Below, one piece after another: positions 1-64,000 of a stretch of DNA of 64,000 nucleotides (positions are counted from its first letter, which is position 1; the number at the start of each line of letters is the position of its first letter). The notes beneath the pieces are model-generated. The model was not told the DNA's origin, ran no database searches, and worked only from the letters and a program-made list of their open reading frames with translations. Source of the DNA: Taibaiella koreensis (GTDB taxonomy: Bacteria > Bacteroidota > Bacteroidia > Chitinophagales > Chitinophagaceae); the NCBI RefSeq assembly GCF_003545715.1, contig NZ_QVNU01000001.1:744001-808000 (forward strand), in the 5' to 3' direction. A program made the translations under genes and the position numbers.

Positions 1-455
1 TGTACAGCGTGCTCGATGAGAAAATGCAGAACGACCGTGAGATCTGGTACATGATCGACAGCTCCTTCATTACTACCTTGCCCGATACCTGGGGTATTGG
101 TGAAAAATTCCTGATGCTGCCTATCAACCGCTGGGAAGAAGAATACCAGGAGGTGCACCTTGGCGGTCTTACCTGCGACAGTCACGATTTTTATACCTCA
201 GAAGAGCATATCAATGCCGTGTTCCTGCCCAAGGCCAGCAAAGAAAAGAACGATGAGCCGCTTTATATCGGGTTTTTCCATACAGGCGCTTACCAGGACC
301 AGTTGGCCGGCTATGGCGGTATCAAGCATTGCATGATCCCTTCGCCCAAGCATGTAGTGGTAGAATACAATAAGGAAGGGGAACTCGAAGACTGGCTCTA
401 TGCCAAAGAACAGTCGCCGCAAAGCATGCTGAAGCTGCTCGGCTATATCAAGTAA
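1..455 (+). CDS. speA: Biosynthetic arginine decarboxylase (SpeA-type), C-terminal part
   Basis: The gene enters from the left edge in frame 3, so only about 150 C-terminal residues are visible. Segments such as LPDTWGIGEKF, GGLTCDSHDFY and GFFHTGAYQDQL match the C-terminal beta-barrel part of the PLP-dependent, alanine-racemase-fold arginine decarboxylases. The CDSH segment supplies the Cys and Asp that in this family reach into the active site of the partner subunit. SpeA decarboxylates arginine to agmatine, the first step of one putrescine/spermidine route. A strong hairpin terminator follows directly, so the gene ends its transcript. Identification rests on recalled family motifs; the PLP-binding N-terminal barrel lies outside the window. 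Confidence 0.85.
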   Translation, partial: YSVLDEKMQNDREIWYMIDSSFITTLPDTWGIGEKFLMLPINRWEEEYQEVHLGGLTCDSHDFYTSEEHINAVFLPKASKEKNDEPLYIGFFHTGAYQDQLAGYGGIKHCMIPSPKHVVVEYNKEGELEDWLYAKEQSPQSMLKLLGYIK

Positions 456-474
456 TTTTATACAACACCAAATT

Positions 475-506
475 GAAAAGACTGTCTTCCGGGACAGTCT
501 TTTTTG
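475..506 (+). terminator. Rho-independent terminator after speA
   Basis: An 11-base arm AAAAGACTGTC pairs with GACAGTCTTTT around a TTCCGG loop and is followed by a T-run. Confidence 0.85.
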
Positions 507-613
507 TTATTGTTTAAACCCAGCTATCGCTATAGGGATGTATCATTTTTTCTATAGAAATGTCAGGCAATTGTCATATTTTAATGTCAGTAGTATATCT
601 TGTTTGTATATAT

Positions 614-621
614 TATATTTG
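614..621 (+). promoter_or_regulatory. Putative -7 box (TATATTTG)
   Basis: TATATTTG matches the Bacteroidota -7 consensus TAnnTTTG exactly and lies 18 bases before the ATG at 640. No clear TTTG -33 element sits at the right distance, so the call is tentative. Confidence 0.4.
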
Positions 622-639
622 TTCATAAATCCTTTTACT

Positions 640-1560
640 ATGAAAAAATATCTACTTATTTTATCTGCCTTATTGGCTACCATTACCGCAGTTGCCCAGA
701 TGGGCGTACAACAGCAGTATTTTGATGGTGATGAAACTAATCCCGCTTCTGCTATCCGGATCACGATGGATACCAGCGCCGGTAATATCTGGCAGGTAGG
801 GCCACCATCCAAGCAGCATTTTAATGCCGCATTTACCCTGCCCAATGCTTTGGTTACCGATACCATTAATCCCTGTCCCGCCCATAATATCTCGCGGTTT
901 TATTTCAATTACGTGCCGGCTGTAGCATGGGGAGTAATCGCCTTGCGCTGGACGCAGCAGCTGGACCTGGAGCCCGGTCGCGAGGGTGCTATGATCGAAT
1001 ATTCCACGGACAAGGGCGCTACCTGGGAAAATGTATTCAACAACCCGCATGTCTATAATTTTTACGGGTTCAGCAGCAGCAACCGGGATACCTTGCCCGA
1101 TGGCGCTTTCGTCTTCAGCGGAAGCGATACTCAATGGAAGGACGTCTGGCTCTGTTTTGATATTTCCTGGTTGAACGCCACGACCGATACCTTATGGTTT
1201 CGCTACTCGCTCATTACCGATACGGTGGGCCACAACAGGGATGGCTGGATGATCGATAACCTGATGATACACCTCACCGGTCTTCACGCCTCAATACAGG
1301 ACCCTTATCAAACCCGGTATTTCGATGTTTATCCTAACCCCGTCGATAAGCGAATATACCTTTCCGGCGAAAGGCTGAACCAATTCCATATCATAGAGAA
1401 TATGCAGCTGATCAACGTGCAGGGCAGGGTTATAAAGCAATGGCAGAAGATTCCGGTGAAATTCTATTTTGATGTGGAGACCTTGCCGGCAGGTACCTAC
1501 TATCTGCGTATAAAGACCAACGTCAGAACAGAAACTTTCCCTGTCGTGATCCGGCATTGA
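640..1560 (+). CDS. Secreted protein with T9SS type A sorting domain, function unknown
   Basis: 306 residues from the ATG at 640, chosen because it directly begins a signal peptide (MKKYLLILSALLATITAVAQ). The frame is open further upstream but that part has no signal. The last about 80 residues (from YFDVYPNPVDKRIYLSG to the end) form a typical Por secretion C-terminal sorting domain, so the mature protein should cross the outer membrane by T9SS and be surface-attached or released. The middle (residues about 30-220) is rich in aromatics and beta-type sequence, with a YSTDKGATWENV segment like BNR or jelly-roll domains of Bacteroidota surface proteins. I do not recognise an enzymatic motif. 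The next gene, a diheme peroxidase, starts 14 bases downstream and is probably co-transcribed. Confidence 0.75.
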   Translation: MKKYLLILSALLATITAVAQMGVQQQYFDGDETNPASAIRITMDTSAGNIWQVGPPSKQHFNAAFTLPNALVTDTINPCPAHNISRFYFNYVPAVAWGVIALRWTQQLDLEPGREGAMIEYSTDKGATWENVFNNPHVYNFYGFSSSNRDTLPDGAFVFSGSDTQWKDVWLCFDISWLNATTDTLWFRYSLITDTVGHNRDGWMIDNLMIHLTGLHASIQDPYQTRYFDVYPNPVDKRIYLSGERLNQFHIIENMQLINVQGRVIKQWQKIPVKFYFDVETLPAGTYYLRIKTNVRTETFPVVIRH

Positions 1561-1574
1561 TAATATCGGCAGCG

Positions 1575-2630
1575 ATGAATAAAGTCATCATTACATTGCT
1601 GGTCTGCAGCTGCCTGTTGCTGCTTGCTGGAAGGAAAGACGCTCCTGAAGCTTATCGGTTCAGGAGCTTTCCCTTCTTTCCGGCCATGCCGGTCGATAGT
1701 ACAAACAAGGTTACGGATGCCGGCGCCCGTTTGGGGCGTTACCTGTTTTACGACACAATACTGAGCGCCCGTAAAAATATGTCCTGTGCCTCCTGTCATA
1801 AGCAGGCCGTGGCTTTCAGCGATGCATCCCTCCGGTTCAGCAAAGGTTCGGAAGGAGTATTGATGATAAGAAATACGCCTCCGTTGTTTAACCTGGCCTG
1901 GTATCCGGCTTTATTCTGGGACGGGCGGGCAGCAAGCATAGAGGCCCAGGTATCGCATCCGCTGACCGCCACGGATGAAATGAACCTTCAATGGCCATTG
2001 ATAACGGACCGCATCAATAGCAGCGCTTTTTACAGGACCCAATTCAAAACCGTATTCGGAACAGAACGGGCCGATAGCAGCGTTATTGTAAAGGCTATAG
2101 GTCAATTCCTGCGCACAATCATTTCGGACCGTTCTCGGTACGATAGTGTGCTAAAGGGTAAACGCCACCTGACCCTGGATGAGACAGACGGGCTCGTGCT
2201 CATGAACGATCAAACGAAAGGGGCTTGCCTGCATTGTCATACCACCGATGCCGATGCCCTGGGTACTACCGGCCAATTCAGCAATATAGGTCTTGAACCG
2301 CTTGCAGAGGCTGGCTATAACGACAAGGGAAGAGGCGGTATTACCGGGCGCCCGGCAGATAAGGGAAGCTTCAAGATACCTTCGTTGCGCAATATAGCCC
2401 TGACCGGTCCTTATATGCATGACGGCAGGTTTGCGACGCTGGAGGCCGTGCTGGATTATTACAGCGATAGCCTGCAATGGCGGCCGGGTGTTGATCCCCG
2501 GCTAAGGCCTATACATACGGGCCCCCGGTTATCGCCAGAAGAAAAGAAAAAGATCATTGCCTTCCTTCATACCCTTACTGATTCTGCGTTGATCTCGGAT
2601 CGGGAGTATGGCGATCCCTTTAAACAATAA
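1575..2630 (+). CDS. Diheme cytochrome c peroxidase (MauG/CcpA family)
   Basis: 351 residues from the ATG at 1575; an in-frame TTG at 1557 would overlap the previous gene and spoil the signal peptide. Two CxxCH heme-binding motifs are visible, CASCH at residues 71-75 and CLHCH at 218-222, with the spacing usual for the two-domain bacterial peroxidases that reduce hydrogen peroxide with electrons from cytochromes in the periplasm. The C-terminal segment GPYMHDGRFATLEAVLDYYS is the family signature and carries the likely distal Met. The N-terminal hydrophobic stretch ends LLLLAGRKDAP, where many Bacteroidota relatives have a lipobox cysteine; here the cysteine is absent, so the protein may be soluble or anchored by an uncleaved signal. 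It probably shares the promoter of the T9SS protein before it. Confidence 0.88.
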   Translation: MNKVIITLLVCSCLLLLAGRKDAPEAYRFRSFPFFPAMPVDSTNKVTDAGARLGRYLFYDTILSARKNMSCASCHKQAVAFSDASLRFSKGSEGVLMIRNTPPLFNLAWYPALFWDGRAASIEAQVSHPLTATDEMNLQWPLITDRINSSAFYRTQFKTVFGTERADSSVIVKAIGQFLRTIISDRSRYDSVLKGKRHLTLDETDGLVLMNDQTKGACLHCHTTDADALGTTGQFSNIGLEPLAEAGYNDKGRGGITGRPADKGSFKIPSLRNIALTGPYMHDGRFATLEAVLDYYSDSLQWRPGVDPRLRPIHTGPRLSPEEKKKIIAFLHTLTDSALISDREYGDPFKQ

Positions 2631-2760
2631 AAAGGAAGTAATGATCTATGTAAAGGAGGCAAATCCTTAAGGTCTTTTCGCATTTTTTTCAGCGGAAGTA
2701 AAGGGACGAAACATTGCCGCAAGGCATGCCAAAGCGGTTGTCTATAAAAGTGTGATCAAT

Positions 2761-2789
2761 AAAGCCGCCTGAATATATCAGGCGGCTTT
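2761..2789 (+). terminator. Hairpin terminator after the peroxidase gene
   Basis: A perfect 12-base stem (AAAGCCGCCTGA with TCAGGCGGCTTT, loop ATATA) lies 130 bases after the stop codon and before the next promoter. The 3' T-run is short. Confidence 0.65.
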
Positions 2790-2850
2790 ATAATAAATTA
2801 TCCTTTGCATTAATTCGCATACTTTCACTTCAGTTAACATTCCTGGTTTA

Positions 2851-2858
2851 TAAGTTTG
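2851..2858 (+). promoter_or_regulatory. Putative -7 box (TAAGTTTG)
   Basis: Exact match to TAnnTTTG, 16 bases before the ATG at 2875. Only a weak -33 candidate (TTTC at 2823) is present. Confidence 0.4.
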
Positions 2859-2874
2859 AAAGGCTTTTAAACCT

Positions 2875-5103
2875 ATGAGAATGACCTATAAAATACATGC
2901 GCTTACATCATTGTTTCTGCTTTGTGCTGTTATCGCCGGCGCGCAACCCGACCACCAGCTGAATGCCAACAAGAAATGGGTCTTCGGCAATCATGCAGGT
3001 CTTGACTTTGTACCTGCGACGCCTGCCGGGTTTCCAGTCAATATAGAGGCGGTCGAAGGCACCTCGTCGGTGGCCGACGGTAGCGGGCAGCTGCTGCTAT
3101 ATGCCACGCTCGATACGGTATGGGATCGTAATGGCGCCATTATGCCCAACGGCGGCGGGCTGCTGCCCACGCTGTCGCTGACAGGGCTGGGCTCTATCAG
3201 CAGTTGCGACGCGCAATCTTTTATTGTTCCCTTTCCAGGCGATACGAAGAAGTACTATGTGTTTTCGCTAACCAGCTATAGCACATCGACCACCTCTGCC
3301 GTGCCGGGCAATGACCCTGCTGCCGGCCGCCTGTATTATTCCGTGGTAGACATGGGGCTCAACGGTGGCCTGGGCGATGTAGTTGCCGGACAAAAGGGGA
3401 TACAGATCGACTCCCTGCTTTGCGACCGGCTGATCGCCGTCAAAGGTGGCGCCTGCAACATATGGGTAGTGGCCATGCGCAACGACGGCAGCGCGATCCA
3501 TGCCTTCGAGATCGGCACGGCCGGCATCAATATCCATCCGGTAGTATCGCTTTGCAGCAATATGGTAGGCACGTTGGACATCAGTCCCCTGTTTCAGCTC
3601 AACAGCGGCTGCATGCGCGTCTCACCCGACAACAAAACCCTGGCAATAAGCCTTAGTGGTGTGGCAGCAGAACTCGTTCTTTCTCCTTTCGCGCTTAATC
3701 TTTATGGAGGAAGCTTCCAGCTTTACGACTTTGACAATGTCACGGGTGCAGCAGGTAACCAGCGTACGGTGCTCCCACCGCCCAGTACCATGCTGAGCTT
3801 TGACCAGCAGGTCTACAATGTCTGTTTTTCACCGGACAATACCAAGCTGTACCTGACGCATGGTTTGCTACTCGGCCTGGGACTTAGCCAGTACGATATT
3901 ACCTCCGGTGTGCCGGGCACTATAGCGGCTTCGGCGGTTGAGCTCAATAGCAGCACGATCGGCTGGGGCAGTGGCCTTCGCCTGGGCCCCGACGATAAGG
4001 TATATGTTTCCGGTACCGATATGTCGTTGCTGGGCCTGATACCGGCCAGCACTCTGCACCGGATCGAATCGCCCAACCTGGCGGGAGCAGCAGCCAACCT
4101 GGTGCTGAATGCGGTAACCCTGGCTCCGGGTTCCATTGCCGCCTTCGGTCTGGGTAATCCGGTGCCGGGGCTGCCTCCTGTCGATACCACATTCAATACG
4201 CATAATGTAGCAGTATGCGCTCCCGAAACAACGGCGGACCTTTCCGTGCCCCAGGATCCGGCCTACACTTACCTATGGGACGATGGCAGCACGGGTAATA
4301 CCCGCACCGTTCCTGCCCCGGGCACTTATTGGGTGATGTACGGCCCTGTTTGTCCCAAGATATTCGATACGTTCAAAGTAGAAGCCGTAGATGTCCGGTT
4401 TCACCTGGGATCCGATACGATTATCTGCACCGCCGGCTTTGCCTATGTGCTGGATCCCGGTGTACAAGGCGCCAGCTATGTATGGCAGGACGGCAGCACC
4501 GATCCTGTATATACCGCCACGAAAGAAGGTCAGTACTATGCCGTGGTAAGCCAATCGGGTTGCACAGCCAGCGATACTGTGAATATCACGGTCACCGATC
4601 TCAAGCAGGACCTGGGCAAAGATACTGTGGTATGCCAGCGGCAACCGTTTGCAATATCCCTCAACGCTGCTGTGCCACCGGGCGCTTCGGTCCAATGGAG
4701 TACAGGTAGTACCGATCCGGGCATTGTTGTTACCCATACGGGAAAATACAGTGTAAGGGTGACCAAAGACGGTTGTGAAGGCCTGGACGACTATATCGTT
4801 AACGATGAAATGTGTGATTGCATTGCCGGTATGCCCAATGCTTTTTCACCGAACGGCGATGGGCTCAACGATGTATTCGCACCGGTTATCGAGGCGCAAT
4901 GCAAAGTCGCCGGTTATTTGTTCAATGTCTTCAACCGTTGGGGCGAGCTGGTGTTCAGCACCACTGTGCCCGGGGCCGGTTGGGATGGCACACATAAAGG
5001 AAGTCCGGCGGCCTCCGGCAATTATATGTTTACCATTGCGTACGAAAAGGGAACGCAGCATCATAGCTATGTGCTGAAAGGAGACGTCACACTTATCCGG
5101 TAG
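2875..5103 (+). CDS. Large surface protein with beta-propeller-like N-terminus and gliding-motility C-terminal domain
   Basis: 742 residues. A signal peptide ending about AVIAGAQ (residue 24) is followed by about 400 residues resembling the PQQ/WD-like propeller found in many Bacteroidota surface proteins; VSPDNKTLAISL and CFSPDNTKLYLTHG are two blade-like repeats. Three Ig/PKD-like repeats with Cys pairs follow (about residues 440-640, e.g. LGSDTIICTAGFAYVLDPG and LGKDTVVCQRQPFAISLN). The C-terminal about 85 residues begin IAGMPNAFSPNGDGLNDVF and contain FNRWGELVF, the hallmark of the gliding-motility-associated (type B) T9SS sorting domain. It is therefore a T9SS-exported surface protein. 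Its ligand cannot be deduced. It is probably monocistronic. An alternative ATG two codons downstream (2881) is equally plausible. Confidence 0.8.
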   Translation: MRMTYKIHALTSLFLLCAVIAGAQPDHQLNANKKWVFGNHAGLDFVPATPAGFPVNIEAVEGTSSVADGSGQLLLYATLDTVWDRNGAIMPNGGGLLPTLSLTGLGSISSCDAQSFIVPFPGDTKKYYVFSLTSYSTSTTSAVPGNDPAAGRLYYSVVDMGLNGGLGDVVAGQKGIQIDSLLCDRLIAVKGGACNIWVVAMRNDGSAIHAFEIGTAGINIHPVVSLCSNMVGTLDISPLFQLNSGCMRVSPDNKTLAISLSGVAAELVLSPFALNLYGGSFQLYDFDNVTGAAGNQRTVLPPPSTMLSFDQQVYNVCFSPDNTKLYLTHGLLLGLGLSQYDITSGVPGTIAASAVELNSSTIGWGSGLRLGPDDKVYVSGTDMSLLGLIPASTLHRIESPNLAGAAANLVLNAVTLAPGSIAAFGLGNPVPGLPPVDTTFNTHNVAVCAPETTADLSVPQDPAYTYLWDDGSTGNTRTVPAPGTYWVMYGPVCPKIFDTFKVEAVDVRFHLGSDTIICTAGFAYVLDPGVQGASYVWQDGSTDPVYTATKEGQYYAVVSQSGCTASDTVNITVTDLKQDLGKDTVVCQRQPFAISLNAAVPPGASVQWSTGSTDPGIVVTHTGKYSVRVTKDGCEGLDDYIVNDEMCDCIAGMPNAFSPNGDGLNDVFAPVIEAQCKVAGYLFNVFNRWGELVFSTTVPGAGWDGTHKGSPAASGNYMFTIAYEKGTQHHSYVLKGDVTLIR

Positions 5104-5198
5104 CAAGAGGGTCATTCCAAAATTATGGTTCAGGCCTGTTTACATTCCGGATTGCCCGGTGTGACAGGCTTGGAACCTTTTTGGGACAAGCCCAAACT

Positions 5199-5229
5199 TT
5201 TGCAAGGCTGTACAGATTAGCTATATTTA
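5199..5229 (+). promoter_or_regulatory. Bacteroidota promoter TTTG-N19-TATATTTA, almost touching the start codon
   Basis: TTTG at 5199-5202 and TATATTTA at 5222-5229 are 19 bases apart, matching the -33/-7 consensus with one mismatch. Only four bases separate the -7 box from the ATG at 5234, so transcription should start at or next to the start codon. Confidence 0.6.
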
Positions 5230-5233
5230 CCGC

Positions 5234-5881
5234 ATGAAGCACCTGTACACCACCCTGGCCCTTTGCCTGCTCGCCACTTTGGCCTTTGCCCAAAAAACAG
5301 AGCCTTTGTATGAAGCTTACTTCTCGCATCCTGACGATATGGTACAGGACGAGAATGGCGGTTATCATTTCAAAGCCGGCTCCCTTGTTGTCTCAATGAG
5401 CGACGATGGTTATTATAAGCTGATGAGCGCCGACGGTACATTGCTGGAAGAAGGCGATACCGACGAAGGCGACAACGATTTTCAACGCCATGGCAAATGG
5501 ATCGAATATTATTCTTCGGGTAAAATGAAAGCCAGTGGCAGCTATTATCACAACCAGCCCTACGGGCACTGGCAGTTGTTCAGCGAGCAGGGCAACCTGT
5601 CTTCGGAATACGATATTATAGTCATTGCCGCTGAAGATGGCGTTAATGCCTATTGTAAAGCCGGTACAGAGCTGCTGTACCACGATAATGGCAAGGTAAA
5701 AGAAGAGCGGTTCTTTAAAGCTGAGCCTTACAATGGTGAAGACCGGGTGATGGTGGAAGACCCGGAAACAGGAAAGAAAGCCTGGAAAAAGATCGCCGTG
5801 AAAGCCTATCGCTCCAGGCCTTTCGGTACCTGGAACTATTACACACCCGAAGGTAAGGTGGAAAAGCGGGAGGACAAATAA
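5234..5881 (+). CDS. Secreted MORN-repeat protein (YwqK-like)
   Basis: 215 residues with a clear signal peptide (MKHLYTTLALCLLATLAFAQ). Several MORN/YwqK-type repeats follow: GKWIEYYSSGKMKASGSYY, PYGHWQLFSEQGNLSSEYD, and later LLYHDNGKVKEERFF and PFGTWNYYTPEGKVEKRED. Such repeats build beta-hairpin sheets, and in Bacteroidota they occur in many periplasmic proteins of unknown role. The annotation as an antitoxin seen for some family members is not supported here because no toxin partner is present. The stop codon overlaps the start of the next gene (TAATG), so the two are translationally coupled. Confidence 0.75.
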   Translation: MKHLYTTLALCLLATLAFAQKTEPLYEAYFSHPDDMVQDENGGYHFKAGSLVVSMSDDGYYKLMSADGTLLEEGDTDEGDNDFQRHGKWIEYYSSGKMKASGSYYHNQPYGHWQLFSEQGNLSSEYDIIVIAAEDGVNAYCKAGTELLYHDNGKVKEERFFKAEPYNGEDRVMVEDPETGKKAWKKIAVKAYRSRPFGTWNYYTPEGKVEKREDK

Positions 5882-6786
5882 TGACACAGCCTGTTGCGTG
5901 GAACACACCCAGGAAAGTGACCATAGGGATCCGGTTGGCGGCTATGTTGCTGGATCACTTTTTGATGACTGCGGTTTTGGCAATCCCCTTGCTCATGATC
6001 ATAGCCTCTAAGTTTTCGCAGCTCTTCTCCGGTTCTGTTGGAGTAGGCAATAAGCTCTGGGGGAGCTGGTCTTATCTGATCTGTACGGTCATGGCGGTCT
6101 ATTGCTGTAAAGACAGCTTTAATGGTCGCAGCCCTGCCAAACGCTTGTTGAAATTGCAGGTAGTCGATCACAAGTCCGGTCTTGCTGCTACTCCGTTACA
6201 ATGCATGGTGCGCAATTTGTTTATTTTGGTTTGGCCGGTAGAAGTGATTGTGACCCTGGTCAATCCTTCGCGCAGGATCGGCGACCGTGTAGCCGGTACT
6301 CATATCGTATATTATGACCCGCAAACAGCTGTGCCGGCAAAGGCTCAATGGGTTAAGGTGGTGCTGGCCTTTCTTATCTCTGTCGCGGTTGTGACTCTGT
6401 GGTGTAAAATAACCTTATGGCCTTTGCACCGGTTGAGCGATGCTGGCACAGTGCATTACGTGGCCGGTACGTATAATGAAGCGGAAAGTAAAAAGCTTGA
6501 ACAGATTTTCAGGGAGCAGTTGGGTGATTATCTTGAGCCTGCTGTCAAGATCTACGATAGCATTCAGGGCGCGCCTTTGAAATATATAGAGATCGATTGC
6601 CGGGTGAAGGCTCGTTTTGATGAACATCCTGAGCAAAGAGATGTTCTGTTGCAAACGCTCTACAAGCACTATCCCATCAGCACTTTTAGTGGCAATCTTC
6701 GTTTTGTATACAAGGCTCCGATGCAACTGCATACTGCTGTCGAGAGCATTGGGGTTTCTCCATTCGGGATCATGCAAGAACGCTAA
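5881..6786 (+). CDS. RDD family membrane protein
   Basis: 301 residues. The first about 150 residues match the RDD domain: GIRLAAMLLDHFLM (with the R and D that name the family), two more hydrophobic segments, the conserved RSPAKRLLKLQVVD loop and PSRRIGDRVAGTHIVY. A fourth hydrophobic segment lies near residues 160-180. The last about 120 residues are soluble and unassigned. The function of RDD proteins is poorly known; some are implicated in ion transport. It overlaps the MORN gene by one base and is the last gene before a bidirectional terminator. A second RDD protein lies at 40914. Confidence 0.75.
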   Translation: MTQPVAWNTPRKVTIGIRLAAMLLDHFLMTAVLAIPLLMIIASKFSQLFSGSVGVGNKLWGSWSYLICTVMAVYCCKDSFNGRSPAKRLLKLQVVDHKSGLAATPLQCMVRNLFILVWPVEVIVTLVNPSRRIGDRVAGTHIVYYDPQTAVPAKAQWVKVVLAFLISVAVVTLWCKITLWPLHRLSDAGTVHYVAGTYNEAESKKLEQIFREQLGDYLEPAVKIYDSIQGAPLKYIEIDCRVKARFDEHPEQRDVLLQTLYKHYPISTFSGNLRFVYKAPMQLHTAVESIGVSPFGIMQER

Positions 6787-6865
6787 TAAAACAGCTTGAA
6801 GGAAAACAAACAGTCTCTATAAGAAACAGAGTTAAAGACGTTAGAAAGCATCAGACGAGACAAAT

Positions 6866-6902
6866 AAAAAACCAGAACACCGCAACGGTGTTCTGGTTTT
6901 TT
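6866..6902. terminator. Bidirectional terminator between the RDD gene and citrate synthase
   Basis: A perfect 17-base stem (AAAAAACCAGAACACCG pairing with its complement, loop CAA) with A/T tracts on both sides lies between two convergent genes. Confidence 0.9.
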
Positions 6903-6921
6903 ATAGAGATAAACTTATCGC

Positions 6922-8244
6922 TTATTCTGTATCTACGGCTTCGCCTACTACCAGCTTCTTCAGGTATTCGGTCGTAACAGACTTCGGACGCTCCAGGGGT
7001 AAGCCCAGCGCCCTGTCCCAGCAGAGGCTTGCCAGCACACCCAGCGCACGGCTCACACCAAACAGCACGGTGTAGAAATCTTCTTCTATAAGGCCGTAGT
7101 GCTTCAGCAGCGCGCCGCTGTGGGCATCCACGTTAGGCCATGGATTTTTGATCTTACCAGTGCTTTCAAGAATAGCAGGCGCTACTTCGTACACGTTCCA
7201 AACGGTCTGTACCAGCGGATCATCGGGACAATGGGTCTTGCCAAACTCCATCTGGGCAGTAAAGCGGGGATCGGTCTTGCGCAGCACGGCATGTCCGTAA
7301 CCGGGCACCACCTTGCCTTCGCTCAGGGTCTTCTTGATATATTCGGCAATCTGCTCTTTAGTAGGCGACTGGGTATCCAGCGCCTGCTGCATCTCTTCTA
7401 TCCAGCGAATCACTTCCTGGTTGGCCAGGCCGTGAAGCGGGCCTGCCAGGCCGTTGAGGCCGGCTGCAAACGACAGGTAAGGATCGCTGAGCGCGGAGCC
7501 TACAAGATGTGTGGTATGAGCCGATACATTGCCGCCTTCGTGGTCGGCATGGATCGTCATGTACAAGCGCATCAATGCCCAGAACCCTTTATCTTCAAAG
7601 CCCAGCATATGCGCAAAGTTGCCTGCCCAGTCGAGCATGCCATTAGGCTGGATATGGTCGCCGCCTTTGTACTTGCGGCGATAGATATAAGCAGCTACGC
7701 GGGGAAGGCGTGCGATCAGGTTCATGGTATCTTCATACACGAAGTTCCAATGGTCTTTTTTGCTGATACCTTTGGCATACTCCTTGGCAAAGATGGATTC
7801 ACGCTGCAGCGCCATAACACCAATACTGAATTGGGTCATAGGATGCGTATTGACGGGAAGCGCTTCAATAACATCAAAAACATAGTTGGGTACATGCGAG
7901 CGGCGCGCCCATACTGCCGAAAGATGATCCACATCTTCCTTGTTCGGCAATTCGCCCAGCAGCATTAGATGGAACAGGCCTTCGGGCAGAGGTTCGGTAC
8001 CGCCTTCTGCTTTGGGCAAGTGCTCGCGCAGCTCAGGAATGGAATAACCCCTGAAGCGGATACCCTCGTTGGAATCCAGCAAAGAAGTCTCGGTAATGAG
8101 ACCAGTCATGCCACGCATACCCTGGTACACCTGGGCGACGGTAATTTCTCCTATCTTGTAATCACCGTGCTCTGCGATCATCTTTTTAATGTCGCCATTC
8201 AACGCGTCGGCTTTCTCCTTGAATAGGTCCTTAATATAACCCAT
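6922..8244 (-). CDS. gltA: Citrate synthase, mitochondrial/eukaryotic type
   Basis: 440 residues. It condenses oxaloacetate and acetyl-CoA to citrate, the entry step of the TCA cycle. The sequence resembles the mitochondrial enzyme rather than the usual proteobacterial type: GIRFRGYSIPE (61-71), SDHEGGNVSAHT-like ADHEGGNVSAHTTHLVGSALSD and GLAGPLHGLANQEV. The catalytic residues His271 (GPLHGL), His318 (GYGHAV) and Asp373 (NVDAHSG) are all present. Length fits the mature eukaryotic enzyme. The gene is transcribed alone from a well-formed promoter and ends at a bidirectional terminator. Mitochondrial-like TCA enzymes are known from other Bacteroidota, so this is a lineage trait rather than a recent acquisition. 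Confidence 0.96.
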   Translation of the reverse strand: MGYIKDLFKEKADALNGDIKKMIAEHGDYKIGEITVAQVYQGMRGMTGLITETSLLDSNEGIRFRGYSIPELREHLPKAEGGTEPLPEGLFHLMLLGELPNKEDVDHLSAVWARRSHVPNYVFDVIEALPVNTHPMTQFSIGVMALQRESIFAKEYAKGISKKDHWNFVYEDTMNLIARLPRVAAYIYRRKYKGGDHIQPNGMLDWAGNFAHMLGFEDKGFWALMRLYMTIHADHEGGNVSAHTTHLVGSALSDPYLSFAAGLNGLAGPLHGLANQEVIRWIEEMQQALDTQSPTKEQIAEYIKKTLSEGKVVPGYGHAVLRKTDPRFTAQMEFGKTHCPDDPLVQTVWNVYEVAPAILESTGKIKNPWPNVDAHSGALLKHYGLIEEDFYTVLFGVSRALGVLASLCWDRALGLPLERPKSVTTEYLKKLVVGEAVDTE

Positions 8245-8287
8245 AATATAAACGGAAATTTTGAGTAAGAAAAAAATTGAACGAGCA

Positions 8288-8314
8288 CAAAGATAACAAT
8301 TTGGCCGGAACCAA
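8288..8314 (-). promoter_or_regulatory. Promoter of citrate synthase
   Basis: On the minus strand TATCTTTG (8295-8288) is an exact -7 box, with TTG (8314-8312) 16 bases upstream as the -33 element. The leader would be about 40 bases. Confidence 0.55.
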
Positions 8315-8422
8315 GGGGGAGCCGCAACCGATAATTTGATTTATTTTACTATTAATTATTGATAATTGTCATTGCTATCCGGGAAATATTTTTTATGCTA
8401 CTATTTGCTCATCGATCAGCGT

Positions 8423-8430
8423 TACATTTG
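8423..8430 (+). promoter_or_regulatory. -7 box (TACATTTG) three bases before the start codon
   Basis: Exact TAnnTTTG match. TTTG at 8404-8407 is a possible -33 element at a rather short 15-base spacing. The ATG at 8434 follows after three bases, implying a leaderless message. Confidence 0.45.
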
Positions 8431-8433
8431 TGT

Positions 8434-8913
8434 ATGACAACGCCCGGCGAGCCTCTTTTCGACAACTTTTCTTTTGGCGATTATCTTTTTTCTGCTGAGA
8501 AAAGCAGGATTGATATGACGGCCATCCATGCCTTTCTCGACAAGGAAAGTTACTGGGCCAGGGGCATTCCTTATGAAACGGTAGTGCGGGCAATACAGGG
8601 CTCTGTCTGCATCGGTATATATGACCCGGAAGGACAGTTAGCCGGCTTCGGCCGTATGATCACCGACCGGGCGACCTTTGCCTACCTTGCCGATATTTTT
8701 GTACTGAAAACACACCGTGGAAAAGGGCTTTCCAAAGAGCTGATGAAGGTGTTCTGCCAGCTTGCCGACCGGTTCGGACTCAGGCGCTTCCTGCTCACCA
8801 CACAAGATGCGCATGATCTTTACCGCCGCTCGGGCTTCGAGTTGTTCCCTTATCCCGAACGGCTGATGAGCAGGCCCGGCCTGAGCTATCAACATAATCC
8901 CGAACGACAATGA
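8434..8913 (+). CDS. GNAT family N-acetyltransferase
   Basis: 159 residues from the ATG at 8434; the frame is open upstream but that part overlaps the promoter and has no family homology that I can see. The GNAT fold is recognisable: the AFGRMITDRATFAYL-type beta4 (GFGRMITDRATFAYLADIFV), then motif A HRGKGLSKELMKVF (R/Q-x-x-G-x-G/A acetyl-CoA pyrophosphate loop) and a C-terminal DLYRRSGFELF. The substrate is unknown. It forms a tight operon with the OsmC-like gene (4-base ATGA overlap) and the DinB-like gene, which suggests a shared role in detoxification or thiol/oxidant defence. Confidence 0.85.
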   Translation: MTTPGEPLFDNFSFGDYLFSAEKSRIDMTAIHAFLDKESYWARGIPYETVVRAIQGSVCIGIYDPEGQLAGFGRMITDRATFAYLADIFVLKTHRGKGLSKELMKVFCQLADRFGLRRFLLTTQDAHDLYRRSGFELFPYPERLMSRPGLSYQHNPERQ

Positions 8914-9380
8914 GCCAGCTGCATCACTACAAGACAACGATCGAATGGACCGGCAATAAAGGTACCGGCACCTCGGGCTATACAGCCTATGAAAGAAGCC
9001 ATAGCATACGTGTCGACGGCAAAGCAGACATCGCTGCGTCTTCCGACAAGGCTTTCAGGGGCGATGCCGCCAGGCACAATCCCGAAGACCTTTTCCTGGC
9101 TTCGCTGGCATCCTGTCATATGCTCTGGTACCTGCACCTGTGCGCCGATGCGGGGGTGATCGTAGAAAGCTATACTGATGAAGCCAGGGGTACTATGGAA
9201 ACCCAATCCGGTGGCAGCGGTCGCTTTACCGAAGTGGTGCTTTCGCCGCGTATCACTATAAGCCACTCCGATATGCTGGACCAGGCTTACCGCTTGCATC
9301 ATAAGGCTCATGAGATGTGCTTCCTGGCCAATTCCGTCAACTTTGAAATACTGATACAACCCAAAATAAAATCCAGCTAG
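8910..9380 (+). CDS. OsmC/Ohr family peroxiredoxin
   Basis: 156 residues. OsmC-family proteins reduce organic hydroperoxides in the cytoplasm using a reactive Cys pair. Cys69 in LASLASCHMLWYL and Cys137 in HEMCFLANSV sit in the conserved positions, and NPEDLFLASLASCH is the family hallmark. The sequence is closer to the OsmC-like subgroup than to true Ohr. It overlaps the acetyltransferase gene by 4 bases and is followed after one base by the DinB-like gene. Confidence 0.9.
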   Translation: MSQLHHYKTTIEWTGNKGTGTSGYTAYERSHSIRVDGKADIAASSDKAFRGDAARHNPEDLFLASLASCHMLWYLHLCADAGVIVESYTDEARGTMETQSGGSGRFTEVVLSPRITISHSDMLDQAYRLHHKAHEMCFLANSVNFEILIQPKIKSS

Positions 9381-9381
9381 T

Positions 9382-9954
9382 ATGAACGCATCTGAAAACT
9401 TCCTGGCCATCGGCAGCAAGATGTTTGCCTACTACAAAGGCCTCGCCGATAAAGCTATCGCTACACTCGGTGAAGAAGAGATCCATTGGCGTGCCAATGA
9501 GACCTCAAATAGTATCGCGATTATCGTACATCATATGTCGGGCAATATGCTATCCCGCTTTACCGATTTCCTGACCACCGATGGCGAGAAAACGTGGCGG
9601 GACCGTGATGCGGAATTTACCGATACCTATGCTTCCAAAGAAGAGATGCTGGCGGCCTGGGAGAAAGGCTGGGCCTGCCTGAGCGCAACACTGGAAGGAT
9701 TGACAGCAGCGGATATGGCCGCTATCGTTTATATCCGTAACGAAGGGCATACCGTATTGGAAGCGCTTACCCGGCAGGTGGCACATTATGCTTATCATTC
9801 GGGGCAGATCGTATACCTGGCCAAAATGATCCGGGACAAGGACTGGCAGTCGCTGTCGATCGCCAGAGGGCAGTCTACGGCCTACAACCAGGAAAAATTT
9901 GACCAGGAAAAAGATCGGCGCTTCTTTACTGATGGTAAGACTGCCTCATCTTGA
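9382..9954 (+). CDS. DinB/DUF1572 family protein
   Basis: 190 residues. A four-helix DinB-like fold with three likely metal-binding histidines: His at IIVHHMSGN (about residue 50) and two in QVAHYAYHSGQIVYLA (about 133-137). The DUF1572 subgroup is typical for Firmicutes and Bacteroidota. DinB-like proteins include thiol-dependent transferases such as bacillithiol-S-transferases, so a detoxification role alongside the OsmC neighbour is reasonable but is inference. The 3' end overlaps the convergent membrane protein gene by nine bases. Confidence 0.8.
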   Translation: MNASENFLAIGSKMFAYYKGLADKAIATLGEEEIHWRANETSNSIAIIVHHMSGNMLSRFTDFLTTDGEKTWRDRDAEFTDTYASKEEMLAAWEKGWACLSATLEGLTAADMAAIVYIRNEGHTVLEALTRQVAHYAYHSGQIVYLAKMIRDKDWQSLSIARGQSTAYNQEKFDQEKDRRFFTDGKTASS

Positions 9955-12066
9955 TTGCTGAGGACTCCAGCTGTAAAAGTAGACGCCGTTGAGGCTATCT
10001 ATAGGCTGCAGATGGTTTCGTTCTACAATCTGATTGGCCTGCCAGTAAGCTTCGCTTTTGGCCGGCTCGGTCTTGCTGTCGGGAACGGCGGCGGTCTGGG
10101 TCGAGTCGCGGAGATATTGCCTGTGCACCGCCAGCAAAACCGGTTTGGCATTCAGCCGGGCACGCAAAGCCGGGCTGCAGCTATCGCGGCTTACAAGCAT
10201 CAGGAAGTCTCGGGAAAAGACCGGTGGCGTGCGGCTCATCTTGCAGCTCATCAGGGGCAGGCCGCTGTAATATTGCAACTGAAAGCTGAACAGGCTTACC
10301 TCGTGAATGTCGTTCAGGGTTACAGAATAATCTTCCGATCCGGCGTTGTAATAGGGTATTGGGAGTATGGCCTGGTATCGATCGAAGGGAATGCGCAGCG
10401 AGCGGAATCCGGCCATTTCTTTTTCGCTGAAAACAGAAGGATCATTGGCCGATCCGTGCAACCTGGCGCCATAGTCGATCATTTCCGCACCACCCAGCAG
10501 CAATACGCTGCTAACGATAAACAAGCGCGCATAGCGGTTCACTTTCCGGAATACCCAGGCAAGGGTATAGATCACCCATATATAAAAGGTCCAGTAAAAG
10601 GGCCATGCCAGCCGTGTTATGCTGCGGAACTGCTCTACCATACGGGTAAGCTTATGCAGGTAGGTTACCGGATTGGCATAGTTCCGTACATAAGGGACAT
10701 GATAGTGCCCGAACATGAGATACAGCACCACAGCGCTGATCAGGTAAAAGGTTGCTATTTTGCCAGCCTTTTGTCCTTTAGTCTCAGATAAGGGTGCATG
10801 CAGGGGGCTTCCGGGACGGAGCATGCGTACCACAGCGTAGCCGCAGACCACACAAAGAAGCAATACAGGTACCCCTTCCGCAACTGAAAATTCTATAGGT
10901 ATACGAAAGGGTAAGGTAAGCTTCAGTCCCTCCTCCAGGGGATAATAATTTTCGCCGAAAGACATGGAAAGCAGCAACAGTCCCGAGAAGAAAATACCAA
11001 AGGTGAGCGGCTGCCGGAAGAACTCCTTCTGGCTTTCCATGATCATCAGCCGGAAAGGCCTGTAAAACACACTGATCAGGAACAGCAAGGCCAGTGTATA
11101 TAAACCCGTATTACCCAGATAAGCCATCAACTCGATACCATCGGCATTTTTATTGATCCACAAAGGAAAAAACAGCCGTTGAAAGGAATAATGGGTGAAC
11201 AACAGCGAAAAATTGGTCTTCTGTTCCATCCAGTCGTAACCCATGGCATAGGGTTGCCGTTGGTTGAAATAACCATCAGTTAGCTTCATCGTACCCCAGG
11301 CCATTGCCGCAGTAAGCGCAAGCATGGCCACAGAGCTGAGCATAGCGATGCGGCCAGAACGGCTGCGTAGCTTGAGCAGGCCGGAAAAGAAAAGCATACC
11401 CGCCAGGAACACAGGAATAATGATAAAATAATAGCCATGGGCCAGGAAGCCGCAAAAGCCAAAAAAGCTCATGAGCAAGGCGATAAATGCCTGCTTTCGT
11501 GTACGGCCTTCAGCGCCTTGCCACCACAGGAACAGGGCAATTGCGGTCAGGCAAAAAGAGGTTAGCGACAGGTTGTAATGGCCGGAGATGCGCATCAGCT
11601 GAAAATTGGTCCAGGGCAGTATGAGCGCCATAAGCCAGGACAGGAGCGCGTTCCCGGTCAGTCGCCTGAAGATGAAGAAGGCCAGCAGCCCGCATATGAG
11701 GATATTGACGAGGATGAAATAGTTAAAGAAAGCTACCGTATGATCCGACAGGTCCCATATATGGTGACAGAACCAGCGGAACGGAATAGCGAAGAGCGGC
11801 GTATTGTCCGCAGCGTACACATAGTCGCCGAAAGGATAGCTGAAGCTATTGTACTTGAATATCCCTTCCGGTCCGATGGGCTCTTTCACATAGCTGACGA
11901 GGGTGTAGTTATTCTTCAGACCGTCGCCTGCTACGGTCAGCATGTACTCGTCCGGGTGGAACATATGCCCGGGGAATACCAGGCAAAGCATCAGGAAATG
12001 AAATAAGGCAATGGAGCCATAAGCAAGCCGGTTTCGGCGCCCTGGATTAGGAAATACTTTTTTCAT
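9946..12066 (-). CDS. Multi-pass membrane protein, GT-C-like, unknown function
   Basis: 706 residues with about 11-13 hydrophobic segments (first at residues about 15-33) and a soluble C-terminal part from about residue 520. An early periplasmic-type loop with HPDEYMLTVAGDG just after the first helix recalls the acidic catalytic loop of GT-C glycosyltransferases that use lipid-linked sugars, and NYYPLEEGLKL-like loops follow. The family is not recognised with certainty, so the enzymatic role is a hypothesis. The gene starts 11 bases after nhaA and is probably in the same transcript. Its 3' end overlaps the convergent DinB-like gene by nine bases. Confidence 0.55.
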   Translation of the reverse strand: MKKVFPNPGRRNRLAYGSIALFHFLMLCLVFPGHMFHPDEYMLTVAGDGLKNNYTLVSYVKEPIGPEGIFKYNSFSYPFGDYVYAADNTPLFAIPFRWFCHHIWDLSDHTVAFFNYFILVNILICGLLAFFIFRRLTGNALLSWLMALILPWTNFQLMRISGHYNLSLTSFCLTAIALFLWWQGAEGRTRKQAFIALLMSFFGFCGFLAHGYYFIIIPVFLAGMLFFSGLLKLRSRSGRIAMLSSVAMLALTAAMAWGTMKLTDGYFNQRQPYAMGYDWMEQKTNFSLLFTHYSFQRLFFPLWINKNADGIELMAYLGNTGLYTLALLFLISVFYRPFRLMIMESQKEFFRQPLTFGIFFSGLLLLSMSFGENYYPLEEGLKLTLPFRIPIEFSVAEGVPVLLLCVVCGYAVVRMLRPGSPLHAPLSETKGQKAGKIATFYLISAVVLYLMFGHYHVPYVRNYANPVTYLHKLTRMVEQFRSITRLAWPFYWTFYIWVIYTLAWVFRKVNRYARLFIVSSVLLLGGAEMIDYGARLHGSANDPSVFSEKEMAGFRSLRIPFDRYQAILPIPYYNAGSEDYSVTLNDIHEVSLFSFQLQYYSGLPLMSCKMSRTPPVFSRDFLMLVSRDSCSPALRARLNAKPVLLAVHRQYLRDSTQTAAVPDSKTEPAKSEAYWQANQIVERNHLQPIDSLNGVYFYSWSPQQSR

Positions 12067-12077
12067 TCGGGACAGGC

Positions 12078-13271
12078 TTATTCCGGATATTTTTTGGCTG
12101 ACGAAGATGCAACGCTTTTCCGGTATAAAAAAACATATCCGGTAATTCCCGATACCATCGAGGCGATCAATATACCCAGTTTAGCCGTCGTTTGCACCAT
12201 GTGCTCGTCAAAAGCCAGCATGGCAATAAAGATGGACATGGTAAAGCCGATGCCGGCCAATAGTCCCATGCCCAGGATATGCCGCCAGTCGAGGTCTGCG
12301 GGAAGGCTTGCCAGGCGCAGCTTTACGGCCAGGTAACTGAATAGGGTAATGCCCAGCGGCTTGCCCAGGATAAGGCCTGCAAGAATGCCATAATTGACCG
12401 GTGACTGAAGCAATGCCCCGGTATTACCGGGAAATCGGATGGCTGTATTGGCGAGGGCAAATAAAGGAAGAATAAAGAAATTAACGGGAACATGCAGGCG
12501 ATGTTCCAGCCGTGTTATGGACTTGATCGGTAGGGCAAAGGCCAACAGCACGCCCGCCAGGGTAGCATGTACGCCGGAATTGAACAAGCAATACCAAAGG
12601 GCAATACCCAATACAAAATAAGGTAAGTGCAAGCGTAGCCGCAACCGGTTCATCAGCAGCAGGACAGCAAAGATGCCACCGGCGCCAAGCAGATAGCCCA
12701 TGTGGATCGTGTCGGTATAAAACAGGGCGATAGCCACAATGGCGCCAAGATCATCGATAATGGCGAGCGCGGTTAGCAGTACCTTGAGCTGCAGCGGCGC
12801 CCTGCTGCCCAGCAAGGAAAGGATACCGAGCGAAAAGGCGATATCTGTAGCCATAGGCACGCCCCAGCCGCCGGCATAGCCCGAGTCCGTATTGCAAGCC
12901 GCATACAGGCATGCCGGAAGCAACATACCACCCAATGCGGCAATAACGGGCAGGCCTGCCTTTCGCCGGTCGTTCAGCTCGCCTTGCAGCAACTCTCTTC
13001 TGATCTCCATACCTACCAGGAGAAAGAACAGGGCCATCAGTCCGTCGTTGATCATGTGCACGAGGCTATGCGGCAAATGCAGCGGGGCAGGCAGGAAGGT
13101 TCGCTCTTTTTCCCAAAAGCCAATGAAACCGTTGCCGGCGCTGGTATTGCTCCATACCAGCGCGATGAGGGTACAGGCCATCAGGGTAATGCCCACTGCC
13201 CGGCTATCCTGTATAAAGGCATTGAGCGGGGAAAGGAGTCGGCGCCGGAGTGTATAGGTCAGCTTGTTCAT
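12078..13271 (-). CDS. nhaA: Na+/H+ antiporter NhaA
   Basis: 397 residues, the family length, with about 12 transmembrane helices. Diagnostic segments are DGLMALFFLLVGMEIRREL (76-94), the TM4 element MATDIAFSLGIL (140-151) and IIDDLGAIVAIALF in TM5, whose paired aspartates (Asp173 and Asp174 here) bind Na+ and protons. The protein exports Na+ in exchange for protons across the inner membrane, giving salt and alkaline pH tolerance. It is followed by a membrane protein gene after 11 bases. Confidence 0.95.
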   Translation of the reverse strand: MNKLTYTLRRRLLSPLNAFIQDSRAVGITLMACTLIALVWSNTSAGNGFIGFWEKERTFLPAPLHLPHSLVHMINDGLMALFFLLVGMEIRRELLQGELNDRRKAGLPVIAALGGMLLPACLYAACNTDSGYAGGWGVPMATDIAFSLGILSLLGSRAPLQLKVLLTALAIIDDLGAIVAIALFYTDTIHMGYLLGAGGIFAVLLLMNRLRLRLHLPYFVLGIALWYCLFNSGVHATLAGVLLAFALPIKSITRLEHRLHVPVNFFILPLFALANTAIRFPGNTGALLQSPVNYGILAGLILGKPLGITLFSYLAVKLRLASLPADLDWRHILGMGLLAGIGFTMSIFIAMLAFDEHMVQTTAKLGILIASMVSGITGYVFLYRKSVASSSAKKYPE

Positions 13272-13343
13272 GCAGGCAATTGGTATTGATCAGCCCGGCA
13301 AATTTCGGGTTTTTATCCCGGCCTGTGTTCATGCCAGTGACAA

Positions 13344-15746
13344 TCAGTTGAAATAAGGACAATACATCTGCGCATCGTTCACGGCCTGGGTACGCCCATA
13401 GCTGCGCAGGGCCTGGCTCCGGTAACCGGAAGTAAAGTGCTCCTGGTTGTCCGTGCCACTATTGTTATATGCATGCGCCTGCTCATCGCAAAGGCTGAGC
13501 ATCAGCAGTGCTGCCGCTCTTTTTTCCCGGTTACGGCTCAGCGCCAATACTCTTTTATATTGCGCTATAGCTTCCTCGCATTCATAATAATCGGCGCCGT
13601 ACCGTTGGTTATTGGGATAAAAAGCAAAATAAGCAAAGCTGCCTACTGCTCCTTTGCCCTCGCGCGACGACCAGCCATAGCTCATCATCATCCAGGCCTT
13701 GCCATAATAGGTCATGCTGTATTGCGCATTGCCCAGGCGGTAATAATAAGCCGCCAGCCGTTCGGGGTTGCGTTCCCTGGCGATGCTGTCCTGCAGCATT
13801 ACCAGGTCGGCCGCGATCAGGCGTTTGCTATTCATCGCATAGCGTGGCGCAGCAACGGTGTCCCATGGCGCTACCGTACCCAGCCAGGCGATGCTGCTCA
13901 AGGGCAGGTAATGCTTGTATTCGTAAAAGCCTTCCCAAAAGCGCGGGTCCATGCTGCTAAATACAGTCAATGCTTCCTTGTACTGCTTGCGGCGCATGAG
14001 CAGCGTGCCTTTCAGGTCTTTGTAAAAATCGTCGCCGGCCCAGCTGCCAGGGTAGATCAACCGTTCCCAATCGTTGCGGGGCAGGCGATGTTTATAGGCC
14101 AGCACGCTATCGATATCTTCCGGAGCCGCCTCCCTGTCCCACCAGGCTATATAACGGTAGTACGCACCCTCCGGGCTAATATAAGGGCTGCCGTCATAAA
14201 TATTGAGTGTCAGGTTGGCCTTATTGTACAGCAGCCCGGCGGTAACCTGGTCGCCCTTTTGGTGGAATCGCCGACTCAATAGCAGCAGCAGCTCGCCCAG
14301 ATCGTCGTTGCGTTCCATGGTCGCATCCTCACTGGCATACCAATCATAATAATCTTCATTCTTCCTTACCGTATCCATCGCCGGGTTCAGGGCTTTCAGG
14401 CGAAGGATATTGGCCGCCAGCTGTTGCCGTAATGCGGGTTGGAGCACATCGCCCACATAAGCCAGGGCAATGCTTTTGTCTATCAGGCGCTGGATCTCCA
14501 TAGCGGTATCGGCAAAAGGCGGCATGTCCTGATGGCGCATCAGGGCCGTTGCATAATGGCCTTGTATATTGTCAAGGTGCGCCAGGGCCAGCAACAGTTT
14601 TTGGCGGTCCGCTTCCCGGGGCTGCATACGTTCTGTAAGGAAATCCTTAAGATCGGCCAGGTATTGTTTGTCCTTTTGCTGATTCTTTATCGCGTAACGC
14701 TCATATGAGCCATCCCACCAGAGGCTGTCCGGAAATAAACGATGGAATACGTTTTCCTGTATCGCCGAAGGGAATTGCAGCACTTCCGGCGACCATAGCC
14801 AATCCTCCACCTTGTTGATCTCACGGCCGATAAGCAGGAACAGGTAAGGTGATTCGGGATCTGCCGCACGGATCTCCCTCAGCAGGTCCAGCGCCCTTCC
14901 CGGCGTCTTCAGGGCCCGCATGATACGGATCAGCTGCAGGGTCTCTTTATCGGTTGCTACCGCCTGTAAGGAATCCAGGTCGGAACGGCTGATATGGTTA
15001 TAGCAGAAGACTTTCTTTTCCTCCGAGAGATCGAAGGACTGTAGCAGCGACCGGGTACGTGCCGTCCCTTCCTGCGACATGCCGTAATACAGCAAGGCCC
15101 AGCCTTTAAGCAAGGACTTGCTGTGCGCCAGGTATTGTATAAAATACCATTTTACCGAATCGGCCTCCGGGATATAGTAGGCGGCTTTAATGGCCTGGAA
15201 GGCATAGCGTTCCCGGAGAAAAGGATCTCTTGCGCTACGGCAACGGGCGGCTGCCGCGTCAGCAACCTCTATCAGGAGCGCACCGTCCGGGTCTTCGTTA
15301 CTGGTATTCCAGGGATCAGCCGGTTTGAATTGCGCAAACTCGAAGCGTTTCGCCAGCGTCATATATTCCATAGCCGCTTTATGCCGTCGCAGCCATTGGA
15401 AAAAAGTATTGTCTTTAAGGCTGCCGCCATCCTTCACCGTACAGGCATAGAAGAAGGCATCGGGATCGACCAGGTACTGTAGTGTATAGATATCGCCCAT
15501 CTTTACCTTTCCACCGGTATAAGCCAGCCATTCGGCGCAGTTACGCTGGTAATCTTTACCCGCAGGATCAGGCGAATAGCTGTTCAGGAAACGTTCGGAA
15601 TAATAAAAGGGCTCTAAAGAGGGGCCGCTGCCGATGTCGGGTCTGAACAGGGCGAAGCGACCTTCGTCCAGGTACAGGGAAGGTCCGCAGGCCAGGCTGG
15701 CAAAGGCCAGGCATATGAGCAGCAGGGCAAGGCTAGAACGTAGCAT
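13344..15746 (-). CDS. Large secreted protein, probably helical-repeat, unknown function
   Basis: 800 residues with an N-terminal signal (LLICLAFASLACGPS). The Cys could be a lipobox cysteine, although the residue at -3 is Ser. The rest is rich in helices with repeated Tyr/Ala/Leu patterns (e.g. LAKRFEFAQFKPADPWNTS, LALAHLDNIQGHYATALMRH, AAYYYRLGNAQYSMTYYGKA), consistent with TPR-like packing, but I cannot name a family. Its start overlaps the 3' end of the upstream lipoprotein gene by 14 bases, so the two are translationally coupled and likely act together in the periplasm. Confidence 0.6.
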   Translation of the reverse strand: MLRSSLALLLICLAFASLACGPSLYLDEGRFALFRPDIGSGPSLEPFYYSERFLNSYSPDPAGKDYQRNCAEWLAYTGGKVKMGDIYTLQYLVDPDAFFYACTVKDGGSLKDNTFFQWLRRHKAAMEYMTLAKRFEFAQFKPADPWNTSNEDPDGALLIEVADAAAARCRSARDPFLRERYAFQAIKAAYYIPEADSVKWYFIQYLAHSKSLLKGWALLYYGMSQEGTARTRSLLQSFDLSEEKKVFCYNHISRSDLDSLQAVATDKETLQLIRIMRALKTPGRALDLLREIRAADPESPYLFLLIGREINKVEDWLWSPEVLQFPSAIQENVFHRLFPDSLWWDGSYERYAIKNQQKDKQYLADLKDFLTERMQPREADRQKLLLALAHLDNIQGHYATALMRHQDMPPFADTAMEIQRLIDKSIALAYVGDVLQPALRQQLAANILRLKALNPAMDTVRKNEDYYDWYASEDATMERNDDLGELLLLLSRRFHQKGDQVTAGLLYNKANLTLNIYDGSPYISPEGAYYRYIAWWDREAAPEDIDSVLAYKHRLPRNDWERLIYPGSWAGDDFYKDLKGTLLMRRKQYKEALTVFSSMDPRFWEGFYEYKHYLPLSSIAWLGTVAPWDTVAAPRYAMNSKRLIAADLVMLQDSIARERNPERLAAYYYRLGNAQYSMTYYGKAWMMMSYGWSSREGKGAVGSFAYFAFYPNNQRYGADYYECEEAIAQYKRVLALSRNREKRAAALLMLSLCDEQAHAYNNSGTDNQEHFTSGYRSQALRSYGRTQAVNDAQMYCPYFN

Positions 15747-16863
15747 AGATCTTCCTTATGGTGTTGTCGTAAGTATTCAGGAGGCGGGTATCCCAATGGA
15801 AAAAACTGATCCGGCGCAAGCCTTTTACCTGCTGTTGTAGCAGCTGCGCTGCTTCTTCCAGTGCGGCCGGTTCGGGCATTTCCTTTCGTAGCACATCGCC
15901 TTCACGCAGGTAATGATTCCCTATGGTATAGTCTTCATGTAGCAGGTAACCGTTGCCACTATTGCCGAAATGATCCCGGAGATCATTGTCGCCCAGCTCT
16001 GCAGGATAAATGATGCCCTTCAGGGTATTGCCCCGGAACCAGGCGTACCAGCCAAATACGGGTAGGGCGGCATCCAGGGGGAGCGGGTATTGCTTATCCG
16101 TCAGGTATTGCTTCATGGTCGCCAGGTCGAACACGGAATTCCGAGCACGGCTGTTGTCTACCCGGTCCATATTGTAGCACATCAGCATGCCGCGATCAAC
16201 CGGCGGTACGCCCATTTTGCCCGGGTATTTGTAGGGAAAAAGACGGATGGTAGCGGATATCGCGAAGCCGGGAAATTGTTTCTTCAGGCTGCGCAGGAAG
16301 CGGAAGTAGCGATCCCTTGTCTTTACCGTCCAATCGCAATCGATCTGTATTTCTTCCGGGGACCTTGCCAGGGAGTCTCTTAAGCGACTACGCAGCGAAT
16401 CCTCGTTGTATACTTGCCCCGCCACGTATGGAGGCCTTACTTTGTCGGCAACCGTAGTTAGATAAGCCTCATTGATCGCTTTTGTTTTTTCATCCACGAT
16501 CGCCTTCAGCTTCAGCGCCAGGCTGTCGTCGCACCAGCGGTCGCTGATCCGTTCAAACACTCTGTTGGTAATAAAGATCACCGGCGTATAGCGAGGGGCC
16601 ATAGCTGATGGCAACGAAGCGGCATAACCAAGGCCGCTCGAAGGCACCGGTATCTGCATCTGCTCGCTCCAGTCCACATCCAGGTAGCGTACATAAAAAT
16701 GCGTGATACCAAAAGAAGTTGCCAGCGAGTCACTGAGCGTATTGCTCATATCGCTTTCATAATGGTTCTTCCAGTAATAAAAAGAACGTTCTGCAGCCTG
16801 CTGACGGCAGGATAACAAGAGCAATAGGCAAAGCACGGGGAGCGCGCGCATAGGAGGGAGCAT
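15733..16863 (-). CDS. Lipoprotein with TIM-barrel (GH18/DUF3142-like) fold, unknown function
   Basis: 376 residues with a lipoprotein signal (ALPVLCLLLLLSC then RQQ). The body has the pattern of a glycoside-hydrolase-like TIM barrel: THFYVRYLDVDWSE as an early strand, EIQIDCDWTVKTRDRYFRFL as a mid-barrel strand with acidic residues, FAISATIRLFPYK, and GMLMCYNMD as the following strand. These are reminiscent of DUF3142 proteins, which are related to family 18 hydrolases. The catalytic residues of GH18 (DxxDxDxE) are not all present, so activity is uncertain. The start may be the fifth codon (ATG at 16851), directly before the signal. The gene overlaps and precedes the 800-residue protein. Confidence 0.55.
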   Translation of the reverse strand: MLPPMRALPVLCLLLLLSCRQQAAERSFYYWKNHYESDMSNTLSDSLATSFGITHFYVRYLDVDWSEQMQIPVPSSGLGYAASLPSAMAPRYTPVIFITNRVFERISDRWCDDSLALKLKAIVDEKTKAINEAYLTTVADKVRPPYVAGQVYNEDSLRSRLRDSLARSPEEIQIDCDWTVKTRDRYFRFLRSLKKQFPGFAISATIRLFPYKYPGKMGVPPVDRGMLMCYNMDRVDNSRARNSVFDLATMKQYLTDKQYPLPLDAALPVFGWYAWFRGNTLKGIIYPAELGDNDLRDHFGNSGNGYLLHEDYTIGNHYLREGDVLRKEMPEPAALEEAAQLLQQQVKGLRRISFFHWDTRLLNTYDNTIRKIYATF

Positions 16864-16907
16864 AGGGTAGGGTCGTGCGGCCTGCTGTGGCCGTGCTGTA
16901 TAAAATT

Positions 16908-16939
16908 AAAAAGAACGCCGGCACAACCGACGTTCTTTT
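16908..16939 (-). terminator. Terminator after pyruvate dehydrogenase E2
   Basis: On the minus strand an AAAAGAACG-TCGG stem pairs with CCGG-CGTTCTTTTT across TTGTG, with one G-T wobble and a terminal T-run. It lies 25 bases after the stop codon. Confidence 0.75.
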
Positions 16940-16963
16940 GAGATATATTTTTTTTCTTATTGC

Positions 16964-18619
16964 TTATACCAGCATGGTCACCGGGTTTTCCAGGTAGGCC
17001 TTCAGCGTTTGCATAAAGGCCGCGCCCACAGCACCGTCTACCACACGGTGATCACAGCTCAAAGTCAGCTTCAGCAGGTTGCGTACAACCACCTGGCCAT
17101 TCTCCACCACCGGTGCGGCTTCGATCTTGCCAATGGCCAGGATGCAGGCGTCGGGCGGGTTAATGATAGCTGTGAACTCATCGATATCCATCATACCCAG
17201 GTTGGACACGGTAAAGGTATTGCCGGTAAACTCCTGGGGCTGCAGCTTGCGGTTGCGTGCCTTCTTGATCAGGTCGGCAGCTTCGGCCGATATCTGGGAC
17301 AGGGATTTCTGATCGGCAAATTTAATTACCGGTACAATGAGCCCGTCTTCGATGGCTACTGCGGTACCGACGCTGATATGATGATTTTCACGGATGAAGT
17401 CGCCCATCCAGCTGCTGTTCACGGCCGGATGCTTGCGCAGCGCCATGGCGCAGGCTTTAATGATATAGTCATTGAAAGAGATCTTCACCGGCGATACCTC
17501 ATTCATGGCTTTACGCGCTTCAATGGCATTGTCCATGTTGATGGTCATACGCAGGTAGAAGTGCGGTGCGCTGAACTTGCTTTCGCTCAGGCGGCGTGCC
17601 ACCACCGCGCGCATTTGCGACAGCGGCCTATCGGTATGGCTTTCCTGTCCGGCCGGAGCAGCAACCACACCGGAAGCGGCAGTTGCCGCAGGTTGGGCAG
17701 CCGGTTTGGGCTTAAAGTTGTCAATATCCCGCTTAATGATACGGCCGCCTTCACCGCTGCCTTCTAGTTCACTGAGTGTAATCCCTTTTTCCTTGGCCAT
17801 TTTACGGGCCAGGGGCGATATTTTTAGCCGGTCGTCATCTTGCGTCTGCTCAAATCCAGCCGTAGCATGGCTTTGCGTACTTTCTTTCTGCGGAGCGGCC
17901 TGGCCGGCTTCCTCTTTTTTATCATTACCGGCTGCTGGTTGTTCTTCAGCGCCATCGTCCTCAAGGTAAGGGGTAATGTCGGTGCCTTCTTTTCCTACGA
18001 TAGCGATAATGTCGTTTATTTTCGCGGCCTGTCCGGCCTCCACGCCTATATACAGCAAGGTACCGTCGGCATAGCCCATTACCTCCATGGTGGCCTTATC
18101 GGTCTCCACTTCGGCCAGCACATCATCCGATTTCACTTTATCGCCTTTATTCTTCAGCCAGCTCACGATCTTGCCTTCCTTCATGGTATCGCTCAACAGC
18201 GGCATGCGGACTACCGTGGCATCGCCCGGTTTGGGTTTGGCTGTTTTTTTAGCCTCGGCTTTTGGGGCTTCGGCAGCTTCTTTCTTCGGTTCTTCCTTAG
18301 GCGTTTCTTTCTTGTTGTCTTTTTGCTCAGGAGCAACGTCGCCTTTACTTTCTTTTTCCAGCAAGGCTTTGTAATCTTCCCCTTCTTTACCCACGATGGC
18401 AATAATACCGTTCACCGGGGCCGCTTTCCCTTTTTCCACGCCGATATAAAGCAAGGTGCCTTCTACATAAGGCATTACTTCCATTGTGGCTTTGTCTGTT
18501 TCCACTTCGGCAATAACGTCGTCTGATTTTACCTTGTCACCCACTTTCTTATGCCACTCAGCGATCACGCCTTCCTTCATCGTGTCGCTCAGGAGCGGCA
18601 TACGGATTACTTCAGCCAT
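16964..18619 (-). CDS. pdhC: Pyruvate dehydrogenase complex dihydrolipoyl acetyltransferase (E2)
   Basis: 551 residues. The core of the pyruvate dehydrogenase complex transfers acetyl groups from lipoyl arms to CoA. Two N-terminal lipoyl domains carry the lysine in VETDKATMEV (Lys43 and Lys175) and are joined by a charged Lys/Glu/Ala linker. A peripheral subunit-binding domain (LKISPLARKMAKEKGI, about 265-300) follows, then the catalytic CAT domain to the C-terminus with SCDHRVVDGA (His524, Asp528). The E1 genes are not adjacent. The E3 gene for dihydrolipoamide dehydrogenase is at 28922. An exact -7 box (TATTTTTG) lies upstream at 18651-18658 on the minus strand. Confidence 0.95.
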   Translation of the reverse strand: MAEVIRMPLLSDTMKEGVIAEWHKKVGDKVKSDDVIAEVETDKATMEVMPYVEGTLLYIGVEKGKAAPVNGIIAIVGKEGEDYKALLEKESKGDVAPEQKDNKKETPKEEPKKEAAEAPKAEAKKTAKPKPGDATVVRMPLLSDTMKEGKIVSWLKNKGDKVKSDDVLAEVETDKATMEVMGYADGTLLYIGVEAGQAAKINDIIAIVGKEGTDITPYLEDDGAEEQPAAGNDKKEEAGQAAPQKESTQSHATAGFEQTQDDDRLKISPLARKMAKEKGITLSELEGSGEGGRIIKRDIDNFKPKPAAQPAATAASGVVAAPAGQESHTDRPLSQMRAVVARRLSESKFSAPHFYLRMTINMDNAIEARKAMNEVSPVKISFNDYIIKACAMALRKHPAVNSSWMGDFIRENHHISVGTAVAIEDGLIVPVIKFADQKSLSQISAEAADLIKKARNRKLQPQEFTGNTFTVSNLGMMDIDEFTAIINPPDACILAIGKIEAAPVVENGQVVVRNLLKLTLSCDHRVVDGAVGAAFMQTLKAYLENPVTMLV

Positions 18620-18650
18620 AGTTTGTTTATTGTCAGTTTTTTTGAACGCT

Positions 18651-18658
18651 CAAAAATA
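18651..18658 (-). promoter_or_regulatory. Putative -7 box (TATTTTTG) of the E2 gene
   Basis: Exact TAnnTTTG match on the minus strand, 31 bases before the start codon. No convincing -33 element is at the usual distance. Confidence 0.4.
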
Positions 18659-18842
18659 GTTATTTTGAACTGAAAAAAAGTAAGGTAGGGCAAAATGATG
18701 ATCAATGTTAACGGAGCTTAAACCCAAAGCAGCTGCGGCGCTTGTTAGCGGTCGCAACAACGTTAAAACAATATGAAATTCGGTGACCGGCAGGGACGGT
18801 TGCAAAATATTGAGGAACTTTAAACGATTAAAACAAAAAGCT

Positions 18843-19145
18843 ATGAGCGTAAGTGCAAAGCATATCGCCACCTTCCTCCTGGGCGCAGCTGCAGGTGCGG
18901 CGGCCCTCAAATATTCATCCATGAGCGATGAGGAAAAAGAAAAGCTGATGGCCAGCCTTAAGGAAAAGGCCGGTAAGGTGAAAGACGAAGCCGAAACCAC
19001 CTTTGAAAAGGCCAAGGATTATTTTTCGGAACTGACTACCAAAGGAGGCGAATCGCTTAAGGACCACTGGGCCGATGCGGAAAACTTCCTGAAAGACCTG
19101 TTCAAAGGAAAAGAAGACGGCGGAGAGAAAGCCACACCCGCCTGA
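18843..19145 (+). CDS. YtxH-like small membrane-associated protein
   Basis: 100 residues from the ATG at 18843; an earlier in-frame ATG at 18783 would add residues without similarity. A short glycine/alanine-rich hydrophobic segment (HIATFLLGAAAGAAALKYSS) is followed by an acidic, lysine-rich amphipathic helix (SDEEKEKLMASLKEKAGKVK and onwards). This is the architecture of YtxH domain proteins, a common stress-associated group of unknown biochemical function. The gene is monocistronic, converging on rpsG at a bidirectional terminator. Confidence 0.7.
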   Translation: MSVSAKHIATFLLGAAAGAAALKYSSMSDEEKEKLMASLKEKAGKVKDEAETTFEKAKDYFSELTTKGGESLKDHWADAENFLKDLFKGKEDGGEKATPA

Positions 19146-19165
19146 TCAGGATAGAACGTCACATG

Positions 19166-19199
19166 AAAAAGCCTGCAAACTGATGTTTGCAGGCTTTTT
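19166..19199. terminator. Bidirectional terminator between ytxH-like gene and rpsG
   Basis: A perfect 15-base stem (AAAAAGCCTGCAAAC with GTTTGCAGGCTTTTT, loop TGAT) flanked by T/A runs sits between the convergent genes. Confidence 0.9.
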
Positions 19200-19218
19200 T
19201 CCAAAAAATATATAAGGG

Positions 19219-19686
19219 TTATACCCGGAAGTGAGCGAATGCCTTGTTCGCGTCAGCCATACGGTGTGTATCTTCTTTCTTTTTGAATGCACCACCTTCA
19301 CCTTTGCTTGCTGCGATGATCTCGTTAGCCAGCTTATCAGCCATGGTCTTACCGTTACGCTCGCGGCTAAAACGGATCAGCCATTTCATGCTGAGAGAGA
19401 TCTTACGATCGGCACGTACTTCAGAAGGGATCTGGAAAGTAGCGCCACCGATACGACGGCTGCGTACTTCTACAGAAGGGGTAACATTTTGTAAAGCTTT
19501 CTTCCAGATTTCATAGCCATCTTCAGAAGTGATCTGGCTTATCTTGTCAACCGCATCATAGAAAATGTTGAAAGCAGTAGTCTTTTTACCGGCCCACATC
19601 ATAGTGTTTACGAAACGGGTAACCTGTTTGTCGTTAAACTTAGGATCCGGAGCCAGAGGGTGTTTTTTAGCTTGCGCTTTTCTCAT
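19219..19686 (-). CDS. rpsG: 30S ribosomal protein S7
   Basis: 155 residues, starting [19 protein letters not shown] and ending AFAHFRV, the classical bacterial S7 (uS7) profile, with the [15 protein letters not shown] and [11 protein letters not shown] segments. S7 nucleates assembly of the 30S head by binding 16S rRNA. It follows rpsL after 108 bases as in the str operon. The usual next gene, fusA, is missing here: a terminator and a convergent gene come directly after. Confidence 0.97.
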
Positions 19687-19794
19687 CGATTTTAATTTTT
19701 AAATTTCAGGCTGAATTTCTTCAAGTATTAAAACTTTACTCAGCTTTTTGTGTACAATCTTGTCATCGCTTATCCAAAGAGGAATAAGTATGGC

Positions 19795-20175
19795 TTATTT
19801 TTTCGCTTTTTCCTTTTTGGTACCGTACTTAGAGCGGCTTTGCTTACGGTCTTTTACGCCGGCAGTATCCAAAGCGCCACGTACGATGTGGTAACGTACA
19901 CCTGGCAGATCCTTCACACGACCACCGCGAATCAGCACGATGGAGTGCTCCTGCAGGTTGTGACCTTCACCGGGAATATAGGCGATCACCTCAATTTTGT
20001 TGGTCAGACGTACTTTTGCTACCTTGCGCAGCGCAGAATTCGGCTTCTTGGGCGTTGTCGTGTACACACGGGTACATACTCCGCGACGCTGAGGGCAATC
20101 ATCCAATGCGGGTGATTTCGATTTGGCTTTGATCTGAGTACGTCCCTTACGAACTAATTGTTGTATAGTAGGCAT
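19795..20175 (-). CDS. rpsL: 30S ribosomal protein S12
   Basis: 126 residues starting [15 protein letters not shown]12 (uS12) sits at the decoding centre. The conserved [18 protein letters not shown] and [16 protein letters not shown] loops are intact and of wild-type form at the lysines where streptomycin resistance mutations occur, and the Asp of KDLPG is the usual beta-methylthiolation site. It is the first gene of a two-gene rpsL-rpsG operon with a strong promoter. Confidence 0.97.
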
Positions 20176-20204
20176 TCCTGTTAATTAAATATTTTTTTGG
20201 ACTG

Positions 20205-20235
20205 CAAAGGTAAGGCCTTTTATTATTTATCCAAA
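20205..20235 (-). promoter_or_regulatory. Promoter of the rpsL-rpsG operon
   Basis: On the minus strand TTTG (20235-20232), 19 bases, then TACCTTTG (20212-20205): an exact match to the Bacteroidota -33/-7 consensus. The leader would be about 25 bases. Confidence 0.8.
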
Positions 20236-20279
20236 ATTTTTTTACTTTTAATTCGGGTTTTAACACGCATACCCTTAAC

Positions 20280-20750
20280 TTACTGCCGGCCGGCCTGTCT
20301 TTTCTGCCGCTCGGCCTGTATTTTGAGCGCAAAGTCCTGCTCGGCCTGCTGCAACGACAGCAATTCCCTTGGGCTTATTATCTTCAGGAATTCCTTTTTG
20401 TATTTTTCCTTAACGGTGAGTAATTTCTTCGCATTTTCCAGCCGTTCGTTCATCAGCCGATCGGCCTCATCATCGTTCAGGTCCTGCCTGTCCTTTAATT
20501 TTTGCTGCAGACTACCCTTGAAAATAACTCTTTTTTCGGCCAGATAGGCATTATAAACCGGTTGCAGGCGGCCGGCGCGCTGCTTGTCGAGCTGCAGCCT
20601 GTCGACAATAAAGGCCCAACGGGCTTCTTTTACCTTTTGCAGGGCATGGTTCCTGGCCGGCGGCGGAGCCATAGCCTCCTGGGCGGTTGCCGCCGGAGCC
20701 ATCGACAAAAGGAAAAGGCTAAAAAGGGTAATCAAGAGTGTGTTGTTCAT
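20280..20750 (-). CDS. Periplasmic Spy/CpxP-like protein
   Basis: 156 residues. A signal peptide (to APAATAQ, about residue 24) is followed by an all-helical, highly charged body (WAFIVDRLQLDKQRAGRLQ, LNDDEADRLMNERLENAKKL, YKKEFLKIISPRELLSLQQA). The pattern of a helix ending in a PxE-L-LQQAE element resembles the LTxxQ/heavy-metal-resistance group to which Spy, CpxP and ZraP belong, which bind misfolded proteins or metal in the periplasm. It is the third gene of a sigma/anti-sigma operon, starting two bases after the anti-sigma gene, which suggests it senses or buffers the stress that the sigma factor answers. Confidence 0.6.
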   Translation of the reverse strand: MNNTLLITLFSLFLLSMAPAATAQEAMAPPPARNHALQKVKEARWAFIVDRLQLDKQRAGRLQPVYNAYLAEKRVIFKGSLQQKLKDRQDLNDDEADRLMNERLENAKKLLTVKEKYKKEFLKIISPRELLSLQQAEQDFALKIQAERQKRQAGRQ

Positions 20751-20752
20751 AT

Positions 20753-21136
20753 TTATTCGTTTTCATCAGGTTCGCCGGCTTCCGGCAGCTCCTCTTCGTT
20801 TAATTGATGGACCCAGCTGAGGTCGGCGTCGCTGAGGCCGCTTATGGCTTTGTCCAGCCTTTGTTCCGCGGTCAGCGACGGAGCGGTAGCCACCTTGCCG
20901 GCCGGACCGTTTTCCCGTTGCACCACATATAGCGATAGAATAAGTGCGATTCCTGCTGCGAGGCTGGCCGCCGGTCGCCAGAGCCGTTTTCTACGGCGCG
21001 GCGGTGCATGCTGCGCCCTGTCGGCCAGCACTTTCGCTTTGAGCCTTTGCTGCATCGCTTCCCATTGTCCTTTATCCAGGTCGTAGGGAGAATGCTGCTT
21101 CAGGTAATCTTCCTGCTCTTCCATATCATACGGCAT
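20753..21136 (-). CDS. Probable membrane anti-sigma factor
   Basis: 127 residues. A cytoplasmic N-terminal part of about 50 residues (SPYDLDKGQWEAMQQRLKAK) is followed by an Arg-rich stop-transfer patch, one transmembrane helix (SLAAGIALILSLYVVQ, about 59-74) and an acidic periplasmic tail. The topology, the 11-base overlap with the ECF sigma gene before it and its position identify it as the likely anti-sigma factor. It lacks a recognisable zinc-binding HxxxCxxC motif, so it is not a classical ZAS-type protein. Confidence 0.6.
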   Translation of the reverse strand: MPYDMEEQEDYLKQHSPYDLDKGQWEAMQQRLKAKVLADRAQHAPPRRRKRLWRPAASLAAGIALILSLYVVQRENGPAGKVATAPSLTAEQRLDKAISGLSDADLSWVHQLNEEELPEAGEPDENE

Positions 21137-21677
21137 GGCGCAACTGTTTTTTAATACGTTCGAAAGCGTAGTGGTAATTCGTTTTCAGGCTCGATACCGA
21201 GGAACCGGTGATGCCACTGATCTCTTCGTAGCTCAATTCGTCGAAGTAGCGCATGTTGAATACCAGGCGCTGCTTTTCGGGCAGGAGCAGGATCGCTTCA
21301 TGAAATTTCAGCAATATTGTCTCCGCTTTAAGATCATTTTCCGCGTATAAAGTCCGGGCCAACCATTGTCCTTCGTCGTCAAACCCCTTGAGCACCAGCT
21401 TCTTTTGCCGGTAAAAGCGGAGGCATTCCCGGGTAGCGATGGCATAGAGCCAGGTGTACAGGCGGCTTTCCCTTCTGAAGTCTCCTATGGCCCTGAAGGC
21501 ATTGATCAGGGTTTCCTGCAGCACATCTTCGGCATCCTGTGCACCTACGACCATGCGCCTGATAGATTGGTATAGCCGCTGGCCGTACGTCTTCATTAGC
21601 AGATCAAATCCTTTGTCTACATCAACCTCACGGCTGCACAACTGTATGATCTGTTCATCGATATCGGTAACGGCCAT
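21126..21677 (-). CDS. ECF-family RNA polymerase sigma factor
   Basis: 183 residues. Region 2 (YQSIRRMVVGAQDAEDVLQE and the region around RLYTWLYAIATRECLRFYR) and region 4 (FDELSYEEISGITGSSVSSL, HTH) are present, with no region 1.1 or 3, as in extracytoplasmic-function sigma factors. It directs RNA polymerase to stress or surface-function promoters. It is the first gene of a three-gene operon with an anti-sigma factor and a Spy-like periplasmic protein, so its release is probably signalled across the inner membrane. Confidence 0.9.
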   Translation of the reverse strand: MAVTDIDEQIIQLCSREVDVDKGFDLLMKTYGQRLYQSIRRMVVGAQDAEDVLQETLINAFRAIGDFRRESRLYTWLYAIATRECLRFYRQKKLVLKGFDDEGQWLARTLYAENDLKAETILLKFHEAILLLPEKQRLVFNMRYFDELSYEEISGITGSSVSSLKTNYHYAFERIKKQLRHAV

Positions 21678-21732
21678 AATCTAAAGCTACCCTTCAGTAG
21701 TGAGAGTCTTCGCAAGGGCAAAGGTTAAATTT

Positions 21733-21779
21733 TAAAAAAAGAGAAGTCAAGTTTTTCGAAACTTGACTTCTCTTTTTTT
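21733..21779. terminator. Terminator after acyl-CoA dehydrogenase
   Basis: A near-perfect stem of about 20 bases (A-run, GAGAAGTCAAGTTT, loop TTCG, and its complement with a T-run) lies 15 bases after the minus-strand stop codon. Confidence 0.85.
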
Positions 21780-21793
21780 AATTAAAGCGGTAA

Positions 21794-22933
21794 TTATTTC
21801 AGAACAGTACGGCTGATCACGATCTTTTGTACCTCGCTGGTACCTTCGTAGATCTGGGTAATCTTCGCGTCGCGCATCAGGCGTTCTACGTGGAATTCTT
21901 TTACATAACCGTAGCCACCATGGATCTGTACCGCTTCGTTGGTCACGCTCTGGGCGATCTCGGAGGCGTACAACTTGGCCATGGAGCCTGCCAGCGTATA
22001 ATCCTGGCCCTGGTCTTTCAGCCATGCGGCCTTAAGACACAGCAGGCGGGCAGTCTCGATCTGGGTAGCCATATCGGCCAGCTTGAAGGCCACGGCCTGG
22101 TGGTTCATGATCTCGGTGCCGAAGGCTTTACGTTCCTTGGAATACTTAAGCGCCAGCTCGTAAGCACCGCTGGCAATACCCAATGCCTGGGATGCGATGC
22201 CGATACGGCCACCGCCCAGGGTTTTCATCGCAAAGTTGAAGCCGAAGCCATCTTCGCCTATGCGGTTTTCCTTAGGCACTTTTACATCCTGGAAAGAAAT
22301 GCTGTGCGTATCGCTGCCGCGGATACCCAGCTTGTTCTCTTTTGCGCCCACAGTAACGCCCGGAGTGTTCTTATCCACGATAAAGGCGTTGATGCCTTTG
22401 TGCTTCTTGGCAACATCGGTTTGGGCAATAACGAGATAAGTAGAAGCGGAATTTCCGTTGGTGATCCAATTCTTGATCCCATTTAGTATGTAGTGGTCGC
22501 CTTTGTCCTCAGCAGTTGTCCTTTGAGAAGTAGCATCGGAGCCAGCTTCGGGTTCGCTCAGCAGGAAAGCGCCGATCAGCTGGCCGGAAGCCAGGGGCAC
22601 CAGGTATTTTTGTTTTTGTTCTTCTGTTCCGTAGGTTTCGAGACCCCAGCATACCAGGGAGTTGTTTACGCTCATTACTACCGAAGCCGAAGCATCCACT
22701 TTGGATATCTCTTCCATTGCCAGCACATAAGATATGGCATCCATTCCCGAACCGCCGTATTTAGGATCTACCATCATACCCAGGAAACCCAGTTCGCCCA
22801 GCTTCTTGATCTGTTCGGCGGGGAATTTCTGATGCTCGTCACGCTCGATCACGCCGGGCAGAAGCTCATTTTGGGCGAAATCGCGGGCAGCCTTCTGTAC
22901 GGCCAGTTGTTCTTCGGAAAGTTGAAAGTTCAT
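21794..22933 (-). CDS. Acyl-CoA dehydrogenase
   Basis: 379 residues, typical of short/medium-chain acyl-CoA dehydrogenases. These FAD enzymes form the alpha-beta double bond in the first step of beta-oxidation or amino-acid-derived acyl-CoA breakdown. LLSEPEAGSDA and GIKNWITNG belong to the FAD/substrate beta-domain. IHGGYGYVKEFHVERLMRDA and the catalytic base Glu363 in QIYEGTSEVQ are near the C-terminus, the position used by short-chain and butyryl-CoA dehydrogenases. It is monocistronic with its own promoter and terminator. Confidence 0.95.
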   Translation of the reverse strand: MNFQLSEEQLAVQKAARDFAQNELLPGVIERDEHQKFPAEQIKKLGELGFLGMMVDPKYGGSGMDAISYVLAMEEISKVDASASVVMSVNNSLVCWGLETYGTEEQKQKYLVPLASGQLIGAFLLSEPEAGSDATSQRTTAEDKGDHYILNGIKNWITNGNSASTYLVIAQTDVAKKHKGINAFIVDKNTPGVTVGAKENKLGIRGSDTHSISFQDVKVPKENRIGEDGFGFNFAMKTLGGGRIGIASQALGIASGAYELALKYSKERKAFGTEIMNHQAVAFKLADMATQIETARLLCLKAAWLKDQGQDYTLAGSMAKLYASEIAQSVTNEAVQIHGGYGYVKEFHVERLMRDAKITQIYEGTSEVQKIVISRTVLK

Positions 22934-22971
22934 AAACAGGTTAAGTTTTAGACAAATAGTCAGACAGGGTG

Positions 22972-23002
22972 CAAAAATAATTTTTTACCCGGTATCCGCA
23001 AA
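22972..23002 (-). promoter_or_regulatory. Promoter of acyl-CoA dehydrogenase
   Basis: On the minus strand TTTG (23002-22999), 19 bases, then TATTTTTG (22979-22972): exact consensus, with a leader of about 35 bases. Confidence 0.75.
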
Positions 23003-23083
23003 TTGTCTTTGAGCCCTTTAGTAAAATTGTGAAGCCCGGTATGGAATCGGCGACGCGATAGCATCTTATTTTAAAATGACGTT

Positions 23084-23311
23084 ATGAAAATACCCGCAGC
23101 CCTTTTACACACCCTGAGCCTGGCCCTCCTGGCCAGCGCCTGCCAGAGCAGTCCTGCCGGAAAGCAGCCCGAAGCGCAGGTTGGCCAGATCGTCCGTGAT
23201 TCCGTTACCCGGCTCCCGGCCCCGGTCGATACCCCACAGCTAAGCAACGGTCTCCGGCAGCAAATTTTGCCCGGGGAAGGCGACAATTGTCCTCCCTGCG
23301 GCAGGGGATGA
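23084..23311 (+). CDS. Putative MNIO-associated RiPP precursor 1 (lipoprotein-type leader, CPPCGRG tail)
   Basis: 75 residues. The N-terminus is a signal peptide with a lipobox-like LASAC (Cys at residue 20), then a low-complexity Pro/Gln linker, and the C-terminus ends GDNCPPCGRG. The C-terminal motif NCPxCGxG is shared with the next peptide (23399) and nothing else in the window. Together with the DUF692/MNIO gene downstream this marks it as a candidate substrate whose terminal cysteines are modified. The distance to the next peptide gene is 87 bases with a short GTCTATATAGAC palindrome. MNIO precursors with Sec-type leaders are known from bufferins; the assignment here is inference from context and motif. 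Confidence 0.65.
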   Translation: MKIPAALLHTLSLALLASACQSSPAGKQPEAQVGQIVRDSVTRLPAPVDTPQLSNGLRQQILPGEGDNCPPCGRG

Positions 23312-23398
23312 AAAAAATAGGAGCAGCTTCTAAGAATCGTCTCCGGTTGCACGTCTATATAGACAGGAACTGTATCATTCATCACTAAAGACAAAATC

Positions 23399-23599
23399 AT
23401 GAAGGTCTCGAAAGCATTACTAGGCGCCATACTGGTGGGGATTACCGTGCAAACCGCAGCAACTTCCTGCAGCAAAAAGGAAACAAATCGCATTACACCC
23501 CAAACCGGCGCCCAAGCCGGGGAGCAGGTACAGCCGCCACATTCCAACCCGGAACCACCACAACCCGGTGGCAATTGTCCCGGTTGTGGTATGGGATAA
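23399..23599 (+). CDS. Putative MNIO-associated RiPP precursor 2 (lipoprotein-type leader, CPGCGMG tail)
   Basis: 66 residues. The layout matches precursor 1: a signal peptide (LLGAILVGITVQTAATSC, Cys at 24), a Lys/Gln/Pro-rich spacer and the C-terminal end PGGNCPGCGMG. Position and motif suggest that the two cysteines in CPGC are the substrate of the MNIO enzyme that starts 35 bases after the stop codon. The frame was confirmed by the stop immediately after the CGMG end and by A-rich sequence before the ATG. It may be retained as a lipoprotein or cleaved so that only the tail is released. Confidence 0.7.
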   Translation: MKVSKALLGAILVGITVQTAATSCSKKETNRITPQTGAQAGEQVQPPHSNPEPPQPGGNCPGCGMG

Positions 23600-23634
23600 A
23601 GAAGTATATTACAGAACAGCTATCGACTAACAGA

Positions 23635-24774
23635 ATGGAATACGAACCACTAAGATCAACTATTGCGTGTAACCTGGATGCCGGCATTTTGTCGGCATCT
23701 TTACCTTTATTTGAGGAAGCTCGCGTGGAGGCGATCGAGTGGGCGTTCGATACCCTGTTCCGGCTGGAAACCATTCCTGTATGGTTTGAAGAGCTATTGG
23801 AGGCCTTTAGTAAGGAAAAGCGGCTTATCGGGCATGGGGTGTTCTTTTCCCTGTTTTCGGGGCGCTGGCAGCCGGAGCAGCAGCGCTGGCTCGATCAATT
23901 ACGGACACTTTGCCGGAAATACCATTTCGATCATATTACGGAACATTTCGGCTTCATGACAGGGGCCGATTTCCATCATGGCGCACCGCTGGGCATTCCT
24001 TTTACGGCCGAAACGCTCGCGCTGGGTCGCGACCGCCTCGCCCGCATTTACGATGCCTGCCAATGCCCGGTGGGCCTGGAGAACCTGGCCTTTTCCTATT
24101 CACTGGAAGAAGTGGAGCGGCACGGCGCCTTCCTCGAAGAGCTGCTGCAGCCACTGAACGGTTTTATCATACTCGATCTCCATAACCTGTATTGCCAGCT
24201 GCATAATTTTTCCCTGGACTTCGATACGCTCATTAAGCGCTATCCCCTGCACCGGGTAAGAGAGATCCACATTTCGGGTGGTAGCTGGGAGCCTTCGGCT
24301 TTATTTGAAGGTAAATCTGTGCGCCGGGATACGCACGACGATACCGTGCCTGAAGAGGTGTTTGTGCTCCTCGAAAAAACGATTCCCCTTTGTCCTTGTC
24401 TTAAATATGTGGTGATGGAGCAATTGGGTACCGGCCTGGCGACGGAGCCCAGCAGACAGGCATTCCGCAACGACTTTATACGCATGCAGCAGATCGTATC
24501 GGCCGCCACGGCACAGCCCGCTGCCTTCCTGCCGGAGGCCTTTTTACCACCTGATATCCTGCCGGCCGGCCCTGTAGTGGAATCAGCAACACTGCATAAC
24601 CAGCAGCTAGAACTGTCGGCGATACTGGAGAGCAGCGCCGGCTATGAAGATGCGCGCCAAAGGCTGGCTCATTCTTCTCTCGCCGGTACCGGTTGGCAGG
24701 TAGAGGCATGGCAGCCGCACATGCTCGAAACAGCAGTACACATCGCGCAGAAATGGCGTAAGAAAAATACTTAA
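23635..24774 (+). CDS. DUF692 / MNIO family multinuclear iron oxidase
   Basis: 379 residues from the ATG at 23635 (a TTG start at 23575 would overlap precursor 2). The TIM-barrel MNIO signature is clear in order: GHGVF (His67), DHITEHFGF (His100, Glu103, His104), PVGLENLAF (Glu149, Asn150), ILDLHNLYCQLHN (Asp181, His183, Asn184), REIHISGGSW (His212), RRDTHDDTVPEEVF (Asp232, His234) and VVMEQLG (Glu262). These correspond to iron ligands in MbnB, TglH and bufferin-type enzymes, which oxidise cysteines in peptide substrates to oxazolone/thioamide, thiazole or related groups. About 100 C-terminal residues beyond the barrel (from about 280) form an extension that may replace the separate partner protein other MNIO enzymes need. 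No other maturation gene is adjacent. Confidence 0.88.
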   Translation: MEYEPLRSTIACNLDAGILSASLPLFEEARVEAIEWAFDTLFRLETIPVWFEELLEAFSKEKRLIGHGVFFSLFSGRWQPEQQRWLDQLRTLCRKYHFDHITEHFGFMTGADFHHGAPLGIPFTAETLALGRDRLARIYDACQCPVGLENLAFSYSLEEVERHGAFLEELLQPLNGFIILDLHNLYCQLHNFSLDFDTLIKRYPLHRVREIHISGGSWEPSALFEGKSVRRDTHDDTVPEEVFVLLEKTIPLCPCLKYVVMEQLGTGLATEPSRQAFRNDFIRMQQIVSAATAQPAAFLPEAFLPPDILPAGPVVESATLHNQQLELSAILESSAGYEDARQRLAHSSLAGTGWQVEAWQPHMLETAVHIAQKWRKKNT

Positions 24775-25234
24775 AATAGGGCACCTAAGCCGTAAAGCAG
24801 TATCTACAGCGGTATCCGGCATGACGATAGTGTTTCGTGTTTTGATATGAAGCCTGTCTAAAATACATCAGTCCGGAATACAATACCTCAGCCCTATAAC
24901 TGTATAATAAGCCTGGGTGCGTGGCTACCCCAAAATAGTGGAGCATTATTTTGGGTCTCCTTTTTGCGTTACTTTTTGGAGCAGCAGAAAGTAACAAAGT
25001 CCACACTGGCTCCAGGTAATCGGTGTGTTTTATAGCCAGCAGTACCCTTCACTGCACAAGCCGTGCATTTTCTTAATAGAATGACAATACGAATACCGCT
25101 TTGTGAGCGGGTTTCCCGCAGCGTCGCCTCGGGAAAATAATCTTGCCCTACGATCTGGCGGTATAGGATCGTCAGTAATTAACGGGTTGAAAGATTGTTT
25201 GCGATTCTCTGTGCGTGCGGATAGTCAGACCACT
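24775..25234. other. Intergenic region of about 460 bases, no gene recognised
   Basis: Between the MNIO gene and the convergent beta-barrel gene I see no convincing reading frame, hairpin terminator or RNA gene. The stretch around 24900-25010 (TTTTTGCGTTACTTTTTGGA and neighbourhood) looks like decayed interspersed sequence, but I cannot prove it is a repeat. Confidence 0.4.
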
Positions 25235-25966
25235 TTAAAAAAAACGTTCGGCTACCAGGCCGTAGGTAAACAATATATTTTCCCGCTGTGTGCGGCTTAC
25301 ATTGTTATAGGTAAAGGTTGTGGTAAAGCTAAGCCATTTCCATATTTTGATCCCCAGGCTGGCATTGGCCATAATGATGAAATCCCCGCCATAATTGAGT
25401 GAAGGCTGGTAAAAGCCTGCGCTGTTGAAGGTAAGCAGCTCCTTGTACTGGAAACGGTACTGGATCCTTAACGAGTTGCGGAAAGTATAATAGCCCAGCT
25501 CCGATTGGTCTTCCTGGATGATATTGCTGCGCTCGTACAAAAGACCATCGCTGATGCTCAGCATCATCTTCTGCCGGTCAATAAGCCGGTAGGCCGCACC
25601 CAGCCCGGCTTGCATCTGCTCGTTTATTTTAAGAGAAAAGCTGGACGTAAAGTTGACCAGACCCCAATAATAAAAATGCGGGAAAGTCTTGTACAAATTA
25701 AAGTCCAGCGCCGTGGTAAAATCGTTATTGGTCAGCCTGCCGGGCGTATTGCCATAGATCCAGGAAGTCGTCGAGTTCATCACAAACCTTTGCTTTCTTA
25801 TGCTGTATTTCACACCGTTATTCAGCAGGTAGGTCAGGCCATCGGCCGTGCGGTTAAAGGTACCCGACGAAGAGATATTGATCATATGGTGCACCGAGTC
25901 GCTAAACTGCGCGCGGGCGGCAAAGGGTAGGAGGCAATAACAGATCAGGTAAAGGTAACGGGCCAT
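25235..25966 (-). CDS. Outer-membrane beta-barrel protein (DUF481-like)
   Basis: 243 residues from the ATG at 25966, chosen because it starts a signal peptide (MARYLYLICYCLLPFAARAQ). The mature protein alternates polar and aromatic residues as in small outer-membrane barrels (FPHFYYWGLVNFTSSFSLKI, RIQYRFQYKELLTFNSAGFY) and ends in AERFF, a C-terminal aromatic typical of outer-membrane insertion. The pattern is like DUF481 proteins, salt-stress-associated barrels of unknown function. Its start lies about 85 bases from the stop of the archaemetzincin-like gene and the two may be co-transcribed. Confidence 0.65.
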   Translation of the reverse strand: MARYLYLICYCLLPFAARAQFSDSVHHMINISSSGTFNRTADGLTYLLNNGVKYSIRKQRFVMNSTTSWIYGNTPGRLTNNDFTTALDFNLYKTFPHFYYWGLVNFTSSFSLKINEQMQAGLGAAYRLIDRQKMMLSISDGLLYERSNIIQEDQSELGYYTFRNSLRIQYRFQYKELLTFNSAGFYQPSLNYGGDFIIMANASLGIKIWKWLSFTTTFTYNNVSRTQRENILFTYGLVAERFF

Positions 25967-26050
25967 CGGCAAAAAGCAGTTCCGGCGCAAGCTGCCGGGG
26001 TTTATTGGCCTGTAAAGATAACCTCGCCTGCCAAAACCGCGAAACACTTA

Positions 26051-26971
26051 TTATTGTTTTAACAGTTGTGCGGCCCAGGTATAATAGGCGAGAGCGGCTG
26101 TGTCACAGTGGTTCCGACGGTAGAACTGCAGTAAGTCTTCAACATGCCTCTCCGGTTGGACCCGGCGATTGAAGCATACTTTGGCCAGGCATTCCCAGCA
26201 CAACCAGGATGGTTGCCGGTCGCTCTCGGAGAGCGAATTGCTACCGTTCATACAGCATTCGTATAAAACACAGTGACCGATGCCGAACATATGGCCGGTT
26301 TCGTGCGCAGCAACCTGTATGGTCCGTTTGAGGCAAAGTGCATAAGCGGCAGAACCGGTATGGTAGTCTCCCAGGCGTGCCAGGCTCCATACACCTATGC
26401 GCCGCTCTGTGCTGGCCTGTCCGAATACAAAATTCCAGTTATCATCGGGATAAAGGTCATAAGGAGTGAAAGCAAGCAATGCAAAGGCGCTGTCTGGAAG
26501 CAAGGCCGGGAGCAGGCTATCCAGCAATATACGGGTCTGGAGCTGTAAGCCGTAGCTGTTCTGACGTTGGTAGCCGGCGCCAATAGAGCCGATTCCCACT
26601 GTGGGCAGCTCTGCTACCGGGATCTGGAAAAACGAGGAAAGAAAGGTTTTGGTCTGTTCCAGTATCGAACGGCCTTCTGCATCAAAGCGACCCAGCTGCA
26701 CTACATACAGCGTTGTACGCTGGGGTGTTGCTGCGGTAGGATTACGGGCGCAATAGGCCTTAACGGGTTCCTGTATCTCCGTATACCTGCTACGCCATTC
26801 GCCAGGCTGAGGCGGGTGCTTGGTCCGGGTCAGCGGTTTCAGATGCTGGCAGCCGGACAGGATATCCGGCCCGCGCTTATGGGTGCTGCAGGCGCTTAGG
26901 ATAAACAGTAAGAGGAATAGCAGGCGCAACATAGACTTTCCGGTATGACGCATGTACTGTGTCAAATGCAT
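26051..26971 (-). CDS. Lipoprotein-anchored archaemetzincin-type (M54) metallopeptidase
   Basis: 306 residues. A lipobox signal (FLLLFILSAC, Cys at 28) is followed by a catalytic domain with the extended motif HETGHMFGIGHC (His223, Glu224, His227, His233, Cys234), the second Cys group CCM (239-241) and CWEC (258-261). This agrees with the archaemetzincin consensus HExxHxxGx3Cx4CxM plus a downstream CxxC, which binds a catalytic and a structural zinc. The family is usually cytoplasmic, so the lipoprotein signal is unusual. Three in-frame ATGs (26971, 26953, 26932) are all compatible with the signal. The gene starts 4 bases after the upstream gene. Confidence 0.8.
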   Translation of the reverse strand: MHLTQYMRHTGKSMLRLLFLLLFILSACSTHKRGPDILSGCQHLKPLTRTKHPPQPGEWRSRYTEIQEPVKAYCARNPTAATPQRTTLYVVQLGRFDAEGRSILEQTKTFLSSFFQIPVAELPTVGIGSIGAGYQRQNSYGLQLQTRILLDSLLPALLPDSAFALLAFTPYDLYPDDNWNFVFGQASTERRIGVWSLARLGDYHTGSAAYALCLKRTIQVAAHETGHMFGIGHCVLYECCMNGSNSLSESDRQPSWLCWECLAKVCFNRRVQPERHVEDLLQFYRRNHCDTAALAYYTWAAQLLKQ

Positions 26972-26975
26972 AAGC

Positions 26976-27713
26976 TCAGCGATCTTTTTTCCGGAAAGGC
27001 TTGGTAAGACGGTACCAAAGGCCTTCAGGTTTTTCTATATCGGGCCGGCCATACATCATTACTTCATCTATCTCATTACTGTCTCTTTGTTTCATCCGGA
27101 TAGTTAAGTAAGCCTTGTCGTCGGTTACGCTGATTAGTGTATCCTGCATGGCAAGGGCACGGATGACGAGTGATACCGGCTGCCGTTGGGGAACGGGGAT
27201 TTCAAGCCTGAAATGCCCATCGTTATCCGTCATTGTGCTGGTTTGAGTATGCTCCAGTATCACAATAGCGCCGGGGCTAGCCTCTCCGTTGTCGTCCAGC
27301 ACCTGTCCCCTGATCCTTATGGTATCTGTGGATGCTATTGGCGTGCTTGTTTGCCCGCCTTTATCATAACCGGGATGTTGCTCCATCTGGTTTGTCTGTC
27401 CGTAAGTTCTCGTAGCAATGCCGGCCAGCCCCAGGAAGGCGGCTGCGACATATTTGCTGCCGGTCCGGAGCCAGGCAGGCATGGAGTACTTTTTCGTATC
27501 CAGCGGCAAGGACAATTGATGGGCGGTGAAACGGCCGCAGGGCAAATCGGGCGCTTTTTGGAAATAAGCAGTGAATTCGGCATCGCTGTAAGCACTGAAG
27601 TCGATTACCGTTTTCTGGCAAGCGCTGCAGAAGCGGCCGCAGGATACGGGTTGCATAGTGTTCCAGTCTTCGGTGCACGGGGCGGGTAGGGATAGTTGTT
27701 TACGTCTCTTCAT
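26976..27713 (-). CDS. Cys-motif membrane protein with carboxypeptidase-D-like domain (paralog A)
   Basis: 245 residues from the ATG at 27713. The N-terminal about 65 residues hold PCTEDWNTMQPVSCGRFCSACQKTVIDFSAYSD and, later, CGRF: five cysteines in a compact pattern also seen in the paralog at 27886. A single hydrophobic helix (about 85-100) separates this, probably cytoplasmic, part from a periplasmic carboxypeptidase-regulatory-like beta domain (IRIRGQVLDDNGEASPGAIV, residues about 130-200) that ends in a short basic tail (LTKPFRKKDR). The Cys-rich domain is a recurrent but unassigned Bacteroidota element. It precedes the archaemetzincin-like gene by 4 bases and follows its paralog. Confidence 0.55.
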   Translation of the reverse strand: MKRRKQLSLPAPCTEDWNTMQPVSCGRFCSACQKTVIDFSAYSDAEFTAYFQKAPDLPCGRFTAHQLSLPLDTKKYSMPAWLRTGSKYVAAAFLGLAGIATRTYGQTNQMEQHPGYDKGGQTSTPIASTDTIRIRGQVLDDNGEASPGAIVILEHTQTSTMTDNDGHFRLEIPVPQRQPVSLVIRALAMQDTLISVTDDKAYLTIRMKQRDSNEIDEVMMYGRPDIEKPEGLWYRLTKPFRKKDR

Positions 27714-27885
27714 GGGAATAGGTTTGCTACTGATAATACACGCTTCCCTATTCATCGTACTATAGAAGTGATCAGCATTACTGATCGGAGCGTCGCCACT
27801 TTGCGGCTGAACAAATCGTTCCGTTTCCCTTTTCCTGAACGGGGATAGAAAAACCGGTTTACTTTTAAGGCAGGAAATTGATTGG

Positions 27886-28809
27886 TTACTGTCGGTATTT
27901 TTTCCGGAAAGACCTGGTCAGGCGCCGCCACAATGAAGGTTTTTCGGTCTTTGCGATCACCACGCCGTTAATAGCACGGGTGCCATATAATGCTGTTGCT
28001 TCGGCTGGCATCAGCTTTCTGACAATGTGCACAGAGGGCGCCAATCCCGCCAGACCGTCAGCATAGGGTTGTCCATCAAGAATGACGAAGGGGTTGGGTG
28101 TGGGCATCGCTCTTGGCGCAATGGCGCTGTAAGGTATAGTCGATACACTGCCCATGATCATTTTAGGGTTCAGCGGCAGACCCTGTACCACTACTTCTTT
28201 CAGTTCGTTGCTGAGAGAGGCAAGCTGCACCGTCAAGGCCCTGTCTGTACAGGATACTTTTCGGGTCAGTGTTATTTGGCCTGCTGCGCTAAAGATGAGA
28301 ACACCTTCATTGGTGTCAAGGGTTATGGAGAAGTAACCTTCCGCATCGCTTACGGTGGTGTTGTTTGTCCCTTCGATCTGTATGGCCGCACCGGGCAGGG
28401 CATCGCCGGCTTCATCTACGACGGTGCCATACAGGGTCGTGGGAAAGCAAGTTGTGCGCGATACCGGTGTTTGCTGTTGCGATTGCGCTGTCGAAGGCGC
28501 GGCCTGCAGTGTTAAGGGCAGCAAGCCCATAAAGGCATACCGCAATGTTTTGTGCCAGGGTTTGCCGGCAGGCGGTCGTTGTGCCTGTTGCAACGGAATT
28601 TCCAGCCATAGCTGGTGCGGGCTGAACCGGCCGCAAATGCCGGTACGGTCTGCACTAAAATACCGGATAAAGGCGTCGTCGGAAAATGTGCTAAAATCGA
28701 TTACGGTCTTGCTGCAGGCACCGCAGAATTGGCCGCAGCCATCGGGCTGCATCTGTTCCCAATCTTCAGAACAGGGTTCCGGCAGGGCCACACGATGGGT
28801 CGTCTTCAT
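27886..28809 (-). CDS. Cys-motif membrane protein with carboxypeptidase-D-like and plug-like domains (paralog B)
   Basis: 307 residues. It has the same N-terminal motif as paralog A (PCSEDWEQMQPDGCGQFCGACSKTVIDFS, then CGRFSPHQL), a membrane helix at about 90-110, a carboxypeptidase-D-like domain (LYGTVVDEAGDALPGAAIQI) and, unlike A, a TonB-plug-like stretch (TPNPFVILDGQPY and ATALYGTRAINGVVIAKTEK). The plug-like part without a barrel resembles SusC-type N-termini and is probably a signalling or binding module. The C-terminus is basic (RRLTRSFRKKYRQ) like paralog A, which points to an old tandem duplication. Confidence 0.55.
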   Translation of the reverse strand: MKTTHRVALPEPCSEDWEQMQPDGCGQFCGACSKTVIDFSTFSDDAFIRYFSADRTGICGRFSPHQLWLEIPLQQAQRPPAGKPWHKTLRYAFMGLLPLTLQAAPSTAQSQQQTPVSRTTCFPTTLYGTVVDEAGDALPGAAIQIEGTNNTTVSDAEGYFSITLDTNEGVLIFSAAGQITLTRKVSCTDRALTVQLASLSNELKEVVVQGLPLNPKMIMGSVSTIPYSAIAPRAMPTPNPFVILDGQPYADGLAGLAPSVHIVRKLMPAEATALYGTRAINGVVIAKTEKPSLWRRLTRSFRKKYRQ

Positions 28810-28854
28810 ATGTTTAAAGATGCAGGATCACGCGCAGCGGTTGGAATGGCACAA

Positions 28855-28895
28855 AAAAATAAATGCCTTCCCTGAGGAATGGCATTTATTTTGGA
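28855..28895 (-). terminator. Hairpin terminator after lpdA
   Basis: AAATAAATGCC-TTCC pairs with GGAA-T-GGCATTTATTT with a one-base bulge and a loop CTGA. It lies just beyond the lpdA stop on the minus strand. Confidence 0.6.
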
Positions 28896-28921
28896 AATAT
28901 TAAAAGATATACAGGACCTGC

Positions 28922-30328
28922 TTACAGGTGGATCGCTTCGCCCAAGGCCACTTCGATCGCGTCTTTTACCGCTTCGCTCATGGTAGGGTGGGGGAAGATG
29001 GTATCCAGCTGCTCATGCCAGGTGGTTTCCAGCTTACGGGCGGTTACGGCCTCGGAAATGATCTCGGTCACATTGGCGCCGATCATGTGCATACCCAGCC
29101 ATTCGCCGTATTTCGCATCAAATACTACTTTAACGAAGCCTTCGCTGGCGCCGGCTGCAGTAGCCTTGCCGCTGGCAGAGAAGGGGAATTTGCCTACTTT
29201 AATTTCGTAGCCGGCTTCTTTAGCTTGCTTTTCGGTCATGCCCACAGAAGCAATCTCGGGTGTGCAATAAGTACAGCCTGGTACATTGCCATAATCCAGG
29301 GGCTCGGGCTGATGATCAAATTTGCCTTCTTTCTTACCGATTGCTTCGATACAGATCACGGCTTCTTTCATCGCCACATGCGCCAGCGCCTGGCCGGGAA
29401 CGATATCGCCGATAGCATAAATGCCTTCAACATTGGTTTTGTAGTAAGGATCGACGGTCACTCTACCCTTATCTGTTGCGATGTTCAGGGTTTCGATACC
29501 GATATTTTCCAGGTTGGTGGCTACGCCTACGGCGCTCAGCAGTACATCGGCTTCCAGGGTCACTTCTCCGTTAGCTGTTTTTACGGTGGCTTTTACACCG
29601 TTGCCGCTGATGTCTACTTTCTCAACGGAAGAATTGGTCATTACTTCAATGCCTTTCTTCTTGAATGATTTTTCCAGCTCTTTGGAGATATCGTCGTCTT
29701 CTACCGGTACAATGCGGGGCATGAATTCAACGATGGTCACCTTAGTACCGATGCTGTGGTAGAAATAGCCAAACTCTACGCCGATAGCGCCGCTACCCAC
29801 TACGATCATGGATTTGGGCTGCTGGGGCAGGATCATGGCTTCGCGGTAGCCGATCACTTTTTTACCGTCGATCTGCAGGTTGGGCAGCTCGCGGCTGCGG
29901 CCGCCGGTTGCCAGCACTACGTGCTTGGCCTGGTGCGTGGTCACATTACCATCTGCGCCGGTTACTTCCACTTCTTTTTTTGCATTGAGTTTACCATGTC
30001 CGACCAGCACGTCGATCTTATTCTTCTTCATCAGGAACTGGATGCCCTTGCTCATTTTATCGGCAACGCCACGGCTGCGCTGGATCACTTTTTCGAAATC
30101 CACTTTAGCACCTTCCACCATCATGCCGTAATCCTGTGCATGGCTGATATATTCAAACACCTGCGCTGATTTCAGCAGGGCTTTTGTAGGGATACAACCC
30201 CAGTTGAGGCAGATACCGCCCAGGCTTTCCTTTTCAACGATTGCTGTTTTGAAACCCAATTGGGAAGCGCGGATAGCGGCAACATACCCGCCGGGACCAC
30301 TGCCTATTACGATCACATCGTATGCCAT
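28922..30328 (-). CDS. lpdA: Dihydrolipoamide dehydrogenase (E3)
   Basis: 468 residues from the ATG at 30328, the start that begins directly with the FAD-binding GSGPGGYVAA (residues 9-18). Upstream in-frame sequence is not part of the family. The redox-active disulfide is Cys40/Cys45 in GGICLNWGCIPTKALL, followed by the NAD-binding GSGAIGVEFGYF and the C-terminal dimer-interface HPTMSEA with the catalytic His. The enzyme reoxidises dihydrolipoyl groups of the E2 proteins of pyruvate, 2-oxoglutarate and branched-chain dehydrogenases; its E2 partner is at 16964. It is monocistronic, with a promoter-like element at 30352 and a terminator. Confidence 0.97.
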   Translation of the reverse strand: MAYDVIVIGSGPGGYVAAIRASQLGFKTAIVEKESLGGICLNWGCIPTKALLKSAQVFEYISHAQDYGMMVEGAKVDFEKVIQRSRGVADKMSKGIQFLMKKNKIDVLVGHGKLNAKKEVEVTGADGNVTTHQAKHVVLATGGRSRELPNLQIDGKKVIGYREAMILPQQPKSMIVVGSGAIGVEFGYFYHSIGTKVTIVEFMPRIVPVEDDDISKELEKSFKKKGIEVMTNSSVEKVDISGNGVKATVKTANGEVTLEADVLLSAVGVATNLENIGIETLNIATDKGRVTVDPYYKTNVEGIYAIGDIVPGQALAHVAMKEAVICIEAIGKKEGKFDHQPEPLDYGNVPGCTYCTPEIASVGMTEKQAKEAGYEIKVGKFPFSASGKATAAGASEGFVKVVFDAKYGEWLGMHMIGANVTEIISEAVTARKLETTWHEQLDTIFPHPTMSEAVKDAIEVALGEAIHL

Positions 30329-30351
30329 AGAGTAGAAATTGATTTGTTTTC

Positions 30352-30382
30352 CAAATTTATAAAACAGGGCAAATGTAGGCAA
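30352..30382 (-). promoter_or_regulatory. Putative promoter of lpdA
   Basis: On the minus strand TAAATTTG (30359-30352) is an exact -7 box, with TTG (30382-30380) 20 bases upstream. A second exact -7 box (TACATTTG) is at 30377-30370 without a -33 partner. Confidence 0.4.
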
Positions 30383-30732
30383 TAAAATGTAAAAACGCGG
30401 GTTGGGTATCAGCGCTATTATCCGGCATAATATTTTGATAAATGTCAGCACCGGGGCGGTCCGGGTAACTTTTAAGCGTAATATTTATTGATAAATATCA
30501 GGACTGTGTGTCGTATTTCCGGGACCATATTATTTTATCGTAAAACATTACAAACAGCATTCTGCGTTGATCCGAAAACTTACCTGGCAAATGGTATGGT
30601 AGTGCCGGTACAGCATGCTGCCGTTGTATCAGCGCCGAATATCATCTTACAGGCAGGCTGCCATTGCTGCCGCGTACACCTGTACACCTCCGAGACGGGA
30701 AGGAAGGACTTTTTACCCGGCGGGCTTGATCC
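30383..30732. other. Intergenic region upstream of lpdA, no gene recognised
   Basis: About 350 bases between divergently placed flanks show only short unsupported frames and no RNA gene. Nothing else was seen. Confidence 0.4.
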
Positions 30733-31506
30733 TTACCAGGTTTTGCCCGCCAGCAGGCGTATGTAGGCATAAAACGAAGGCAGCAGCACCAGGATAAAAA
30801 AGATACAAATAGCCAGCGCCCATACAGGCATGTCGGGCTTGTCGCCTCTGAAATAAGCAATAACAGCATAGCCCAGGCCGGCCATAAAGGCAAGCATGAC
30901 CAAGGGAACAACCAGGAAAAGCAGGAGCTTAACACCTGTTCTGGTCAGTTTTTCCATGCCGGCGCCACTGGCATATGCTATTGCCGCTATCGAAAAATAA
31001 GCCAGTATCAGCAGCATAAGTGTGCCACCGCCGACAAGCAGGTATTTGCTGGTCGAAAATTCTTCAGCATTGTCCATGCCGGGTCTGTAACCTACTGTCA
31101 GCAAGGCACCTATAGCCTGGGGACCCGATGAGGAAACATCCGATTTCAATTGCCGTTCCTGCCCGTTCTGATCTGTGAAGACGACAATGGGCCGGTACAT
31201 CGTTGTACGGCGGGTGCTGCCATTGTCCCGGCTTTCGCTTATATAGGTCTCGTGATCCACCACTCTGGCCTGGTACCGGGGAAGGGTGAATACATTGTAA
31301 ACAAAGCCGCCCAGCATGCCGCCAAGGCTGGCCGTAAAGCCGAAAATGATAAAAACGACTAGTGTCACATACCCCATGCTGACACAGCCCGGTCTCCGGT
31401 TCCTGCCGCCACGGCGCAGGATGCCGGCGGCCATCACGATCGAGAGCAGCAGCAGGCCCAGCGCGGTCCAGCCATAGGACGTTATTTGTAAGATGAGGAG
31501 ATGCAT
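30733..31506 (-). CDS. DUF3592 membrane protein
   Basis: 257 residues with about four hydrophobic segments (residues 10-30, 45-70, 155-178, 190-245). Between segments 2 and 3 a soluble domain carries the DUF3592 pattern: YQARVVDHETYIS, then TTMYRPIVVFTDQNGQE and GYRPGMDNAEEFS. The family is widespread and uncharacterised. The gene stands alone. Confidence 0.7.
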   Translation of the reverse strand: MHLLILQITSYGWTALGLLLLSIVMAAGILRRGGRNRRPGCVSMGYVTLVVFIIFGFTASLGGMLGGFVYNVFTLPRYQARVVDHETYISESRDNGSTRRTTMYRPIVVFTDQNGQERQLKSDVSSSGPQAIGALLTVGYRPGMDNAEEFSTSKYLLVGGGTLMLLILAYFSIAAIAYASGAGMEKLTRTGVKLLLFLVVPLVMLAFMAGLGYAVIAYFRGDKPDMPVWALAICIFFILVLLPSFYAYIRLLAGKTW

Positions 31507-31727
31507 CTGTCCGGGGAATTAAGGATACAGGGCAAATTAAAGGCATATCTGCCGGAAAGCAGCGGCCGATTTTTATCCGCAGGGATAAGGGCCGGAAGTG
31601 GACTGCTCCGTCCCGCTTGCGTTGGGAGCGATCCCGCTCAGGCTTCCGAGGCGCGAAATCCCCGCAAAATAGATTAATTTTGCCCCCTCAAATTTAAAAA
31701 CTGGTTCCGTAACCACGGACAGAGCAT

Positions 31728-33665
31728 ATGTTACTAGCATTAAATAATGTTTCCTTTTCCTTTGGCGCCAGGCCCATGCTTACCGAGGCTAACTGGCAGA
31801 TCGGCGAAGGGGAACGCATAGGCCTTATAGGGCCTAACGGAGCGGGAAAATCCACATTGCTGCGCCTCATTATGGGGGAGTACACGATAGACAGCGGCAA
31901 CATACAAAGGGCCAATGATACCTCCATCGGCTTCTTTAACCAGGACTTGCTCAGCTTCTCCTCCTCCGATTCTATTCTCTCGGTGGGCATGACGGCATTT
32001 GAAAAGGCCGTAGCGATCGAGAAAACGATGGAAAGCATCATGAAGGATCTCGAGACCAACGGCGACGATGAAGAGCTGCTGCTGCAATACAGCGAGGCGC
32101 TGCACGATTTTGAAATGGCCGGTGGTTACGAAATGGAACACCGTACAGCAGAAGTGCTGGAAGGCCTGGGCTTTTCTACAGCCGATCTGCAGCGGCCGTA
32201 TAATGAATTCAGCGGTGGCTGGCGTATGCGTGTGTTGCTGGCTAAGCTGATGCTGCAGCAGCCCGATATCCTGATGCTGGATGAACCGACCAACCACCTT
32301 GATCTGCCTTCGATCGAGTGGCTGGAACGGTATCTGCAAAGCTATCCCGGCACGGTGATCATCGTATCGCATGACCGTTATTTCCTGGACCGTATGGTGA
32401 CCCGGATTGTAGAGCTGTTCCAGCAGGATCTCATCAGCTATAGCGGCAACTATTCGTTCTACGAGGTAGAAAAAGCAACCCGTATGGAATTCCTGGAAAG
32501 GGAATTTGAGAACCAGCAAAAATATATCGAACAGCAGGAGCGTTTTATCGAACGTTTTAAGGCGAAGGCCAGCAAGGCCAAGCAGGCGCAGAGCCTGATG
32601 AAGAAGCTGGATAAGATCGAAAGGATAGAGCTGCCCGGAGGCAATGCGCCTCGGATGAATATCAGCTTTGACGTGGAAAAGCAGCCGGGCAAGATCATTT
32701 GCGACCTGAAGCATGCATCAAAAAATTATGGCCCCGTGCAGATACTCAATAATACCAATGCTGAGATCGATCGTGGCGACAAGATTGCCCTGGTGGGGGC
32801 CAATGGTAAGGGAAAGTCGACACTGATGCGTATTGTGGCCGGTACAGAGCCTTTTGAAGGAGAACGCAGCGGCTGGCACAACGTGAAAGCGAGCTTCTAT
32901 GCGCAGCACCAGCTGGAATCGCTCAACCTGGAACATACCCTGCTCGAGGAGATGAAGCACTGCGGTAGCGGCAAAACAGAGCTTGAGCTGCGGCAGCTGC
33001 TGGGTTGCTTCCTGTTCAGCGGCGACGATGTGTTTAAAAAGATCAAGGTATTGTCGGGTGGAGAAAAAGCCAGGGTGGCCCTGGCCAAGGTAATTGCCGG
33101 CAAGGCCAATTTTCTGCTGCTGGATGAACCTACCAACCACCTGGATATTCAATCCGTGGAGTTGCTGATCGAAGCCCTGAATAAATATGAAGGGACCTAT
33201 GTGCTCATTTCACACGACCGTTATTTCGTTAGCCGCACGGCCAATAAATACTGGGAAATTGAAGACGGGAAGGTAAATGCCTTTGCCGGCACCTACGAGG
33301 AATGGGCTACCTGGAAAGAAGAACGGGCCGAACGCCGGAAACAGGACGCAACACCTGCGCCTGCGCCGCGCAAGCAAGAAGTTAAAAAAGAGCAGAAACC
33401 CGTTGTAGATACGAAAGAGCAGAACGACCGTAAAAAAGAATTGCAGAAGCACCAGAAAGAGCTGCAGAAAGTAGAGCAGCAGGTGAATGAGGTGGAGACC
33501 GAAAAGATCCGTCTGGAACAGGCTATGGCCGATCCCAAGATATACGCCGATAACCAGCAATTCAAAGCAGTTGAACAGCAATACCAGGCCTGTGTGGCTT
33601 CTCTGGGCGTGATACAGCAGCGTTATGATACCCTTTTTGAGAAGATCATGGAATTGGAAGAATAA
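31728..33665 (+). CDS. ABC-F family ATPase (translation factor type)
   Basis: 645 residues. Two ABC domains in one chain: Walker A GPNGAGKS at residues 35-42, a signature FSGGWRMRVLLAKLML and Walker B DILMLDEPTNHLD in the first; GANGKGKSTLM, LSGGEKARVALAKVI and FLLLDEPTNHLD in the second. Between them is the charged inter-domain linker (FKAKASKAKQAQSLMKKLD) characteristic of ABC-F proteins, and the C-terminal 110 residues form a Lys/Glu coiled coil (about 535-640) as in Uup-type members. There are no transmembrane helices. ABC-F proteins act on the ribosome (EttA-like relief of stalling) or protect it from antibiotics. The resistance subset cannot be assigned from sequence alone. A terminator follows. 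Confidence 0.93.
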   Translation: MLLALNNVSFSFGARPMLTEANWQIGEGERIGLIGPNGAGKSTLLRLIMGEYTIDSGNIQRANDTSIGFFNQDLLSFSSSDSILSVGMTAFEKAVAIEKTMESIMKDLETNGDDEELLLQYSEALHDFEMAGGYEMEHRTAEVLEGLGFSTADLQRPYNEFSGGWRMRVLLAKLMLQQPDILMLDEPTNHLDLPSIEWLERYLQSYPGTVIIVSHDRYFLDRMVTRIVELFQQDLISYSGNYSFYEVEKATRMEFLEREFENQQKYIEQQERFIERFKAKASKAKQAQSLMKKLDKIERIELPGGNAPRMNISFDVEKQPGKIICDLKHASKNYGPVQILNNTNAEIDRGDKIALVGANGKGKSTLMRIVAGTEPFEGERSGWHNVKASFYAQHQLESLNLEHTLLEEMKHCGSGKTELELRQLLGCFLFSGDDVFKKIKVLSGGEKARVALAKVIAGKANFLLLDEPTNHLDIQSVELLIEALNKYEGTYVLISHDRYFVSRTANKYWEIEDGKVNAFAGTYEEWATWKEERAERRKQDATPAPAPRKQEVKKEQKPVVDTKEQNDRKKELQKHQKELQKVEQQVNEVETEKIRLEQAMADPKIYADNQQFKAVEQQYQACVASLGVIQQRYDTLFEKIMELEE

Positions 33666-33686
33666 CGAACGCAGCGATAAAAACAA

Positions 33687-33721
33687 AGCGGAACGGACCA
33701 TATATCCGTTCCGTTTTTTTG
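33687..33721 (+). terminator. Terminator after the ABC-F gene
   Basis: GCGGAACGGA pairs with TCCGTTCCGT across a short A/T loop and is followed by seven T. Confidence 0.8.
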
Positions 33722-33800
33722 TTTTCCGGCGGCCTGCTAAATGGCCGGTCGCATGAGCTAAGGTTAAGGGGCCTTTACAGGGTAAAGGTAAACAGGAGAT

Positions 33801-33835
33801 TTTGAGCGCTATATACCCGGTTACAGGTATATTTG
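33801..33835 (+). promoter_or_regulatory. Promoter of the LuxR-type regulator
   Basis: TTTG (33801-33804) and TATATTTG (33828-33835) are 23 bases apart, within the consensus range. The leader before the ATG at 33857 would be about 18 bases. Confidence 0.6.
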
Positions 33836-33856
33836 TGTCATCGATTACCATTTGCC

Positions 33857-34543
33857 ATGACCCCTCAGATATCGCCAAACCTTCAATTACGAATCGATGA
33901 AAAAATAGCGGAATTGCACCGCATCGCCGCGCATATGCCCGGTGTAATCATTGTACATTCTATCCCTGGTTTCCGCGTAGAATATATGTCGGAGCCGGGG
34001 CTGGCCAACCTCGATACGACCATCGAAAAGCTCAGGGCCATGGGCATGGATTACTATGCTTATTATTTTAACGATGAAGATGCCGCAGACTACATTCCCA
34101 AGGTGGCAGCGATGATCGGCAGGAATAGCTTCGACGAGCAGGTGTCTTTTTTTCAGCAGGTGAGGCGTTTCCCCGGCGATACCTGGAGCTGGTATTTCAG
34201 CACCACACGCCTGTTCCTGCAGGACGAAGCGGGGCAGCCTTTGCTCACCATTACCACGGCCTTGCCCATCGACCCTTTGCAGCATGTAACCGCCAAAGTA
34301 AGCCGCTTGCTCGATGAGACCAATTTTGTAAGAAGCCATCAGCAGCGCTTTGAGAGCCTTACCGAACGGGAGCGCGAAGTACTGCGTCTGCTGGCCATGT
34401 CTTTTTCGGCAGCAGAGATTGCAGATCGGCTGGTGATATCGGTACACACGGTGGAGACCCATCGCAAAAACCTGCGTAAGAAGCTGCAGGCCACCACGGC
34501 TTACGAGATCAATCGCTTCGCTTCGGCCTTCAATCTGATCTGA
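33857..34543 (+). CDS. LuxR-type transcriptional regulator with PAS-like sensor
   Basis: 228 residues from the ATG at 33857. The last about 60 residues contain the LuxR/GerE helix-turn-helix: LTEREREVLRLLAMSFSAAE then IADRLVISVHTVETHRKNLR. The N-terminal about 150 residues look like a PAS-type ligand domain (GVIIVHSIPGFRVEYMSEPG; later SWYFSTTRLFLQDEAGQP), but no response-regulator receiver domain is present, so it is not a classical two-component output. The ligand is unknown. The gene converges on the graspetide cluster (34839 onwards) and could regulate it, but that is only proximity. Confidence 0.8.
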   Translation: MTPQISPNLQLRIDEKIAELHRIAAHMPGVIIVHSIPGFRVEYMSEPGLANLDTTIEKLRAMGMDYYAYYFNDEDAADYIPKVAAMIGRNSFDEQVSFFQQVRRFPGDTWSWYFSTTRLFLQDEAGQPLLTITTALPIDPLQHVTAKVSRLLDETNFVRSHQQRFESLTEREREVLRLLAMSFSAAEIADRLVISVHTVETHRKNLRKKLQATTAYEINRFASAFNLI

Positions 34544-34838
34544 GTGTTTCCATACGGTTGTGCTGCTGCGTTTCCCGCGGCGGTGCTTGACGCTGCTTGC
34601 CGGTTGTAACAAGATAGCGGTCTGAACGGCAAAGAGGCTGACGAAGACGGGATTTTATTTTCTCGCAGCGCCGCTGCGAGAAAATACAGCTATGTTTAGC
34701 CTTGCGACAAACGTCACTATACGGCGTGCCGGTCTGAATGCGAATAGCGGACGGATCACAAAAGGCCTTCGGATGCGGCAGCAAAAAAGCGCACCTATAA
34801 GGGATACGCTTCCGTTTAAATAAGACGCTGGTATGCCG
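34544..34838. other. Intergenic region with a 14-base-arm hairpin at 34657-34685
   Basis: About 295 bases between the LuxR gene and the ATP-grasp genes. The only structure is ATTTTCTCGCAGCG paired with its complement around a one-base centre. It could serve as a terminator for either side, though the distance from the ATP-grasp stop is about 150 bases. Confidence 0.5.
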
Positions 34839-35864
34839 CTATGCCGTAAGCGTAGGCTCTGCCAGCACGATGGGCTGAAAACGACGGGGCGCCTCACCCA
34901 GCAATACTTTCGCAATTTGCTCCGATATCTGGCCTTCAATAAGCCGGTCAAGCCAGAAATATTCGCCGGCTGAATTGATCTCCAGGAAATAATAATCACC
35001 TTCAGGGTTCACAATGATATCAATGGCGCCGTAATTGACCTGGTACACATCCATCAGCCGCAGCAGCTTTTCTCTGATATCTTCCGGTAGCTCGTAGGGA
35101 TCCCACTGATCCAGCAGTTCCAGGCCTTCCCTGCGCCAGTCAACTTTGGCATTGTCCAGTTTTTGGGAATCCACAGAGAAGCAGTACACCGCATCGCCTA
35201 CAATGGTAATACGCAGCTCGCGGGCCTTTTCGATCTTCTCCTGGAATTGCATAGGGCAATACTGCAGCGTATCGACCGTGTCCAGGTTATCTTCTGTGAT
35301 CACATTGGTAAAGACCACATGCTCGACACCCTCACGGTAGATCGCGAAAGAGCTTTGCATCTTAACGATAGCGCCGTTGCGGTGTTCCTGTACAAAGCGC
35401 CGGGCTTCCTCCGGGCTGTTGGTGATACAGGTATCCGGTATTTTAAGCCCCAGACCCGAGGCGATCTTCATTTGCTCTTCTTTACTGTCGAGGCGGCGGT
35501 ATTGGCTGAAGCGGCCTATCTGGAAACAATGCAGGCCTTCCAGCATCCCGAACAAGGTCTGTCGCACTTCGCCATGGACACTGCTCAGGTATTCGGGCTC
35601 CAGCACCTTGTTAAGGCCGTCGCCCAGGTTATGGCTGCGACGGTACCATACGGCGTCAACGTCGTGCAGCGTCTCCCGCTTGCCGTCACGGTCCAGGAAT
35701 ATCTGCCACTGGCCTTGCTGATAGCAGGTGCTGAGGCTGTACTCAAGCGGGTAAAGGTCTACATTGAAGCGGATGACCTCGGCGCCCATCCGGCGCAGGT
35801 TTTCCGATACGATCTCAATACATTCGTTGTCGCGGGTATGGGTAATGATCAGAACTTTTTTCAT
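34839..35864 (-). CDS. ATP-grasp graspetide macrocyclase (MvdC/MvdD family), protein 1
   Basis: 341 residues, matching the microviridin ATP-grasp ligases MvdC/MvdD (MdnB/MdnC). Family segments in order are KVLIITHTRDNECIEIV (residues 3-19), VDAVWYRRSHNLGDG, IVKMQSSFAIYREGVEHVVF, CPMQFQEKIEKARELRITIV (with the ARELR arginine), VDWRREGLELL, and NYGAIDIIVNPEGDYYFLEIN (metal-binding Asp/Glu/Asn). The enzymes activate Asp/Glu side chains with ATP and join them to Ser/Thr (ester) or Lys (amide) in the precursor core. In microviridins two such ligases act in turn; which of the two here makes the ester or the amide is not assigned. It starts 27 bases after protein 2. Confidence 0.93.
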   Translation of the reverse strand: MKKVLIITHTRDNECIEIVSENLRRMGAEVIRFNVDLYPLEYSLSTCYQQGQWQIFLDRDGKRETLHDVDAVWYRRSHNLGDGLNKVLEPEYLSSVHGEVRQTLFGMLEGLHCFQIGRFSQYRRLDSKEEQMKIASGLGLKIPDTCITNSPEEARRFVQEHRNGAIVKMQSSFAIYREGVEHVVFTNVITEDNLDTVDTLQYCPMQFQEKIEKARELRITIVGDAVYCFSVDSQKLDNAKVDWRREGLELLDQWDPYELPEDIREKLLRLMDVYQVNYGAIDIIVNPEGDYYFLEINSAGEYFWLDRLIEGQISEQIAKVLLGEAPRRFQPIVLAEPTLTA

Positions 35865-35891
35865 CGGTTCAATTTTGGTGTTTGCGTATGT

Positions 35892-36890
35892 TTAGTTCAT
35901 TAATGGCTGTGTTGTCGGTATGCGGGCAATGAGCTTCGCGGCTATTGTTTCTCCTATGGGATAGCCCAAGTCCCGTTGGAGCATGCCCCATTCGCCCTGT
36001 GGGTTTACCTCCAGGAAGATGTAGCGGCCATCGGTATGACGTATCATATCGATAGCGCCGAAGAGCAATCCCATTTCTTTCATCATGCTGTCCAGCGCAA
36101 TAGCAACGTCTTCGGGCAATGTGTAGGCTTGCCATACCAGCGGAACATCTGAGGCCACCCGCCAATCGGTGCGGCCACGGGTTGAGCCGCTGGCGTCTAT
36201 TTTCCCTGCAAAGAAGGCGCCGTCTACATACGCGATCCGCAGCTCGTAGGCTTTGGGAATAAGTTCCTGGAAGATCATGGGACAGTAAGGCAGGCCCTGC
36301 AATTGTTCCAGGTCCTTCTCTTCTACCTGTGTGGTGGGAAAGAAGGGTGTATTGCCCGCCATACTGCGCGACAACGTGCCATGCAACTTGGTGATCATTT
36401 TGCCTTTGCAGGTATTATAAAAGAAATGCTGTACCTGCTCCGGATCGTTGGTGAAGAGGCTCTCAGGTATCTCCAATCCGTTCTTGTGGGCCAGGTCCAG
36501 TTGCAACGCCTTGTTGCCGCCGATCCAGTGGTCCTGTGCTATAGGATTCATCCAGGGAACGTGGCGCAGCGCATCGAAAAAAAGATCGCGCATGGTCGTA
36601 TACTCCTGGTAAAAAATAGACTGATACTGCGGGTCGAGCTCCTGTGGCGGTTTTACACCCCATAGCTTGCGGTACCATACGCCGGTTACCTCGTCGCTGC
36701 TGAAGCTGCGGTCGGGCGTATGCAGCGTAAAGGAGAGCGGACCGCCTTTTTGCGAAGCATAGCTGAAGGTCAGCTCATGCGAAAAAGTGTCCGAATTAAA
36801 GCGGTATACGTCATGCCCCAGCTCGCGAAGTGCTTTTTCTACAATATCGATCGTGTAAAAGTCCTGGGTATGGGAAAGGCAAAGTATCAT
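35892..36890 (-). CDS. ATP-grasp graspetide macrocyclase (MvdC/MvdD family), protein 2
   Basis: 332 residues, a divergent relative of the neighbouring ligase. Segments are ILCLSHTQDFYTIDIVEKAL (N-terminus), VTGVWYRKLWGVKPP, KMITKLHGTLSRSM, CPMIFQELIPKAYELRIAYV, TDWRVASDVPLVWQ and LFGAIDMIRHTDGRYIFLEV (then NPQGEWGML, metal site). In known microviridin clusters one ligase installs two esters and the other one amide, and the pair here fits that division. It is the first maturase after the precursors, starting 120 bases after the nearest precursor, and is preceded by a hairpin at 36962-36991. There is no acetyltransferase, transporter or protease gene in the cluster. Confidence 0.93.
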   Translation of the reverse strand: MILCLSHTQDFYTIDIVEKALRELGHDVYRFNSDTFSHELTFSYASQKGGPLSFTLHTPDRSFSSDEVTGVWYRKLWGVKPPQELDPQYQSIFYQEYTTMRDLFFDALRHVPWMNPIAQDHWIGGNKALQLDLAHKNGLEIPESLFTNDPEQVQHFFYNTCKGKMITKLHGTLSRSMAGNTPFFPTTQVEEKDLEQLQGLPYCPMIFQELIPKAYELRIAYVDGAFFAGKIDASGSTRGRTDWRVASDVPLVWQAYTLPEDVAIALDSMMKEMGLLFGAIDMIRHTDGRYIFLEVNPQGEWGMLQRDLGYPIGETIAAKLIARIPTTQPLMN

Positions 36891-36961
36891 AGCGTATGTC
36901 CATAGTTAATGAAAGGCTGCGATCGTACCTCGGGGATCGGTGCCTTGGTTCAGGGATAGAA

Positions 36962-36991
36962 ATGGAGCTGTCCCTTTCAGGGCAGCTCCAT
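36962..36991 (-). promoter_or_regulatory. Intercistronic hairpin between the precursor genes and the first ATP-grasp gene
   Basis: ATGGAGCTG-CCCT folds on AGGG-CAGCTCCAT with a one-base bulge and a TTC loop, and a partial T-tract follows on the minus strand. Its place between precursor and enzyme genes fits an attenuator that lowers enzyme relative to precursor. Confidence 0.5.
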
Positions 36992-37010
36992 CTGGTAAAC
37001 AGGATGTGTG

Positions 37011-37262
37011 TTACAGATCGATCGGCATCGGATCGTCGTCGCCATCCGAAGGATATTTCTGGGTTTGCGCCATATCGGCCAGAGGCTTTGTATGCGTATC
37101 CTCCTGGTCAGAGGGATACTTCTGTGTCTGGGGCGAATCGGCCAGACTCATGGTGTGGATAGGCGGATTGTCGCCGCCTTGTACCTTGTCTTCATTTTGC
37201 TTGTCCATCTGGTTCTCCAGGAAAGCGGAGAAGAAGGGTTTTTGCAGGTTTTGCTTTTTCAT
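37011..37262 (-). CDS. Graspetide (microviridin-like) precursor 1, two cores
   Basis: 83 residues from the ATG at 37262. The longer open frame starts earlier but the leader motif begins only here. The leader holds KPFFSAFLENQ, the microviridin PFFARFL-type recognition helix, followed by QGG, a likely leader-processing point. Two core repeats follow: QTQKYPSDQED and QTQKYPSDGDDD, each preceded by a (L)AD(S/M) spacer. In microviridins the Thr, Ser, Lys and the acidic residues of TxKYPSDxEE cross-link. It is the precursor closest to the ATP-grasp genes. Confidence 0.9.
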   Translation of the reverse strand: MKKQNLQKPFFSAFLENQMDKQNEDKVQGGDNPPIHTMSLADSPQTQKYPSDQEDTHTKPLADMAQTQKYPSDGDDDPMPIDL

Positions 37263-37330
37263 AAAAAAGAAATGGATTGGGTGAATAATGGGTCTACGTC
37301 TATGGGACATCTGCCCTTATGGTACTTAAA

Positions 37331-37364
37331 ACCTTCCCGGCCGCAATAGTGCGGCCGGGAAGGT
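37331..37364 (-). promoter_or_regulatory. 15-base perfect hairpin between precursors 2 and 1
   Basis: ACCTTCCCGGCCGCA pairs perfectly with TGCGGCCGGGAAGGT around a 4-base loop. On the minus strand a TTTT follows. It is terminator-like but lies inside the gene series, so it may act as an attenuator. Confidence 0.65.
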
Positions 37365-37377
37365 CATTTGCCTTTGA

Positions 37378-37599
37378 TCAGGCGTCCTCCCAATCGGAGG
37401 GGAATTTCTTGGAATAATCGTCGTCTTTCTCCTTGTCCGTAGGATTGTCTTCCTGATCGGAAGGATACTTCTGCGTTTGGGCCTGGTCGGGGATCACATT
37501 GGTAGTAGATGGATCGCCACCACCCTGTATGGATTGCTGCGCCTGGTTTTCAAGGAAGCCGGCAAAGAAAGGCCTTAGCAGGCCGGTGCTCTTTTTCAT
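37378..37599 (-). CDS. Graspetide (microviridin-like) precursor 2, two cores
   Basis: 73 residues. The leader has RPFFAGFLENQAQQSIQGGG (PFFxxFLxxQ and QGG). Core 1 is QTQKYPSDQED. Core 2 is SKKFPSDWEDA: Ser replaces Thr at the first ester position, Phe replaces Tyr and a Trp lies between Asp and Glu, but the Lys/Ser/acidic pattern remains. The gene is preceded by precursor 3 after 33 bases. Confidence 0.9.
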   Translation of the reverse strand: MKKSTGLLRPFFAGFLENQAQQSIQGGGDPSTTNVIPDQAQTQKYPSDQEDNPTDKEKDDDYSKKFPSDWEDA

Positions 37600-37632
37600 A
37601 ATGGTTGTTTTGGTATTTGGTTAAAAAAATGC

Positions 37633-37866
37633 TCAGCGCCACTCGTCGTTATCAGACGGCGCTTTCATCGTTTGTACACTATCCTTGATCACGCTTGTAG
37701 GACTGGGATTGTCTTCCTGGTCCGAAGGGTATTTCATCGTTTGCGGCTGGTCTGCCAGCGCATTGGTAGGCGAGGGGTCGTCCCCTCCTTGTATTGCTTG
37801 CTGTGCCTGGCTTTCGAGGAAAGAAGCAAAAAAGGGCTGGTGTAAACCTGCTGTTTTCTTTTTCAT
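37633..37866 (-). CDS. Graspetide (microviridin-like) precursor 3, two cores
   Basis: 77 residues from the ATG at 37866 (the frame is open upstream, but only this start gives the leader). The leader carries QPFFASFLESQAQQAIQGGD. Core 1 is QTMKYPSDQED. Core 2 is QTMKAPSDNDEWR, where Ala replaces the usually aromatic residue after Lys. It sits between precursors 4 and 2. Confidence 0.9.
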   Translation of the reverse strand: MKKKTAGLHQPFFASFLESQAQQAIQGGDDPSPTNALADQPQTMKYPSDQEDNPSPTSVIKDSVQTMKAPSDNDEWR

Positions 37867-37933
37867 TGGTCTTGGTTTGGTTTTGAACAGATGAGAAAAA
37901 GGAGAAACGCTGGGTTGTGTAAAGCTTGTTTTT

Positions 37934-38170
37934 TTAGATGCCGTCTTCGTCACCGTCCGAGGGATACTTGTCCGTATGACGGATATCCGCAGCGGGTTTG
38001 GTAACATCATCTTCCTGGTCGCTCGGGTATTTATTCGTCTGCGCTTCTTCCAGGTCGGATGGGAATTTAAGCGTCTGCCCGCCCTGAACGGCGGTTTCGG
38101 ATGGTTTCTTTAGCTGGTTTTCAAGAAATCCGGCAAAGAACGGTTTAGCGAGGCCTTGTTCTTTTTTCAT
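37934..38170 (-). CDS. Graspetide (microviridin-like) precursor 4, three cores
   Basis: 78 residues, the first precursor of the operon. The leader has KPFFAGFLENQLKK and VQGG. Three cores follow at about 20-residue spacing: TLKFPSDLEE, TNKYPSDQED and TDKYPSDGDED. It is the only precursor whose first core follows directly after the GG. I saw no well-matched promoter upstream. Confidence 0.9.
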   Translation of the reverse strand: MKKEQGLAKPFFAGFLENQLKKPSETAVQGGQTLKFPSDLEEAQTNKYPSDQEDDVTKPAADIRHTDKYPSDGDEDGI

Positions 38171-38573
38171 TTTGTGTTGGTTTGGACGTTAAGCAAAAAT
38201 CTACGGGCCGGTTCAGGTGGCGCCTCCCTTGCCGGCGGGATATAGGGTTGAGCAATACCAATAATATTGCCTTTTATCAAACTTTACTAAAACGTTACCG
38301 AAGTTAAAGTCATTTTTCCTGAATAAAAAAATATTGACCGAATTTTAAGGCCACTTATGTAGCCCGGAAATAAACAGGTTATTGAAATTCAATCTTGTAA
38401 ATTGTTGTTTGTGAAATGTAAACGGTAATGCTAATTTTTGTTTTGAAAAATACACCTGCTATATCGCTCCGGAGCTACACCTTCGCCTATCATTGCCGAA
38501 TGGTTGGATTGATCATTGGAAAGGACTGACTATCATCATGGAAATGTGGCCGAAATGGCTAAATTTGCTTCTT
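38171..38573. other. Divergent intergenic region between graspetide operon and malic enzyme
   Basis: About 400 A/T-rich bases. It must hold the promoter of the graspetide operon (minus), but no consensus -33/-7 pair is clear. On the plus strand TAAATTTG (38560-38567) is an exact -7 box for the malic enzyme gene. No other structure was seen. Confidence 0.5.
38560..38567 (+). promoter_or_regulatory. -7 box (TAAATTTG) six bases before the malic enzyme start
   Basis: Exact TAnnTTTG match immediately upstream of the ATG at 38574, implying a leader of only a few bases. No -33 element at the usual spacing was found. Confidence 0.4.
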
Positions 38574-40853
38574 ATGAACAATCGCAAAATTAACCCGCAG
38601 GACGCGCTGGATTACCATAGTCAGGGACGTCCCGGAAAAATAAAAGTCGTTCCCACTAAGAACACCAAAACCCAGAGAGATCTATCCTTAGCTTATTCCC
38701 CCGGTGTGGCAGAACCTTGCCTCGCTATTAAAGACAATCCTGAAGACGTTTATAAATATACCGCCAAAGGCAACCTGGTAGCCGTGATCAGCAATGGTAC
38801 AGCCGTGTTGGGACTTGGCGATATAGGCCCTGAAGCGGGTAAGCCGGTGATGGAAGGCAAAGGAGTGCTATTCAAAATATTTGCCGATATCGATGTGTTC
38901 GATATTGAGCTTAACGCAAAGGGTGTCGACGAATTCATACAGGTGGTAAAGGCGCTGGAACCTACATTCGGCGGTATTAACCTGGAAGATATCAAAGCGC
39001 CTGAATGCTTTGAGATCGAGCGCCGCCTTAAAGCGGAGCTGAATATACCGGTGATGCACGACGACCAGCATGGTACCGCGATCATCTCGGCAGCAGCCCT
39101 GCTCAACGCTCTGGAGCTGGTGAACAAAAAGATCGAAGACGTAACCTTTGTCGTGAACGGCGCCGGAGCGGCCGCTATCGCCTGCGCCAAGCTTTATGTT
39201 GCCCTGGGTGCACGTCAGGAGAACATACTCATGCTGGACAGCAAGGGCGTGCTCAATACCAGACGCACAGGCCTGGACGCCATGAAGCTGGAATTTGTAC
39301 GCGACACACCGGTCGATACGCTTGAGGATGCGATGCGAGGCGCCGATGTCTTTATCGGCCTTAGCAAGGCAGGCGTACTCACGCAGGATATGGTGCGCTC
39401 CATGGCTACACAACCTTTGGTGTTTGCGATGGCTAATCCCGACCCGGAGATCACCTGGGAAGACGCCGTGAGCGCAAGGCCCGACGTGATCATGGCTACC
39501 GGCCGCAGCGATTATCCCAACCAGGTGAATAATGTGCTGGGCTTCCCCTTCATCTTCCGTGGCGCGCTCGATGTGCGTTCCCGGCAGATCAATGAAGAAA
39601 TGAAGCTTGCAGCGGTACACGCCCTCGCTGCGCTTACCCGTGAGCCGGTACCCGATATGGTGACCATGGCCTATGGCGAAAAGAATCTTTCCTTCGGTCC
39701 GCAATACATTATCCCCAAACCGCTGGATCCCAGGTTGCTGACAAGGGTGGCGCCTGCCGTAGCCCGGGCGGCTATTGAAAGCGGCGTGGCCCGGCAGCCC
39801 ATAGAAGATTGGGAAAAGTACGAGCATGAGCTGGCTGCACGCCTGGGGCTGGACAACTACATTATACGCGTGCTCAACAATAAGGCCCGTAAAGACCCGC
39901 GCCGCGTGGTATTTGCCGAGGCCGATAACGTTAAGGTGCTCAAAGCCGCGCAGATCGTAAAGGACGAGGGTATAGCCATACCGATATTGCTGGGCAATGA
40001 AAAAAAGATAGCGCAGCTATTGCTGGAAAACAATATCGATCTGAAGGGCGTGCCGGTGATCGATCCCCGCAGCGACGAAATGATCGACAAACGCAACCAT
40101 TTCGGCGAGCTCTTTTTCGAAAAGCGGCAGCGCAGGGGCTTCAATATCTATGAAGCCAGGAAGATCATGCGCGAGCGGAATTACTTTGGCTGCATGATGG
40201 TGGAAACCGGTGAGGCCGACGCGCTCATCAGCGGTCTTACCCGCAACTATCCCGATACAATAAGGCCTGCGCTGGAAATTATCGGAATGGAAGAAGGGGT
40301 GAAGAAAGTGGCCGGTATGTACATCGTCCTTCGGCCTCAAGGCCCGTTGTTCCTGGCTGATACCACCGTCAACCTGAATCCTACTGCCGAAGAGCTGGCT
40401 GATATTACTATGCTTACTGCTAAAGAGGTAAGACAATTTAACATCGAGCCGCGTGTGGCCATGCTGTCCTATTCCAACTTCGGCAGCAGCCGCACACCTG
40501 AGGCGATCATGGTGCGCGAGGCGCTGCAACTGGTCAAGCAGGCAGATCCCGGCCTGATAGTGGATGGCGAAATACAGGCATCTATGGCCTTCAACAAGGA
40601 AGTGCTTCAGGATAGCTATCCCTTTTCTCCCCTGATAGAAGGCGAGGTCAATACCCTGATCTTTCCCAATCTCTCGGCCGGTAATATTGCCTATAACTTG
40701 CTGATGGAAGTGGGTGGCTTCGAGGTGATCGGGCCTGTGTTGCTTGGTCTCAAAAAACCGGTGCACATCCTGCAACTGGGCAGCAGCGTACGGCAGATAT
40801 GCAGCATGGTCGCTATGGCGGTAATGGATGCGCAGGTAAAATGCACACGATAA
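38574..40853 (+). CDS. maeB: NADP-dependent malic enzyme with phosphotransacetylase-like domain
   Basis: 759 residues, the typical size of the MaeB type. The start at 38574 ([20 protein letters not shown]) is the conserved one; earlier ATGs at 38493 and 38538 lack homology. The malic enzyme domain (1 to about 430) has [30 protein letters not shown] (substrate site with Asp residues) and [16 protein letters not shown] (NADP-binding). The C-terminal part resembles phosphate acetyltransferase ([32 protein letters not shown]), in MaeB a regulatory domain. It decarboxylates malate to pyruvate and makes NADPH. Confidence 0.95.
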
Positions 40854-40863
40854 CGGATCATTG

Positions 40864-40897
40864 AAGATGGCCGTACGCTCCGGCGTGCGGCCATCTT
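40864..40897 (+). terminator. Hairpin after maeB
   Basis: AAGATGGCCGTACGC pairs with GCGTGCGGCCATCTT (one G-T wobble) around TCCG. The T-run is weak, so termination may be partial. Confidence 0.5.
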
Positions 40898-40913
40898 ATC
40901 AATAAGCAGCTAT

Positions 40914-41741
40914 ATGGCTTTATTTACGGTTACGACGCCTTTTAATATCGACCTGGAATTTTCCCTGGCAGCCTTTCACAAGCGTATGTTCGCCTGGCTG
41001 ATCGACCTGCTGGTGATCTTTATTTATTGTTATATCATGCTGTTCTTTATTTATAAGAACCTTGTAGCAGACTTCTCCTGGCGGGAGCAGGCGCGCGACA
41101 ACGTGCAGTCGGTGCTGGTGCTGTTTACGGTATCGATACCGGTGATGCTGTACCATCTCCTGTTTGAAGTATTTATGAATGGCAGGAGTCCGGGCAAATG
41201 GTTCCTGGGCATCAAAGTCATGAACCGGGAAGGCGCCTCTGCAACGCTGTCCCAGCTTTTGCTGCGCTGGATCCTGTGCCTGCCCAATTATTTCCTGATC
41301 CTGGTTATCTGGGCCTACTCGCCTTCTTATTTACTATTGATCGCCATTGTGCTGGGCATTGCGGCGCTACCCGATATCATCAGCATAGCGGTATCGGCCA
41401 AGTCGCAGCGCCTCGGTGATCTTGCTGCCGGAACGGTAGTTGTTGATACCCGTTACCATATGGATATTGCCGAAACGATCTATGTAGAAGTAGCGCAGGA
41501 GGGATATCAGCCGCTTTACCCGCAGGTGCTCAAGCTCACCGATCGCGATATCAACGGTATCCGCAACCTGCTCACAGGCAAGATGAGCAAAGAGTCGGAG
41601 AACTATATCTACCGTGTGGCCTACCGCATAGAAGAGGTACTGCAGATCAAGATGAACGGCGAACCTGTGGCATTTTTGCAGACCCTTCTTAAAGATTACA
41701 ATTACCTGACACAGAACAAGGGCGCTGCCGACAAGTTCTGA
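40914..41741 (+). CDS. RDD family membrane protein
   Basis: 275 residues. The RDD signature is visible in AFHKRMFAWLIDLLVIFIYC (Arg and Asp of the first helix), the SPGKWFLGIKVMN loop and SAKSQRLGDLAAGTVVVDTR, with about four hydrophobic segments in the first 170 residues. The C-terminal 100 residues (YVEVAQEGYQPLYPQVLKLT and beyond) are soluble, as in the RDD protein at 5881 though not alike in sequence. Function unknown. Confidence 0.75.
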   Translation: MALFTVTTPFNIDLEFSLAAFHKRMFAWLIDLLVIFIYCYIMLFFIYKNLVADFSWREQARDNVQSVLVLFTVSIPVMLYHLLFEVFMNGRSPGKWFLGIKVMNREGASATLSQLLLRWILCLPNYFLILVIWAYSPSYLLLIAIVLGIAALPDIISIAVSAKSQRLGDLAAGTVVVDTRYHMDIAETIYVEVAQEGYQPLYPQVLKLTDRDINGIRNLLTGKMSKESENYIYRVAYRIEEVLQIKMNGEPVAFLQTLLKDYNYLTQNKGAADKF

Positions 41742-41765
41742 TGTCGCTTCTAAACGAAAATTATC

Positions 41766-42368
41766 TTGAATTACCTCGGACACGCGCTTTTATCCTTCAA
41801 GCATCCCGGCATCCTGGCGGGCAATATGATCGGCGACTTCGTAAAAGGCATGAAAGCGCTGGAAGGCTTTCCCGAAGATATGCGGCAGGGTCTGTTGCTG
41901 CACCGCAAGATCGATGCCTTTGCCGATGCGCATCCAGCTACGCTTAAGGCGAAAAATCTTTTCCGGGCCGATTATCGCTTATATGCCGGCGCTTTTGTTG
42001 ATAGCCTTTACGATCACTTCCTGGCCAACGACCCGCATTATTTTCCCCGTGAGCAGGACCTTTCCGATTTTGCCCAAGAGGTTTATACCACCTTACAACA
42101 ATACCAGGAGCTGCTGCCCGAAGGTTTTCGGCGTATGCTGCCTTATATGGTGAGCGATAACTGGCTGTACAATTACCGTACCTTAAAGGGTATGCAAAAA
42201 TCATTCAGAGGTGTTGCCCATAGGGCACAGTATATCGAAAGCAGCGATAAGGCCTATGAGACATTTGTCGGCCACTATTACGAGCTCAACCAACACTACT
42301 TCGATTTTATGGATGATATTTCCGCATATGTCAAAAATGAGTTAAACGGGATATCGCCAGGACACTAG
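41766..42368 (+). CDS. acpH: Acyl carrier protein phosphodiesterase (AcpH/DUF479 family)
   Basis: 200 residues. AcpH removes the 4'-phosphopantetheine group from acyl carrier protein. The family pattern is present: MNYLGHALLSF at the N-terminus, LAGNMIGDFVKG, LLLHRKIDAFADAHP and FVDSLYDHFLA, with the His/Asp residues of the HD-like metal site. The start is a TTG at 41766. An in-frame stop (TAA at 41751) lies just upstream, no ATG or GTG is available between, and the family N-terminus MNYLGH begins exactly here. Confidence 0.85.
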   Translation: MNYLGHALLSFKHPGILAGNMIGDFVKGMKALEGFPEDMRQGLLLHRKIDAFADAHPATLKAKNLFRADYRLYAGAFVDSLYDHFLANDPHYFPREQDLSDFAQEVYTTLQQYQELLPEGFRRMLPYMVSDNWLYNYRTLKGMQKSFRGVAHRAQYIESSDKAYETFVGHYYELNQHYFDFMDDISAYVKNELNGISPGH

Positions 42369-42420
42369 CTTGTAACTTTGTTACTTCGGCGTTACATTTA
42401 CGGGTTATTTTTTGCTTATC

Positions 42421-43647
42421 ATGATCAGAGCTTTTTTCAGGGTGCCCTTTTTTCTTTTTTCTTTTTGCTTCTTCTTTGTCGCTTGCCAGACCGTTTCTGA
42501 GCAGAACGCGCAGGCCAGCCCCGCGCTGAGTCCGCCGGACAATGGCTACTCGACTGTAAAGCTGGGTTTTGCAGATACGAGCTCCGAAGAAGGACAGATG
42601 CTGATCCGTCGCCTGGATTCTTTCTATCGCAGGGAAGTAGGCGCCGGCTTCAACGGTAGTGTGCTGGTAGGCTACAAGGGCAAGATACTCTACGAACGTT
42701 ATTTAGGCTTCTGCAACCGGGCAACAGGTACACAACTGTGCGCGCAGAATCCCAGCCAGTTGGCTTCCACCTCCAAGCCGTTCACTGCTACTGCCATTCT
42801 CTGGCTGTACCAGAACAAGTATCTCGACATCAATCAGCCCGTACAAAAATACCTGAAGGATTTTCCATACCCCGATATAACCGTGGCCATGATGCTGAGC
42901 CAGCGTAGTGGTCTGCCCGACTATACCAAAATGGGCAACCGCTATTGGAAGAGTGATGCGCCCATGTATAACGAAGACCTGTTGCAGATCTTTGCCCGGT
43001 ACCAACCCCACCTGAATTCAAAACCCAATACACGCTTCGAATACAGCAATACCAATTTTGCTATGCTGGCGAGATTGATCGAGGAAGTGGCCAAAATGCC
43101 TTATAAGCAGTTCATGAAAGAGTTTATTTTCGAGCCGCTTGGGATGAAACACACTTTCGTCTATGATCCTTCAGAACGCAGCCGCTACAACGATATCATT
43201 ACCCAAAGCTATCAATACAACTGGTCGGTCTATAAGGAAACCAATGAAGATGGCGTTTATGGCGACAAGGGCATCTACAGCACGGTCGAAGATATGTACC
43301 GCTGGGACCAATCTTTCTACAACCATACCCTGCTGAATGAAAAAACATTGAGGATGGCTTATACGGGCTACTCCAACGAACGGGCCGGTATTAAGAACTA
43401 CGGCTATGGCTGGCGTATGCTCAATTTCCCCGATGGCTATAAGATCATTTATCACAATGGCTGGTGGCATGGTAACAATACGGTTTTCTACCGCTTTGTA
43501 AAGGATAATTTCACCATCATTGTGCTGGGCAATAAATACAACAGCAAGATATACGGACATGCAAAGTCGATCTACGGCATTGTCAAGAATACGAGCGAGC
43601 ATGCCAATATTGAGTGGGAAGAAAGTGGCAGTCCAAAGGAAGAATAA
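42421..43647 (+). CDS. Serine hydrolase, beta-lactamase/PBP4-type (class C family), lipoprotein
   Basis: 408 residues from the ATG at 42421 (a TTG three codons upstream is less likely). A lipobox signal is present (FCFFFVAC, Cys at 22). The serine-hydrolase motifs are STSKPFTATAI (SxxK, Ser/Lys pair), YSNTNFAMLARLI (YxN) and HNGWWHGNN in the place of the KTG box. Such proteins are mostly esterases or D-peptide hydrolases; a true AmpC activity is not implied. The lipoprotein signal puts it in the periplasm. A BlaI/M56 regulatory pair follows, but a terminator separates the two, so this is a suggestive neighbour rather than an operon member. Confidence 0.85.
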   Translation: MIRAFFRVPFFLFSFCFFFVACQTVSEQNAQASPALSPPDNGYSTVKLGFADTSSEEGQMLIRRLDSFYRREVGAGFNGSVLVGYKGKILYERYLGFCNRATGTQLCAQNPSQLASTSKPFTATAILWLYQNKYLDINQPVQKYLKDFPYPDITVAMMLSQRSGLPDYTKMGNRYWKSDAPMYNEDLLQIFARYQPHLNSKPNTRFEYSNTNFAMLARLIEEVAKMPYKQFMKEFIFEPLGMKHTFVYDPSERSRYNDIITQSYQYNWSVYKETNEDGVYGDKGIYSTVEDMYRWDQSFYNHTLLNEKTLRMAYTGYSNERAGIKNYGYGWRMLNFPDGYKIIYHNGWWHGNNTVFYRFVKDNFTIIVLGNKYNSKIYGHAKSIYGIVKNTSEHANIEWEESGSPKEE

Positions 43648-43675
43648 TCATTCGAGCGACAGCAATTCGTTTATG

Positions 43676-43703
43676 AAGCCTGGCCCCGTTGCCAGGCTTT
43701 TTA
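43676..43703 (+). terminator. Terminator after the serine hydrolase
   Basis: AAGCCTGGC pairs with GCCAGGCTT around CCCGTT, followed by a T-run. Confidence 0.85.
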
Positions 43704-43799
43704 GTAGCCGCACGATACCGTTTTTATTTCTCAATTAATTTATCCTCAATAATTTGTAAATATTTGAGCAAAAAAAATTTCAAAAAAAAGAAGAAAAAT

Positions 43800-43829
43800 T
43801 TTGCCATTACGAAAAGTGTCGTACATTTG
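43800..43829 (+). promoter_or_regulatory. Promoter of the blaI/M56 operon
   Basis: TTTG (43800-43803), 18 bases, then TACATTTG (43822-43829): exact -33/-7 consensus. Confidence 0.8.
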
Positions 43830-43830
43830 C

Positions 43831-43846
43831 TACGAATATATTCGTA
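43831..43846. promoter_or_regulatory. Palindromic operator TACGAATATATTCGTA, BlaI-type
   Basis: A perfect 16-base palindrome beginning one base after the -7 box, so covering the transcription start. BlaI/MecI repressors bind TAC...GTA dyads of this kind, which fits autorepression of the operon. Confidence 0.75.
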
Positions 43847-43858
43847 ATAAAGAAAGTG

Positions 43859-44227
43859 ATGAAAAACATTAAGCCTACAGAAAGCGAGTTGGAGATCCTC
43901 AATGTGATCTGGGATAAGGGGCAGGCTACCGTAAGGGACGTGCACGAAGTTCTGGAAACTCAGAAACAATCGGGCTACACGACTACATTAAAACTGATGC
44001 AGATCATGTACGAAAAAGGATTGCTTGAACGTGAAGCATCCGGAAAGTCGCATGTGTACAAGGCGACGATCGAGCGTGAAGAAGCTCAGGGTCAAATGCT
44101 GCAGCGTATGATCGATAATGTATTCAGTGGCTCAGCTTCCCAACTCGTGATGCAGGCTTTGGGACATCACAAATCTACGCCGGATGAGCTTGACGCGATC
44201 AGAGAATACCTGAAAACGCTGGAATAG
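43859..44227 (+). CDS. BlaI/MecI/CopY-family transcriptional repressor
   Basis: 122 residues from the ATG at 43859; the GTG at 43856 is an alternative. The winged-helix pattern includes PTESELEILNVIWDKGQATV and GYTTTLKLMQIMYEKGLLER, and the C-terminal dimerisation part (LVMQALGHHKSTPDELDAIR) is as in BlaI. BlaI repressors are inactivated when the membrane metalloprotease BlaR1 is triggered. The gene is preceded by a matching promoter and operator and followed after 49 bases by the M56 peptidase gene. Confidence 0.93.
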   Translation: MKNIKPTESELEILNVIWDKGQATVRDVHEVLETQKQSGYTTTLKLMQIMYEKGLLEREASGKSHVYKATIEREEAQGQMLQRMIDNVFSGSASQLVMQALGHHKSTPDELDAIREYLKTLE

Positions 44228-44276
44228 CCGGTATAGATCCGAATCTTGAATTTCATTATCCTCAAACCAATAGATC

Positions 44277-46016
44277 ATGAATGGAATTGCCGGATTTCAG
44301 CAGCCATTAATGCAGGCGCTTGGCCTTGCAGTGTTGCATTCGATTTGGCAGGGCATCCTGTTGTTTTGCCTGCTGAAGCCAGCCTTGGCAATGGTTTCGG
44401 AACGCCGTGCGGTGCTGCGCTACCGGCTCACTTATGGCGCTATGCTGCTGCTGTTTGGCCTTTTCCTTTATGATTTTGTTTCCGAGTGGCGGTTGTCCAG
44501 CGCTTTGCAGGAGCTGTCGATGCAGATCTATCATACGCCCGAACCGCCGGCTACAGTAACGGCAGTATCCTGGCAGGATAGTTTGCTGATCAGCTATGTA
44601 ACCCTGTTTCGCCGGTATACACCGGTATTGGCCCTGCTTTATGCTGCAGGCTTGCTGTTACTAAGCTTCAGGTTGATCCGCGAGCTGCTACAGGTCCGTT
44701 ACCTGCGTCGCCAGGTGATGCTACCCGAAAGCCTGCTGCAGGAACGGTTTATTGAATTGAAGGAGCAGACCGGTATCCGCCGGGAAGTCTCCCTGGGTTT
44801 ATCGCAGCAGGTGCAGGTACCGCTCATGCTGGGACATTTGAAACCCATCGTACTCCTGCCCTTGTCGTTGATGACCCGGCTGGACACCCAGCAGCTTGAT
44901 GCCATACTCCTGCACGAGCTGGCCCATATCCGCCGGCACGACTATCTCTGGAACATCCTGCAAATGGTGATGGAAACACTGCTCTTCTTCAACCCGGTAA
45001 CCTGGTGGCTTAGCGCCGTCATCCGGGAAGAGCGCGAGCATTGCTGTGACGATTATGTGCTGAAAAGCACGCAGAAGTCACTGCCTTATGCCAGGGCCCT
45101 GCTGGCCTTGGAAGAATACCGCCTTGCCCGCTACACCGCGGTGATGCAGGCGGGCGGTAACAACAAAAACACATTATTGAACCGCATTAAAAGAATGACT
45201 ACAATGAAACAACATAAAGGAAAATCACAGAGAATATTGGCCACAGTTACCGTTGTCGTACTGTTGGCGGCTATGGCCTGCTTCGCTACGGCCTTCGGTC
45301 AGAATCAAACAGAAAAGAACCGGAAAAAATCAGTAACCAAAGTATACTCAAAAGGCAAAATAACCGTTGTAGACGAGGATGGGAAAGTCAATACTTACCA
45401 TGCCGGCGACAGCACCGACCTGGCCGAAGGATTTAACGCCATTCCCGGCGCCATGGCCCTGGCCGAAAATGCCGTGAACGCGGTCGATTGGGATATGGTA
45501 GACAAATCGGTGAGCCAGGCCATGGACAAGGTTGCCGCCATCGATTGGGACGATATTCAACGGAAAACAGAAGAAAGCGTCAATCAGGCGACCAGGTCTA
45601 TCGACTGGGCAGAGATTCAGCAGAACGTGGATAAAGCCATGCAGCAGGTGGATTGGGACGTGATACAGAAGAGCGTGGATATGGCAATGAAAAAAGCCGG
45701 TGCTTCTGTAAAGGACGCAGACCGCAAAGAAATGCAAGCGGCCTTTGCCGAGGCAAGAGCCGAAGTGGCGAAAGCCATGAAGGAGGCCAAAGCGGAAATG
45801 AGCGAGGCAAAACGGAATGAAGTCCGTGAAGCGCTGAAAGAAGCGGGAATAGAAACCCGTAAGGCACTTATGGAAGCACGTGAAGAAACCGGAAAAGCCA
45901 TGAAGGAGGCGCGTGAAGAAACGGCCAAGGCCATGAAGGAGGCGCGTGAAGAAAGTCAAAAGGCCTTGCAGGAAGCCCGCGAAGAAAGCCGGAATGCGAC
46001 AACGGAACCGGAATAG
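44277..46016 (+). CDS. BlaR1-like M56 metallopeptidase with repeat-rich periplasmic sensor tail
   Basis: 579 residues. Four hydrophobic segments (about 12-33, 53-66, 115-130 and 320-338) surround the HExxH site HELAHIRRHDYL (His213, Glu214, His217) and EEREHCCDDY, as in BlaR1/MecR1 gluzincins. The C-terminal 240 residues lie beyond the last helix but contain no penicillin-binding domain. Instead there are four repeats built on a DW motif (IDWDDIQ, IDWAEIQ and relatives at 404, 424, 443, 459) and then a long Glu/Lys/Ala coiled coil of (K)AMKEAREE units (about 490-570). Signal binding leads to cleavage of BlaI. The signal here is unknown; beta-lactam sensing is not supported. Confidence 0.9.
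   Translation: MNGIAGFQQPLMQALGLAVLHSIWQGILLFCLLKPALAMVSERRAVLRYRLTYGAMLLLFGLFLYDFVSEWRLSSALQELSMQIYHTPEPPATVTAVSWQDSLLISYVTLFRRYTPVLALLYAAGLLLLSFRLIRELLQVRYLRRQVMLPESLLQERFIELKEQTGIRREVSLGLSQQVQVPLMLGHLKPIVLLPLSLMTRLDTQQLDAILLHELAHIRRHDYLWNILQMVMETLLFFNPVTWWLSAVIREEREHCCDDYVLKSTQKSLPYARALLALEEYRLARYTAVMQAGGNNKNTLLNRIKRMTTMKQHKGKSQRILATVTVVVLLAAMACFATAFGQNQTEKNRKKSVTKVYSKGKITVVDEDGKVNTYHAGDSTDLAEGFNAIPGAMALAENAVNAVDWDMVDKSVSQAMDKVAAIDWDDIQRKTEESVNQATRSIDWAEIQQNVDKAMQQVDWDVIQKSVDMAMKKAGASVKDADRKEMQAAFAEARAEVAKAMKEAKAEMSEAKRNEVREALKEAGIETRKALMEAREETGKAMKEAREETAKAMKEAREESQKALQEAREESRNATTEPE
45893..45990 (+). repeat. In-frame 33-base tandem repeat within the M56 gene
   Basis: Units of GCCATGAAGGAGGCGCGTGA-type sequence recur in tandem and encode the AMKEAREE coiled-coil units. 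The DNA similarity suggests recent expansion. Confidence 0.65.
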
Positions 46017-46141
46017 CAATAACGACCAACAATAAGCAGACCGGCGTTTGCGCTTGCGTAAGCGCCGGTGTATAGACCAATAAACAATAACCTGCAGGTA
46101 ATTCATTTCTTTGAACTGAGTTACAGGCCTTCATCACCGTC

Positions 46142-46579
46142 ATGGAATGCCCAAAATGTCATTCAGATAAAAAAATAAAAGCAGGTATCGTCAATAAGCG
46201 CCAGCGGTACAAATGCAAATCCTGTTCTTTTTTCTATACCGTGTCCTTCAAAGCCGGCATCACGCCCAAACTGAAGCGGCTGGCCCTGCTGATGTATCTT
46301 CAGGGACTGGGGTTGAACCATATAGCCAAAGCGCTTGGTATCAGTAATGCCACGGTGCTCAACTGGATCAAGGCCTTTGGTCTGAATGCCGGCGAGCTGC
46401 CCAGCGTTACGCAGGACATCAGGCAGGTGGCGCTTGACGAGATGCATACCTATATCGGCTCCCGGCAAACCAAGGACGGAGGTGGTATGATGCTGATCAG
46501 CTGGGAAGACGGCGGCTATAAAGTACTACTGGCTACCAACCCTGGTGTGAGCGAAGAATGCAAGGCTTCTTCTTGCTAA
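46142..46579 (+). CDS. IS1-like transposase N-terminal part (zinc ribbon plus HTH), truncated
   Basis: 145 residues. A zinc-ribbon start (Cys3, Cys6, Cys25, Cys28) is followed by an HTH of the InsA type (LNHIAKALGISNATVLNWIK), then the first part of a DDE-type domain (VALDEMHTYIGSRQ), where IS1 InsB has its first acidic residue. The protein stops soon after, without the rest of the catalytic domain. No clear inverted repeats flank the gene. It is either a decayed insertion sequence or a small DNA-binding protein derived from one. Confidence 0.65.
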   Translation: MECPKCHSDKKIKAGIVNKRQRYKCKSCSFFYTVSFKAGITPKLKRLALLMYLQGLGLNHIAKALGISNATVLNWIKAFGLNAGELPSVTQDIRQVALDEMHTYIGSRQTKDGGGMMLISWEDGGYKVLLATNPGVSEECKASSC

Positions 46580-46956
46580 TTATTGAATGAAGGGTTAGGT
46601 ATTGCTTGTTTTACAGAGGGTATTACCTTCTGCAAGGGTTATCTTTGTGCAATAAAACAAACAGATGATCACCGTGCTGCCTGGCATCGATCTTCGCCCG
46701 GATCGTAAGTATAGACCATATAGCAATAGTGTTTTTTAAAACCCTTGACGGTAACGCAAAAAAACCTGTTGTATTCGTAAGAACGATTACTGATTACGAA
46801 CGTTCTTATTGAACAGTATGAATACGGCATTGCCGTATCCCCCTTCGTACCTGTTCCCATTTATGTACCTGTTGCCCCTTAAACCCGATGCACATCGATA
46901 TGCCCCGGCATATGGCTGCTGCAAAGCGCCGATCTATCAACCCATACAAACGAACA
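46580..46956. other. Intergenic region upstream of the TonB-dependent receptor
   Basis: About 375 bases. TATCTTTG at 46640-46647 is an exact -7 box. A 24-codon frame starts at 46664 but has no support as a gene. No other structure was seen. Confidence 0.4.
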
Positions 46957-49434
46957 ATGGAAACTTGTACCCTTATTTCATCTGTAATAAAATACCTGAA
47001 GCGACAGGCGCCTGTATCCCTGCTTGGTCTGATCCTGATATTGCTGCACGGCGCTTTTGCACGGCTGAATGCCCAGACGCCATTTCCTGGCGGCAAGTAT
47101 ACACTTGAGGGCATACTGACCGATAGCAGCAATCGCGAAGCCGTTGGCTTTGCTACGGTTACACTATACGATACCGCCCATAAGCAAGTCGCTGCCGAGA
47201 TAGCCGATGGAGAAGGGCATTTTCGTCTCCGGGAGCTATCGGCCGGGAACTATAGCCTTGAGGCCACATTCCTGGGTTATGAAACATTGATCCTGAAATC
47301 GCTGCAGCTGAGTACCGATACGGTGCACAACCTGGGCCATATTGTAATGAAACCGGAAAAGCAAAGCCTCCAGGCGGTGACCATCACGGCTACAAAGGCA
47401 TTGATACAGGATAAAGGAGATCGTATGGTCTACAATGCCGAGAATGATATCACCAATTCGGGTGGCGCCGCTTCCGATGTGTTGCGAAAAGTGCCTGGTG
47501 TTTCGGTCGATCCGGAAGGAAAGGTTGAGCTGAGGGGGAGTGCCAATATTAAGGTGCTGATCAATGGCAAGCCTTCGAGCATTATGGCCCGCAATCTTGC
47601 CGATGCCCTCAAAATGATCCCCGCCAATACGATCAAGTCTATTGAGATCATGACCACACCAACGGCGCGCTTCGATGCCGAGGGGGCCGGAGGTGTGATC
47701 AATATTATTACCAAGAAGAACCTGAAGGGGGCCACAGGCAACGTCAACCTTACCGGTGGCAATTACGAGCAGGCATTGGGCGGATCATTCGGGTTACGGA
47801 ACGAAAAGCTGGAAGCCAATCTTGCCTTCAACCTTAAGCGCGAACGGGAGAAGAGCGAGGCCGGGCGGGAGCGTTCCGTCCTTCAGGATGGCAGTTTACA
47901 GAATACCTTGTACCAACGGGAAAGCAAGGATAATACCAATACGACAGGTTTTGCCGAATTGAGCCTGAGCTACACACCCGACACCTTGAATACACTGGGT
48001 TTTTCGGCCAATATATGGGGTGGGGTATGGCCCAGTAACCGGAATGTTTATGCACGTCTTACAGATTCGCTTGGCCGGGTTATGGAAGAGTACAACCAGG
48101 CGACAAAGTTTAAAAATCCTTATTACAATTTTGAATTCAACCTGAGCTATAACCGCAAGATGAAGCGGCCGGGCCAGGAGCTGGCCGTGCTGGCGCAATA
48201 CAGCTATGTGATCGACAATTATCCTTATACTACCGATCAGTATAATATGGCCGAACAGCTTATCTACAGGGAGAACAACAGCAACAGAAGCCATAATGGG
48301 GAATGGACGCTGCAGGCAGATTATACGCATCCCATAGGGAAGCATGTGCTGGAGATCGGCGCCAAAGGAATTGTAAGGACTGCCAGCAGCGACTACAGGG
48401 TGGAGAGCTCCCAGGCAGGGGGCGATCCCACACAGCTACTGCCCAACCCCGCAAGGACCAATATCTTTGATTATACACAGGAAGTAGGCGCAGCTTATGC
48501 CTCGCTTAAACTTAACTTTGGTAAGGATTGGATGCTGGTAGGCGGCGGCCGTATAGAATACACCTATGTCAAAGGCGATTTCAAGAGCAGCAGTACCGCT
48601 TTTGATACCCGCTACACCAATTGGATACCCAGCATTATTCTTTCCAGGAAGTTTGGCGGAATGCATACGATCAAGGCCAGCTATACGCAGCGCATCTTAA
48701 GGCCGCAGGTATGGTCGCTTAACCCCTTTATTGATGCGAGCGACCCCAAGAACCAGTTTACAGGCAATCCTAGCCTGAAGCCGGAGCTGAATCATGTTGT
48801 AGAGCTTGCTTATAATCTGACCACGAAGAGCGGGGCCAATATCAGTACCACTTTATACGGCCGCAGACTAAACAATTCTATTGAAGAAGTAGCTACGCCC
48901 CTAACTGATGGCGCCTGGCTGACCCGGAAAGTGAATATAGGCAACCTGACCCGCTATGGTATCTCGGAATCGGTTTCGCTCGATATTACGAAGCAATGGT
49001 CTGTAAACGGCGATGTTAACCTCGAACATGTCAATTTTAAAAGTCCTGACTGGCAAAACTCAGGTTGGATCTTCAGGACCAATATCAATACGACCTACCG
49101 GCTGCCTAAAGATTACAGCCTGCAGGCTTCCGGCGGATGGAATACCGGTTGGATCTGGTTCCAGGGACGGAACTACGGCTGGCACTATTACATAGTAGGT
49201 GCAAAAAAAGAATTCTGGAACAAGAATGCCAGCATTACCCTCAATATCGCCAATCCTTTTGAAACCAACCTGAGGGTTAAGGTGAAGGAGGAGCGGCCCA
49301 ATTCGGTAGCGGCAACCTATCTCGATTTCCCCCGGCCTTCTTTCATGCTTACCTTCGCCTGGAAGTTTGGTCAGCTCTCTGATGGCGACGGTAAGAAAGT
49401 GAAGAAGGTAGAAAACGACGACAGGGCGCGTTAG
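46957..49434 (+). CDS. Outer-membrane beta-barrel receptor (TonB-dependent/OMP_b-brl_3 type)
   Basis: 825 residues from the ATG at 46957, the start that places a signal peptide (APVSLLGLILILLHGAFARL) within reach; the frame is open to 46888. After the signal comes a carboxypeptidase-D-like domain (LEGILTDSSNREAVGFATVT, about 45-120), then a plug domain (SGGAASDVLRKVPGVSVDPE; VELRGSANIKVLINGKPSS) and a large beta-barrel of the OMP_b-brl_3 class with many antiparallel strands and RPQVWSLNPFIDASDPKNQF-type loops. Such receptors import siderophores, peptides or glycans with TonB energy or serve as surface barrels. No SusD-type partner follows, so a polysaccharide locus is not supported. Confidence 0.85.
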   Translation: METCTLISSVIKYLKRQAPVSLLGLILILLHGAFARLNAQTPFPGGKYTLEGILTDSSNREAVGFATVTLYDTAHKQVAAEIADGEGHFRLRELSAGNYSLEATFLGYETLILKSLQLSTDTVHNLGHIVMKPEKQSLQAVTITATKALIQDKGDRMVYNAENDITNSGGAASDVLRKVPGVSVDPEGKVELRGSANIKVLINGKPSSIMARNLADALKMIPANTIKSIEIMTTPTARFDAEGAGGVINIITKKNLKGATGNVNLTGGNYEQALGGSFGLRNEKLEANLAFNLKREREKSEAGRERSVLQDGSLQNTLYQRESKDNTNTTGFAELSLSYTPDTLNTLGFSANIWGGVWPSNRNVYARLTDSLGRVMEEYNQATKFKNPYYNFEFNLSYNRKMKRPGQELAVLAQYSYVIDNYPYTTDQYNMAEQLIYRENNSNRSHNGEWTLQADYTHPIGKHVLEIGAKGIVRTASSDYRVESSQAGGDPTQLLPNPARTNIFDYTQEVGAAYASLKLNFGKDWMLVGGGRIEYTYVKGDFKSSSTAFDTRYTNWIPSIILSRKFGGMHTIKASYTQRILRPQVWSLNPFIDASDPKNQFTGNPSLKPELNHVVELAYNLTTKSGANISTTLYGRRLNNSIEEVATPLTDGAWLTRKVNIGNLTRYGISESVSLDITKQWSVNGDVNLEHVNFKSPDWQNSGWIFRTNINTTYRLPKDYSLQASGGWNTGWIWFQGRNYGWHYYIVGAKKEFWNKNASITLNIANPFETNLRVKVKEERPNSVAATYLDFPRPSFMLTFAWKFGQLSDGDGKKVKKVENDDRAR

Positions 49435-49503
49435 ATACTATGAATACCATCACCGGCTATATTATTTTCACTGGCTATCATAATATAGGAAACAAAGCAT
49501 CCG

Positions 49504-49566
49504 CCGGTCTTTGAGCCTGTCGAAAGGGCAACGATGCAATGAGGCTTCAACAGGATCAAGGACCGG
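49504..49566. repeat. REP-like imperfect inverted repeat with CCTGTCGAAAG core
   Basis: CCGGTCTTTGAGCCTGTCGA (from 49504) has an inverted partner ending at 49566 (complement of CTTCAACAGGATCAAGGACC). The GAGCCTGTCGAAAG-type core occurs as an interspersed element in many Bacteroidota, so this may be a mobile or regulatory repeat. Confidence 0.55.
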
Positions 49567-49611
49567 GAAGGGAAAAACAAGTCTGGTGTTCCCCATCCTG
49601 GGCTAGTCAGA

Positions 49612-51630
49612 CTATTTTTTCTCCGTGGAGCCTTTCCGGTCTATGTTGAACAGCCGGTAGGCCAACAGTAAGCCGGCCTCCTCAGACTTGGTATACGTAT
49701 AGGTTTCCCGCGATACGATCTCTTTGCCATTACGGTCAAGCACATAATAAGTTACCGTTTTCTTATTGCCGCTGCTGCCGAACCTCAGGGTCACTTCCGG
49801 GGCCAGCACCTTACCGCTGGTGACCCAATTGATATTGCAGCGTTTAAGACGGTCGACCAGCTTGGCATCTGCTGCACCTATTACCTGCAGCCGCAGGTTG
49901 GGCTGCAGGTCGGAATAAGGAAGCAATTGCGGGAAGTTGGTATAAAAAGAATACAGGCTTTCGTTGTACTCGCTGGTGTTCTTTCTCTTTTGTGCACATT
50001 CGGCCAGGGCCCCATAAGTGCGGGCTACAAACAGCTTTTCATATTCGAGGTCAGTGCGTTCATGGTTCAGGATATCGTAAAGCACCTGCTGCGCTTCTTT
50101 GTAATTGCCTTTTTTCATTTGCAGCCGGGCAATATAAAGCTTGAAATATTTTCTGATCAGCTTGCGTTGGTCGTCTTTCAACTCCGATTGAAACCGTTGT
50201 GTAAAGAAGTTGGTGCTGAAATCGCGCATCAGGTACCATATCTCGTCCCAGGTTACCGTGCTTTCGGTCGAAAACAGACGGTAGATAACGAGGTCGCGTT
50301 CGGGGTTCATGGCAAACTGGTTGACGATGAGGTATTGCAACAGGTATTTGCTACCGGATTGTTCGGCAACGCCGGCCACGTCGGAAGGCGTATACCACCA
50401 TCCCCTGTTCTCGAATTTGATCTGCTGCAGGCGGCCGATATTATTCATCAGCTTGACCAGGTTAATGCTGAAGTCGTAATGGCTCTGGCCCAGGGTGGTA
50501 CCAATGTGCACCTCTTTAAACGCTTCGGCTTTCTTAATATACCGTTCACTTTCCCCTATGTCGCCATAGTAGGCGCAGCACCGCGCCAGGGCAATATTGT
50601 ACCAGCCAAAGCCGGGCGTGGAGCCTACTGCTTTGATCATATCCTTCATATCCTGGATGCCCTTCTTGGGATTGGCCTTGTAGATATTGAGGATCGAGCT
50701 GTAATAGGCCCATTCCTGCAATCGCTTATCGCCTGCATCTTGCGTGCTGGCGATCTCATATTCCTTTTCGGCCTGCCGGAAATTGCCGCAGATAGCCAGG
50801 AAGGTGGCATAGTTGTTATGCGAGAAGATCGGCGTTTCCTTCATCAGGTTGTAGTAACGTGCTGCCGAATCTATATTCAGCGCATAGCTGTACAGGATCG
50901 CCTTATAATGGTAAACACCTTGCCTGGCTGCATCTTCATAGCCGGGAAAGAAGGCTGCATTAAGCTGCTTATCGATCCTGATCTTGCGGAAGGCGGAGTC
51001 CAGGTACCGGTTGGCCAATTGCTCGTTCAGGACAATGCTGTTTCTCAAGAAAGGAAATTTGGCTGTGGTGTAGAAGCGGTTGCGATGCACGGTCCAGGCC
51101 AGATAATTGTAGGCCTGGAGAAAACCCTCGTTCTGAAAATTCCATCTGAGCGCCTTACGGATCACATTAAACGCATCCTGGGGTTGCTCCACATTGTTAT
51201 AACAATCCATAAGATTATAAGCAATAATGGAATAGTCCATCTGGAACCGGTAGGCAGGATAATAGGTCATCAGGTCGGCGCTGCGCACGCGCAGCTGGCG
51301 TGTATAATCGCGCTCCAGCTGATCCAACGCTTTTTTTAGCGGAAGTATTGCATTCTTATAGCCCAGAAAATCGGCAGCATGGTTAACTTTGTACATGCCC
51401 TCGTACATCCAACCTACGTAATAGCTGCTATCGGTACGGATAAATTCGCGGGAACGGGGAAGCGCGTCGTTACTATTGAAATCGGTTCCCATCCTTTTGG
51501 CGTCGATCTCGTATCGTTTCTGCTGATTGCGGGGATGGTTTACCGGAATCATCTGGGCCTGGGCCTGTTCCGCATAAGCCAGAAGGAAGAAAAAGAAAAA
51601 AGCAAAATACCGGGCGATCTGTTGTAGCAT
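49612..51630 (-). CDS. Secreted helical-repeat (TPR-like) protein, unknown function
   Basis: 672 residues from the ATG at 51630, which starts a signal peptide (ARYFAFFFFFLLAYAEQAQA). The mature protein is helical and aromatic, with TPR-type segments (LLKGWALLYYG is not here; see instead FRQAEKEYEIASTQDAGDKR, IQDMKDMIKAVGSTPGFGWY and YKEAQQVLYDILNHERTDLE). The last about 90 residues turn beta-type (VLAPEVTLRFGSSGNKKTVT). No known family is recognised. A divergent dnaG lies upstream. CAAAAATA at 51665-51672 reads as an exact -7 box on the minus strand. Confidence 0.6.
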   Translation of the reverse strand: MLQQIARYFAFFFFFLLAYAEQAQAQMIPVNHPRNQQKRYEIDAKRMGTDFNSNDALPRSREFIRTDSSYYVGWMYEGMYKVNHAADFLGYKNAILPLKKALDQLERDYTRQLRVRSADLMTYYPAYRFQMDYSIIAYNLMDCYNNVEQPQDAFNVIRKALRWNFQNEGFLQAYNYLAWTVHRNRFYTTAKFPFLRNSIVLNEQLANRYLDSAFRKIRIDKQLNAAFFPGYEDAARQGVYHYKAILYSYALNIDSAARYYNLMKETPIFSHNNYATFLAICGNFRQAEKEYEIASTQDAGDKRLQEWAYYSSILNIYKANPKKGIQDMKDMIKAVGSTPGFGWYNIALARCCAYYGDIGESERYIKKAEAFKEVHIGTTLGQSHYDFSINLVKLMNNIGRLQQIKFENRGWWYTPSDVAGVAEQSGSKYLLQYLIVNQFAMNPERDLVIYRLFSTESTVTWDEIWYLMRDFSTNFFTQRFQSELKDDQRKLIRKYFKLYIARLQMKKGNYKEAQQVLYDILNHERTDLEYEKLFVARTYGALAECAQKRKNTSEYNESLYSFYTNFPQLLPYSDLQPNLRLQVIGAADAKLVDRLKRCNINWVTSGKVLAPEVTLRFGSSGNKKTVTYYVLDRNGKEIVSRETYTYTKSEEAGLLLAYRLFNIDRKGSTEKK

Positions 51631-51832
51631 TAATTTTTCCTGGATATTGATATAGTCCAACAATCAAAAATACCGAAATTAGACAGCGGAAGAAAATTTT
51701 CTTGACGACGGCAACCAGCCTTTTGTTTTCGGGCAAAGCGTTTACGCTTCCCGGTAGATGGCCGTAGCAAAAAACGGCCGCAATATTGGCAGTGTTCCGC
51801 TGCCCGGGATTTAGCTACCTTCGCGAAAGAAA

Positions 51833-53770
51833 ATGATAGCACCAGAATCCATACAGCAAGTCATTAACCGGAGTGACATCGTAGACGTGATCAGCCAGTT
51901 CCTGAAATTAAGGAAGCGGGGTACCAATTATATTGCCAACTGCCCTTTTCACAACGAAAAATCACCTTCTTTCAATGTTAACCCGGCCAAGGGTATTTAC
52001 AAATGCTTTGGCTGCGGCAAAGGCGGCGATGTGGTGTCTTTCGTAGAGGAATATGAAAAATTTTCCTTCGTGGAAGCCATTCGTTGGCTGGCCAATTACT
52101 ATCAGATCGAGCTCAACGAGACGGAAGCGCCGGAAGAATACAAGCACCATCAGCAGATAGAAGAAAGCCTGCGCATCATCAACGAGTTTGCGGCTACGTA
52201 TTTCCAGGACATCATGGCGCACAACGAGGAAGGACAGCTGATCGGCGGCGGCTATTTCCGGGAGCGGGGCTTCCGGCAGGATATTATCGATCAGTTCCGC
52301 CTGGGTTATTGCCTGGATAAATGGGATGGCTTTGTTACCGAGGCTTTGTCTAAAGGTTATAGCCAGGAGTTGCTGGAAAAAGCCGGCTTGATCAAGGTCC
52401 GCGATGGCCGGCCATACGATAATTACAAGGGCCGGGTGATTTTCCCCATTTTTAGTGCCACAGGTCGTATCCTCGGTTTCGGCGCCCGTATCCTTAAGAA
52501 GACGGATCATGCGCCCAAATATGTCAATTCGCCGGAAAATGAGCTGTACGTCAAGAACAAGGTGCTGTACGGTCTCTACCAGTCACGGCAAAGCATCAGC
52601 AAGCAGGACGAATGTTTCCTGGTGGAAGGCTATACCGATGTGATCTCGCTGCATCAGGCAGGAGTTACCAATGTGGTGGCCTCCAGCGGCACTTCGCTTA
52701 CCGAAGGGCAGCTGAAGCTCATCAGCAATCTGACTAAAAACCTGACGATCCTATATGATGGTGATGCTGCAGGGATTAAGGCTGCTATGCGCGGTCTGGA
52801 TATGGCCCTGGCCGAAAGCTTCAATGTAAAGCTGGTGCTGCTTCCCGATGGGGAAGATCCCGATAGCTTTGTGCAGCAGTCGGGTGCGGAAGCGTTTAAA
52901 GATTATGTGGCGGCGCATAAAAGAGATGTAATCGGGTTTCGGCTTGAAGTGGGTATGGCGGAGGCCGGCAACGACCCGATGAAGAAATCGCAGCTGGTCA
53001 ATGAGATCGCCGAAACCATTTCCAAAATCAACAAAACAGAAGATTTCACCCTGCAGCAGCACTATATACGGGAAAGTGCCACACAGCTGCAGATCGACGA
53101 GCAGGGCCTCATTAACCTGGTCAATAAATTTATACGGGAACGGTTGCAGCAGGAACAGCGGCAACAGGAGCGGAAGCAGGCCCAGGATGTACCTTCGGAG
53201 GAACCCTTTGCCTACGTAGATGAAGAAACCGGCGAATCGATAGTGATCGACGTAGTGCAGAAAGACCATCGTGAAGAATGGCAGCTGCTGCGTATACTGC
53301 TCGAATACGGGGATAAGCCGTTTAAAGATGCCGGTACGGTGGCCCAGCTTTTCTTTGAGACCATAGACCTTGACCTCATCGAAAATACCCTGGCCAAAAG
53401 AATGGTCACCGAATACCATGAGTACTGGGCGCAGAATCACCTGCTTCCCGATCAGAAATATTTTACCAGCCATATCGACCGCAATATCCGGCAAAAGGCT
53501 GCAGATCTGCTGCATACCCATCACGTACCTAGCCTTAACTGGCACGAAAAGCACCGTATCGAGGTGTTGCACGGCGAACAGATCTACGAAGAGGAGATTG
53601 AGAGCACCTTCGCTTATTTTGAGCTAAAGCTGCTGCGCCGCCTGCTGAATGAGAATATGAAACAAATGCAGCAGGAGAAGGACGTGCAGAAGATCGTGAC
53701 GCTGATGAAAGCCCACCAGAGCCTGAAACAAAGAGAAAAAGAGCTGATGACGATCGTTATCATCCGTTGA
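51833..53770 (+). CDS. dnaG: DNA primase
   Basis: 645 residues. DnaG synthesises RNA primers at the replication fork. The N-terminal CHC2 zinc-binding domain has NCPFHNEKSPSF and YKCFGCGKGG (Cys37, His40, Cys58, Cys61). The RNA-polymerase domain has the toprim motifs FLVEGYTDVISLHQAG and LYDGDAAGIKA. The C-terminal helicase-binding part is divergent, as is usual. A weak -7 box (TACCTTCG) lies at 51815. A hairpin at 53823-53852 separates it from a convergent gene. Confidence 0.96.
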   Translation: MIAPESIQQVINRSDIVDVISQFLKLRKRGTNYIANCPFHNEKSPSFNVNPAKGIYKCFGCGKGGDVVSFVEEYEKFSFVEAIRWLANYYQIELNETEAPEEYKHHQQIEESLRIINEFAATYFQDIMAHNEEGQLIGGGYFRERGFRQDIIDQFRLGYCLDKWDGFVTEALSKGYSQELLEKAGLIKVRDGRPYDNYKGRVIFPIFSATGRILGFGARILKKTDHAPKYVNSPENELYVKNKVLYGLYQSRQSISKQDECFLVEGYTDVISLHQAGVTNVVASSGTSLTEGQLKLISNLTKNLTILYDGDAAGIKAAMRGLDMALAESFNVKLVLLPDGEDPDSFVQQSGAEAFKDYVAAHKRDVIGFRLEVGMAEAGNDPMKKSQLVNEIAETISKINKTEDFTLQQHYIRESATQLQIDEQGLINLVNKFIRERLQQEQRQQERKQAQDVPSEEPFAYVDEETGESIVIDVVQKDHREEWQLLRILLEYGDKPFKDAGTVAQLFFETIDLDLIENTLAKRMVTEYHEYWAQNHLLPDQKYFTSHIDRNIRQKAADLLHTHHVPSLNWHEKHRIEVLHGEQIYEEEIESTFAYFELKLLRRLLNENMKQMQQEKDVQKIVTLMKAHQSLKQREKELMTIVIIR

Positions 53771-53822
53771 TCCGGTGGTTCCCTGGCCGGTTGCTATTCG
53801 TAGCAACGATAAATAAAATGAC

Positions 53823-53852
53823 ACAGCTGCCCGCAGGAAAACGGGCAGCTGT
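53823..53852. terminator. Terminator between dnaG and the convergent T9SS gene
   Basis: ACAGCTGCCCG pairs perfectly with CGGGCAGCTGT around an 8-base loop. Confidence 0.7.
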
Positions 53853-53885
53853 TTATGTTGACAGCGGGCTTGACGGTAGACGCGC

Positions 53886-55301
53886 TCAATTTCTGACCAG
53901 GGGCAGGGTACCTACCTTATTGTTATAATATAGCTTCATATAGTACATGCCGGGACGAAGAAAACTGATGTCAAGGTCAAGAATGCCAGGGCCGGTTAAT
54001 GCTGTCTTGAGGATTATTTCCTTGCCGGTAATGTCGTAAAGGGCTAGCTTCAAAGGGCTGGCCGATACAAACAACTTACACCTGCTGCCGGTAACGGGAT
54101 TGGGGTACAGGTAAGCATCGTCTGCATTGTTATTCTGAATGGCGACCACCGCCGAATAGGTTTTGGCGCCGTCGCGATCTTCTTGTTCCAGCCGGTAGAA
54201 AGACGTGCCGGGCATGGGTGTGGCATCAGTATAGCGATACGTCTTCTTTTCCCGGCTGAAGCCGTTGCCCGGTAAGGAGCATAAGTCGTTCCAGCTTTTC
54301 TGGTCGGTGCTGCGTTGTACCGTAAACTGCAGGTTGTTTGTTTCCGATGCTGTAGCCCAGTGCAGCTGTACCTTTTCCTCTTCAAGATGTCCGTTGAAAT
54401 ACAGCAGGCTTACGGGCAGCGCCTGGCAAGATACATCTGTGCCCAATAAGCTGTATTGGAACACGCCTGAGCGGATGCTGTTGATGAGCGTCGTATTGTC
54501 GGTAGTATTGGCGGCTCCGGGCGTTTCGTTGGCCGCCGTCGCATTAGCGAACCGGCTGCCGTAGTAGTAGCTGCCGCAATCGAGGTAGACCACTGTATTG
54601 GCTGCAGTGCCAGTATAGCCATTGAAGGAAGGCAAGCCTACCTCCGCAAAATTGGGAAATACGGTAAAAGGATTACTAATTGCAGGAGTACTGAAGCCGA
54701 AGCCATGAAAAAAAGTGCCGTCCGGACGTCGTGTCTGTATGGCATCGCCATTGTTGGCCAGGCCTATCTGGCCGGTCCAGTTGGCGGCCAGGGGAGGAAT
54801 AGTGTTTGCGGTATAAGCATAGCTCGTGGAAGTAGCATTGGGCGTACCGCTGCAGGCCCGCAAAAGGGTGCTGGTGCCAGGCATATAATAAGTATATCCG
54901 CCGTTTTCGATATGCATAATGTCCTGCCCGCTTCCGTTCAGCTGCCTGAAGGTCCAAGCGGGATTGGGATCGGCGACATTATAGATCACAATAAGGGCGC
55001 CGATAGGTACGGCAGCAAGGGTATCGTTAAGCGCAAAGCGGAAATGCCCGTTGGCAATGCCGGGTGCTACGCCTCCCGCAAGCTGAAAGTCACCGTTGTT
55101 ATCGTCAATGATCCAATCCCGCAGATCTACCGTGCCTGTAGCCTGTGTAGTGCTGCCGACCACCAACAGCTCAATGAATTCCTGGGCACCTGCGGGTCCT
55201 TGTGAAATTTCATTAACGATGATACCCTGGGCAAACGATATTCCGGTGAAAAAGATAGTCGTCAGTGCGGCAATAGCCGCCGGGAGTACAGCTCTTTTCA
55301 T
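53886..55301 (-). CDS. Lamin-tail-domain surface protein with T9SS sorting domain
   Basis: 471 residues. A signal peptide (to TGISFAQ, about residue 25) is followed directly by a lamin-tail-like domain (GIIVNEISQGPAGAQEFIEL, with VDLRDWIIDDNNGDF), then a Gly/Asn-rich region and a fibronectin-like module (LYFNGHLEEEKVQLHWATAS). The C-terminus is a T9SS type A sorting domain (DDAYLYPNPVTGSRCKLFVS to the end VGTLPLVRN). It is thus a cell-surface or secreted protein. Bacterial lamin-tail domains often occur next to nucleases, but no nuclease domain is seen here. Confidence 0.8.
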   Translation of the reverse strand: MKRAVLPAAIAALTTIFFTGISFAQGIIVNEISQGPAGAQEFIELLVVGSTTQATGTVDLRDWIIDDNNGDFQLAGGVAPGIANGHFRFALNDTLAAVPIGALIVIYNVADPNPAWTFRQLNGSGQDIMHIENGGYTYYMPGTSTLLRACSGTPNATSTSYAYTANTIPPLAANWTGQIGLANNGDAIQTRRPDGTFFHGFGFSTPAISNPFTVFPNFAEVGLPSFNGYTGTAANTVVYLDCGSYYYGSRFANATAANETPGAANTTDNTTLINSIRSGVFQYSLLGTDVSCQALPVSLLYFNGHLEEEKVQLHWATASETNNLQFTVQRSTDQKSWNDLCSLPGNGFSREKKTYRYTDATPMPGTSFYRLEQEDRDGAKTYSAVVAIQNNNADDAYLYPNPVTGSRCKLFVSASPLKLALYDITGKEIILKTALTGPGILDLDISFLRPGMYYMKLYYNNKVGTLPLVRN

Positions 55302-55679
55302 AGAAGGTTTGGTTTGGTTATCTTTAAATTACAAATACCCACTGCTTTTAGCGCACAACAAAGGCCGGCCGGCTGATTTATGCGGTCGGTTTTCGGCCAT
55401 GGCAGCTTCACAGGTAAATGGTCACTGCTTTGGTTGTCTGTTTACTGAGAATGGCTGTCATTGTATTGCACAACTATTGTTAAAGTTTTTTTGTTCATGT
55501 AAAATGAGCTTATAGTCAATAAGCGTATAAATGCATATTTTCTATGTTGACCCGGTGCATATTTTAGGGCACTGAAGCATGGCCGTGTGGCCGGCGTTTC
55601 CGTTTGGGCCCCACTGTCAAGCCTGGGTTGTGGGTTATGCCGGCGATTTAATTTGTAATCCTTTTGCAATCCTTTTATT
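55302..55679. other. Intergenic region between the lamin-tail gene and the TetR promoter
   Basis: About 380 bases between divergent genes; no frame or hairpin with support. Confidence 0.4.
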
Positions 55680-55714
55680 TTTGCCGCCTGCCTGGATTGA
55701 TTTCTTTACATTTA
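55680..55714 (+). promoter_or_regulatory. Promoter of the TetR-type regulator
   Basis: TTTG (55680-55683), 23 bases, then TACATTTA (55707-55714), one mismatch from the -7 consensus. Confidence 0.55.
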
Positions 55715-55728
55715 ATGCTCGCATTAAA
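55711..55728. promoter_or_regulatory. Palindromic TetR-type operator TTTAATGC-TC-GCATTAAA
   Basis: 8-base arms with a 2-base centre overlap the 3' part of the -7 box and the start point. The position just before a TetR gene suggests autorepression. Confidence 0.6.
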
Positions 55729-55748
55729 ACCAATTTCCTGTCCCATAC

Positions 55749-56288
55749 ATGAACAGAAAGCAAAGTATAGCGGAAAGTGCGTTGGCCTTGTTTGCCAGCA
55801 GAGGTTATGACAATACCTCCACGCAGCTGATCGCAAAGGAGGCGGGGGTTTCAGAGGCGCTTATATTTAAGCACTTTGGCAATAAGGAAAAGCTGCTGGC
55901 CTTTATCATCAAAGAAGGATATAAACGCATTGTAGAGCATAACCGGGGTGCTTTCCAGGACAAGCAGCCGCTTGATTTCATCTACACTGTAATTGAGCTT
56001 CCCTATAAGCTGGTGTGGGAAGAGCCGCAGTTCTGGGAGCTGCAATACCGCCTGCTGGATCTTGAAATATCCATGAAGCAACACGAGCGTTTTATGCAGC
56101 CGCTGAACGCTATGCTGGTTAAGGCCTTTAAAGAACTGGGCTACGAAGATCCGGAAAAAGAAACAGAGCTGATGCTGGTCTTTGTCGAAGCCTTCTGGAA
56201 ATACCTGATCGCGCACAGGGAAGAGAACAAGACCAAATTTCTGGAGCTGCAGCTTTTTTTCAAAACAAAATATGCGCAGCATCAATGA
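55749..56288 (+). CDS. TetR/AcrR-family transcriptional regulator
   Basis: 179 residues. The N-terminal HTH is clear (IAESALALFASRGYDNTSTQ, LIAKEAGVSEALIFKHFGNK, EKLLAFIIKEGY). The C-terminal about 120 residues form the ligand/dimer domain without a recognisable ligand. A terminator follows, so the gene is probably monocistronic and autoregulated by the palindrome at 55711. Confidence 0.92.
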   Translation: MNRKQSIAESALALFASRGYDNTSTQLIAKEAGVSEALIFKHFGNKEKLLAFIIKEGYKRIVEHNRGAFQDKQPLDFIYTVIELPYKLVWEEPQFWELQYRLLDLEISMKQHERFMQPLNAMLVKAFKELGYEDPEKETELMLVFVEAFWKYLIAHREENKTKFLELQLFFKTKYAQHQ

Positions 56289-56292
56289 TCGT

Positions 56293-56318
56293 AAGGAGGC
56301 CAGGATGCCTCCTTTTTT
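56293..56318 (+). terminator. Terminator after the TetR gene
   Basis: AAGGAGGC pairs with GCCTCCTT around CAGGAT, followed by a T-run. Confidence 0.8.
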
Positions 56319-56356
56319 ATGATACTTAAGACAATTGATATCAAACAATACGTATA

Positions 56357-58000
56357 ATGGAATCCTTTACGCTAAGCGGGCAATACGTTGCCATCGAGGA
56401 GAAGAAAATATTTCCGGCCGAGCTCAGCATCGCCGGAGGTCGCATTGCGGCGATAAGGCCGCTGGAAGCGGCGCCCATGCGCTATCTGCTGCCGGGCTTT
56501 GTAGATGCGCATATCCATATTGAAAGCTCGATGCTGGTTCCCACGGAATTTGCCCGCGTGGCGGTAACACATGGCACCGTCGCTACCGTAAGCGATCCGC
56601 ATGAAATTGCCAATGTGTGCGGTGTGGCAGGTGTAACCTATATGATCGGGAATGCTGCCGGCTCACCCTTGAAGTTTAATTTCGGCGCACCCAGCTGTGT
56701 TCCTGCTACATCATTTGAAACGGCCGGCGCCACTATCGATGCTGCCGGCATTGACGCGTTGCTGCAGCGCGACGACATCCGCTACCTGGCCGAAATGATG
56801 AATTTTCCCGGTGTGCTCAATGGTGATGAGCAAGTGATGGCCAAGATCGCTGCAGCACAGCACTATGGTAAGCCCGTCGACGGCCATGCGCCGGGACTAC
56901 GTGGGGCGGAGGCCCGACTGTATGCCGCAGCAGGTATCAGCACCGATCACGAATGTGTGACCCTGGATGAAGCCCTGGACAAGATTGCCGCCGGCATGCT
57001 GATACTCATCAGGGAGGGGAGCGCTGCGCGGAATTATCAAGCGCTGGCGCCACTCTTACATAGCCACCCGCGCAAGGTCATGTTCTGCAGCGACGATAAA
57101 CATCCCGATGAGCTGCTGAAAGGGCACATCAATGAATTAGTGGTGAGAGCAGTGGCAGAGGGATACCCGGTATTTGATGTGCTGTATGCAGCTTGTGTGC
57201 TGCCGGTGCAGCATTACGGGCTCGATGTGGGACTCCTGCGTGAGGGAGATGCCGCCGATCTTATTGTTGTTGATAATCTCCGGGAATTCACGGTGCTGGA
57301 GACTTATATTGATGGCTGTAAAGTAGCAGAAAACGGCAGAAGCCTTATCGCAGCTACCCCGGTGGCATCGATCAATCACTTTAGCATATCTCCCCTGGTG
57401 CCACAGGCATTTGCTCTGCCTGCGCCTGAAGACAATGTTTCCGGCGTCCGTTGCCGGATCATCGACGCGCTCGACGGTCAATTGATCACCGAAGCTTCAG
57501 AAGCGGTATTGCCGGTAGCCGGCGGATATGTGATGACCGATAGTACGCAGGATGTGTTGAAGATCGCAGTGGTCAATCGCTATCGCAACGCAGCCCCCGC
57601 CATTGGCTTTATCCGCAATTTCGGGCTTAAGCGTGGCGCGCTTGCTTCAAGCGTAGCGCATGACAGCCACAATATAGTCGTGGTAGGTGTTGATGACGGG
57701 AGCATTTGCCGGGCCGTGAATACAATCATTGCGCACCGGGGCGGCATCAGCCTGGACGACGGTACGTCTTCCGAAGTAATGCCCCTGCCGGTTGCGGGCC
57801 TTATGACCGACGGCGATGCCGTTACGGCGGGCAGGCTATACGAGGAGCTTAGCCGGAAAGCGGGTACGCTGGGGACCAGCCTGGCGGCGCCCTTTATGAC
57901 CTTGTCATTTATGGCTTTGCCGGTAATTCCTTATTTGAAGATGACCGATAAAGGCCTGTTTGATGTGGGGGAATTTGCATTCACTACTGTGCTGCATTAG
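56357..58000 (+). CDS. ade: Adenine deaminase
   Basis: 547 residues, usual for the AdeC type of the amidohydrolase superfamily. It converts adenine to hypoxanthine. The metal-binding segment GFVDAHIHIESSMLVPTEFA, then VSDPHEIANVCG, VDGHAPGLRG, and ISTDHECVT are as in that family, and the C-terminal half has RNFGLKRGALASSVAHDSHN. The TetR gene upstream is separated by a terminator. Confidence 0.93.
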   Translation: MESFTLSGQYVAIEEKKIFPAELSIAGGRIAAIRPLEAAPMRYLLPGFVDAHIHIESSMLVPTEFARVAVTHGTVATVSDPHEIANVCGVAGVTYMIGNAAGSPLKFNFGAPSCVPATSFETAGATIDAAGIDALLQRDDIRYLAEMMNFPGVLNGDEQVMAKIAAAQHYGKPVDGHAPGLRGAEARLYAAAGISTDHECVTLDEALDKIAAGMLILIREGSAARNYQALAPLLHSHPRKVMFCSDDKHPDELLKGHINELVVRAVAEGYPVFDVLYAACVLPVQHYGLDVGLLREGDAADLIVVDNLREFTVLETYIDGCKVAENGRSLIAATPVASINHFSISPLVPQAFALPAPEDNVSGVRCRIIDALDGQLITEASEAVLPVAGGYVMTDSTQDVLKIAVVNRYRNAAPAIGFIRNFGLKRGALASSVAHDSHNIVVVGVDDGSICRAVNTIIAHRGGISLDDGTSSEVMPLPVAGLMTDGDAVTAGRLYEELSRKAGTLGTSLAAPFMTLSFMALPVIPYLKMTDKGLFDVGEFAFTTVLH

Positions 58001-58078
58001 TCCCGCGATAGGCGCTAATAATGCATAAATTGGCAAATATTCTTTAAATTTGTCCTTTGTTTAGCCAGAGGGGCTGTT

Positions 58079-58492
58079 ATGAAGTACCTTATCCTGATTT
58101 TATTATTTGGTGTGATATCGCCGGGCCTCCATGCCCAGCAAGCGATCGTCGCCAATCCTGTTGCATCGGTTTCCGAAAAAGAGAGGCCCCAGTATCCGGG
58201 TGGTGACGCTGCATTGAAAAGATATCTGTGCCTGAACCTTCGTTATCCCAATAAAGCTATCGATCAAAAGATACAGGGCGAGGTTGTTGTTTCCTTTCTT
58301 ATCGATGAGCAAGGCCACATCTCCGATATTGCGGCCACAAAAGGTATCGGTTATGGCTGCGACGAGGAAGCTATACGGGTAGTGAAAGCAATGCCCAAAT
58401 GGCAAGCTGGCCGGTTGAACGGAAAGCCCGTGAAGATGACCTATAACCTGCCCGTTGTTTTCGAGCTGCAAGAAGATGGACCAGAAAAGTAG
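58079..58492 (+). CDS. Secreted TonB-C-domain protein, copy 1 of 4
   Basis: 137 residues. A signal peptide (to SPGLHAQ, about residue 20) is followed by a single TonB C-terminal-type domain: YPGGDAALKRYLCLNLRYPN, GEVVVSFLIDEQGHISDIAA, GCDEEAIRVVKAMPKWQAGR and MTYNLPVVFEL. It has no membrane helix, proline-rich stalk or ExbB/D partner, so it is not a normal energy transducer. It is the first of four tandem similar genes. Confidence 0.8.
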   Translation: MKYLILILLFGVISPGLHAQQAIVANPVASVSEKERPQYPGGDAALKRYLCLNLRYPNKAIDQKIQGEVVVSFLIDEQGHISDIAATKGIGYGCDEEAIRVVKAMPKWQAGRLNGKPVKMTYNLPVVFELQEDGPEK

Positions 58493-58495
58493 CAC

Positions 58496-58909
58496 ATGAA
58501 GGACACGCACATGAGAAGACTTAGTGGTATCTTATGGTTCCTGCTCGTGGGCTCAGCCATTTCCTTTGCGCAGGAGAAGACCGTTATTCCCAGGCAAATA
58601 CTCACCAGCGCCGGGCAAATGCCCGAATTCCCGGGAGGGAATGATGCCCTGAAGACCTATCTCGCCAAGTCTGTTCGTTATCCCAAAAGCGCTTATAAAA
58701 AAGGCATACAGGGCCGGGTGCTTGCCCGTTTTATCGTAGAGCCCGACGGCAGCGTTTCTGATCCCGAGATCATAAGCAGCCTCAGCGAGGACTGTGACAA
58801 AGAGACCCTGCGTGTGATCAGGAAGATGCCCCGTTGGCATCCGGCACGACAAAATAATGCCTTTGTGGCCGTGTATTACACTTTACCCATTACCTTTAGC
58901 CTCGAATAA
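58496..58909 (+). CDS. Secreted TonB-C-domain protein, copy 2 of 4
   Basis: 137 residues. It starts three bases after copy 1 ends (an ATG at 58511 is also possible). The signal peptide ends SAISFAQ. The domain has PEFPGGNDALKTYLAKSVRY, GRVLARFIVEPDGSVSDPEI and LRVIRKMPRWHPARQN, with D-C-D-K-E replacing the usual GCDEE. Confidence 0.78.
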   Translation: MKDTHMRRLSGILWFLLVGSAISFAQEKTVIPRQILTSAGQMPEFPGGNDALKTYLAKSVRYPKSAYKKGIQGRVLARFIVEPDGSVSDPEIISSLSEDCDKETLRVIRKMPRWHPARQNNAFVAVYYTLPITFSLE

Positions 58910-59388
58910 TGCTTATGAAAAAAAGTATCCTGATACTGCTGGTATTCTTCCTGCCCTTTTGCGCCATAGCGCAACAGCAAAAACAAGCCCCGGCAAAAGA
59001 ACCCGCTGCCTCTGGCCCGGGCTCACACGACAGGCATAAAGAGCACAAGGTATACCGTACCGTGCAGCAGACGGCGGAATTTCCCGGCGGGGCAGTCAAT
59101 TTGCAGAAATTTCTGAAACAGCATTTTCATTATCCGCCTATGGCATTTAAACAAGGCATCGAAGGCAGGGTTATTCTGCAATTTATTGTTGATAGCACCG
59201 GTCAGATCAGCAATGTTAATGTAATGAAAGACATTGGCGGCGGCTGTGGCAATGAGGCTGTGCGGCTTGTAAAGGCGATGCCTCGCTGGCGCCCGGCAAA
59301 GCAGGATGGGAAACCCGTCAGCAGCTACTATTCATTGCCCGTTTCTTTTAGTAAAAGCAATGTGGATACCACAGCAATAAATCGATAA
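58909..59388 (+). CDS. Secreted TonB-C-domain protein, copy 3 of 4
   Basis: 159 residues. The start codon overlaps the stop of copy 2 (TAATG); a second ATG lies two codons on. After the signal (to FCAIAQ) comes a Lys/Gln/His-rich linker, then EFPGGAVNLQKFLKQHFHYP, GRVILQFIVDSTGQISNVNV, GCGNEAVRLVKAMPRWRPAK and VSSYYSLPVSFSK. Confidence 0.8.
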   Translation: MLMKKSILILLVFFLPFCAIAQQQKQAPAKEPAASGPGSHDRHKEHKVYRTVQQTAEFPGGAVNLQKFLKQHFHYPPMAFKQGIEGRVILQFIVDSTGQISNVNVMKDIGGGCGNEAVRLVKAMPRWRPAKQDGKPVSSYYSLPVSFSKSNVDTTAINR

Positions 59389-59392
59389 CATT

Positions 59393-59881
59393 ATGTGGTA
59401 CAGAATGGGAATGATACTGGCGCTGTTCGGATTTAGCCATGCAGCAAGCGGGCAGCAAATAGATACGCCCGTTCCGGCGCCCTCTCATCAGTCGCAAGAT
59501 GTCCCGGTTGATGCTCCGCCACCCGCAACGATTGCGGAGGTCAAGTGGGAAAAAGTAGATCAGATGCCAGAATTTCCAGGCGGACAGCGGGCTTTGATGT
59601 CCTATCTCTCCGGCAAGCTGCAGTATCCCGCCAAGGCTGTAGAAGCCGGCGTAGAAGGGAAGGTGCTGGTAGAATTTGTTGTTTGCGAAAATGGCGCCCT
59701 ATGCGAAGAGAAGATCATCAGGCGCCTCGGTAGCGGTTGCGATGAAGAAGTGCTCCGCGTAGTAAAGGCGATGCCCCGGTGGCAGCCTGCCCGTAAAGAT
59801 GGGAAACCGGTAAAAACGATCTACAGGTTACCGGTACAATTCAAGTTTGCAGAAGAAGCAATATCCAAGGAAAAGAAATAA
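59393..59881 (+). CDS. Secreted TonB-C-domain protein, copy 4 of 4
   Basis: 162 residues. After a signal-like start (MILALFGFSHAASGQ) there is a Pro/Gln-rich linker of about 45 residues, then the TonB-C domain (PEFPGGQRALMSYLSGKLQY, GKVLVEFVVCENGALCEEKI, GCDEEVLRVVKAMPRWQPAR). It ends seven bases before the heptose kinase gene, so all five may be one transcript. Confidence 0.8.
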   Translation: MWYRMGMILALFGFSHAASGQQIDTPVPAPSHQSQDVPVDAPPPATIAEVKWEKVDQMPEFPGGQRALMSYLSGKLQYPAKAVEAGVEGKVLVEFVVCENGALCEEKIIRRLGSGCDEEVLRVVKAMPRWQPARKDGKPVKTIYRLPVQFKFAEEAISKEKK

Positions 59882-59888
59882 CCTATTG

Positions 59889-60881
59889 ATGTTCGAAAAG
59901 ATATTCGAAGATTTTTCAAAATTACATGTAGTGGTGGCCGGCGATGTCATGCTGGATAATTATCGCTGGGGTGAGGTGGAACGTATTTCTCCGGAGGCCC
60001 CGGTGCCTGTAGTGTCCATCCGCCGGTCGGAAAGCCGGTTGGGCGGCGCCGCCAACGTAGCGCTGAATTGTAGCGCATTAGGCGCAAAAGTAACGGTGGC
60101 CAGCGTGATCGGCGACGATGAGGAAGGCCGTATGTTATTGCAGTTGCTGGAAGAGCAGGGGATCGGCACCGACCTTGTGCGGAAAAGCGATGTCCGCATC
60201 ACGACCACCAAAACACGTATCCTGAGCCGCAACCAGCAAATGGTACGCCTGGATACCGAGATGAAGGAAGAGCTGAATACCCGCGATGAGCATGCCTTTA
60301 TCGACGCCACATTGCGGTTCCTGCAGATACAGAAGCCCGATGTACTTATTTTTGAGGACTATAATAAGGGCGTGCTGAAAGAGAATGTTATTAGCAAGAT
60401 CATTGCCCATTGCAGAGCGCTCAACATACTGGTCGCCGTTGATCCCAAGCGCGACCATTTTTTTGCCTATCGCGGGGTCGATATATTCAAGCCTAATCTG
60501 AAAGAGGTGAGAGAAGGCTTGCATCTGCCGCTCCCTGCCATCGATCAGCCGGAGATGGATGAAGTGCATCGCTTGCTCCGGGAAAAGCTGCAGCACCGTA
60601 TTTCCTTTGTAACCCTTTCGGAGCGGGGCGTTTACTACCACGATGAGAACGGCGGAAAGATAGTACCTTCGCACCTGCGCGATATTGCAGACGTGAGCGG
60701 CGCCGGCGATACCGTGATCGCGGTAGCCGCTATGGTGTATGCGCTTACCCGCGATGCCGGCCTGATGGCCGAGTGGTCCAATATTGCCGGTGGCCTCGTT
60801 TGCGAGGCAGTAGGCGTAGTCCCCATCGATAAGCAGAAGCTGCTTGGGGAAATATCGCGGCTGAGTGGCGCGGGACAATAA
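59889..60881 (+). CDS. rfaE1: D-glycero-beta-D-manno-heptose-7-phosphate kinase (HldE kinase domain/RfaE1-like)
   Basis: 330 residues from the ATG at 59889, the start for which family homology begins (MFEKIFEDFSKLHVVVAGDV). It is a PfkB/ribokinase-fold kinase: SPEAPVPVVSIRRSESRLGG and GGAANVALNCSALGAKVTVA at the N-terminus and DVSGAGDTVIAVAAM (anion-hole and catalytic Asp) near the C-terminus. It matches the kinase half of HldE/RfaE, which phosphorylates heptose-7-phosphate in the LPS core heptose pathway. The nucleotidyltransferase half is absent and would have to be a separate gene. Confidence 0.88.
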   Translation: MFEKIFEDFSKLHVVVAGDVMLDNYRWGEVERISPEAPVPVVSIRRSESRLGGAANVALNCSALGAKVTVASVIGDDEEGRMLLQLLEEQGIGTDLVRKSDVRITTTKTRILSRNQQMVRLDTEMKEELNTRDEHAFIDATLRFLQIQKPDVLIFEDYNKGVLKENVISKIIAHCRALNILVAVDPKRDHFFAYRGVDIFKPNLKEVREGLHLPLPAIDQPEMDEVHRLLREKLQHRISFVTLSERGVYYHDENGGKIVPSHLRDIADVSGAGDTVIAVAAMVYALTRDAGLMAEWSNIAGGLVCEAVGVVPIDKQKLLGEISRLSGAGQ

Positions 60882-60949
60882 AAGATCAATACACGTTACT
60901 TTATTTTTAACCTTTCAAAAACCGGGATATTGATCCCAGAACACGACAA

Positions 60950-61873
60950 ATGTCTTTAATTACAGTAGGCACAATGGCCTTCGACGCACTGGAAACACCT
61001 TTCGGAAAAGTAGACCGTATCATAGGCGGTTCGGCAACTTATGTGGCCTGGGCTGCATCCAATTTTTATCAGCCTATCAAACAAGTTTCCATCGTTGGCG
61101 GCGACTTTCCGCAGGAAGAGTTTGATCAATTGGCTGCCAGGGGCGTTACTTTCGAAGGTGTTGAGATCGTGAAAGAAGGGAAATCTTTTTTCTGGAGCGG
61201 AAGGTATCATTTGGATATGAATACCCGCGACAGCCTGATTACAGAGCTTAATGTGCTGGAGCAGTTCAATCCCCAACTGCCCGAAAGCTATCAGGATTGT
61301 GAATACCTGATGTTGGGCAACCTGGTACCTGCTGTACAACAAAGTGTGATCCATCAGCTGCGCAACCGCCCGAAGCTGATCGTTATGGATACCATGAATT
61401 TCTGGATGGACGTTGCCCTGGCCGATCTGAAAGAAACCCTTAAACTGGTTGACGTATTGGTGGTGAACGACGCCGAGGCGCGCCAGCTTTCTGAAGAATA
61501 TTCCATTGTAAAAGCTGCCCGGAAGATCATGGCCATGGGCCCACGCTTCCTGGTGGTGAAAAAGGGAGAGCATGGCGCTTTGCTGTTCCATGAAGACCGT
61601 ATTTTCTCTGCGCCGGCACTGCCGCTAGAGACTGTGTTTGATCCTACAGGCGCCGGCGACACCTTTGCCGGGGGCTTTATCGGCCACCTGGCCCGCACCG
61701 GCGATATCTCCTTCGACAATATGAAGACGGCGATCATCGTAGGTTCCGCTATGGCTTCATTCTGCGTGGAAAAATTCGGGCCCGAGAGAATGAAGGAAAT
61801 TTCACAAAATGATATTGCCCGGCGCATGCAACAATTTTCTGAGCTGGTTAATTTTGAGACCGCTACGGTTTGA
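60950..61873 (+). CDS. PfkB-family carbohydrate/nucleoside kinase
   Basis: 307 residues. A ribokinase-fold kinase with IIGGSATYVAWAASNFYQPI near the N-terminus and DPTGAGDTFAGGFIGHLART (catalytic Asp, anion hole) near the C-terminus. The segment FFWSGRYHLDMNTRDSLITE is not found in the heptose kinases, and the substrate (ribose, fructose or a nucleoside) cannot be assigned. It follows rfaE1 after 68 bases. Confidence 0.85.
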   Translation: MSLITVGTMAFDALETPFGKVDRIIGGSATYVAWAASNFYQPIKQVSIVGGDFPQEEFDQLAARGVTFEGVEIVKEGKSFFWSGRYHLDMNTRDSLITELNVLEQFNPQLPESYQDCEYLMLGNLVPAVQQSVIHQLRNRPKLIVMDTMNFWMDVALADLKETLKLVDVLVVNDAEARQLSEEYSIVKAARKIMAMGPRFLVVKKGEHGALLFHEDRIFSAPALPLETVFDPTGAGDTFAGGFIGHLARTGDISFDNMKTAIIVGSAMASFCVEKFGPERMKEISQNDIARRMQQFSELVNFETATV

Positions 61874-61888
61874 GCCGGCGAAAAGCAA

Positions 61889-61927
61889 AATCCCGTCTCA
61901 ACCTGCATTCCGCAGGAGAGATGGGAT
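61889..61927. terminator. Cruciform hairpin between the PfkB kinase and pyruvate kinase
   Basis: AATCCCGTCTC pairs with GAGATGGGATT and encloses an inner CCTGC-ATTCC-GCAGG hairpin. The T-run is poor, so it may attenuate rather than stop transcription. Confidence 0.5.
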
Positions 61928-61960
61928 TGGGTATAATTTGTTCTAAAATTACATATTACA

Positions 61961-63382
61961 ATGCTGCATAAAACCAAGATCATCGCAACCGTAGGGCCAG
62001 CTTGCGATACCTATGAAAAGTTGCTGGCCCTGGTCAATGCCGGCGTTAATGTATTTCGCCTCAATTTTTCTCATGGCTCCCATGAGAAGCATGCCGAAGT
62101 GATCAGTAACATCAAAAAAATTAACGACGAATACCCTTTCAACATAGCGATACTAGCCGATCTTCAGGGACCCAAGTTGCGCGTGGGCGAGATCGAAGAC
62201 AACTCTTTGCTGCTGCTGCAGGATGATATTATTACGTTTACCAATGTGCCTTGTACCGGCACCAAGGATGCCATTTACATTTCTTACCCTGATTTCCACA
62301 AGGATGCAAAAGTAGGCGAGAGTATATTGCTGGACGATGGCAAGATAGAGACCCGCGTAACTGAGATCACTGCCGATGGCCGTGTAAAAGCAAAGGTGAT
62401 CAATGGTGGCGTATTGCTGCCCCGGAAAGGTGTTAACCTTCCCGATACCCAGATTTCGATTCCTTCTCTTACCGAAAAGGACCTGCGCGACCTGGACTTC
62501 ATTATTAGCCAGCGCATCGACTGGATCGGCCTCTCGTTTGTACGCCGTCCCAACGATATCCTGGATCTCAAAATGAGATTAAAAGATAAGGGCAGTCCGG
62601 CCAAGATCATCGCCAAAATAGAGAAGCCGGAAGCCCTGCAGCACCTGAGAGAGATCATCCTGGCCTCTGATGCGGTGATGGTGGCACGGGGCGACCTGGG
62701 TGTGGAAATGCCGGTAGAGAAAATACCCATGATCCAGAAGGAGATCGTTCGTAAATGTATTCACAGAGCCAAGCCTGTGATCATCGCCACCCAGATGATG
62801 GAAAGCATGATCGACCGTACGCGTCCTAACCGCAGCGAGATCACTGATGTTGCCAACGCGGTAATGGAAGGCGCCGATGCCGTGATGCTTAGCGGCGAAA
62901 CCGCAATGGGCGCCCATCCCGCGCTGGTAGTGCAGACGATGGTCAACATTGTGCGGGAAGTCGAAAAGGAAGAAACAGTGTATAACCGCAATCTGGTACC
63001 CCAGCCGCATTCTCCTTCTTTCCTCAGCGATGCCTTGTGCTATAATGCCTGCAAAATTGCGGAAGATGTACATGCTGATGCGCTCATTGGGATGACACAG
63101 AGCGGCTATACCGGCTTTATGCTGTCAAGCTTCAGACCATATTCCGCGCTGTTTGTCTTCACCAAGACCCAAACCCTGATTAACCAGCTTAGCCTGAGCT
63201 GGGGTGTGCAGGCTTTTTATTACGATAAAGAAGAAGGCGTGGACAGCATTATTGCCGATCAGATCGCAATACTGAAAGAAAAAGGATTGCTCAAGACGGG
63301 CGACGTTGTGATCAATACCGGCAGCACGCCTGTAAATGAGCATTTGCCTACCAATATGCTGAAAGTAACCAAGGTGATTTAG
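61961..63382 (+). CDS. pyk: Pyruvate kinase
   Basis: 473 residues, typical bacterial length. It converts phosphoenolpyruvate and ADP to pyruvate and ATP. Diagnostic segments are KIIATVGPACDTYEKLL, NVFRLNFSHGSHEKH (substrate site), AILADLQGPKLRVGE, KIEKPEALQHL, VMVARGDLGVEMP (metal site) and VMLSGETAMGAHP. The C-terminal allosteric domain is present. It ends at a strong hairpin. Confidence 0.97.
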   Translation: MLHKTKIIATVGPACDTYEKLLALVNAGVNVFRLNFSHGSHEKHAEVISNIKKINDEYPFNIAILADLQGPKLRVGEIEDNSLLLLQDDIITFTNVPCTGTKDAIYISYPDFHKDAKVGESILLDDGKIETRVTEITADGRVKAKVINGGVLLPRKGVNLPDTQISIPSLTEKDLRDLDFIISQRIDWIGLSFVRRPNDILDLKMRLKDKGSPAKIIAKIEKPEALQHLREIILASDAVMVARGDLGVEMPVEKIPMIQKEIVRKCIHRAKPVIIATQMMESMIDRTRPNRSEITDVANAVMEGADAVMLSGETAMGAHPALVVQTMVNIVREVEKEETVYNRNLVPQPHSPSFLSDALCYNACKIAEDVHADALIGMTQSGYTGFMLSSFRPYSALFVFTKTQTLINQLSLSWGVQAFYYDKEEGVDSIIADQIAILKEKGLLKTGDVVINTGSTPVNEHLPTNMLKVTKVI

Positions 63383-63402
63383 TAAGATATTCATTCATAT
63401 CT

Positions 63403-63444
63403 CAAAATGACATTGCCGGCCTCCAGGCCGGCGATGTCATTTTG
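63403..63444. terminator. Bidirectional terminator after pyk
   Basis: A 19-base stem (CAAAATGACATTGCCGGCC with its complement, one G-T wobble, loop TCCA) lies between convergent genes. Confidence 0.85.
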
Positions 63445-63458
63445 AATAGCTGTATCTG

Positions 63459-64000
63459 TTAATAAGGCGTACGGCTAATCAATGGCCTGTACTCAGCATA
63501 GCGATATTCGGGTGGCAGATCGATCATATTATCAACTGCGCTGTGGGTGATGTGTCCAGTAATGGCATCCCTTCGTTCGAAGGAAAAAGTAAAGCCCTCT
63601 CTTTTGTTATGAATTACAGCATCGATATATTCAAGGGTGTCGAGATGAGCGCCTTTCCATTGTAAAGTATAGGCATAGCCACCGCCCAGGCCCACATAAT
63701 AGGCCGTAATGATCTTACGGTCAAAATAAAAGGTTGGATTGGGTAAGTTGATCCTTTGATGACGGAACTGATTTTTCCGGCGATCAAAGAGAAAGATCGT
63801 GGCGCCATATTTAAAACCTGTTCCGGAGGCTCCGTAGCACTCAACCAGCAGATCTTTATAGCCATCGCCATTCATGTCTATCAGGCTATCGATACCATAG
63901 CACGCTGTATAATCCCCTTTTGCTCTTAATTGGTTGAGCAGTCGCGTTGCTTTTCTGCCCAAAGGAGACTCATCCGGTGGTGCGGGACCGGAAGGAGCAA
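63459..64000 (-). CDS. Hypothetical protein with FG-GAP-like motif, N-terminus outside window
   Basis: About 180 residues to the right edge; the frame stays open through base 64000 (Ala/Pro-rich APSGPAPPDESPLG is read there), so the start is missing. The sequence has DMNGDGYKDLLVECYG, a calcium-binding FG-GAP/VCBS-type blade motif, and further aromatic beta-type sequence. Family and function are not recognised. Confidence 0.55.
   Translation of the reverse strand, partial: APSGPAPPDESPLGRKATRLLNQLRAKGDYTACYGIDSLIDMNGDGYKDLLVECYGASGTGFKYGATIFLFDRRKNQFRHQRINLPNPTFYFDRKIITAYYVGLGGGYAYTLQWKGAHLDTLEYIDAVIHNKREGFTFSFERRDAITGHITHSAVDNMIDLPPEYRYAEYRPLISRTPY

Follow-up and report, generated by a model that had tools for sequence, protein, structure and literature searches.

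A probable chryseobasin-like DAG-RiPP locus of Taibaiella koreensis with an arginine-tailed companion precursor and a hairpin within the MNIO gene

Introduction

Chryseobasin-like peptides of the DybAH/ChsAH type, termed "DAG-RiPPs" in a 2025 preprint (PMC12636315), have been characterised in Dyadobacter, Chitinophaga and Hymenobacter. As described in the main text of that preprint, these systems consist of a CPxCGxG precursor and a ChrH-type MNIO that carries a C-terminal helical domain, a feature of the ChrH subfamily, and that requires no partner. The MNIO converts CPxCGxG into a macrocycle plus a hydantoin (−4 Da). The precursor acquires its lipids through the lipoprotein pathway, DybA being a triacylated lipopeptide. 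DybH alone suffices, acts on the seven-residue C-terminus and accepts CPPCGMG, and ChsH and HymH (CPGCGLG) likewise give −4 Da upon co-expression. Chryseobasin itself is encoded by ChrA/ChrH of Chryseobacterium (PMC10214503; family models NF050124 and NF050165), and ChrA is of the SPI type (PMC12636315, main text). Bufferins and BufB also involve the MNIO superfamily; according to the accessible text of PMC12452194, bufferins are exported by Sec and some are predicted to be lipidated.

Here we analyse a locus in a 64,000-nucleotide stretch of Taibaiella koreensis DNA (contig NZ_QVNU01000001.1, positions 744,001 to 808,000; hereafter the window). The locus is very probably a chryseobasin-like DAG-RiPP system whose chemistry and lipidation follow those of its relatives, with precursor A1 as a probable companion peptide and with a hairpin that is a candidate attenuator. 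As in DybA/DybH, ChsA/ChsH and HymA/HymH, a CPxCGxG precursor, here with a lipobox-like signal, lies upstream of a ChrH-type MNIO in a minimal locus with no partner; unlike these systems as presented in the main text (PMC12636315), the window has two precursors, one of them with Arg at position x and Pro-Pro in the prospective ring, and a stem-loop that covers the first part of the MNIO gene. Because DybAH and ChsAH share the arrangement, the locus belongs to a kind already described, and the compact variant proposed from the sequence-only reading of the window is not a new design.

Results

Layout of the locus

An ORF check placed three genes in the order A1, A2 and MNIO exactly where the sequence-only reading had put them, both small genes with NCPxCGxG ends, and 35 bases separating the stop of A2 from the MNIO ATG at 23635. 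The features are as follows.

23084..23311, forward strand: precursor A1, 75 amino acids, ending DNCPPCGRG; companion (Arg) type
23084-23143, forward strand: lipobox-like signal of A1 to Cys20, by sequence
23288..23311, forward strand: CPPCGRG-stop core of A1, by pattern search
23399..23599, forward strand: precursor A2, 66 amino acids, ending GNCPGCGMG; canonical type
23399-23470, forward strand: lipobox-like signal of A2 to Cys24, by sequence
23576..23599, forward strand: CPGCGMG-stop core of A2, by pattern search
23635..24774, forward strand: ChrH/DybH-type MNIO, 379 amino acids (PF05114, NF050165, AlphaFold2, Foldseek)
23635..24510, forward strand: TIM-barrel catalytic domain, MNIO residues 1-292, from the secondary structure of the AlphaFold2 model
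23676..23700, forward strand: stem-loop in MNIO codons 14-22 with T-rich tail, candidate attenuator (terminator scan, folding)
24586..24762, forward strand: C-terminal helical domain, MNIO residues 318-376 (model helices; NF050165 match to residue 375)

A longer, TTG-started MNIO frame from 23575 is present as well; full-length matches of relatives start at residues 4-9 of the ATG protein. The locus is flanked upstream by an acyl-CoA dehydrogenase gene and downstream by genes for a DUF481 protein and an M54-like peptidase, all on the opposite strand (Pfam). A scan for sigma-70-type promoters returned two sites against 2.2 expected. A match to a Bacteroidota-type promoter with zero mismatches, TTG-N19-TANNTTTG, one of two in the window, lies at 22972-23001 (−); it points away from the RiPP genes, toward the acyl-CoA dehydrogenase. 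Farther downstream, 26976-27755 (−) and 27886-28809 (−) encode adjacent similar proteins with a CarboxypepD_reg domain and Cys-containing N-terminal segments, CGRFCSACQKTVIDFS and GCGQFCGACSKTVIDFS.

The enzyme is of the ChrH type

The MNIO matched Pfam PF05114 (MbnB_TglH_ChrH) with 106.7 bits (1.6e-30; threshold 25), which assigns it to the superfamily. It aligned nearly full length, C-terminal domain included, to the ChrH model NF050165 with 367.3 bits over residues 14-375, a score under the 600-bit equivalog cut-off that sets it apart from ChrH proper while core motif and enzyme subfamily are shared with chryseobasin. The BufB model NF050167 gave 88.4 bits (cut-off 310), the HvfB model 76.5 bits and the ApyH model 30.4 bits; membership of the bufferins or methanobactins was rejected in view of these NCBIfam scores, and with it the bufferin type mentioned in the sequence-only reading. 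The locus also differs from bufferins/BufB in its core and in having no partner-type protein encoded by the five Pfam-scanned flanking genes.

An AlphaFold2 model built on a 33-row alignment (mean pLDDT 90.1) showed a TIM barrel followed by C-terminal helices (318-333, 337-345 and 361-376) which, together with the NF050165 match, identify a fused C-terminal helical domain. The first seven Foldseek hits in the PDB were TglH (8hci/8hi7), the DUF692 protein 3bww and MbnB chains. Residues H67, E103, H104, E149, N150, D181, H183, N184, H212, D232, H234, D235 and E262 were invariant in the 33 rows.

A second MNIO of the same genome (G000:C10:721054-721674, L002) is located some 23 kb upstream of where the window begins; its 207-residue matched part scored best with BufB, at 167 bits (cut-off 310). 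The enzyme found in family f7 (L044 / L081, genome G435) sits in a frame of 292 residues close to the beginning of a contig. Of the 363 positions of the ChrH model it matched only 1-289, so the C-terminal domain of this enzyme may be missing or encoded separately.

Precursors and enzyme occur together

Both precursors end in the CPxCGxG core, CPPCGRG in A1 and CPGCGMG in A2, and both carry a lipobox-like motif, LASAC and AATSC, read by eye and with a regular expression. Position −3 of a lipobox is usually Leu; it is Ala in both. Searched against precursor families, the two peptides that had been read as joint MNIO substrates parted: A2 matched NF050125 (ChrA_rel_RiPP) with 75.5 bits (cut-off 40), and A1 fell below both NF050125 (12.4 bits) and the ChrA model NF050124 (20.5 bits; cut-off 50). 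The CPxCGxG-stop pattern TGYCCNNNNTGYGGNNNNGGNTRR had two matches in the 5.94 Mb genome, both at the RiPP locus, with none in the reversed control, which is not a chance outcome.

The peptide and the enzyme travel together, as had been expected of a genuine pair. Across 394 genomes of the family, with the enzyme called at E<=1e-20 in 26, CPxCGMG-stop was found 29 times in 25 genomes, with no control match in the table; 27 of the 29 matches, in 23 of the 25 genomes, adjoined a ChrH-type MNIO. The two others were a G270 precursor that lies at the edge of its contig and a TGG-ended match judged to be chance (G233). Three of the 26 enzyme genomes had no exact CPxCGMG: G149 has CLACGMG, G252 has CPACGQG, and in G162, where the enzyme match is partial, no precursor was seen. 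Each enzyme genome had one ChrH-type match, the two of G357 being pieces of one gene. Among 114 genomes sampled from f7 there was one enzyme; among 395 sampled from the phylum there were six at E<=1e-60, with none in 14 control genomes. This co-conservation bears out the proposal of an MNIO RiPP locus whose precursors, of lipoprotein type as judged by sequence, end in a core with two Cys.

Precursor arrays and the arginine companion

We compared 76 loci, comprising 26 from the family of the window, 40 from family f2 of the same order, seven on named contigs, two from f4 (both passing the ChrH cut-off) and one from f7; locus L012, a 25-residue match, was left out. Precursor counts cover a pattern in which the two Cys, the two Gly and the stop were fixed, and since the upstream reach was 155 to 3000 bases, arrays may be undercounted. 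One precursor was present at 60 loci and two or three at 14, and none was in reach at two (G162 and G435, both with partial enzyme matches). Met occupied position x in 76 of all 91 precursors. At single-precursor loci x was Met (54), Leu (5) or Gln (1), and in the 31 array precursors Met (22), Arg (7) or Leu (2).

All seven CGRG precursors were array members, one per locus and always with a CGMG or CGLG neighbour; none occurred at the 60 single-precursor loci, and a probability of 1.9e-6 for this pattern ignores relatedness and was set aside. The carriers are G000 (the genome of the window) and G174 in genus g1, G125, G239 and G279 in genus g31, and G1005 and G1055 in f2, so that the Arg core occurs in two families of the order. 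In six of the seven, the CGRG precursor is the upstream-most gene of the array. Three of the seven have no Cys at residues 15-34 and look SPI-type by eye, against three of 82 other precursors (two of the 91, with incomplete sequence, were omitted from this count); lipidation is therefore not universal among these companions. A looser CGRG pattern matched 11 times in the 26 enzyme genomes, five times at the locus and six elsewhere, against three in the control. The Pro that follows the first Cys is not fully conserved, given precursors ending CGPCGMG, CITCGRG, CLDCGRG and CLACGMG; in the CGPCGMG ends, seen at L101 and L103, the Pro has moved by one position.

In the genus of the window, four of four genomes carry the enzyme next to one and the same acyl-CoA dehydrogenase, with 96-99% identity, and a downstream lipoamide dehydrogenase is common to three of them, not including G101. 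The site holds one precursor in G101, two in G000 and G001, and three in G174. G001 and G174 have, in the position of A1, a gene with a leader similar to that of A1; as the upstream gene of G001 ends CPACGMG, Arg is not fixed there. Across the arrays of g1 and g31, eight of nine non-proximal precursors stayed below the 40 bits that NF050125 requires (12.4 for A1, 16.9-37.7 for the remaining seven), and the ninth, the middle gene of G174, passed with 72.1 bits.

These data bear on whether A1 is simply a decaying duplicate of A2, its CGRG core a product of drift that is modified poorly or not at all. A1-type genes do diverge faster (36% identity between G000 and G001, against 75% for A2), A1 misses both precursor models, precursor number varies from one to three within one genus, and the fixed Cys, Gly and stop of the search pattern would have kept any decayed copies out of the count. 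Yet x was free in that pattern and array precursors nevertheless show only Met, Arg and Leu there, the Arg core recurs in two families, and the CGRG frames are intact and keep export-type signals. We consider decay unlikely and favour A1 as a companion precursor. CGRG genes occur in g1, g31 and two f2 genomes; with 16 of 30 inner branches of the MNIO tree open (bootstrap not settled), a single and a multiple origin of these genes both agree with the tree. A search for enzyme residues that track the Arg core gave one weak and unconvincing column, C/N in the five carriers, with N common in non-carriers too.

The second, arginine-tailed precursor and the precursor arrays look new with respect to the literature found. 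Neither an Arg core nor multi-precursor loci were found in the main text of PMC12636315, although its supplements may list the latter, and the CGRG in the accessible text of PMC13097082 is unrelated. We found no demonstration of CGRG-core modification in the accessible literature on these peptides; modification of the A1 core is our proposal.

A conserved stem-loop inside the MNIO gene

A terminator scan picked out the stem-loop at 23676-23700, which spans 25 bases and precedes TTACCTTTAT; the 2.4 kb scanned contained seven terminator-like sites against 3.0 expected. The fold of 43 bases reached −17 kcal/mol, and none of 200 shuffles was as stable, whereas a 121-base stretch taken as a whole did not stand out (z −1.24), 23 of 200 shuffles being as stable. 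Rfam gave no match at gathering scores within 22900-25300.

The region was compared at 70 of the 76 loci, the six whose first enzyme hit started past residue 12 being dropped. The mean energy was −5.16 against −3.40 (sd 0.24) in synonymous shuffles, and none of 200 shuffled sets reached the observed value. Most of this excess came from the nine loci of the two genera g1 and g31 (−8.2 kcal/mol relative to control, against −0.84 over the same segment at the other 61), in which the stem-loop is the largest deviation in the 600 bases scanned. All seven inner pairs, G-U counted, form in eight of these nine loci, more weakly in G239 (−12.5), and are absent from G101; elsewhere no locus forms all seven and four form six. 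A subfamily-wide element was accordingly rejected, the hairpin being confined to those eight of 70 loci and the 61 loci outside the two genera showing only a weak excess with differing hairpins.

We interpret the stem-loop as a cis-acting RNA element, most probably a partial terminator by which enzyme output would be lowered, and as a candidate attenuator. It could instead be a DNA operator or a coding coincidence, a reading we regard as possible though not the favoured one. In favour of this alternative, the stem-loop forms a nearly perfect palindrome where the encoded protein is conserved (NLDAxxLSASLPL); it is lacking in G101, a member of the same genus, and is not general across the 70 loci; moreover, when partners were slid by −3, 19 of the 70 loci still formed five pairs. 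Against it stand the synonymous codons: for identical residues, g1 (without G101) and g31 use the same codon in 81% of comparisons at codons 12-21, the highest window of the gene, against 43% gene-wide. Likewise, the outer pair of the stem is G-U, G-C or A-U in different relatives. The 9-nt-loop form of the palindrome, searched in six hairpin genomes (without G192 and G239), occurs only at the locus in five (G000, G001, G031, G125 and G279) and has one other copy in G174, which speaks against an operator shared by many genes. A conserved hairpin within the enzyme gene looks new relative to the literature found, as far as its accessible text goes.

Neighbouring genes and the metal question

Among the five flanking genes, Pfam detected no partner protein, no ChrI-, ChrE- or ChrP-like gene, which distinguishes the locus from ChrA/ChrH, and no metal transporter or regulator, one product being a putative metallopeptidase. 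By analogy with DybH and ChsH, S-methylation is not expected. In 22 loci no neighbour family other than the enzyme spanned more than three genera.

The products might bind copper or another metal, as methanobactins, oxazolins and bufferins do, which had been raised as a possibility from the sequence. The DybAH product has a free thiol (PMC12636315, main text), Met is the commonest residue at x, and C-x3-C-x3-H occurs in the linker of some related precursors. That motif, however, is not in the locus of the window, Arg replaces Met in A1, neither the five flanks nor any widespread neighbour supplies a metal gene, and the main text of PMC12636315 leaves the function of these peptides open. Metal binding thus finds no support here and we judge it quite unlikely.

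The C-x3-C-x3-H motif (for example CGEECDIDH) was present in 15 of 49 precursors of f2 and a Saprospiraceae MAG and in none of 42 others, with one more in L115. The loci are L009, L042, L082-L085, L087, L094, L097, L100, L107, L108 and L116. It is a possible metal site, of which no mention was found in the main text of PMC12636315.

Discussion

On the preferred reading, a DAG-RiPP locus with a companion precursor, A1 and A2 would both be made in the cytoplasm, where the single ChrH-type MNIO, with no partner, would bind the C-terminal CPxCGxG. By four-electron oxidation (−4 Da) it would form a Cys-Cys thioether macrocycle and a hydantoin from the carbonyl of the second Cys and the next two amide nitrogens. 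Export by Sec, transfer of diacylglycerol to the lipobox Cys by Lgt and cleavage by LspA would then yield envelope lipopeptides. As judged from the characterised relatives, the two peptides are probably membrane-anchored and their tails probably ringed by one iron enzyme. A2 would give the ordinary Met-bearing product and A1 a companion with Arg beside the hydantoin and Pro-Pro within the ring, while the stem-loop, lying early in the MNIO gene, probably reduces expression of the enzyme relative to its precursors. The layout, the co-conservation, the enzyme subfamily, the arrays and the conservation of the hairpin are what the present analysis shows; chemistry and lipidation are carried over from the characterised relatives, and modification of the Arg core and attenuation are proposals for which we found no precedent.

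A stronger version, in which one MNIO serves a deliberate pair, a Met-hydantoin lipopeptide and an Arg-hydantoin companion with two-component-like action and with the enzyme dose set by the stem-loop, seems doubtful to us; under it the Arg companion would be soluble in those relatives where it has no lipid anchor.

Met and Arg precursors under one enzyme, with export signals that differ in some relatives, constitute natural experiments that would address the role of the residue beside the hydantoin and that of the lipid anchor. Should the hairpin prove to attenuate, it would illustrate how the ratio of substrate to enzyme is set in a RiPP operon almost without spacers.
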